32,617 bases of DNA from an uncultured Opitutaceae bacterium (GTDB lineage Bacteria; Verrucomicrobiota; Verrucomicrobiia; Opitutales; Opitutaceae), in the NCBI GenBank assembly GCA_903862595.1, contig CAIOYO010000195.1, forward strand, positions 1-32,617, in the 5' to 3' direction. The stretch's first letter is position 1. The number at the start of each line of letters is the position of its first letter. The translations under genes and the position numbers were made by a program. Below, piece after piece: positions 1 to 32,617 of this stretch. Below the pieces are notes generated by a model. The model was not told the origin of the DNA and did no database searches. It saw only the letters and a list, made by a program, of their open reading frames with translations.

Positions 1-2
1 CC

Positions 3-323
3 GACGCGTGGTGCGCCGCCGATCTCCCCCTCGGGGCCGATGGCACCCGGCTGACCATCGCCGGCTGCGTGATCTGCCGCCAACGCCCCGGCACCGCCAA
101 AGGTACGGTCTTCGTCAGCCTTGAGGACGAGACCGGCATCGCCAACGCCATCGTCCGCCCCGCCCTCTTTGAGCGCTTCCGGCGGGTCATCAGCGAGGAA
201 CCTGCGCTGCGGATCACGGGGCGTCTCCAGCACCGCGCCGGCGTGATCCACGTACTGGCGGAGGAATTTGCGCCCCTGCCCCTCGGCGACCTCCTCGCCC
301 CCGTTTCCCACGACTTTCACTAA
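3..323 (+). CDS. dnaE2: Error-prone DNA polymerase DnaE2 (ImuC), C-terminal fragment
   Basis: Only the last 106 residues are inside the window; the reading frame is open from base 3, so the gene begins upstream. The fragment reads as the OB-fold region and C-terminus of a DnaE2-type polymerase III alpha subunit. A CxxCRQRPGTAKG-like stretch leads into VSLEDETGIANAIV, and the protein ends in SHDFH, close to the S-R-D-F-H ending typical of DnaE2. DnaE2 is known for damage-induced translesion synthesis, usually with ImuA and ImuB, which would lie upstream of the window if present. I cannot see the polymerase active site, so activity is not assessable. Replicative DnaE1 is the alternative, but the C-terminal motif favours DnaE2. 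Confidence 0.88.
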   Translation, partial: DAWCAADLPLGADGTRLTIAGCVICRQRPGTAKGTVFVSLEDETGIANAIVRPALFERFRRVISEEPALRITGRLQHRAGVIHVLAEEFAPLPLGDLLAPVSHDFH

Positions 324-522
324 GCGCCCGGAACGGCGGGCCGCCAGACGGGCCGCCCCGGTCATCACTGCCTTCCGGCGCCGCATCCAGTCGTGACAAG
401 GCGGGAGCTTGGCCGGTCCGCACCGCGCCCCAGATCGGCCGCTTCGCCCACGGCAGGCCACGGTTCCGCGGGAAACTCCGCCGTTGCCTTGCCCCGCCGC
501 CACCTGCTTGAGTTTTCCTCCC

Positions 523-2316
523 ATGTCCGTGGACCCGAGCACCTCCGCAACTCCGAGCGACTTCATTCGCGACATCGTCGCGGCCGACCTCGCGGCCGGC
601 CGGCACACGTCCATCGTCACCCGCTTCCCGCCGGAGCCCAACGGCTACTTGCACATCGGCCACGCGAAATCGATCTGCCTCAACTTCGGCATCGCGCGCG
701 AACAGAACGGACGCTGCAACCTCCGCTTCGACGATACCAATCCGGTCAAGGAGGACGTCGAGTACGTCGACTCCATCACCGCCGACGTCCGCTGGCTGAT
801 CCAGGGTTGGGCGGACCACTGCCTCGGCGTCAAGCCGCGCGGGGCCAAGCCGGAGACACGGACGGCGGCGGACGGGCGCACCGATCGCCTGATCGGTCCG
901 GCGCCGGTCGGCGCAAAAGACGCGGACTGCGAAGCATTCTTTGCCAGCGACTACTTCGACGCGCTCTACGAGTACGCCCTTACGCTGATCCGCAACGGCG
1001 ACGCGTACGTGTGCGATCTCTCGCCCAAGGAAACTGACGAGTACCGCGGCGCCCCGGACCGCCCTGGCCGGGAGTCTCCGTTCCGCAACCGCTCGGTCGC
1101 CGAGAACCTCGATCTTTTCCAGCGCATGCGCGCGGGAGAGTTCCCCGACGGCGCACGCTCGCTGCGCGCCCGCATCGACATGGCCTCGCCGAACGTCTGG
1201 CTGCGTGATCCCCTACTCTACCGCATCCGGCACGTCGCTCACCACCACGCCGGCGACGGGTGGTGCATCTACCCACTTTACGACTACGCGCACTGCCTGA
1301 GCGATTACCTTGAGGGCATCACGCACAGCATCTGCACGCTGGAGTTCGTCGATCACCGCCCGCTCTACGACTGGATCCTCGGCCGCCTCAATCTCCCGCG
1401 ACCCCTGCCGCACCAGTACGAATTCGCGAAGCTGGTCCCGAGCTACACGCTCATCTCCAAGCGCCGCCTCCTCAAGCTGGTCGAGGAAGGCGTCGTCTCT
1501 GGCTGGGACGATCCCCGCCTCGCCACGCTTTCGGGCCTGCGCCGCCGTGGCGTCCCGGCCGCCGCACTGCGCCGGTTTGTGACGAGCGTCGGCGTGACCA
1601 AGTACGACAGCGTCACCGATATCGCTCTCTTCGAACACACGGTGCGCGATGAACTCAACGCGGCCTCGCCCCGCCGCCTCGCGGTCCTCAAGCCGATCCG
1701 CGTCGTCCTCACGAATCTCGCCCCAGGCGAGAGCGTGGAATGCCGCGCGACCAATAATCCGCAGGCCGAAAATCCCACGACCCGTCCGGTGCCGCTCACG
1801 CGCGAGGTCTACATTGAATCGGACGACTTCGCCGAGGTGCCGCCGCCGAAGTACTTCCGCCTGAAGCCCGGCGGCGAAGTGCGGCTGAAGTACGCCTGCA
1901 TCATCCGCCTCGACGAAATCATCAAGGATGCGGAAGGCCGCCTCATCGAACTGCGCTGCACGGCCGATCTCAGCACCCGCGCCGGCCAGCCGAACGCGGA
2001 TCGCAAGGTCAAGGGCACGATCCACTGGGTCAGCGCCAGCCACTGCGTGGACGCAGAGGTCCGGCTGTACGATCGTCTATTCACCGTCCCGGAGCCCGCG
2101 GCCGAGGAAGATTTTCTCAAAGTTCTGAATGCCCGGTCCCTGGAAAAGGTGTCCGCGAAGCTCGAGTCCACGCTCGCCTCGGCTCAGCCCGGCGAATGCG
2201 TGCAGTTCGAACGCCTCGGCTACTTCACCCCTGACGCGGTGGAAAGCCGTCCGGATCGGCTGGTGTTTAACCGCACCATCACGCTGAAGGACACCTGGGG
2301 CGCCGCCGGGGCCTGA
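523..2316 (+). CDS. glnS: Glutaminyl-tRNA synthetase
   Basis: This 597-aa class I aminoacyl-tRNA synthetase charges tRNA-Gln with glutamine in the cytoplasm. The HIGH motif is at residues 44-47 after FPPEPNGYL, and the KMSKS-equivalent LISKR lies at about 310-314. The C-terminal anticodon-binding beta-barrels contain the family-typical KVKGTIHWVSA and RLYDRLF segments. The frame stays open upstream to 409, but the ATG at 523 places the HIGH motif at the usual distance from the N-terminus, and the upstream residues look non-coding. The protein is longer than E. coli GlnRS (about 554 aa) mainly because of an insertion at roughly residues 97-137, just before the ASDYFD segment. The start follows a pyrimidine-rich leader with no Shine-Dalgarno. 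The 199 bases between dnaE2 and this start hold a 9-bp direct repeat and no gene I can support. Confidence 0.96.
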   Translation: MSVDPSTSATPSDFIRDIVAADLAAGRHTSIVTRFPPEPNGYLHIGHAKSICLNFGIAREQNGRCNLRFDDTNPVKEDVEYVDSITADVRWLIQGWADHCLGVKPRGAKPETRTAADGRTDRLIGPAPVGAKDADCEAFFASDYFDALYEYALTLIRNGDAYVCDLSPKETDEYRGAPDRPGRESPFRNRSVAENLDLFQRMRAGEFPDGARSLRARIDMASPNVWLRDPLLYRIRHVAHHHAGDGWCIYPLYDYAHCLSDYLEGITHSICTLEFVDHRPLYDWILGRLNLPRPLPHQYEFAKLVPSYTLISKRRLLKLVEEGVVSGWDDPRLATLSGLRRRGVPAAALRRFVTSVGVTKYDSVTDIALFEHTVRDELNAASPRRLAVLKPIRVVLTNLAPGESVECRATNNPQAENPTTRPVPLTREVYIESDDFAEVPPPKYFRLKPGGEVRLKYACIIRLDEIIKDAEGRLIELRCTADLSTRAGQPNADRKVKGTIHWVSASHCVDAEVRLYDRLFTVPEPAAEEDFLKVLNARSLEKVSAKLESTLASAQPGECVQFERLGYFTPDAVESRPDRLVFNRTITLKDTWGAAGA

Positions 2317-2489
2317 CCCCGTCGCCACGTCCGGAGACTGCGTCGGACGCGGGACGCACGCGGCCGGACGGTGGACGCCGGGCCAGGAGGGACGAGACCC
2401 ACCCGTCTCACGGCCTCGATGAAGGGACGAGTCCCCCGCAGCAAGAGCGGATCCGGGCCGCGTGAGGGAGGTCGCCGAGGCCTCCCGGT

Positions 2490-2546
2490 CCTCCGGCTTA
2501 GCGCCTGGCCGCCAGTGGGTTCAGGAGGGCCGGAGGCAGTTTTTTT
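2490..2546 (+). terminator. Candidate Rho-independent terminator after glnS
   Basis: CCTCCGGC (2490-2497) pairs perfectly with GCCGGAGG (2529-2536), with a possible inner CCTG/CAGG helix. A run of seven T follows at 2540-2546. The T tract begins three bases after the stem and the loop is long, so the structure is plausible but not textbook. It lies between glnS and the tRNA promoter. The rest of 2317-2613 shows no gene. Confidence 0.5.
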
Positions 2547-2565
2547 GAGACCATCAAAACGACGC

Positions 2566-2593
2566 TTGACTCACTTTGCCGCGAACCTAGCGT
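2566..2593 (+). promoter_or_regulatory. Candidate sigma-70-type promoter of tRNA-Asp
   Basis: TTGACT (2566-2571) resembles a -35 box and TAGCGT (2588-2593) a weak -10 box, with a 16-bp spacer. The predicted start would be about 14 bases before the tRNA. An A/T-rich patch just upstream, including the terminator T run, could act as an UP-like element. Inferred from spacing and consensus only. Confidence 0.45.
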
Positions 2594-2613
2594 CCGCAGT
2601 CTTTTCCCACTCC

Positions 2614-2690
2614 GGGGTGGTAGCTCAGCTGGTTAGAGCGTCTGCCTGTCACGCAGAAGGTCGCGGGTTCGAGTCCCGTCCATCCCGCCA
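2614..2690 (+). tRNA. tRNA-Asp (anticodon GUC)
   Basis: The 77-nt sequence folds as a complete cloverleaf. The acceptor stem GGGGTGG pairs with CCATCCC with one G-U pair. The D stem is GCTC/GAGC. The anticodon stem TCTGC/GCAGA encloses loop CTGTCAC, giving anticodon GTC. The T arm has the TTCGAGT loop. The discriminator is G, and the CCA end is encoded in the genome. GUC reads both aspartate codons. Confidence 0.97.
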
Positions 2691-2697
2691 GTTTCGA

Positions 2698-2731
2698 AAC
2701 CCGTTAGTCCCTCTGGGACAACGGGTTTTTT
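2698..2731 (+). terminator. Rho-independent terminator of tRNA-Asp
   Basis: AACCCGTT pairs with AACGGGTT and an inner GTCCC pairs with GGGAC around a three-base loop, with a single bulged A. Six T follow (2726-2731). It starts eight bases after the tRNA, so the tRNA is probably a single-gene transcript. Confidence 0.9.
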
Positions 2732-2734
2732 GTT

Positions 2735-3173
2735 ACCCCGATGACGAAAAAAGGTCCCGGCGCACGTACTAAGGGCTGCAGTGCGTCCAACCCTCCCGAC
2801 GGCATGGCGAGGGTGCTCGGCCCCGTGGTTCGCCCTACCCCTGCCCGCCTGCTCTGGGCCCGCCCAAGGGGCAGCAAACGGCCGCGGTGTCACCCGAGCC
2901 TGCGACGACGGCGCTCGGCTGGAGCTGCCGCGATTCCGACGTCGCTACGCCGAGCACTAACCATCCCCCCAAGAGCCCTGGCCCCTGCGCCTTCAACCGG
3001 AGCGCTGCGCCCACCCGGAAGACCGTGGGCGCAGCTCCGCCTGGCGTGTCCGCTGGTCAGGCGAATAGCCGAAAATCGACCAAGAAGAACGCATCCATGC
3101 CTCGTTGATCGGCCGCTTGCGCGACGCCAGCAACCGATCGGCTCCAGCGACCGGCGATGGGGCGCAGGCCGAT
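2735..3173. other. Gene-free stretch between tRNA-Asp and the receptor gene
   Basis: I see no convincing protein gene or RNA gene. The open frames here are rich in R, P and A and match no family I recognise. The one clear structure is the hairpin at 3004-3035. Confidence 0.6.
3004..3035. repeat. Perfect 11-bp inverted repeat (hairpin)
   Basis: GCTGCGCCCAC (3004-3014) is the exact reverse complement of GTGGGCGCAGC (3025-3035), separated by ten bases. Three more outer pairs are possible with a small bulge. No T run follows on either strand, so it is not an obvious intrinsic terminator. It lies in a gene-free stretch. Role unknown. Confidence 0.7.
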
Positions 3174-3174
3174 G

Positions 3175-3207
3175 AAGGAAAAGGCGCGCCGTGCCGCACG
3201 GCGCGCC
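3175..3207 (-). terminator. Rho-independent terminator of the 1154-aa receptor gene
   Basis: GGCGCGCCGTG and CACGGCGCGCC (3183-3207) form an 11-bp perfect stem with a three-base loop. On the minus strand the hairpin is followed by TTTTCCTT. It lies 18 bases beyond the stop codon of the receptor gene. Confidence 0.85.
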
Positions 3208-3225
3208 GAAGCCACGCTTGCTGCC

Positions 3226-6200
3226 TTAGAAATCGAAGGTGGCGCTGAGCAGGAACTGGCGGGGATCGATGATCCGGAAGTTCCAGGGCGTCCCGTCCGG
3301 ATTGTAGCCCACGACCTGCAGGCGGCCGCTCTCGGTGACGTTGCGGACGTTGAGCTGGAGCCGTGCGCTCACGCGGTTGTCGAGGAACTTGAGATTATAG
3401 CTCGCCATCAGGTCGACGTAGGTGCGAGCCGAGTCCATGATCGGCCGATTGCCGTCGAGTTGCCGGATGGCCCCGTCGGCCTCCGGGGACTTGCCGATGA
3501 AACCGACGACCGCCTCGTCCTCCCAGCGGAGCGAGCCACCGGCGGAGAGATTGTTCAGCCAGCGCTTGTCCGTCTTCAGGCCAGCAAAGCGGTAGTTGGT
3601 GGTCAGGTTCATCCGCCATTCGCGGGTCTGCGGGCGCGGCTTGCCGCTATTGGTGACGGCGAGCTTGTACGGAGCATCCACGGCACTGGCGTAGAAGTTC
3701 TTGGGGATGTTGTTGCCCGTGGCACCGGGAGCGCCCACGTCCCACCAGAGCTGGCCGGCGTTCGGCAGCGGCTGGCCCGTGGCGGGGACGATGCCCGTCG
3801 GCACGCGCAGCGTCGTCCACGTGGTCCAGCGCTTGTCGATGTAGCGCTGGATATTCGGGGAAAGACTCGTGTCCATCGCCTGCTGCTGGGTGACATTGGC
3901 GCGCACCGTCCAATAGCGCGTGGGGTTGTAGTACACCTCGATCTCCGTGCCCTTCGACTTCACGTTGTTGATGTCGGCCAGGGAACGATTCTTGATCGCG
4001 TCGACCTCGGCCTGCGGGTAGTTGATGAGCCGATAGACTTCGGTGAGTACCTGCGCCTGCGTCCAAGAGGGATTTAACGACGTCACCCACGTAAAGGCGT
4101 TGTCCTCGAGGTCGAACGAGTCGCCGCCCGCGACACCGAATCCGGCGGCGTCACCCGAGGTATCGAAGTCGAGACGCAGGGGCCGGGTCGCCAGCACCGC
4201 GGTCGAACCGCTGCGCGAGGCGTTTGAGAACATCTCGTACTTGTTGAAGCGAACGGTGATCTTGCCATCGAGGAGATCGAAGGAGAACCCGTAGTCCTGA
4301 CCTTCGCCCGTCGGGTCCGGCAGGAGCTGACCGAACGCATTGTAGGCGGCCGGAGCCGGCTGGAAGCTATTGGATTCGTTGTAGTGCAGCCGGAGGTTAC
4401 TCAGCGCCTCGGCGAAGCGATTGCCGCGCGCGGCTCGATTCTCAAGACCCGCAATACCCTTGAGGGGGCGCACCACGACGCCCTTGGTGGAGGTGGGGCC
4501 GGAGCTCTCGATCCAGTTCTCCGGGAAGCGATCGAGGAAAGACTCGTCAAAGTAACCGTTCGCCAAAACCGGGACGGTGAGGTTCTGGACGGAGCGGCTC
4601 TTGTCACGCCGCCAGCCGAGGGCCGGAACGATCCGGTTATCGAGGAGGAAGCCCTGCCAGACGAGTCCGCGCGAGCGCAGCTGCGACTTCTGCTTCCCGA
4701 GCGCGAAGTACAATTCGCCGATGTCCACGGAGTCGTTCACCCACTGCTGCGCCACGCCATTGTACCAACGAAACGTCTGTGCACCGTACAGCGACGACGG
4801 CCGGGCGCCTGCGTAGTCGATCACGGATCCTGCCGCGTTGAGCGCATCACCCATGTAATAACGGGTGTAGAAACGATTCTCCGGACCACGCGCCGGAAGG
4901 TTGGTCAAATTCGCCGCCGTGTGCCACGTCTCGTTGGAAATGACCTGATCCCGATAGCGGAGGCCGTTCGCGTTCTGGGCGAAGGTGTTCTCGCGAAACT
5001 CGCCATAGGCCGCGAAATTGTGGCGGCCCAGCCACTTCGACAGGCCCTGATCCTGCGTGAAATCGAGCTGGTAGGCCAGCGTGGCGCGGGCGTTGTCGTT
5101 CTTCTCCGGACGACTGAAGGTCTGCATCTCCGTTCCGCCAACGTAGGGACGCAGGAAGTTGGGATTCGGCGTCCCATCGAGGAACTTCTCGTTGATGTCC
5201 ACCTGGATGACCGGGGGAGCGCCATCGGACGCGCCGATGAAGGAACGCGAGCGGTTTTCGATGTCTTCCCGCATGATTCCAGCCTGCATCGCGAGCTGAT
5301 GCTTCTGGCCCCGCAGGATCCACTGTTCGAGTTGGACCTGCAGGATGCCGGCCTTCTTCTCCAGATAGTTCGGGGCCGCAAAGTTGATCTCCTCCCAATC
5401 GTAGATGGACTGATCCGTCACACCTGCCTGCTGAAAGAGAGGGACCAGCGGAACACCGTAAAAACCGCCTCCGCGCTGGATCGCCGTGCCGATCTGCTGA
5501 TAGCGCAGATTCGTGTTCGCGCCGCTCGGGAACGCCGTCGTCGAGGTGCGAGCCACTTCGTAACGCGTGATCGAGCCGTCCGGATTGACGTAGAGGCTCG
5601 GGCGATTCCAGAAGCCCGTCCCGCCGTTGAGAATGCCGCGGGGCAAAGCCGTTGCTTCCTGGGCCGCCGTCATCGACGTGTAGGTCGTTCCCGCCAGCGG
5701 ACGCCAGCCACCGGTGTTGTTGTTGAAAGTCGGATCCCAGACCGGACTTCCGTTGGCCCGCCACTCGGTGATGGTATCGCGAGGCGTGGTGGAGTTGGCA
5801 CGCGACGCCGAATTGCGGTAGACTTCGTAGGACGCGCGGAGGGTCGTGTTGCGGAAGGGGCGCACGGCCAACGCCGCGGTCATGCGGCGCGTGTCGTCGA
5901 ACGAGGGCTTTCTCACGAACTCCGTCTCGTCATTCACCGCCGCGACGCGCAACGCGACCCGCCGATCGAAGAAGTGGCGATTGAGGTCGATCGACGCCCT
6001 CACACTGCCCCGGTCATCCACCCGGAATGCGGTCTGCGTGATGTCACGGGAGAGGTTCGCGGTTCCGCGGATAAGGTTGATCGTTCCCGAGACCTCACCG
6101 ACGCCGAACAGGTTCGAATTCGGTCCGCGCGCAATCTCGATCGAGTCCACATTGTACGTGTCCACCGGAATGGCCCGGGAGCTGGCGAAGCCGTTGTTCG

Positions 6201-6690
6201 CTAGGTTCGCCTGACCCAAGCCACGGACGCGGTTCGCGACCTCCGGGGTCTGCGCCACCGTGTCGACCGTGAAACCGCGATCGATCACGAAGTCCGTGTA
6301 CTGGTAAATGCCCTCCGTGTTGCCCTCGAGAGTGAAGATGTCGTTGAGATCGACCGCCGCCGTATCGAGGATCTGCTGCTTCGTCACCACGGAGATCGAG
6401 GCGGCCAAGTCCTCGATCTTCGTATTCAGGCGGGTGCCCGACATCGTATTCGAGGCCTGGTAGCCATTGTTGTCAGCCGTCACCGTGAACGGCGAAAGCT
6501 CCACCGCTTGGTCGGCCGCCGGGCGCTGGGCCGTTTCGACGGGGATTCGTTCCTCTTTGGCCGGCGCGGAGGGCGCCGAAGCGGGCGTCACCGCTTGGGC
6601 ACCCAGGCCAGCCGGAAGGGCGGCCAAGAGCGCGAAGAGCGCGGCAGCGGGGGACGACACGAACGTGACGGAAGCACGAACTCTGCTCAT
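3226..6690 (-). CDS. TonB-dependent outer-membrane receptor (1154 aa)
   Basis: This is a large outer-membrane beta-barrel that takes up a ligand using energy from TonB-ExbB-ExbD. An N-terminal signal peptide (about residues 1-31, ending near GLGAQA) is followed by the element LSPFTV at 65-70, which serves as the likely TonB box. The plug domain follows, with SISVVTKQQILDT, IEIARGPNSNLFGVG and GTINLI, and then a long barrel ending in LSATFDF with a terminal aromatic residue. The start is the ATG that opens the signal peptide; the frame runs 98 codons further upstream but reads as non-coding. The length fits the large receptors of Opitutaceae. The ligand cannot be read from sequence; the neighbouring sulfatase and oxidoreductases suggest a carbohydrate. 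No Shine-Dalgarno is visible. Confidence 0.93.
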   Translation of the reverse strand: MSRVRASVTFVSSPAAALFALLAALPAGLGAQAVTPASAPSAPAKEERIPVETAQRPAADQAVELSPFTVTADNNGYQASNTMSGTRLNTKIEDLAASISVVTKQQILDTAAVDLNDIFTLEGNTEGIYQYTDFVIDRGFTVDTVAQTPEVANRVRGLGQANLANNGFASSRAIPVDTYNVDSIEIARGPNSNLFGVGEVSGTINLIRGTANLSRDITQTAFRVDDRGSVRASIDLNRHFFDRRVALRVAAVNDETEFVRKPSFDDTRRMTAALAVRPFRNTTLRASYEVYRNSASRANSTTPRDTITEWRANGSPVWDPTFNNNTGGWRPLAGTTYTSMTAAQEATALPRGILNGGTGFWNRPSLYVNPDGSITRYEVARTSTTAFPSGANTNLRYQQIGTAIQRGGGFYGVPLVPLFQQAGVTDQSIYDWEEINFAAPNYLEKKAGILQVQLEQWILRGQKHQLAMQAGIMREDIENRSRSFIGASDGAPPVIQVDINEKFLDGTPNPNFLRPYVGGTEMQTFSRPEKNDNARATLAYQLDFTQDQGLSKWLGRHNFAAYGEFRENTFAQNANGLRYRDQVISNETWHTAANLTNLPARGPENRFYTRYYMGDALNAAGSVIDYAGARPSSLYGAQTFRWYNGVAQQWVNDSVDIGELYFALGKQKSQLRSRGLVWQGFLLDNRIVPALGWRRDKSRSVQNLTVPVLANGYFDESFLDRFPENWIESSGPTSTKGVVVRPLKGIAGLENRAARGNRFAEALSNLRLHYNESNSFQPAPAAYNAFGQLLPDPTGEGQDYGFSFDLLDGKITVRFNKYEMFSNASRSGSTAVLATRPLRLDFDTSGDAAGFGVAGGDSFDLEDNAFTWVTSLNPSWTQAQVLTEVYRLINYPQAEVDAIKNRSLADINNVKSKGTEIEVYYNPTRYWTVRANVTQQQAMDTSLSPNIQRYIDKRWTTWTTLRVPTGIVPATGQPLPNAGQLWWDVGAPGATGNNIPKNFYASAVDAPYKLAVTNSGKPRPQTREWRMNLTTNYRFAGLKTDKRWLNNLSAGGSLRWEDEAVVGFIGKSPEADGAIRQLDGNRPIMDSARTYVDLMASYNLKFLDNRVSARLQLNVRNVTESGRLQVVGYNPDGTPWNFRIIDPRQFLLSATFDF

Positions 6691-7466
6691 GGTCTTGTCT
6701 TGGAGGGGTTCTGGGTCGGACTGGACTGCCGCAGCGAAGCGGCCGGGGGTGACGAAGAGCAGAGCGGGAACAACGCCCACCCTTCTCCTAGGCGCGTGAA
6801 GACACCACGCCCCGCCCTCCAAAACAAACTGACCGGAATTCAGACAGTCCGATCCAGGCTCCATCGAGCGGCCGCACGAGGAGTCCGGGCCCACCTCGGA
6901 CCACGCCTCCTGAACCGACCTCGTGGCAATGCTTCCGACGGCGATCCGCTTCGCGCCGGCGTAAGTCGGTTGGATTCGACCCATAAATCACATTAAACCA
7001 TGCACATGCGGACGGGACGACCGCTGGCCGCACGGCGCCCGAAGCATGCTCGAACGCGGCGCTCAAACACCCCGGGCCGCCCCATGCACCGCTGCAGTGC
7101 GTTCGGCCCGTTCCCGGACTCCGAGGCGACGCGCCCCATCGCCCGGCCTCGGCTCCGGAGTCTCGACGGCGACGTCCGCCTCCTGCTGGGGCGTTCCGCT
7201 GCCTAGGCTAGCGCGCCCAGGATCGGCGCGAGCGCATCGGCTGCACCCGAGGACTCGCCTTGGGCCGCCACCGAAGGCACCGCACGGAGCAGCAGGAACG
7301 CGGCAAACCAGGTCCAACCTCCCCGCCGCCAGAGAATCGTCCGTCAGCGCACGCATAAGATCAAACGGCCGTGATCCGCATTGGAGAACGGTCCGGTCGA
7401 AGCCAACCCTCATCCGCGGAAGGTACGGTACGCGGCTGAGACCGATTCACACGCTCACGAGAACGC
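6691..7466. other. Gene-free stretch between the receptor and the oxidoreductase operon
   Basis: It must hold the promoter and leader of the minus-strand receptor, but I find no convincing -35/-10 pair. No complete gene is supported. At 7203-7343 on the minus strand an open segment without a start codon resembles a signal peptide (see findings). Other open frames here match no family I recognise. Confidence 0.55.
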
Positions 7467-8789
7467 TCAAAGGCTCGGCTCCCATCCCTTGCGGTACGGC
7501 CGCTTCCAGAGTTTCTCCCCGGCCGGATGGTTGATCATCCGACCGGTGTCGGGATCGCATTGGACGGTGGCATTTGTGCGGTACGCGATGTTGCCCAAGT
7601 GGCACAGCATCGCGCTGATCTGGCCCTCCTGGATCGGGCTGTTCAGCGTCGCGTTGCCGCGGATCGCCTCAAGGAAGTTACCGATGTGGGAAGCATCGCC
7701 GGCGTTCGGACCCTTGCCTTCGCTCACCTTCACGCCCTTCGGGTCGTAGACTGTCCAACCCGTCGTGGTGCCCCCCGTGATCGCGAACGTGCCGTTGTCC
7801 CCATAGAAGATGCACTCCGCCGTCGGCTTCTCCGCTGAGCGCGGGACGCAGCTGCTCTGAACCCACTCCATGCCGCAGTGCCCGTAGTCGAAGACCGCAG
7901 TGCCCGTGTCGGGCGTCTCTTGGGGATCGCGGTGCCAGTACCGCCCCCCGGTGTACGTGATCTTCCGTGGGTAGCCCACCCGCAAACCCCACCGCAGGAT
8001 GTCGAGGGTGTGGACGCCGTTGTTGCCCAACTCGCCGTTGCCCCAGTGCCAGAGCCAGTGCCAGTTGTAGTGAACGAATTTCCCGATCTCACGCCCGGGC
8101 TCATCCGCAACCGGGCCCTGCCACAGGCTCAGGTCCAGATCCGGCGGGGCGGGTCGGGACGGCGTCGCAATCGACGCGCGGGAGGCATAGTAGAACGAAC
8201 GCGCGAATCGAACCTCACCCACGGCACCGGCGTGCAATGCCGCAATCGCCTCGCGCATCCACGTGCGCCGCTGATTGCCCATCTGCACCACCTTGCCGTA
8301 CTTGCGGGTCGCCGCGACGATCAGTTCGGCCTCGTACGGATTGTGGCTGCCGGGCTTCTCGACGTAGACGTGCTTCCCCGCCTGCATCGCAAGCAGCGCC
8401 GCCGGCGTGTGCCAGAAGTTCGTCGCCGCAATGAACAGCGCGTCGAGCGTCGAATCTTCCAAGCAAGACCGGAAGTCAACAACCCCCCGGCATGGGGTCT
8501 TCTGCGTCTCGCTCACCAATTTCAGCCCGGCGGCGAGCCGCAAGGGATCAACCTCCGCGAGGTACGCAATCTCGACGTCGGGCAGCGCCAGCAGCGCCCG
8601 GACATGCGCCATGCCACGGCCGAGGGCCATCACCGCGACGCGCAGCTTGCGGCCGGCCGCGTTGGCGGCACGGAGGCTGACCGGACTGAGCGCACCGGAA
8701 ATCCCCGTGCCGAGGCCGACGAGCGCAGCGCGGTGGAGGATTTGGCGGCGGGTGAGAAGCGAAGCGGCGGACGGGGGAAGAGAAGTCAT
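7467..8789 (-). CDS. Tat-exported Gfo/Idh/MocA-family oxidoreductase
   Basis: This 440-aa NAD(P)-dependent sugar oxidoreductase-like protein starts with a twin-arginine signal (LLTRRQILHRAALVGLG, arginines at 14-15). That implies export in a folded, cofactor-loaded state. The Rossmann domain begins at about residue 49 (LRVAVMALGRGMAH, a relaxed glycine-rich loop) and contains the family motif EKP at 144-146, within AGKHVYVEKPGSHNPYEA. The C-terminal half is the alpha/beta substrate domain with conserved-looking HWLWHWGNGELGNNGVH. Members of this family oxidise or reduce sugars, and some exported ones act in glycoside cleavage through redox chemistry. The actual substrate is unknown. It lies 54 bases after the 8844-9956 paralogue and is probably cotranscribed with it. 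Confidence 0.9.
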   Translation of the reverse strand: MTSLPPSAASLLTRRQILHRAALVGLGTGISGALSPVSLRAANAAGRKLRVAVMALGRGMAHVRALLALPDVEIAYLAEVDPLRLAAGLKLVSETQKTPCRGVVDFRSCLEDSTLDALFIAATNFWHTPAALLAMQAGKHVYVEKPGSHNPYEAELIVAATRKYGKVVQMGNQRRTWMREAIAALHAGAVGEVRFARSFYYASRASIATPSRPAPPDLDLSLWQGPVADEPGREIGKFVHYNWHWLWHWGNGELGNNGVHTLDILRWGLRVGYPRKITYTGGRYWHRDPQETPDTGTAVFDYGHCGMEWVQSSCVPRSAEKPTAECIFYGDNGTFAITGGTTTGWTVYDPKGVKVSEGKGPNAGDASHIGNFLEAIRGNATLNSPIQEGQISAMLCHLGNIAYRTNATVQCDPDTGRMINHPAGEKLWKRPYRKGWEPSL

Positions 8790-8843
8790 GGGGACGCGGG
8801 GAACTGGCTAATGAGGAGGACGCGAGGAAAGGGTGGCGGGCGC

Positions 8844-9956
8844 TTAGGGGACCGCTTGCGTGCGGCCAGACTCAGCCGCGCGATAGGCGGTGAACAGGGT
8901 CTTGAGCACGCGCTCGGACTCCGCCGTGGTGATCGGGGGTGGCTCCAGACCGAGAGCGGCGCGGACGCCCGCGGCGACGAAGGGTGCATACCCGCCGTCG
9001 GGCTGGTCGTTGACGAAGCTCCGCACGGTGGGATTCGGCTCAGTCGTCGTGTAGTAGCGTACCGGGGTCTCACCGCCGTGCAGATTGATCTCCAACCAAC
9101 CCTGCGATCCCCACACTTTGAGATGCGAGTGATACCCTTTGTCGAGGTAGTAACCCGACGTGAGTGTGCCCAGCGACCCATTGGCGAAGCGGAGGCTCAG
9201 GGTCGCTGAATCCTCCACGTCAAAAGGTTTCCCTCCCACGTTGGCGATGAAGCCGGCGACGTGAGTGATGTCGGATCCGGTCACGAGCATCGCGAGGTCG
9301 ACCCAGTGAATCCCGAGCCAGATGAGGTGCCCGCCCCCAGCCCGCGCTTTCTGGGCATACCAGTTGTCACCGTAACCGGGGCGCCCAAGACGGGTCTGAT
9401 CAGCGACCATGTGGACCTCCACCCCGTAGATTCTTCCCAGCCCTCCCTGCGCGATCCACTCGCGCGCAAAGCGAATCTCCGGACGTGATCGATTGGCGAG
9501 TGCCAGCATGAGGTGCCGCCCCTTGGCCTCCGCCTTGCGCGCCAGCGCGTGGAAACGCTCCGCGCTCAGGACCGCCGGTTTCTCAGCAAGAATATGACAC
9601 CCCGCCTCAAGGGCGCGATCGATCGCCGCCGGCGCGAGACCCGGCTCGAGCGACACGAGCGCGAGGTCGGGCGCGTGCTCCGCGAGGAGTGCATCGAAGG
9701 AGTCGTAAGCAGCGACGAACTTTGCCCCCAGCGTCTTCTTCGCCGCGGCCGCAAACCGGCCCGACGGATCGGCCACGACGACTCCGGCCACGTCGCCTGA
9801 TCCAGCCAGCGCCGCAAGATAAGCCGAGACATGGGCCCCCTCAGCGTTGGTGATGAGCGCTACCGTCGCTCCCTGGCGAACCGCGTCAGCACAGACGAGG
9901 ACGCTGGCTGCCCACCAGGGCAACAGAAGGGAAAGGAGAAAGAAGCGAAGGCGCAT
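8844..9956 (-). CDS. Gfo/Idh/MocA-family oxidoreductase with Sec-type signal peptide
   Basis: This 370-aa protein begins with a hydrophobic Sec-like leader (RLRFFLLSLLLPWWAASVLV, cleavage probably after ADA near residue 25). A Gfo/Idh/MocA fold follows. The EKP motif is at 125-127 (CHILAEKPAV), and GGGHLIWLGIHWVDLA marks the region where the substrate-domain catalytic lysine/histidine residues usually lie. The dinucleotide-binding loop is unusual: after the first strand it reads ITNAEGAHV and lacks a clear GxGxxG. Sec export of an NAD-type enzyme is also unexpected, because the cofactor is normally loaded in the cytoplasm. It is the first of two adjacent oxidoreductases and lies 171 bases downstream of the propeller protein. 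Its function may be catalytic with a trapped cofactor or may have shifted. Confidence 0.85.
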   Translation of the reverse strand: MRLRFFLLSLLLPWWAASVLVCADAVRQGATVALITNAEGAHVSAYLAALAGSGDVAGVVVADPSGRFAAAAKKTLGAKFVAAYDSFDALLAEHAPDLALVSLEPGLAPAAIDRALEAGCHILAEKPAVLSAERFHALARKAEAKGRHLMLALANRSRPEIRFAREWIAQGGLGRIYGVEVHMVADQTRLGRPGYGDNWYAQKARAGGGHLIWLGIHWVDLAMLVTGSDITHVAGFIANVGGKPFDVEDSATLSLRFANGSLGTLTSGYYLDKGYHSHLKVWGSQGWLEINLHGGETPVRYYTTTEPNPTVRSFVNDQPDGGYAPFVAAGVRAALGLEPPPITTAESERVLKTLFTAYRAAESGRTQAVP

Positions 9957-10014
9957 GATCTAAGCTACGAGGTCGGAGTTCACAGAAGGCGGCACGTCAC
10001 ATCCGAGATACTTC

Positions 10015-10065
10015 TCTCCCGGGAGATGTCCTCGATCCTCTCGCCGGCGTGCCCGTCCCACGGGC
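10015..10065. repeat. Two inverted repeats upstream of the Sec-exported oxidoreductase
   Basis: TCTCCCGGGAGA (10015-10026) is a perfect 12-bp palindrome. GCCCGT/ACGGGC (10051-10065) is a six-bp stem with a three-base loop. They lie 59-110 bases before the oxidoreductase start on the minus strand. Either could be an operator or an mRNA-processing structure; no T run suggests termination. Confidence 0.4.
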
Positions 10066-10090
10066 GGCGGAAGGCGATTCATGCGTGGAT

Positions 10091-10102
10091 GGGGGGGGGG
10101 GG
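10091..10102. repeat. Homopolymeric tract of 12 G (C on the coding strand)
   Basis: Twelve consecutive G lie in the intergenic space between the propeller gene and the Sec-exported oxidoreductase gene. Tracts of this length are prone to replication slippage. The tract is outside both coding sequences, so any effect would be on transcription or mRNA structure. Confidence 0.95.
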
Positions 10103-10110
10103 CCTGCCAT

Positions 10111-10122
10111 GCGGAGCTCCGC
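10111..10122. repeat. Perfect palindrome GCGGAGCTCCGC after the propeller gene
   Basis: This 12-bp perfect palindrome lies five bases beyond the stop codon of the propeller gene on the minus strand and eight bases before the poly-C tract. It can form a 4-bp stem with an AGCT loop in RNA. Role unknown. Confidence 0.5.
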
Positions 10123-10127
10123 GGCGT

Positions 10128-11702
10128 TCAGGGGCGGAACTGGAAAGAGTAGACCTGCGCATCACTGACCGCAAAACGCAGGCGCACCGGCTGACCAGCG
10201 AGGGCCGCGAGAGAACCACCCTGCCACCGAACCGTCCGGTCGATTGTGTCGCCAAAGAGCGGGGCACACTCCTCAAGGGAGAACCCCGGAAGCGGACGCC
10301 CCTGCTCGTCCTGCAATTCAACGCGGACGCTACCGATCGCAGATGTCGCGAAGTTCAGCGAGAGGGCGGAACCGGCGAAGCGCACGGGCTTGGTCAGCAA
10401 CTCCCCCCCAGCCATCGGCGCGTGCAACGAGACGAAGCCATCGAGCCGCAGCGTGTAGCGTCGCACCGTGCTGCCGGACCGACCACTCCAGTAACTCTCA
10501 CTCACGTAGAAGGAGAGTTCATCCGGAGCTCCCTCGATCGCGGATCTCGTGACCACGGGCTCCCAGGCGATGAGGGTCTGACCGTAGGTCCACGCTCCGG
10601 CCCGCTCCGGGCCGGGCCGCAAGAAGACCTCGTTCCAGCGCTTGAAATTCAGGCCATCCCGGCTGGCCATGAAGAGCGAATCGGTCAGGGCCGTTCCGAG
10701 CCGTGGCACGATCGCGGCGCGCCATTCGCGATGCGCCAACTCGGGCAGCGCACGCATTTCCTCGGACCAGCCCCGGTCGAGGTAGCGCATGGGGAAGCCC
10801 ATGAAGATGTGCGGCGCCCGTGGATAGGGCTTGATCTGATTGACGTAAAGCTGCTCGTCCGGGGAGTCGACGTAGCTCAGGTTCGCCTCGTTTTGCCAGT
10901 GGACGAAATCCTTCGAGGTTGCAGTGCGGATCGCCCGCGTGCCCGTCGGCGTCGCTCCCCCCTTGCTGCCGTCGTCATTCCGCTGAAAATAGCGCCAATA
11001 GGCCCGATACTCACCGCGAACCGTATCCCAGAAAGCGAGGTTCTGGGAGTCGAAGGCACCGTTGGTGATCACCGGACGATCCGTCACGAGCGGAGTGAAG
11101 TGGATGCCGTCGGCCGATTTGAATGCGAGCAAACCCCGAGGGCGATCCGCCGTCTCCTTGCCCCAGGCGGCGTCGGACCGGAAGATCGCCTTGTAGCGCG
11201 CGTCCGCCGGGGCGTCTGGATTGAGGTCCTTGAAGACGGCCGGATGTCCCGCGTCGACGTGCAACGGCCCCACCTGACCACTCGCCATGACGATGTTGTT
11301 AGCCTTGGAGCCTTGGAATTCGAACAACCCAAGCGCCGGTTTCCGCCAGTGAATGCCATCGTCGCTCTCCGCGTAGCAGCACAGCAACGGATTATCATCG
11401 GTATTGGGAGTGCCCGGGCCGACGGTGCGTTGCCACGCCTTGTAGTACATGCGGTAGAGGGCGCCGTCCTGGAACACGCTGTGATACCCGCTGCCCGCAC
11501 CTTCCCAAGGCTCGTCGTGGCGCAGCACCACTTCGCGCGGCACCGGCTCGTTCAACCGGAGCTCAGCTCGGCCCGAGACGCGTTCGACGAGGGCATCATC
11601 AACGAAGAGTTCGCGACGGTTGCCGATTTCAATCGGCGCCGCCCATGAGGTGGCGACGGAGGCGGCGGCGAGGATACTGAGGGGGAAGGACGGATGTTTC
11701 AT
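10128..11702 (-). CDS. Secreted beta-propeller protein resembling GH32/GH43-like glycosidases
   Basis: This 524-aa protein begins with a Sec signal peptide (KHPSFPLSILAAASVATSWA, residues 2-21) and then IGNRRELFVDDALVERV. The body has repeated propeller-blade signatures: YHSVFQDGALYRMYYKAW, CYAESDDGIHWRKP, LAFKSADGIHFTP, TATSKDFVHWQNE and MASRDGLNFKRWNE. Such S-x-D-G-x-x-W/F repeats are typical of five-bladed propeller glycosidases. The C-terminal 100 residues look like a beta-sandwich. I do not recognise an exact family and cannot assign the catalytic acids. The ATG opening the signal peptide was chosen; the upstream 97 codons are arginine-rich non-coding sequence. It sits 55 bases after the sulfatase gene, consistent with cotranscription and a role on the same glycan. 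No activity can be claimed. Confidence 0.75.
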   Translation of the reverse strand: MKHPSFPLSILAAASVATSWAAPIEIGNRRELFVDDALVERVSGRAELRLNEPVPREVVLRHDEPWEGAGSGYHSVFQDGALYRMYYKAWQRTVGPGTPNTDDNPLLCCYAESDDGIHWRKPALGLFEFQGSKANNIVMASGQVGPLHVDAGHPAVFKDLNPDAPADARYKAIFRSDAAWGKETADRPRGLLAFKSADGIHFTPLVTDRPVITNGAFDSQNLAFWDTVRGEYRAYWRYFQRNDDGSKGGATPTGTRAIRTATSKDFVHWQNEANLSYVDSPDEQLYVNQIKPYPRAPHIFMGFPMRYLDRGWSEEMRALPELAHREWRAAIVPRLGTALTDSLFMASRDGLNFKRWNEVFLRPGPERAGAWTYGQTLIAWEPVVTRSAIEGAPDELSFYVSESYWSGRSGSTVRRYTLRLDGFVSLHAPMAGGELLTKPVRFAGSALSLNFATSAIGSVRVELQDEQGRPLPGFSLEECAPLFGDTIDRTVRWQGGSLAALAGQPVRLRFAVSDAQVYSFQFRP

Positions 11703-11757
11703 GGGAAAGAATGCTCCGGCACCCAGGCGACCGGACGCGGAAAGAACTTTAAATGAG

Positions 11758-13425
11758 TCAGCTACCGGGTTCACGACTCTGCACGTTTCCCGTGCGCTCC
11801 GCCCACTCGCTCCAGGCGGTCGCGAGCGCTTCGACGCGTTCCGGATGGACCGCCGCCAGATCGCGGGTCTCGGAACGATCAGTGGCCAGATCGTAGAGTT
11901 GCCAGCGTCTTTCGCTCGCTCCCCACACCAGCTTCCAACGGCCATCGCGGACGGCGCGGTTACCGTACATTTCCCAAAACAACGGACGTTCACGGGGTTT
12001 CGCCGGACCCTTCATGGAGGGAACCAGGCTCTCCCCCTCCAGCCACGGGGCCAAGGGCCCGCGGCTTCGTTCCGAAGTGCCAACGCCGGCCAGCTCGGCA
12101 AAGGTGGGCATGAAATCGATCACATGACCCACGGCATCCGTGACGGTACCGGGCGCGATCACGCCCGGCCAGCGTACGATCATCGGAGTCGCGACTCCAC
12201 CCTCGTAAGTCCACGTCTTGAATCGCCGAAAAGGCGCGTTCACGGCCCAGCCCCACCCCGCCCCGAGGAGTTCGTAGCCGCGCCCGTCTCCCACCGGGAT
12301 CCCCCGGTTGTCCGCCTCGTACTGCTCCACCTGTTCCGGCAGCGGCAAGCTCGCACACCCGCCATTATCGGAAAGGAAGATCACCAGCGTTCGGTCCGCC
12401 TGCCCCGTTTCCTCCAAGGCCGCCAGCACACGTCCAATACCTTGGTCCATCCGATCCACCATCGCCGCGTACACCTCCATGCGCGCCTCCTCCCGCTGCC
12501 GTACGGCCGGCTCGAGCTCGCGCCAGGCCGCGATCGGGTAGTCGTACCGATAGCTCCCGGACTTGGGATCACGCTCCGACAGCGGCGTCACCGCCGGGTC
12601 AAGCAAACCCAGCGACGTCAACCGTGCGTACCGACGACGACGCAGTTCCTCGTAGCCCTCCGCGTACTTGCCGCGGTAGCGGGCAATGTCCTCGGGAAGC
12701 GCATGCAGCGGAAAGTGCGGGGCCGTGTAGTTGAGATTGATGAAGAAGGGCTCCGCCGAGGCGGCGGATCGGCGAATCATCTGAACGACATGCTCGGAAA
12801 ACGCATCGGTTGCGTAATACCCCTCCGGAAAAGTCGTGATGGCTTGATCATTGTGCGCGAATGGCCGCGATTGGCCTCCGTAGAACGGCGGATCCGGCTG
12901 GGCGGGGTTGAAGTAATTGCAGCCACCGCTCAACACCCCGTAGAACTCACCGAATCCCCGGTCGATCGGGCGCTGGGGCCACTCGGCGCCAAGATGCCAC
13001 TTGCCGGTCAGGACCGTTTCATACCCGGCTGTCTGCAACATGTCACCCAACGTCGCCATGTTCCGCTTGAGCAATCCCGACTCTCCACCCCAATTCGGGC
13101 CTTGGCGCGGATACAGGCCCGTCAGCAAAGAGACCCGCGTGGTGACGCACACGGCGTTGTTGTAGAATTGAGTGTAGCGCAGCCCTTCCCTCGCCAATCG
13201 GTCCAGGTGGGGAGTTCTGATTTCGCCCCCGTAAGCACCGAGGTCCGAGAAGCCGAGATCATCGGCCACGATGAGAAGGATGTTCGGTCTGGGCGGCGTC
13301 GCCGGGGCGCCCGCCACCGCCACCGCCCCTCCGATGACCAGCGCACTCCACCCCCAGCGAAGGCGTCGCGCCAGGTTGCCGCTCACGGCACGTCCCACCC
13401 GAGAGAATACCTGCTTCGCCCTCAT
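11758..13425 (-). CDS. Exported sulfatase (arylsulfatase family)
   Basis: This 555-aa alkaline-phosphatase-superfamily sulfatase would hydrolyse sulfate esters, here probably on a glycan outside the cytoplasm. An N-terminal hydrophobic segment (about 26-41, preceded by arginines at 20, 21 and 23) looks like a signal. The metal site begins at PNILLIVADD (D55, D56). The active-site region reads C93-V-T-T-R97 followed by VSLLTG. GKWHLG (141-146) and SDNGG (352-356, with D353 and N354) supply further active-site and metal residues. The consensus C-x-P-S-R is altered: threonine replaces the proline, though the cysteine and arginine are kept. No maturase gene is in the window. It lies downstream of the 752-aa receptor and directly upstream of the propeller gene. 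Confidence 0.93.
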   Translation of the reverse strand: MRAKQVFSRVGRAVSGNLARRLRWGWSALVIGGAVAVAGAPATPPRPNILLIVADDLGFSDLGAYGGEIRTPHLDRLAREGLRYTQFYNNAVCVTTRVSLLTGLYPRQGPNWGGESGLLKRNMATLGDMLQTAGYETVLTGKWHLGAEWPQRPIDRGFGEFYGVLSGGCNYFNPAQPDPPFYGGQSRPFAHNDQAITTFPEGYYATDAFSEHVVQMIRRSAASAEPFFINLNYTAPHFPLHALPEDIARYRGKYAEGYEELRRRRYARLTSLGLLDPAVTPLSERDPKSGSYRYDYPIAAWRELEPAVRQREEARMEVYAAMVDRMDQGIGRVLAALEETGQADRTLVIFLSDNGGCASLPLPEQVEQYEADNRGIPVGDGRGYELLGAGWGWAVNAPFRRFKTWTYEGGVATPMIVRWPGVIAPGTVTDAVGHVIDFMPTFAELAGVGTSERSRGPLAPWLEGESLVPSMKGPAKPRERPLFWEMYGNRAVRDGRWKLVWGASERRWQLYDLATDRSETRDLAAVHPERVEALATAWSEWAERTGNVQSREPGS

Positions 13426-13662
13426 CGTGAGTGCTCGCGGACCAGCGAGACCGCTCGAACCCGGAAGCCCTGAGCACCCACCCGCGGCAGCGTCACTCGG
13501 AGCACGGGAAGCAGGGGCGCTCTCATGGACACTCCGGGAAGGGACACGGTATCACGCCCTGCAGCCAACCAAGAGGAGGCCGGTCCACCCGCTCGGCCTG
13601 CGGGGCTAGCCCTGGTCGGACCAGCCCCGAGAAGTCAGGCGGGAAGAAGGCACCCCACCCGC

Positions 13663-15921
13663 TCACCACTTGTAGGTCAGCGTCAGCTTGGCCCGAAACT
13701 CATCACTCGATTGCACGAGGCCGCGCGCCGCCACCTGCACGATATAACGCTCGTTGGTGAGGTTGCTCAGGTTGAGCTGAGCGTCCCAGCGGCTATTGAT
13801 CGGGTAGCCGACGAAGGCATCAGCCGTCAACGGGCGTGCGACGAGGTGAGCACCATTGCGCTTGCTGTCTTCGTCCTCGAAACCGGCTCCGATGCGGACT
13901 CCGCGCAGCGCACCGCTGCTCCACGTGTACCGCCCGAAGAAGCTGTATTTCCAAGGCACGAAGGCGTTGGCCTGTCGGACGTAGGCCTTGCCTTGGTCGG
14001 CCGCGATCGCGGAATCACCATTGAAGATGGTGACGATCAGATCCGCCGCGCCCGTTTGCGTCTTGATTCGCAGGCCCAAGTCCGCCTCCCAGCCCTCGCT
14101 CGTGTCCTTGGCCGACTGGATGATACCCTGATTTCCGGACGGCAGCGTGCCGAACGTACGAAGGTTCGTCTGCTCCATCTGGAAATAGGCCACCGCGCCG
14201 TAGACTGAAACGCGCTCCGACACCTTGTAGTCAAACTTGAGGCCCAACTCCTTCAGCTTGCCTTCGGAGTCACGGAACGGCTCGCCCAGCTGGTCTCCCT
14301 GGATCACGAGGTCTGTGCGACCCGGCGCCGAGGGGAAGACGTTCTGCGCATCGGTGTAGTAGGCCGAAACCGTTGGCAGCAGCTTCACGACCAAACCAAA
14401 CTTGTGCACCTGGAACTTCGGGGTGATCTCCTCGGTCAGGGTATTCGTGACCAAATTGCGGGTCGAGCGGTACGGCTTGAACCAGCGCAAACCGCCAACC
14501 ACGATGACCCGGTCGTTCAGGAAGGACACATTCTCCTGCAGGTAGTAAGACAGGTTGCGGGAGTTGCTACGCGAGCGGGTGGCGGGTGAGCCAGCGGACG
14601 CCGGACGCGGCTTCTCGAAGATGTCGAAATTCGTCGGGTACTGAGCGAAGAATGCCGCATCGTTTGGAAACAGCCCGGTCCGCGAATCGACATCGGGCAT
14701 GAAGAGGATCGACTGGTTGTCGAAGCTGTTCACCGTCGAACCGTCGGCGCCCACCATCGTATCAATGTTGCCCCACTTGAGCGGGATCCGGTGCTGGTAA
14801 TCCATCTGGAAGCTGTGCGCGGTCAGGCCGTTATCATTGCGCACGTCTTGGCGCGCCAAGGTGTAGTTATCCGCGCGAACATCGATGCCGCGATTGTTCC
14901 GGCGACTATCCGTCAGACGGTTGAAGTTGTAGACAAAGCGCAGGTTCCCGTTATCCGTCAGGGCCTGCAGATAGGTCGCGGAGATGTCCGTGTACTGCAT
15001 CGGCCAGAAGGCGTCCTCTTGGCGTGCCATCGAGTAGTTCTTCGTGGAGTAACGATTGAGCTTGGCGTCGATCAGTCCGGTGCGCGAATTCGCGACAACC
15101 GAAGTATCGAGAAAGTCGAGGAGATAGAGGTACGTGCGGCTATCGTCGAACGATCCTTCGACCGTCAGACTGGTGTCGTTACCGAAGTACATCGCGAGAG
15201 CCGCCGAGTAGTATCGCTGGTCTTCCCACTCGATGTCCTTGCCATGCGGGGCATCCGAGTTCGCCACGCCAACCGTCGTGCGATAGTTCACGCGGAAATC
15301 ATCGCCCTTCTTCAGCGGCCCAGAAACGTTCACCTGGCTCCGCAGGCGGCCGGCACTGTTGATCGAGGACTTGACCTCGCCCTGCGGCGTCTCCGTCGGC
15401 CGGCGGGTGAAGTAATTGATCGTGCCACCGATGCCACCATTGGTGCCATTGAGCATCGCGGCCGGACCCTTCAGCACCTCGACGCGCTCGATGTCGTAAA
15501 ACGGATAGTGCTTGTTGCCGGCACGAGTGATGTTTCCGTTCCGGAGCGTGCCACCGACACGGAACCCGCGGATGTTCGTGTCGTTGTTGAACGACTGGCT
15601 CTGCGTCACGCCACTCACGCCGTATTTCAGGACTTCGTGGACGTCGACCGCGGCCGCATCCTCAAGCTGCTGCAGGCCGATGATGCTCACGGCTACGGGC
15701 AGCTCCAAGACGTTCTTGGCGGTGCGGCTGCCGATCATCGTCTGCTGCGAACGGTAGCCTTCATCCCCGCCCTTCGAGACAACGAACGGTGAAAGCTTGA
15801 CGACATCCTCGGCTTTCTCGGCGGCGGGCGCAGTAGATTGTTGCGGCGCCACTTGCGCGAAGGTCGGACCAGCTGCGAGTAGAGCCAGAACAAGTGAAGT
15901 CCTGATGGGATCGATTTTCAT
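13663..15921 (-). CDS. TonB-dependent outer-membrane receptor, siderophore-receptor-like (752 aa)
   Basis: This outer-membrane receptor has a signal peptide (residues 1-22, ending TFAQ) and an LSPFVV element at 43-48 as the likely TonB box. The plug domain includes LPVAVSIIGLQQL, NIRGFRVGG, IERVEVLKGPAAMLNG and GGTINY. A beta-barrel follows, ending NERYIVQVAARGL and LTLTYKW with a terminal aromatic. Length and plug motifs resemble FhuA/FecA-type siderophore receptors, but such receptors also import other ligands, and here the following genes are a sulfatase and glycan enzymes. A 237-base gap separates it from the sulfatase, so cotranscription is possible but not certain. The start is the ATG of the signal peptide. 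Its leader contains competing hairpins (15975-16016). Confidence 0.93.
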   Translation of the reverse strand: MKIDPIRTSLVLALLAAGPTFAQVAPQQSTAPAAEKAEDVVKLSPFVVSKGGDEGYRSQQTMIGSRTAKNVLELPVAVSIIGLQQLEDAAAVDVHEVLKYGVSGVTQSQSFNNDTNIRGFRVGGTLRNGNITRAGNKHYPFYDIERVEVLKGPAAMLNGTNGGIGGTINYFTRRPTETPQGEVKSSINSAGRLRSQVNVSGPLKKGDDFRVNYRTTVGVANSDAPHGKDIEWEDQRYYSAALAMYFGNDTSLTVEGSFDDSRTYLYLLDFLDTSVVANSRTGLIDAKLNRYSTKNYSMARQEDAFWPMQYTDISATYLQALTDNGNLRFVYNFNRLTDSRRNNRGIDVRADNYTLARQDVRNDNGLTAHSFQMDYQHRIPLKWGNIDTMVGADGSTVNSFDNQSILFMPDVDSRTGLFPNDAAFFAQYPTNFDIFEKPRPASAGSPATRSRSNSRNLSYYLQENVSFLNDRVIVVGGLRWFKPYRSTRNLVTNTLTEEITPKFQVHKFGLVVKLLPTVSAYYTDAQNVFPSAPGRTDLVIQGDQLGEPFRDSEGKLKELGLKFDYKVSERVSVYGAVAYFQMEQTNLRTFGTLPSGNQGIIQSAKDTSEGWEADLGLRIKTQTGAADLIVTIFNGDSAIAADQGKAYVRQANAFVPWKYSFFGRYTWSSGALRGVRIGAGFEDEDSKRNGAHLVARPLTADAFVGYPINSRWDAQLNLSNLTNERYIVQVAARGLVQSSDEFRAKLTLTYKW

Positions 15922-15974
15922 GGTAACGATGGTTTTCTTGGTCGGAAGTCAGGTCCGCATTCACCGGAGCGACA

Positions 15975-16016
15975 CGCGGGAACCCGCGATTCGATCAGGG
16001 CTAGGAAAACGCGGGT
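15975..16016 (-). promoter_or_regulatory. Two mutually exclusive hairpins in the receptor 5' leader
   Basis: Read on the minus strand, ACCCGCG (16016-16010), CGCGGGT (15988-15982) and CCCGCG (15980-15975) occur in order. The middle element can pair with the first (7 bp, 21-base loop) or the third (5 bp, GTTC loop), but not both. The set lies 54-95 bases before the receptor start. A switch-like leader is an inference; no known riboswitch consensus is recognised. Confidence 0.4.
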
Positions 16017-16085
16017 GTCCGCGGGGAAGGGGGCACACTCAACAGGACGAGGACGGCGCGCCAAACCAGAGACAAAACCAATCCG

Positions 16086-16116
16086 CTTGTAACATCGGTT
16101 TACCAGTTGCGATCAA
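16086..16116 (-). promoter_or_regulatory. Weak promoter candidate with overlapping inverted repeat
   Basis: On the minus strand TTGATC (16116-16111) and TACAAG (16091-16086) could be -35 and -10 boxes with a long 19-bp spacer. An inverted repeat GTAA-N7-TTAC (16089-16103) overlaps the spacer and -10, a position expected for a repressor site. Both matches are imperfect. Confidence 0.25.
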
Positions 16117-16382
16117 CGGCCGCGGCGATCCTCGCCGAGCCCGCCAATCGGCCGAGGGCCCGGAGCAATTCCAGCGGCCAAGACTCCGCGCTCCGAAGCA
16201 GGGTCCGCGGTCAGCACGAGATCGACCGGCTCAGGGCCCTGCGGCGCCGCCGACTCCTGTCCACCCTGCCCTCAGCTCGCGAACGATCCACCTGCCACCA
16301 CGAGGCAGCCAGGTACGCCGCGGGTGAAGCCTCCGTCAGACTCGCCTTGTTTTCACTGCGGAGCCTCGGGTGGCAAGCGTCC

Positions 16383-16391
16383 TGCTATAAA
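16383..16391 (+). promoter_or_regulatory. Extended -10 promoter element for the ATP-grasp operon
   Basis: TGCTATAAA matches an extended -10 box (TGn plus TATAAT-like) and stands out in this GC-rich region. No good -35 box lies 16-18 bases upstream, which is normal for extended -10 promoters. Transcription would begin near 16398, giving a leader of about 77 bases before the GTG start. Confidence 0.45.
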
Positions 16392-16474
16392 TCGCACGAC
16401 TGTTCCGCCAGCCCGGTCCTGACGGACCACTCGCCTACGCCCGCAGCCTCCTCCTCCCGCCTCCCCTCTCTCCC

Positions 16475-17929
16475 GTGACCGTCATCAGTTCCTCCTACGA
16501 GACCGACTCCACCTTCTTCGACGAGATGTTCGCGGAGGGCACTGCCAACGGGGTGAGACCTCATTACCGCCGTCTGGCGGATCGGCTCGGAGGCCTGCCG
16601 GTGCCCGACTTCGACCAGCGACGGGCCGCGGTCGACTCCGCCTTTCTGCGTCGAGGCGTCACGTTCACGGTCTACAACGACTCCCAAGGCACCGAGCGCA
16701 TCTTCCCGTTCGATCTCATCCCGCGCATCATCCCGAGCTCCGAGTGGCGACGCATCGAGGCCGGCCTCACGCAGCGCCTCCATGCCCTGAATTGCTTTCT
16801 CGACGACATCTACCACGGCCAGAAGGTGCTGAAGGATGGGGTCATCCCGGCAGCACTGATCCTCGGCGCGAAGCATTTCCGTCGTGAGTTCATGAACTTC
16901 AAGGTGCCGCGCGGCATCTATGTCCACGTCTGCGGCACCGATCTGATCCGCGATGCGCAGGGCAACTACCTCGTGCTCGAGGACAATCTGCGGTGCCCGT
17001 CCGGCGCGAGCTACATGATCGAGAACCGCGCCGCGATGCGCCGCGCGTTTCCCCAGTTGTTCGAAAGCTACGGGGTCCGACCGGTCGAAGGCTACGCCGA
17101 GCAGTTGCTCCGCGCGCTTCTCCACCTCGCCCCGGAGCACAAGGAAAACCCCTGCGTGGTCCTGCTCACCCCCGGAGTCCACAACAGCGCCTACTTCGAG
17201 CACTGCTTCCTGGCCCGCCAGATGGGCATCCCGATCGTCGAGGGCCGTGATCTCGTCGTCCGCGAGCGGCGCGTCTACATGCGCACCACGAGCGGGCTGC
17301 AGCCGGTCGATGTGATCTACCGGCGGATTGATGATGATTTTCTCGACCCGACCGTCTTCCGCCCGGATTCGATGCTTGGCGTGCCAGGTCTGGTGAACGC
17401 GTACCGCGCCGGCACGGTCGCGCTCGCCAATTCGATCGGCACCGGCGTCGCCGACGACAAGGTCATCTACGCCTACGTTCCCAAGCTCATCCGCTACTAT
17501 CTCGGCGAAGAGCCCATCCTCCCGAACGTCAACACGTACCTCGCCTCTGAGGTTTCCGACCGGCGCTTCATCCTCGACAACATCGATCGCCTTGTGGTCA
17601 AGGCCGCCAACGAGGCGGGAGGCTACGGGATGCTCATCGGGCCCGCCGCCTCCAAGGAGGAGTGCGCCCGGTTCCGCGCTCAGGTGGCCGCCAATCCTCG
17701 CAACTACATTGCTCAGGATCCGATCATGCTTTCGCGCTCTCCGACGTGGTGCGGCGGGCGACTCGAGGGGCGTCACATCGACCTGCGACCCTACATCCTC
17801 TACGGCGACAAGATCACCGTCACCCCCGGCGGCCTCACTCGTGTCGCGCTGCGCCGCGGCTCCCTCGTGGTGAACTCCTCCCAAGGCGGTGGATCCAAGG
17901 ATACGTGGGTCCTGAAGGGTGACGAATGA
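16475..17929 (+). CDS. Circularly permuted type 2 ATP-grasp protein (DUF404/DUF407)
   Basis: This 484-aa protein belongs to a circularly permuted ATP-grasp family, usually found beside alpha-E and transglutaminase-like genes. ATP-grasp enzymes form amide bonds by activating a carboxylate with ATP; this family is predicted, not proven, to ligate amino acids or peptides. Recognisable segments include [12 protein letters not shown] near the N-terminus, [26 protein letters not shown]-like [44 protein letters not shown]-like [13 protein letters not shown], and [17 protein letters not shown]. The C-terminal region contains [11 protein letters not shown] and ends with [10 protein letters not shown]. 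The start is GTG at 16475 after a CT-rich leader with no Shine-Dalgarno. The TGA stop overlaps the next ATG (ATGA), implying translational coupling with the alpha-E gene. It is probably cytoplasmic, with no signal peptide. Confidence 0.93.
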
Positions 17930-19191
17930 TTCCCCGCCAGCCCATGCCCTCGCCTTCTTCTCCCTCCAGTCGCACCCAGTCCACCCTCATGCTCTCGCGG
18001 GTGGCTCACTCGTTGTACTGGATGAGTCGCTACATTGAACGCGCGGAAAACACCGCTCGACTCCTCGACGTCAATCTCCAGTTCCTCGCCGACTTCCAAG
18101 ACCTCTCGCCCGCCCCGCTGAACTCCTGGGAATCCCTGATCCTCAGTTCCGGCGCGCAAGAGGAGTTCAAGGCCCTGCACGCGGCGGCCGACAGCCACAG
18201 CGTCACCGACTTCCTCGCGTTCGAGCTGCGCAACCCTGGCTCGATCCTGTCCTGCGTCTACGCCGCCCGCGAGAACGCCCGCATGATCCGCGATCAAATC
18301 TCGCTGGAGATGTGGGAAGTGATCAACGAGCTCCACCTCATCCTGAAGTCGACGTCCACGGCCGATGTCTGGCGCAGCGGCCCGCAGGAGTTCTTCAACC
18401 GAATCATCCGTGCGTCGCATCTTTTCCAAGGGCTGACCGACGCCACTTTTCCCCGCAACGAGGGGTGGGAATTCATCCGCTTCGGCAAGATGCTCGAGCG
18501 CGCGGACAAGACGACCCGGATCCTCGACGTGAAATATCACGTGCTCCTCCCGAGTGCCACCGACGTGGGCGGAGCCATCGACACCGCGCAGTGGCAAGCC
18601 GTCCTCCGCTCCGCCTCCGCGCTTGATGCCTACCGACACCACCATGTGCGCGAGGTGCTGCCGTGGAAGGTCGCGGAGTTCCTCATCTTCTCCGACACCT
18701 TCCCGCGTTCGCTGCACTTCTGCACCGCACAGGTCGACGACCTCCTCCGCCGGATCCTCGCGGAGACCGGTGCCCGTCCGCGCTCGAACGCCGCGCGCGC
18801 CTCGCGGCGGCTGCTCGGAGAACTCGAGTCCCTCTCAATCAACGACGTCCTCAAGCGGGGTTTGCATGAATTTCTAGTCGACTGTCAGGCCACTCTCGCC
18901 GCAATCAGCGATGAGGTCGCCGAAACCACCATGTTCTACCCCGCCGAGTCCTCGGTCGAGGACCAGCAGCAACAACAACAGCAGCAGCAGCAACGCAAGG
19001 ACGCCACGCCTCTCGCCGATCCGTTCCGTTCGGATGCTCCACTCGCTCCACCACAGGCCATCCATCTGCTACCTAGCCGCGCCCACTCCCACCCCACTCC
19101 TTGCGCCGCGACCCGGATGCACGTCACATCGCCTCCTGGGCTTCAAGGCCCCTCTCCGGCGGACTGCGGCGCCCAGCTCCCCCGCTCGTAA
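17926..19191 (+). CDS. Alpha-E domain protein (DUF403) with polyglutamine tail
   Basis: This 421-aa protein has an all-helical alpha-E domain from about residue 22 ([22 protein letters not shown] in part) to about 335. Family hallmarks include the [16 protein letters not shown] helix, [12 protein letters not shown] and [19 protein letters not shown]. Its biochemical role is unknown; it is thought to partner with the ATP-grasp protein. The ATG overlaps the upstream stop codon. The family normally ends soon after the helical domain, but here a tract of ten glutamines (347-356) is followed by a 65-residue proline-, alanine- and serine-rich tail. Codon use in the tail is less GC-biased than in the body. 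The tail could be a real extension or the product of a late frameshift. The transglutaminase-like gene begins 30 bases downstream. Confidence 0.9.
18964..18993 (+). repeat. CAG/CAA tract encoding ten glutamines
   Basis: Ten consecutive glutamine codons occur in the order CAG-CAG-CAA-CAA-CAA-CAG-CAG-CAG-CAG-CAA, directly after the alpha-E domain. The mixed codons make it an interrupted trinucleotide repeat, so length changes by slippage would mostly be in frame. R and K follow the run. Confidence 0.95.
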
Positions 19192-19221
19192 TCAAGTCCG
19201 CTCCGACCGCGAAGGCCCCCG

Positions 19222-20163
19222 ATGCACCTGCGCGTCGTCCACCGGACTACGTTCACCTACGCCGGTGAAGCCAAGGAGAGCTTCAACGAGCTTCGACTCC
19301 GACCCGCCGACACCGAAAGCCAGCGCTGCCTCGCGTTCGATCTGCGAATCAGCCCGGCGAGCGAGGCACGCGACTACCGCGACTTCCACGGCAACACCGT
19401 CCACTACTTCGAGGTGCCGGATCCACACACGCAATTGTGCGTGACGACGATCTCCCGCATCGAGACCGTGCCCCTGACCGAGCGTGCACTCGTTCCGGAG
19501 GTCAGCGCCACCGAACTCTCCGCGTCGCCCGAGCACGAAATGCTTGCGGAGTTCCACACGAGCTCCCCCTACGTCCCTCTCGAGGTCGAGATCTGGCGGG
19601 AGGCACAGGATGTGGTCGACGTGGGACGCTCCGATGTCTGGAGCGACGTGCAACGCCTCGGCGAACATGTCCACCGGACGCTCGCCTACCGCCCCAACTC
19701 CACCGGCGTGCACACCCTCGCGACCGATGCCCTGCGCCAACGCTCGGGGGTCTGCCAGGACTTTGCCCACGTCCACCTCGGCCTCTGCCGGAGTCTCGGC
19801 ATTCCCGCGCGCTACGTCAGCGGCTATTTCTTCAACCCCACCCGTCGCCCTCGTGAAAACGAGGCGTCGCACGCGTGGATCGAAGCGTGGCTGCCCGGCG
19901 TCGGCTGGCTGGCCTACGATCCCACGCACGCGCGGCCGGCGGATGATCGCTACGTGCGAGTCGCAGTCGGCCGCGACTACACCGATATCCGCCCGGTCAG
20001 CGGCACGTACCGAGGCGCCCCAACCCGCTCGCTCCGCGTCGATGTCTGCGTGCGCGAGGTCCGCTCCTCGCGCGTCTTTCCACCCGGCGCAGCGCCGACC
20101 GGTGCGTCTCAGGTCGATGCACCCCCGACTGCCTCACCAGCGGCCGAGACCAACCCAGCATAG
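19222..20163 (+). CDS. Transglutaminase-like cysteine enzyme
   Basis: This 313-aa protein has the bacterial transglutaminase-like N-terminal beta domain (HLRVVHRTTFTYAGEA, FNELRLRP) followed by the papain-like transglutaminase core. The catalytic triad is intact: C178 in SGVCQDFAH, H217 in SHAWIEAW and D233 in AYDPTHA. Enzymes with this fold act as proteases, peptide cyclases or amide-transferring enzymes, and the exact reaction here is unknown. The gene belongs to the conserved set with ATP-grasp and alpha-E genes, which suggests processing of a peptide made or modified by them. It starts 30 bases after the alpha-E stop. There is no signal peptide, so it is likely cytoplasmic. The last 40 residues are a proline/alanine-rich tail. 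Confidence 0.94.
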   Translation: MHLRVVHRTTFTYAGEAKESFNELRLRPADTESQRCLAFDLRISPASEARDYRDFHGNTVHYFEVPDPHTQLCVTTISRIETVPLTERALVPEVSATELSASPEHEMLAEFHTSSPYVPLEVEIWREAQDVVDVGRSDVWSDVQRLGEHVHRTLAYRPNSTGVHTLATDALRQRSGVCQDFAHVHLGLCRSLGIPARYVSGYFFNPTRRPRENEASHAWIEAWLPGVGWLAYDPTHARPADDRYVRVAVGRDYTDIRPVSGTYRGAPTRSLRVDVCVREVRSSRVFPPGAAPTGASQVDAPPTASPAAETNPA

Positions 20164-20365
20164 GCAGGCCCCAAGGCCGCACGCCGGTTTCAGGCAGGTG
20201 CCGCACAAGGCTGCACTTGCACTTGCGTCCGCAATCGCTCCGGCGACGCTTCCGGCAGCCTGCGGCGCTGCTCTCCCGCACGTCACGGGCGCGTTCCCGA
20301 TGCGTGATCGCTTCTCCCTTCGTCCCCCCACGTCCTCGCAGTTCTCCGCGACCGACCGGCACGCG

Positions 20366-21616
20366 ATGAGTCTCCCCGTCGACACCCGTAGCGTCCGCCC
20401 GGCGACGATGCTTCGCCTCGCCGCGCTCATCACCGTCACCGCGCTCGTGGCTCCGCTGATGCCAGGTGCGACGCTGCCCGGATCGACCGGAGCTCCCGCC
20501 GAGATCGCTCGTTTGCAGCGCGGGCTGTCCGCAACGACTCCCGGTCAGGCGGAGTTCGTCCGCGCACCGGACACGACGCTCTACTTCTCACCGCATCTGC
20601 TGCCCGCAGGCACCGAGGCCAGTGACGCCGCCGCGCAGTTGAGCGGGATCCTCGATGATCTCGGCCAACGCTTGAGGGCCGTCGCGTCCGACGAGCGTCA
20701 CCTTGTCCGGCTGACGATCACGCTGGTCGACGAATCAGACCACGCCGCCGCAGCCGACGTCCTCGCCCGGCGATTTCCGGTCCACGCTCCGGCCGTCACT
20801 TGGCAGGGTTCGCCGCTCGCCCGGCCCGGCGCCCGCGTCGCCGTCGAGGCGATCGCCGTCAGCGCGCAACGCCTCGACCTGACGACCCCCACCGCCGATG
20901 GCGGCGCGCTGCTTCCCGCCGGATCACGCATTTTTCTCTCCGGACAAGCCGAACGCGGGTCGGATGTCGCCAGCAGCGTGGCCCTCACCATGGCTTCGCT
21001 CCTGCGTTCCGCCAAGGAACTCGGCGCTGCTCCGGCCGGGGTCGCCCAGATCCGCGTCTTCCTCCAGCCTTTCTCGAGTCGGGACGACGCTCTCGCCCAG
21101 ATCGTTCCGCTGTTTCCCGCCGGGAAGTGCCCGCCGGTCATCGTGACCGAGTGGACCCTCCCCCTGCCGGTGGAAATCGAAATGATCGTAGCCCGTGATC
21201 GCGGCGCCGCGAAGCTGGAAGCACCGCTGACGTTCCCGGTGCTGGCAGGAAAGCCTCGCTCGCCGCGCTTCAGTCATGCGGCGATCGTCGACGCGGGCGT
21301 TCCCCTGCTGTTCCTCAGTGACGTCGAGGCCGGTCCCAACGTGTCACCCACCGAGGAATGGCCGACCATCTTCGCCCGACTCGGACCCACGCTCGGACGG
21401 GCGGGGAGCAGCTTCCGGCTCCTCGTGAAGGCAACCTACCTCCTCGAGGACGGCTCGCCGCGCAACAGCCTGAACGACACTCGAGCAGTCTACTACGATC
21501 CCTTGCGACCACCCGCCGCCTCAGCCGTGGGAGTGCGCAGCGTCGGCATACCCGACCGGGCTGCCTCATTGGACATGATCGCCGTGCCCCGGGATGCGGT
21601 GCCGCTGACCCCATAA
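20366..21616 (+). CDS. Exported protein with three tandem RidA-like (YjgF/YER057c/UK114) domains
   Basis: With the ATG at 20366 this is a 416-aa protein with a signal peptide or membrane anchor at residues 15-36. Three RidA-like folds follow, at about 61-168, 182-277 and 305-408. Each shows the strand-helix pattern of the family, for example LYFSPHLLP, IFLSGQAERG and LFLSDVEAG at equivalent positions. RidA proteins form trimers and hydrolyse reactive enamine/imine intermediates using a conserved arginine. By my hand alignment the equivalent residue is V, I and A in the three domains, so that activity is doubtful. A covalent three-domain chain could mimic the trimer. The frame is open far upstream; 20300 and 20408 are alternative starts. 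It follows the transglutaminase gene after about 200 bases and may or may not be in that operon. Confidence 0.75.
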   Translation: MSLPVDTRSVRPATMLRLAALITVTALVAPLMPGATLPGSTGAPAEIARLQRGLSATTPGQAEFVRAPDTTLYFSPHLLPAGTEASDAAAQLSGILDDLGQRLRAVASDERHLVRLTITLVDESDHAAAADVLARRFPVHAPAVTWQGSPLARPGARVAVEAIAVSAQRLDLTTPTADGGALLPAGSRIFLSGQAERGSDVASSVALTMASLLRSAKELGAAPAGVAQIRVFLQPFSSRDDALAQIVPLFPAGKCPPVIVTEWTLPLPVEIEMIVARDRGAAKLEAPLTFPVLAGKPRSPRFSHAAIVDAGVPLLFLSDVEAGPNVSPTEEWPTIFARLGPTLGRAGSSFRLLVKATYLLEDGSPRNSLNDTRAVYYDPLRPPAASAVGVRSVGIPDRAASLDMIAVPRDAVPLTP

Positions 21617-21740
21617 CGCGGGCGGTCCAAAGAAATTTCATTCCCTCGCGAGCGAACGAGGCTGATCACATTGATCGAGACTGACGCCTTTTGCCTTGGA
21701 GGCGTGGAGCGAACCCAACAACCTTCTCGCACCATTCTCC

Positions 21741-23066
21741 ATGGCCTCCGTCATTGCCCCTTCGGCCCAGCGCCTCGCTCTCCTCGGCGGGACCCGAGTC
21801 GGTGAAGTCACCTACTCGGCCTTCCCCCACTTCTCCGAGAAGGCCATCGCCCGTGTCGGCGATGTCCTCCGGGCCGGCAAGGCGGTCGGACTCGGACGAT
21901 TCCACTCTCCGGAGATCGCCGAGGCGGAGGACGTCGTCTCGCGCTACCACGGCGGCCGCAAGGTCCTCGCCTGCAGTTCGGGTCACGCCGCGCTCCAAGG
22001 GGCGCTCGCGGGACTGGAAGTCTGCTGCGGTGATGAAGTCATCACGACCCCGTACACGTGGGGCGCTTCGACCTCCTGCATCCTGCACCAGACGGCGATC
22101 CCGATCTTCGTGGACGTCGATCCGGACACCGGCCTCATCGATCCGGACGCCGTGGAAGCGGCGATCACGCCCCGGACGAAGGCGATTCTCGCGGTCCACA
22201 TTTTCGGCCAGCCGGCGAACCTGCCCCGTCTCCGCGCGATCGCGGACCGCCGGGGCCTGAAGCTGATCGAGGACGGCAGTCAGGCGCACGGCGCCGAGGT
22301 GGCCGGCCTGCGTGTCGGCAACGTCGGCGATGCCGCCGGTTTCTCGTGCATGGGCGGAAAGGTGCTGCCCACGACCGAGGCCGGGTATCTGGTCACGCCG
22401 GACGAGCGGGTGTTCTGGAAAGCGGCGATGATCGGCCAGCACATGGGCCGCTCGCCGGAAAAGGATTTCCCGGACGATCTGCGCCCGTGGGTCGACTCGC
22501 TCGTCTACACGTACCGCATCACGCCATTGAATGCCGTACTCCTGACGGAACAGTTCGGCCGCATCGACGGTTGGCTGGCCGAACGGCGCCGCCACGCGGA
22601 CCGCTTCCGTGCTGGGCTCGCGAAGTCGGCGTTCCTGCGGATGCCGCGCTACGCGCCCGACGTGAAGCCCGTGTACCACCTGCTGACCATGAACTTCGAC
22701 GCGAAGGCCGCGGGCGTCTCGCGCGACAGCTTCGCCGCCGCGCTCAAGGCGGAGGGCATGTTGGCCTTCGGCTACGTTCCGTCCCCGATCCCGGACTGGG
22801 CGCGCCTCCACTGGCAGAATTACCAAGGACCTCGCGTGTCGTGGCTATCAGCGCTGGAGGCGGCGCAGGTCGACTACCGCAACCTTCCCCTGCCCCACTG
22901 CCGCCATCGCATCGCGAACTCCATCGAGACCCGCTTCGACTTCGTCGATGCCCAGGAGGCTCAAGTCGACCGCATGCTGGAGATCATTGCCAAGGTTGAG
23001 GCCTCCATCGATGACCTGCGCGAGCACGAGCGGCTCCGGGGCCCGGCTACTCCGGCACGGCGTTGA
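21741..23066 (+). CDS. DegT/DnrJ/EryC1/StrS-family PLP aminotransferase
   Basis: This 441-aa PLP enzyme of the DegT/DnrJ/EryC1/StrS family transfers an amino group to or from sugar-like substrates. It shows ACSSGHAALQGAL for phosphate binding, GDEVITTPYTWGAS, IFVDVDPDTGLIDPDAVEAAI, LIEDGSQAHGA (aspartate for the pyridine nitrogen) and the Schiff-base lysine K207 in SCMGGKVLPTTEAG. The lysine context (GGKVL rather than S-K-N-L) resembles the inosose aminotransferase and AHBA-synthase branch. The family is often biosynthetic, yet here it sits with degradative genes. The ATG at 21741 was chosen because the protein then begins shortly before the conserved domain. Its stop TGA overlaps the next ATG by one base, implying coupled translation. 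No Shine-Dalgarno is visible. Confidence 0.92.
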   Translation: MASVIAPSAQRLALLGGTRVGEVTYSAFPHFSEKAIARVGDVLRAGKAVGLGRFHSPEIAEAEDVVSRYHGGRKVLACSSGHAALQGALAGLEVCCGDEVITTPYTWGASTSCILHQTAIPIFVDVDPDTGLIDPDAVEAAITPRTKAILAVHIFGQPANLPRLRAIADRRGLKLIEDGSQAHGAEVAGLRVGNVGDAAGFSCMGGKVLPTTEAGYLVTPDERVFWKAAMIGQHMGRSPEKDFPDDLRPWVDSLVYTYRITPLNAVLLTEQFGRIDGWLAERRRHADRFRAGLAKSAFLRMPRYAPDVKPVYHLLTMNFDAKAAGVSRDSFAAALKAEGMLAFGYVPSPIPDWARLHWQNYQGPRVSWLSALEAAQVDYRNLPLPHCRHRIANSIETRFDFVDAQEAQVDRMLEIIAKVEASIDDLREHERLRGPATPARR

Positions 23067-24427
23067 TGAAAGTCGGCTTCGGACGCAGCGATATCACCCC
23101 GCGCCTCGGGGTGCAGTTGGCGGGCTACGGACCGTACCGGAACCGAGCCGCCGCTGAAATCGTCGCGCCCCTGCATGCGCGCGCGGTCCTGCTGCGCGAC
23201 CGCGCCCGGACCGCACTGATCGTCAGCGTGGAGCTCTGCGGCTTGCCGCGAGAGCTCGACGCCCGGATCCGGGCCGAGGCCGCTTGTGCGGCCGGGGTCG
23301 ACGCGGAAGAGGTGTTTCTCTCGGTCACACACACCCACAGCGCGCCCGCCGTGGGCGGCATGCTGGGATGGGGAGAGGCTGACCAAATGTACGTCGAGAC
23401 GCTGCCGATTCGGGCGGCGGCGGCCGCGGCCCAGGCGCGCGCCATGCTCGCGGATGCGGAGTGGCGCGTCGCCGCGGGACCGTGCGAAGGCATCGCGGTG
23501 AACCGCGAGACCGACGCGGGCTTTGCGATGAACGCAGATCTGGCCGAGCGCCTAGATCCAGCCTGGCGACCGGCCCATCCGGAGCAGACCGACCCAACGG
23601 TCCGGGTGCTCGCGGCCTACGCCAGCGGGCGGCTCATCGGACTGCTGCATCACTTCGCCTGCCATCCGGTCGTGTACGGCGAGAAAACCGCCGCGATCCA
23701 CGGCGACTACGCCGGGATCGCCAGTCTTCGCCTCGAAGCGGCCCATCCCGGAACCGTGGCCCTCTTCCTTCCCGGCGCCCTCGGTGACCTCAACCCGAAG
23801 CTGAACCACCGCAACCCCGCCGAATCCCTCCGCGCTCTGCGGGCCATCGCGCGGTTATATGCCGCAGCCATCCAGCGCTCGCTCCGCGCGGCGCAGCCGC
23901 TCACCTCCCACGAACTCCGCACCCGCCGCACCCGCGCGACCTTCGCACGCCAGCCGTGGACTCGCGCACAGGTGATGCGCCGCATCGCCCAGTTGGAGCA
24001 GGTGTTCCGGCGCGCGGGCATCACCGACTTTCCGCACACCGGCGGCCAGCCCCCCTTGCTGACGCACGGCATGGAGCTGACGCGACTGAACGGCCTGCGC
24101 GCCCTGCTCGCCGGATGGCGAGGCAACCGCGCTCCGAATCCACCCGTCTGCCTACACGGCGTCCGCATCGGCCCCGTCGCCTTGCTCGGGTTCGGGCTCG
24201 AGCTGTACCACAGCCTCCAGCACGACATCGTTACTGCGTCGCCCCATCCCCAGACCTGGCTCGTCAGCCTGGTCGGCGGCATGGGCTACGCGCCCGATGC
24301 CGCAGCGCAGGCTCGCGCCGGCTACGCCGCGGATTTCGTACCGCTCATGTGCGGCGAGATTCCCTACCGACGCATCCACCGCGAGCTCCCCGCGGCTCTC
24401 ATCGGACTCGCCCGGGCTCTCTCCTGA
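23066..24427 (+). CDS. Neutral/alkaline ceramidase-like protein (N-terminal domain only)
   Basis: This 453-aa protein matches the N-terminal catalytic domain of neutral/alkaline non-lysosomal ceramidases, zinc amidases that cleave ceramide in the characterised members. It begins VGFGRSDITPRLG and carries VTHTHSAPAVGG (H89, H91), HHFACHPVVYG and GALGDLNPK, segments where the family places zinc and catalytic residues. It lacks the C-terminal domain of true ceramidases (about 670 aa in Pseudomonas) and has no signal peptide. Genes of this kind are common in Verrucomicrobiota and Planctomycetota, and their substrates are unknown, so a role in lipid cleavage should not be assumed. The ATG overlaps the aminotransferase stop; a TTG one codon upstream is less likely. 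Cleavage of an N-acyl group from an amino sugar is possible but speculative. Confidence 0.88.
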   Translation: MKVGFGRSDITPRLGVQLAGYGPYRNRAAAEIVAPLHARAVLLRDRARTALIVSVELCGLPRELDARIRAEAACAAGVDAEEVFLSVTHTHSAPAVGGMLGWGEADQMYVETLPIRAAAAAAQARAMLADAEWRVAAGPCEGIAVNRETDAGFAMNADLAERLDPAWRPAHPEQTDPTVRVLAAYASGRLIGLLHHFACHPVVYGEKTAAIHGDYAGIASLRLEAAHPGTVALFLPGALGDLNPKLNHRNPAESLRALRAIARLYAAAIQRSLRAAQPLTSHELRTRRTRATFARQPWTRAQVMRRIAQLEQVFRRAGITDFPHTGGQPPLLTHGMELTRLNGLRALLAGWRGNRAPNPPVCLHGVRIGPVALLGFGLELYHSLQHDIVTASPHPQTWLVSLVGGMGYAPDAAAQARAGYAADFVPLMCGEIPYRRIHRELPAALIGLARALS

Positions 24428-24497
24428 GGCGCGCCTCAGACCCCAAGGTTGCCTTTGCGGGTTTATCCGCTCGGACTCGCGGATCACCCGAACGCCG

Positions 24498-26909
24498 ATG
24501 ATCCTCCGTCACCTCCCCCTTTTCGTCGCCGTCCTGCTCCTCGGATCAGCCGTCACCACGCACGCGCTGGATCGGTCCGGCGAGTCCATCTCGCTCCAGA
24601 ACACGGCCTACGAGAAGGACGGTCGATGGCACTGCCCGCTTTGCCATGAGGAGGTGGGAAAGAGCGACCGCAGCACGCTCGATCTCCGGCTCCAGCTTTC
24701 CGAATGGCACGACGTGACGATCGATCCGGAGTACTTCGAACACCGCATCCGTCACATCTCCGACGCTGAGTTGGTGGCCTCGCTCCGCATCCCAGAAATC
24801 CAGGCGGCCCTCGACGGCGCGGTGGCGGCCGGCGACGAGGGGAAAGTGGCGCGCCTACTTCACGACTACTTCGTGCGGCGCCCGGACAATGGTCGTCTCT
24901 CCCTGTACGATGCCGCAACGAAGCAGCCCTTCATCACCCGCGATCAGTTCCGGCGCGAGGTACAAGCGGATCCGGCCCGCGCCGCAGCCATCGCCGCAGC
25001 GTCCGACGAAGTCTACACGCCGGAACGCGGATTCCGCCTGTTTGGTCACACGTGGGGTGAGCGCATTGATTTTACGCACACGTATCCGACGATGAGCAAG
25101 TGGGGGGTCCACTACCTCGGCGTTCTCGACGCCCTCACGCAGGCGCAGGTCGTCCAGCCGACGCCCGTGCGCAGCAAGGCATTTGAGAGTCTCTTCAACC
25201 AATGGTACGAGCAGATCGATGACGTGAAGCCGGAGAAAGTCATTCACGTCACGGTCAGCTACGACTTCATCTGGTACGAACTCGGCCTTTCGAACCGCAC
25301 CGAGCGACTGATCAACGCCCAGCGCGTCTTCGGCCCCGACCTCTCACCTGAAACCACCAAGCGTTTTCTGAAGAATCTCCTGGGATCCGCCCGCTGGATG
25401 GACCAGTGCCTCATGCGGACCCCCTTTCATCCGTACAACTGGCAAACTCATACCGCGCACACGCTGTCGTACGTCGCGCTCGCCTACCCCGAGTTCGCGG
25501 AGTCCGGGACCTGGCTGGAACATGGGCGCGGTCGCATGGTCGAGCATATCCGCAAGGACATCTTGGACGATGGCGGTTACGTCGAACGCACGACCAGTTA
25601 TGCGGCGTACATGTTCGGCGTGTTCCACCGCTACATGGTGATGTTCGAGCATTTTCGCGGCGACCGCAGCCTGCTCGATGAGTATCTGCCGCGGTTGGAG
25701 AAGTTCATTGAGTTCTTCGTCCTGACCACCACTCCGATCGGGACCAACGCGCCCTTCAACGACGCCGGCCGCGGGCGAGACCTGCTGCCCCTCTTCGCGG
25801 AGATGGCCGGCTTCTTCCAGCGCGGCGACTTCATCGGCGGCTTCGCCAGCGCCTATTCGGCAGCGGAGCTCGGGAAGCTACCGGTCAAGCCCGTCACGCC
25901 TTCCACTCTTTCCGCCGATTTTCCTCACTCGCGCTTTGCCGTGATGCGCGAGTCGTGGAATCCGCAGGCCGGGTGGATGATGATCAACTACGGCGACCAC
26001 CAAAACCACAGCCATTTCGATCAGCTCTCCTTTGAGCTCTACGCGAACGGGCAGGCCCTGGCAGTCGACGCCGGACTGGGCGCGCTCGGCTACTTGGAGC
26101 CCGCGCAGCTCACGTGGTACAAGCACCCCACCGCCCACAACATGATCACGATCAACGGGGCGGTGCCCGTGAAACGGAATCTGCCGGGGTACGAGAAGGT
26201 CTGGGCCCTCCTCCCCAGCCTCGAAGTGTTTGCCGCCACGCACGACGGCTACGTCCGCCACCAGGGTACCCGCCTCCGCCGCCACGTTCTCTGGGCCAAG
26301 GGACGCTACTGGCTGGTCGTCGACGCGGCAGAGACGTCCGCGGCTGACCGCGAAATGGAATTCAACCTGCACACGCCGCTAGCGATGCGCCCGACGCAGG
26401 ATGGCTTCATCTCCAACGGCAACACCGGCTTCGTGATCCGCCAGAACGAGGAGGACCGTCCTTGGACCCGCCGCGAGCGCCAGCGCGGTCTTGCCCAGCT
26501 CTCCGGCCTCCCGGCTGAACCGAACCACCGCGGGATCGACTGGCTAATCTTCCGACGTCCCCTCACCGGCAAGCCGGCGTCCGATCGGATGGCGACGCTG
26601 ATTGCCCCCTACGGCCCCGAGACGGAGCCGGCGGCGATGAGCTGTTTCGTCGAACGCGTGGAACTCCCGGATCCCGCGGCCGTGGGCTACCGCGTCCGAC
26701 TGGGAGAACGCGAAGACTTGATCTTGCTGTCCGACGGGAAACCGCGGGACTTCGGCAAGGGCATCGCGGGCGATTTTCGCTATGCACTCCTGAGCTTCAG
26801 ATCCGGTCATCTGATTTCCGCGAGCTTCGTGGAGACGACGACGTTCCGCCTCCAAGACGGCACGACGCAGACGTTTCCCGAGCGGCGGAATCACGAGATC
26901 TCGCGGTGA
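24498..26909 (+). CDS. Exported heparinase II/III-like polysaccharide lyase
   Basis: This 803-aa protein has a Sec signal peptide (residues 1-23, ending THA). A short segment with a C46-x-x-C49 pair (RWHCPLCHEE) follows. Next come an alpha-toroid domain (about 100-430) and a heparinase II/III-type beta-sandwich domain (about 460-760). Lyase-type segments include YNWQTHTAHTLSYVALA, YVERTTSYAAYMFG (candidate catalytic tyrosine) and GDHQNHSHFDQLSFELYANG with H501, H504, H506 and D508. Such lyases cleave uronate-containing polysaccharides by beta-elimination; the polymer cannot be named. The frame is open upstream to 24297, but the ATG at 24498 opens the signal peptide. It lies 70 bases after the ceramidase-like gene and is probably cotranscribed with it and the aminotransferase. 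Confidence 0.9.
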   Translation: MILRHLPLFVAVLLLGSAVTTHALDRSGESISLQNTAYEKDGRWHCPLCHEEVGKSDRSTLDLRLQLSEWHDVTIDPEYFEHRIRHISDAELVASLRIPEIQAALDGAVAAGDEGKVARLLHDYFVRRPDNGRLSLYDAATKQPFITRDQFRREVQADPARAAAIAAASDEVYTPERGFRLFGHTWGERIDFTHTYPTMSKWGVHYLGVLDALTQAQVVQPTPVRSKAFESLFNQWYEQIDDVKPEKVIHVTVSYDFIWYELGLSNRTERLINAQRVFGPDLSPETTKRFLKNLLGSARWMDQCLMRTPFHPYNWQTHTAHTLSYVALAYPEFAESGTWLEHGRGRMVEHIRKDILDDGGYVERTTSYAAYMFGVFHRYMVMFEHFRGDRSLLDEYLPRLEKFIEFFVLTTTPIGTNAPFNDAGRGRDLLPLFAEMAGFFQRGDFIGGFASAYSAAELGKLPVKPVTPSTLSADFPHSRFAVMRESWNPQAGWMMINYGDHQNHSHFDQLSFELYANGQALAVDAGLGALGYLEPAQLTWYKHPTAHNMITINGAVPVKRNLPGYEKVWALLPSLEVFAATHDGYVRHQGTRLRRHVLWAKGRYWLVVDAAETSAADREMEFNLHTPLAMRPTQDGFISNGNTGFVIRQNEEDRPWTRRERQRGLAQLSGLPAEPNHRGIDWLIFRRPLTGKPASDRMATLIAPYGPETEPAAMSCFVERVELPDPAAVGYRVRLGEREDLILLSDGKPRDFGKGIAGDFRYALLSFRSGHLISASFVETTTFRLQDGTTQTFPERRNHEISR

Positions 26910-27027
26910 ACAGCGCGATTCGCCGCCGCGGCGACTCGCGCCCTGGACGCCGCTGAGTCGGCTTCCGTTTTGCCTCTGGCTGCCGGAATCCGGTGACGCC
27001 TGAACCCGCACGCCGTGCGAGCAAGGC

Positions 27028-28233
27028 TCAGTGACGGCGCCGGAACGACTGGTCCTGCGAGATGGTCGCGGCTAGGTACGCTTGCGTCTCGTCCGCTGGG
27101 TTGCGCCCGGGCAGGAAGGCAGTCAGGTCGATCGAAGGCGCGCCATTCGCCACGTACTCGGCGAGGAAGCGACCTGATGCGGGACTGTAGCTGAAGCCGC
27201 CCGAGTGGAAGCAGAGTCCAACAAAGAGGCCGGAACAGCCGGGCACCGGTCCGAGGATCGGCTCGCCGTCCAGAGAGAACGACAGCAAGCCGACATGCGC
27301 GCTCTCCCAACGAATCGTCGCGAGGGGCGGAAAGAAGTCCCGGAAGCGTTCGATGGCTCGGTCGCGCAATCCCTCCTGATCCGAGAGTTCGTCGAGTCGG
27401 AAGCCCAGGTCGCTCACCCGGAACTCCGGGCGGGCTGGCGTCTCCACGCCGAGCAGGATGCGCCCGCCGTGGGCTGGACGAAGGTAGCCACCGAAAGGAT
27501 CCGCGTTCACGGGCGGCAGCGGCAGCGGCGCCGCCAGCGGCTCGGAGACGTAGCGCTGATGAACGAATGTCTTGGCTGGCAGCGTGATTCCAGCCGAGGC
27601 CAGGAACGGAAGCGTCCACGCATAGGTCGCAGCCACCACGGCATCCGCCGCCACCACGCCGGAGGCAGTGCGCACGCCGACGATCCGATCGCCGCGCAAC
27701 TCCAGCCCGGAAACGGTCTCACGCTCGCGGAGCTCCACTCCCAGCTCGAGCAATCGCTGCCGCAGTCCGGCCAGATACTCCGTCGGCTCACTGTATCCGC
27801 CTAACGGATCATGCAGGCCGAGAAAACCCTTCGGCACGCGCAAGGCCGGCCAACGTCGCTGGATCTCCTCCGGACCGAGCACCTGATAGGGCGCGAGGAG
27901 GCGATCATAGAGCGGAAGGAGTCGCTCCCGCGCCGGCCACAGTCGCTCATCGAAGAGATTCAGGCAGCCATGCTCGTTGTGAAAGACGTAGCCCGGCAGG
28001 TCTCGAGAAAGCTCCCGAAACAGACGTGTCGCAACCTGACGCGCGCGAATGCCCGTCTCCGACCACAGCAGCCCGGTAGTGATACCTGCGGCCCGACGGC
28101 TCGATCCGGCGCCGATCCCGTCCTTGTCGAACACGATCACCCGACCGTAGCCCATCCGGGCCAACTGATACGCGGTGCTCAATCCGGTCACGCCGGCACC
28201 CACAATCACGGCGGTTCGCTGCGCAGTGCTCAT
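27028..28233 (-). CDS. FAD-dependent DAO-family oxidoreductase
   Basis: This 401-aa cytoplasmic flavoprotein belongs to the D-amino-acid-oxidase (DAO) superfamily, which oxidises amine or amino-acid substrates and some hydroxy acids. The N-terminal FAD-binding motif is VIVGAGVTGLS (G12, G14, G17), with D36 at the end of the second strand. GSSRRAAGI follows as the FAD-contacting segment. The C-terminal SHVGLLSFSLDGEPILGPVPG-like region and FHSGGFSYSPASGRFLAEYV match the family. The ATG at 28233 is preferred over a GTG two codons upstream. It is convergent with the heparinase-like gene (118 bases apart) and 134 bases downstream of exbD on the same strand. Its substrate is unknown. A role linked to the amino compounds of the neighbouring aminotransferase is an inference from position only. 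Confidence 0.9.
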   Translation of the reverse strand: MSTAQRTAVIVGAGVTGLSTAYQLARMGYGRVIVFDKDGIGAGSSRRAAGITTGLLWSETGIRARQVATRLFRELSRDLPGYVFHNEHGCLNLFDERLWPARERLLPLYDRLLAPYQVLGPEEIQRRWPALRVPKGFLGLHDPLGGYSEPTEYLAGLRQRLLELGVELRERETVSGLELRGDRIVGVRTASGVVAADAVVAATYAWTLPFLASAGITLPAKTFVHQRYVSEPLAAPLPLPPVNADPFGGYLRPAHGGRILLGVETPARPEFRVSDLGFRLDELSDQEGLRDRAIERFRDFFPPLATIRWESAHVGLLSFSLDGEPILGPVPGCSGLFVGLCFHSGGFSYSPASGRFLAEYVANGAPSIDLTAFLPGRNPADETQAYLAATISQDQSFRRRH

Positions 28234-28367
28234 GACCACCCGTTTGAAGGCAACATCGCCTCAGGTAAAGCGGATCCGATCGCTGACGCCCCCGGTGCAG
28301 CCGACACCCTCTGCGGCTCAGGCTCGCCGGAGGCCGCTCCACGGAGCCGATCAACCGAGCTAACCCG

Positions 28368-28769
28368 TTACTGCCGCACCTGCATGACAACCTTGCTCAG
28401 GCCAAGCTTGCGGCACGTATCCCACACCTCGGTGACTTTCTTGAATTGAGTCACCTCATCGGCACGCACCAGGACCGGCGTGTCCTTGTTGGCCTTCTTC
28501 ACCTCCTCCAGCAACGGGAGGAGTTGCTCGGACGTCACGGGCCGACCGTTGAAGGAGAGTGACCCATCCTTGTCGACACCGATGGTGATCTTGCCGGAAA
28601 ACTCGTTCTTACCCGCCGTCTCCACCTTCGGCACGCTGATGTTGAGGGTCGATGCCGAGCGGAACTGCATCGTCACGAACGAGAAGAAGATCAGCATCAC
28701 CAACACGTCGATCAACGGGAGGAGATTCATCTCCGCCCGCTTACGGCGCCGCTGGTAGAGTCCGCTCAT
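28368..28769 (-). CDS. exbD: ExbD/TolR-family energy-coupling protein
   Basis: This 133-aa inner-membrane protein has a single transmembrane helix (about residues 15-35) after a basic N-terminus (QRRRKRAEMN). The conserved ion-pathway aspartate is D21 in NLLPLIDVLVML. The remainder is the periplasmic domain, ending with the typical VKKANKDTPVLVRADE and KVVMQVRQ. Together with ExbB it uses the proton gradient to drive TonB and so the TonB-dependent receptors. It lies 50 bases after the ExbB gene. TolR is the alternative, but there is no tolA, tolB or pal nearby, and two receptors are in the window. No tonB gene is seen here. Confidence 0.9.
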   Translation of the reverse strand: MSGLYQRRRKRAEMNLLPLIDVLVMLIFFSFVTMQFRSASTLNISVPKVETAGKNEFSGKITIGVDKDGSLSFNGRPVTSEQLLPLLEEVKKANKDTPVLVRADEVTQFKKVTEVWDTCRKLGLSKVVMQVRQ

Positions 28770-28819
28770 GACAAAGAAAGAAGGTCGAGGGAGGGTAATC
28801 CGCTGGCTTTACGCAGCGG

Positions 28820-29407
28820 TCAGCCGTTGGTCGCGGCCGGTGCCGTGCGGGCGATGATGCGCTCGAGCAAGACATCGAGCTGCGCCGCAAACGACTCCAC
28901 GCGGCGCTGGAGGTAGCCACCGCCGACCAGAGCAGGAATCGCGATGGTCAGACCGAGCAGGGTCGCCGACAGCGCCAGCGCCACACCCGACGTGAACTGC
29001 ACCGGATCAGGCAGACCGGTCTCGCCGGAGATCGCCGAGAACACTCGGAGCAGCGACCACACCGTGCCCGTCAATCCGATCAGCGGCGCCGCCGCATAGA
29101 TGATATCGAGGTACGGAAGTCCACGCTCCATGCGATTGAGCTCGAGTCGCGCAAAGGCTTTCACTGCCCCGGCATCACCGGGATGCCGCTCGGCGAACGC
29201 GATGATGCGCGCCAGCACCGAGTGCTGGCCACCGGTGATCGGCTTTCCGTCCACCACGGCGTCCACGAGGTCCTGCGGCATGACCGCCGCCTTGCGCAGG
29301 GCGTAGGAACGCTCGCCGAGGATGAACACCATCACCACCGAGCAGAGCCCGAGCGGATAGATGAGGAAGTCGGCTCCCTTGAAGATATCGATGAGGGCGA
29401 GGAACAT
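28820..29407 (-). CDS. exbB: MotA/TolQ/ExbB proton-channel family protein
   Basis: This 195-aa inner-membrane protein has three predicted transmembrane segments: about 14-30 (FLIYPLGLCSVVMVFIL), 102-122 (IIYAAAPLIGLTGTVWSLL) and 140-165 (SGVALALSATLLGLTIAIPAL). The last two carry the family's APLIGLTGTV and ALSATLLGL signatures that line the proton channel. ExbB forms a pentamer around ExbD. It is the first gene of a two-gene exbBD unit, separated from leuD by a terminator (29470-29506). TolQ is the alternative reading. No Shine-Dalgarno precedes the ATG. Confidence 0.92.
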   Translation of the reverse strand: MFLALIDIFKGADFLIYPLGLCSVVMVFILGERSYALRKAAVMPQDLVDAVVDGKPITGGQHSVLARIIAFAERHPGDAGAVKAFARLELNRMERGLPYLDIIYAAAPLIGLTGTVWSLLRVFSAISGETGLPDPVQFTSGVALALSATLLGLTIAIPALVGGGYLQRRVESFAAQLDVLLERIIARTAPAATNG

Positions 29408-29469
29408 ACCGGTGATGCTGTGGAGACGTCCGGGCGGGGAAAAGGTTCAGAAAATCTCACCAAATGGCG

Positions 29470-29506
29470 AAAATCGCCCCCGGCATGCGGGGTTCACCCG
29501 GGGCGA
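29470..29506 (-). terminator. Rho-independent terminator after leuD
   Basis: On the minus strand TCGCCCCGG pairs with CCGGGGGCGA (29474-29506) with one bulged base, and TTTT follows immediately (29473-29470). It lies 20 bases beyond the leuD stop and separates leuCD from exbBD. Confidence 0.7.
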
Positions 29507-29525
29507 CGCGGCACGATCGAGCCGC

Positions 29526-30128
29526 TTAGGCGGCGAGGTACGGGAGTTTCGCGGCGGTGGCTTGGATGGCCGAACGACCGTCCAGCAGCTCTCCAATGGC
29601 ATCCCAGCGACCGTTGACCAGCGCATCGCGGTCGCTTTCGCGGAGGGTGGCCTTGACCACCTGCCCGCCGAACCGGATCTCCCGGGCATCGAGGTCGAGA
29701 GTGACCTCCAGCTGCGGGTTCGCGTTCACCGCCTCGGCGATCCGCGCAATGTCCTCGCGCTTCGCCACCATGCAGGGAATGCCGAGCGTGGTGCAGTTGC
29801 CGAAGAAGATCTCCGCGAAGCCCTCTGCGACCACGGCCCGGAAGCCGTACTTTTGGATCGCTTGGGGAGCATGCTCGCGGGAGGAGCCGCAGCCGAAGTT
29901 CAGCCCGGACAGGAGGATCGTGGCCCCCTTGAAGCGCGCCTCATTCAAGGGATGCGCCTTATCGGAGCCATCGGCGTTCTTGCGGACGTCGTAGAAGAGA
30001 AATTCCCCGAGGCCATCGAAGGTCACGCACTTCATGAAGCGCGCGGGGATGATGCGGTCAGTGTCGATGTCATTGCCGGGCACGTAAACGGCACGACCGG
30101 AAACGGAGGTGATCTTGGCGAGAGCCAT
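29526..30128 (-). CDS. leuD: 3-isopropylmalate dehydratase small subunit
   Basis: This 200-aa subunit pairs with LeuC to isomerise 2-isopropylmalate to 3-isopropylmalate in leucine biosynthesis. Diagnostic segments are VPGNDIDTDRIIPARFMK, ILLSGLNFGCGSSREHAPQAI and FAEIFFGNCTTLGIP. The length matches the family (about 200 aa). It lies 72 bases after leuC on the same strand and ends before a terminator. The purine-rich stretch near the start is on the opposite strand, so it does not provide a Shine-Dalgarno for this gene. Confidence 0.97.
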   Translation of the reverse strand: MALAKITSVSGRAVYVPGNDIDTDRIIPARFMKCVTFDGLGEFLFYDVRKNADGSDKAHPLNEARFKGATILLSGLNFGCGSSREHAPQAIQKYGFRAVVAEGFAEIFFGNCTTLGIPCMVAKREDIARIAEAVNANPQLEVTLDLDAREIRFGGQVVKATLRESDRDALVNGRWDAIGELLDGRSAIQATAAKLPYLAA

Positions 30129-30200
30129 GGCGAGAAAGAGAGTCGAGGAAGGAGGAAAAACGAGGCAGCAGGGGAACGGCGCGCGGAGAGGTGCGTTCGC

Positions 30201-31616
30201 TTAGCGGTCGGCGACGGCGAAGACCTCGCGGGCGTCCGCCACTGTGCCGGTGACCGCTGCCGCCGCGACCATGAGCGGGCTCATGAGGATCGTGCGGCCG
30301 GTCGGAGAGCCCTGGCGGCCCTTGAAGTTGCGATTCGACGAGCTCGCACAGAGCTGATCGCCCACCAGCTTGTCTGGGTTCATCGCCAAACACATCGAGC
30401 AACCCGCCTCACGCCACTCGAAGCCAGCGTCGCGGAACACGCGGTCGATGCCGAGCTCGGCGCAGAGGACGCCGACGCCCTGCGACCCGGGGACGGCGAT
30501 CGCCTTCACGCCCGGAGCGACCTTGCGCCCCTTGAGGAAACGCGCGACCTCTTGGAAATCACTCAGGCGCCCGTTGGTGCAGGAGCCCATGAACGCGACG
30601 TCGATCCGGGTGCCCTTGATCGGCGCTCCCGGCTGCAGCTTCATGTAGGCCAGCGCCTCCTCCACGGAGGTCCGCTCGTCGCCCGAAACCGTCTGGGGAT
30701 CCGGGACGCGCTCGTTGATGGAAATGCCTTGGCCGGGATTGATGCCCCACGTGACCGTTGGCGCGATGTCCGCGGCGTCGATCGTGACCACGTCGTCGTA
30801 GGAGCATCCCGGATCGCTCGCGAAGCTGCGCCAGTGCGCCACCGCGGCGTCCCATTGGGCGCCCTTCGGCGAATACGGCCGGCCCTTCAGGTAGGCGTAG
30901 GTGGTCTCGTCCGGATTGACGTAGCCGGCGCGCGCGCCGCCCTCGATGGACATGTTGCACACCGTCATGCGCTCTTCCATCGTGAAGCGGTCGAAGACCT
31001 CGCCACCATACTCGTAGGCGTAGCCCGTGCCGCCATTCACCCCAAGGATGCGGATGATGTGGAGGATGACGTCCTTCGCGTAGACGCCGGGGCGGAGGCG
31101 ACCGTTGACATTGATGCGGCGGACCTTGAGCCGGCCAAGGGCCATCGTCTGGGTCGCAAGCACGTCACGGATCTGCGTCGTGCCGATGCCGAAGGCGATC
31201 GCCCCGAACGCGCCGTGGGTCGACGTATGGGAGTCGCCGCAAGCGATCGTCGTGCCGGGCTGGGTGATGCCCTGCTCCGGTCCGACGATGTGCACGATGC
31301 CTTGCTTGCCGGTCGAGCGGTCGAAGAAGGTGATGCCGAACTCCGCACAGTTCCGGCGCAGTTCCTTGATCATCGCGTCCGCCAGCGGATCAGCGAACGG
31401 CTCGGCGAACTGGTCGGTCGGGACGATGTGGTCGACCGTGGCAAAGGTCCGGTGCGGCATCGCAACCTTGAGCGAAAGGTCGCGGAGCATTCCGAAGGCC
31501 TGCGGGCTAGTGACCTCGTGGATGAGGTGCGTCCCGATCAGGAGCTGGGTCTGGCCGTTGGCCAGCGTCCGGACCGCATGGGCGTCCCAGACTTTCTGGA
31601 AAAGCGATTTCGGCAT
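30201..31616 (-). CDS. leuC: 3-isopropylmalate dehydratase large subunit
   Basis: This 471-aa subunit belongs to the aconitase family and carries the catalytic [4Fe-4S] cluster. The cluster cysteines are C346 (GSCTNGR), C406 and C409 ([11 protein letters not shown]), at the positions expected from E. coli LeuC. The N-terminus is [14 protein letters not shown] and the segment [14 protein letters not shown] is intact. The ATG at 31616 gives the standard N-terminus; the frame is open upstream to 31937 but overlaps the divergent LysR gene. leuA and leuB are not in the window, so the leucine genes are dispersed. The 96-base region to the divergent LysR gene probably carries both promoters. Confidence 0.98.
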
Positions 31617-31662
31617 GATGGAAGGGTAGATAATGCCCGGAGCAGGCTTCGGGGCGAAGGAA

Positions 31663-31691
31663 ATTGTAGCAGAAGGTTGTGGTAACAGGAA
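31663..31691 (-). promoter_or_regulatory. Weak promoter candidate for leuCD
   Basis: On the minus strand TACAAT (31668-31663) is a good -10 match, with a poor -35 (TTCCTG, 31691-31686) at 17 bp. A poor -35 box is typical of activator-dependent promoters, which fits a divergent LysR gene. No clear T-N11-A palindrome was found. Confidence 0.3.
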
Positions 31692-31712
31692 ATACTTGTT
31701 TGGCTTTCTGTG

Positions 31713-32617
31713 ATGCCTGTGGAGTATCAATTTCCCTTCACCCTCCGGCATCTCGCCTACTTCCGCGAGGTGGCGCGCCAGCTGCACTTTCGAAGGGCCG
31801 CCGAGACGCTCGCGGTGGCCCAGCCCGCCCTCAGCCGGGCGATCGCTCAGCTGGAACAGGCCCTCGGTGTCCGGCTGTTTGCCCGGACGCGGCGCGAGGT
31901 GAACCTGACCCCGGCCGGCGCGGCACTGCTGCGACAACTCGAACCGGTGCTCCGCTCTCTTGCGTCACTCTCCGATGAGGCCCGCGCCGCCGCTGCGGGA
32001 GAACGGGGACTCGTGCGCATCGCCTTCACGGGTCTCGCGATGGCGACGGTCCTGCCCGCCATCCTCCGGGAGTTCCATCGGCGCCACCCCGGGATCCGGC
32101 TCGAACTCAACGAATCGCCCACCTCCGCCCAGCTCGCCGACCTCGCCGCCGGTGATCTGGGCTGTGGCTTTTTCCATCCCGACGCCATGACGCCGGGTGT
32201 CGCCACTCACCTCCTCCTGCGGGAGCGAAACGGTGTCCTCCTGCCCGCCGAACATGCCCTCGCCCGGCGCCGCGAGCTACGGCTGCGGGACCTCGCTGCG
32301 ACGCCGTTTGTTCTCTTCCCGCGAGTCCATAATCCCGGATTCTACGATCGCACCCTCGCGGCATTCGCTCAGGCGGGCGTGACGCCGAGGATCGCCGAGG
32401 AGGTCTGGCCGCGCGCCAACGCCGTGGGCCTCGTGCGCGCCGGTCTCGGGGCCACGTTCATGTGCCCATCCGAAGCTCGCACGTTGCCCGGAGAAGTGAC
32501 GTTCCGTCCCCTCGCCGGCCCGGCCCCAGAGAGTCGACTCGTGGTGGGCTGGAAGCAAACCGAGTCACTCGATCCCGCACTCGCGGCGTTCGTCGCGCTC
32601 GCGACGGAGACACCGCG
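31713..32617 (+). CDS. LysR-family transcriptional regulator (C-terminus beyond window)
   Basis: The first 301 residues are present and the frame is open to the window edge. The N-terminal winged helix-turn-helix (about 9-68) reads [46 protein letters not shown] and [13 protein letters not shown]. The effector domain begins near residue 95 ([16 protein letters not shown]) and follows the periplasmic-binding-protein-like fold of the family. LysR regulators commonly control the divergently transcribed neighbour, here leuCD, using a pathway intermediate as ligand. That this one senses 2-isopropylmalate is an inference from position only. About 300 residues is the usual family length, so little is missing. 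Confidence 0.95.

Follow-up and report, generated by a model that had tools for sequence, protein, structure and literature searches.

The triple-Rid gene and its domains

The DNA analysed here (the window) is one whole contig, 32,617 nucleotides long, of an Opitutaceae genome of 3.34 Mb in 397 contigs, and it carries the only triple-Rid copy of that genome. The open reading frame at positions 20366-21616 of the plus strand reads without a stop through 416 amino acids. The RidA-fold family PF01042 was matched by Pfam in three stretches of the product, scoring 56.5 bits (cut-off 27.3), and the NCBIfam model TIGR00004 matched it weakly (28.8 against 106). The Rid family is ubiquitous, and its fold is normally active as a trimer of separate subunits. 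Unlike the RidA homotrimer of single domains, triple-Rid has three domains in one chain, as seen with both Pfam and AlphaFold. The features of the locus are given below, with sites numbered after E. coli RidA.

20366..21616, plus strand: triple-Rid coding sequence, 416 aa, start possibly at 20408 (reading of the ORF, Pfam, homologues)
20408..20470, plus strand: signal-like hydrophobic N-terminus, residues 15-35 (hydrophobicity rule; pLDDT below 50 at residues 6-42)
20504..20872, plus strand: domain 1, residues 47-169; R105 site V144, E120 site A159, K73 site R115
20879..21208, plus strand: domain 2, residues 172-281; R105 site I259, E120 site E270, E122 site E272, K73 site Q228, and the residues S192-G193-Q194
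21173..21181, plus strand: Glu270-Ile271-Glu272 of domain 2, with E270 and E272 in 57 of 57 members
21221..21595, plus strand: domain 3, residues 286-410; R105 site A385, E120 site S401, K73 site K355, S106 site S386
21741..23066, plus strand: DegT/DnrJ/EryC1-type PLP aminotransferase, next gene downstream (PF01041, 232.5 bits; longest ORF starts at 21696)
23063..24427, plus strand: ceramidase-like protein (PF04734, N-terminal part only, 51.9 bits, cut-off 32.1)

The order of genes after triple-Rid is DegT, ceramidase-like PF04734 and heparinase II/III, and it is alike in two further loci (L041 and L042). On the other side, at 16475-20163, lie three consecutive genes that we take, by eye, to resemble circularly permuted ATP-grasp, alpha-E and transglutaminase genes.

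The Met at 20408, rather than position 20366, may be the start of the protein, and its residues 15-35 form the signal-like stretch MLRLAALITVTALVAPLMPGA. In the relatives, signals were called with a simple rule for hydrophobicity in place of a trained predictor. A signal-like N-terminus was seen in 32 of 37 members, of which one (L075) lies inside a fusion and was discounted; some of the misses come from the choice of start codon. A similar rule gave 20 of 20 for the Planctomycetota members. The export behind a signal peptide proposed in the initial annotation is thus probable for the window protein and for most of its relatives.

Within the window's family, 21 of 200 genomes carry triple-Rid, and in Planctomycetota 22 of 392 do (E 1e-15). 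The GTDB contigs yielded 39 loci, mostly from Opitutaceae, with a few from other Verrucomicrobiota, two from Planctomycetota and one from Omnitrophota. The closest named homologue, from an Opitutaceae MAG, is 80% identical, and no match to the window protein was found in plasmids by tblastn. A phylum-wide search with the profile A1 (176 of 387 genomes) was rejected as a count of carriers, as nearly every listed match, except the window, had one domain. A tree built from 68 domain sequences, taken from 21 members and five further Rid proteins, placed each domain position in one clade, with support of 99/92, 100/98 and 96/92 for domains 1, 2 and 3, respectively, and therefore one triplication preceded the spread over Verrucomicrobiota and Planctomycetota. 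For four close pairs, dN/dS was 0.11-0.20 overall and 0.06-0.28 per domain; all three domains are under purifying selection and none is decaying. A chance or frame artefact is excluded by these ratios and by the homologues (21/200 genomes, 39 loci, 22/392 genomes).

Catalytic positions in the three domains

The protein was aligned with E. coli RidA (from NC_000913) and with three other PF01042 proteins of its own genome. The position of Arg105 is occupied by V144, I259 (V258 if shifted by one column) and A385, and that of Glu120 by A159, E270 and S401, in domains 1, 2 and 3, respectively. In the first 18 aligned members, the R105 site was hydrophobic in domains 1 and 2 and Ala in domain 3; in the Planctomycetota members it was mostly Ser or Thr in domain 2, and Cys or Val in domain 1. 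Arg was found at this site in 0 of 37 members in each domain, and in 0 of 57 in each domain of the wider alignment. Within three columns of the site it was likewise absent, save for 1 of 35 members at -3 in domain 1. Glu occupied the E120 site in 0/37, 37/37 and 0/37 members (domains 1, 2 and 3), and it was kept in domain 2 alone in 57 of 57. Both observations agree with the initial annotation, whose hand alignment had placed V, I and A at the R105 site and had seen E120 kept only in domain 2. Other positions are also invariant or nearly so: with E270, E272 and T357 were found in 57/57 members, and W263 and K355 in 56/57.

The 57 members, from Verrucomicrobiota, Planctomycetota and one Omnitrophota genome, are the 37 of alignment A3 and 20 from Planctomycetota. 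Loci left out were, from the 39 loci, L065, L071, L077, L078 and L079 for A3 (partial or frame-broken), and L017, L019, L021 and L022 for A1 (partial). From 23 places in Planctomycetota, G705 (a partial match) and a second copy in G780, which was read on its own, were unused, and G550 is the same as L075, which was already in A3.

The loss of Arg is particular to triple-Rid, because Arg at 105 and Glu at 120 are kept in all three further Rid proteins encoded by its own genome. Among the genes of that genome is one (C98) for a single exported Rid protein with the Arg kept (L081:1015-1908), adjoined by an ORF that by eye resembles a class-V-type aminotransferase and has a twin-arginine-like signal (L081:1925-3343).

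Tandem fusions of RidA domains were named "3x-RidA" in 2015 (Niehaus; PMC4433059), with EF_0115 of Enterococcus faecalis as an example; within the literature searched, the term was found in that review only. Like triple-Rid, these proteins have three RidA domains in tandem and are presumed in the review to form a covalent trimer. They are a subset of the RidA subfamily, and the review's description of them makes no mention of export or of Arg loss in all domains; it is by this description that triple-Rid is set apart from the EF_0115 type. Since tandem triple RidA proteins are already known (PMC4433059), triple-Rid might be an ordinary 3x-RidA in which the missing Arg is of no consequence for function. 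That is barely credible given the pattern of conservation, as the loss extends to all 57 members, from three phyla, and the sister Rid proteins in the genome have their Arg. The review's Rid4-Rid7 subfamilies also are without R105 and keep the Glu, as in triple-Rid does domain 2 alone, with Rid5 and Rid6 variable at R105; unlike triple-Rid, they are not described there as tandem triples. No function is given for the Arg-less Rid members in the review's treatment of them (PMC4433059).

Trimer interface and predicted structure

As described in the account of the Arabidopsis RidA trimer (PMC4960622), a salt bridge from K136 to E182 links the subunits, a further bond joins E182 to S166, and mutations in this network of K136, E182 and S166 weaken the trimer. 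The carboxylate of pyruvate is bound by R165, and its carbonyl lies near E180 of the neighbouring subunit (PMC4960622). These residues (K136, E182, S166, R165 and E180) were equated by sequence with K73, E122, S106, R105 and E120 of E. coli RidA.

In the 37 members, the K73 site was Arg in 34 and Lys in 3 (domain 1), Gln in 34, His in 2 and Arg in 1 (domain 2), and Lys in 36 and Arg in 1 (domain 3). The E122 site was Glu in 20, Asp in 16 and Asn in 1 (domain 1), Glu in all 37 (domain 2), and Asp in 31 and Glu in 6 (domain 3). The S106 site was Thr or Ser in domain 1, hydrophobic in domain 2 and Ser in domain 3. As judged from these alignments, most of the trimer-interface residues are kept in the family, more weakly in domain 2; the network is incomplete because domain 2 lacks both the charge of K73 (Gln or His) and the hydroxyl of S106.

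AlphaFold predicted the full chain from 18 sequences with pLDDT 88.6 and pTM 0.86, the low values being confined to about residues 1-42, and the mature part from 37 sequences as a confident compact chain (pLDDT 95.4, pTM 0.94), with the secondary structure repeated three times along the protein. The predicted fold (pTM 0.94) and the mostly kept interface residues are consistent with the covalent pseudo-trimer suggested in the initial annotation. The interpretation given there is thus supported in part; its further proposal is that the protein would bind ligands in place of deaminating imines. Single domains were matched to RidA chains by VIA-align with Z 9-11.7. Triple-Rid thus shares with the RidA/YjgF/UK114 imine deaminases the fold and most of the residues of the trimer interface, and it differs from them in having no R105 in any domain, in being a single chain and in being, by its predicted signal, exported.

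The best whole-chain matches in Foldseek were to chorismatases and Toblerone-fold hydrolases, at an rmsd of 17-21 A, and therefore no likeness in domain packing is claimed with either. The chorismatases (5ag3, 5a3k), which are likewise multi-unit chains, ranked first; VIA-align matched them to the first model with Z 13.1 and an rmsd of 3.9 A over 194 residues, and they were absent among the 50 matches listed for the second model. Over the whole chain the rmsd was 17 A, at a sequence identity of 10-13%. A reading of VIA-align rows (1-4 to 362-367) as an N-terminal strand that completes domain 3 and closes a ring was dropped, as these rows give end points only.

It is very improbable that triple-Rid would be, as AtzD is, a cyclic amide hydrolase of the Toblerone type with a single central site on a pseudo-threefold axis. 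Foldseek matched it to 5hy2 (E 3.6e-8 over about 400 columns), and the paper on this fold holds AtzD to be three concatenated YjgF units (PMC3758960), as AtzD and barbiturase, like triple-Rid, have three YjgF-like units per chain. However, the alignment with 5hy2 had an rmsd of 20 A and a TM of 0.22. The AtzD/barbiturase units are four-stranded, unlike those of triple-Rid, and are described in that paper as having Ser-Lys dyads at the central site (PMC3758960), and of the three domains in the window's lineage only domain 3 has Lys as the usual residue at its K73-equivalent position. A candidate dyad in domain 3, K355-S386, was rejected: both are ordinary RidA residues, K73 and S106 of E. coli RidA, and therefore give no support for AtzD-like chemistry.

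Partner genes, fusions and a proposed function

The map of neighbourhoods covered 39 loci, the window and 38 of the 39 found (L077 left out). The recurrent neighbours were TonB receptors in 13 loci (by eye), ceramidase-like proteins in 11, DegT-type enzymes in 9, Gfo/Idh-like proteins in 8 and a mixed DUF7133/ceramidase-like cluster in 7. A PF04734 gene was found within 10 kb of triple-Rid in 7 of 20 carrier genomes, against about 0.45 expected. The Gfo gene adjoins triple-Rid in just 8 of the 39 loci and not in most. In Planctomycetota, 17 of 20 regions had neither DegT nor ceramidase-like neighbours.

Three Planctomycetota fusions, which are new here, are the strongest link of triple-Rid to its partners:

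L075, 7991-11134: 1048 aa, S9/dienelactone-type hydrolase, Gfo/Idh-like domain and triple-Rid
L162, 731-4942: 1404 aa, triple-Rid, DUF7133 and cytochrome c
L162, 4914-7331: second ORF, 806 aa, overlapping the fusion, Gfo-like (Pfam) and ceramidase-like (BLAST only)
L147, 8575-10581: 669 aa, triple-Rid and esterase

The ORF beside the L075 fusion has DUF7133, HEAT and cytochrome c matches in Pfam, and its start resembles ceramidase-like proteins by eye. A ceramidase-like gene lies 2 kb from the L147 fusion, with a Pfam score (24.2 bits) that falls short of the cut-off (32.1), and in L058 and L060 the triple-Rid gene is overlapped or touched by one for DUF7133. A cluster of neighbours in which Gfo and triple-Rid were mixed (C0) was at one point taken as a pure artefact of linkage, which was rejected as part of it is the real fusion in L075. 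The Gfo/Idh-like proteins of L048, L051, L054, L058, L060, L066, L070 and L075 have IGLDTSH (or IGLDAHA) as the NAD motif, not GxGxxG, and Sec-like signals were seen by eye on those that were read. The same domain was also seen with WD40 repeats fused in front of it (L163:6503-8554).

In the window's family, a Gfo-like gene was present in 21 of 21 carriers against 71 of 179 non-carriers (Fisher 2e-8, phylogeny ignored), and it was present in 4 of 4 other genomes checked. In Planctomycetota the counts were 22/22 against 37/370 (Fisher 1.6e-20, phylogeny ignored). As a control in Planctomycetota, PF04734 was found in 22 of 22 carriers and in 16 of 58 sampled non-carriers, and so the lineages to which the carriers belong are rich in such genes; in the same 58, the Gfo-like gene was found in 1. 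The co-occurrence with Gfo is stronger than that of the control, but it is confounded by lineage and is not proof. Three Opitutaceae loci (L117:3905-9781, L118:3160-9003 and L119:5899-12029) have a conserved operon whose members are an epimerase-like gene, a second family of conserved ORFs, nagA-like and nagB-like genes, the Gfo-like gene and a sugar-isomerase-like gene; the nagA-like match scored 179 bits and did not reach its cut-off (225.65). This operon hints at amino-sugar catabolism.

Taken together, the data make it on balance probable that triple-Rid is an exported, repurposed pseudo-trimer with one likely ligand cleft that acts in an exported degradative system. One ancestral triplication gave rise to the single chain now found across Verrucomicrobiota and Planctomycetota. 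By sequence, the arginine for the substrate carboxylate has been lost in all three domains and most of the subunit-locking residues have been kept. The three clefts would now be unequal, that of domain 2 probably being the working site, with Glu270, the turn Ser192-Gly193-Gln194 and Glu272, and the others structural. The partners in the exported system, as suggested by fusions and neighbours, would be the Gfo/Idh-like protein, the PF04734 hydrolase, the DUF7133-cytochrome c protein and sometimes a DegT-type PLP enzyme. Triple-Rid most likely would bind, and then hydrolyse or tautomerise, a labile product of a partner enzyme; this product would have no alpha-carboxylate, and therefore R105 would not be needed.

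It is rather unlikely that triple-Rid is still an imine or enamine hydrolase, acting on carboxylate-free imines from exported PLP enzymes or from a dehydrogenase, with Glu270 positioning water. DegT-type genes lie near it in the 9 loci and in two of the 20 Planctomycetota regions, and twin-arginine-like signals were seen on the DegT-type PLP enzymes of L045:1867-3267, L055:3854-5197 and L065:3256-4635 (Verrucomicrobiota) and, in Planctomycetota regions, of L144 (4830-6170), as well as on the L148 neighbour. A class III aminotransferase follows triple-Rid in L076, one member is fused to the DUF7133-cytochrome c protein, and Rid genes are described in the family review as clustering with PLP enzymes and amine oxidases (PMC4433059). 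However, the window's own DegT has no signal, and with three syntenic relatives counted once, the DegT neighbourhood was only weakly above chance (3 seen, 0.77 expected, P 0.04); after this correction, DegT linkage was dropped as the main evidence. Moreover, the review's account of the mutants has R105 as required in plant and Salmonella RidA, with imine hydrolysis abolished in its absence, and Ala at the equivalents of Tyr17 and Glu120 as having little effect there (PMC4433059).

We give a similarly low probability to a role without catalysis, with triple-Rid as a binding or scaffold module that, in the manner of a periplasmic binding domain, would carry a ligand or dock its partners. The loss of both Arg105 and Glu120 in domains 1 and 3 would fit such a role, as would fusion to three different kinds of partner, which is seen with scaffold domains. 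The E120, E122, S30, G31 and Q32 positions of domain 2, however, are nearly unchanged, which is beyond the need of a scaffold.

A broader form of the preferred reading, that of a repurposed exported pseudo-trimer, is put forward tentatively. Triple-Rid may be the conserved hydrolase/isomerase core of a catabolic system that PVC bacteria export and that has so far escaped description, its modules being recombined in different fusions. In this system, cytoplasmic folds would have been reused with loss of their usual motifs (Arg105; GLDTSH in Gfo), together with ceramidase-like and DUF7133-cytochrome c proteins.

The triple architecture was already known; as far as our searches reach, the exported, Arg-less variant with one site and fused partners is new. 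The literature searched, which most subscription journals lie outside, gave no account of a triple-Rid that is exported or without Arg. What emerges is one exported, Arg-less Rid protein, conserved in more than one phylum, which gene fusions link to named partner domains, and its function is therefore approachable through those partners. It would offer a natural experiment in which a symmetric enzyme with three sites became one chain with a single site, a course also argued for the Toblerone-fold hydrolases, and it suggests that the Rid fold has been reused for a new extracellular job.
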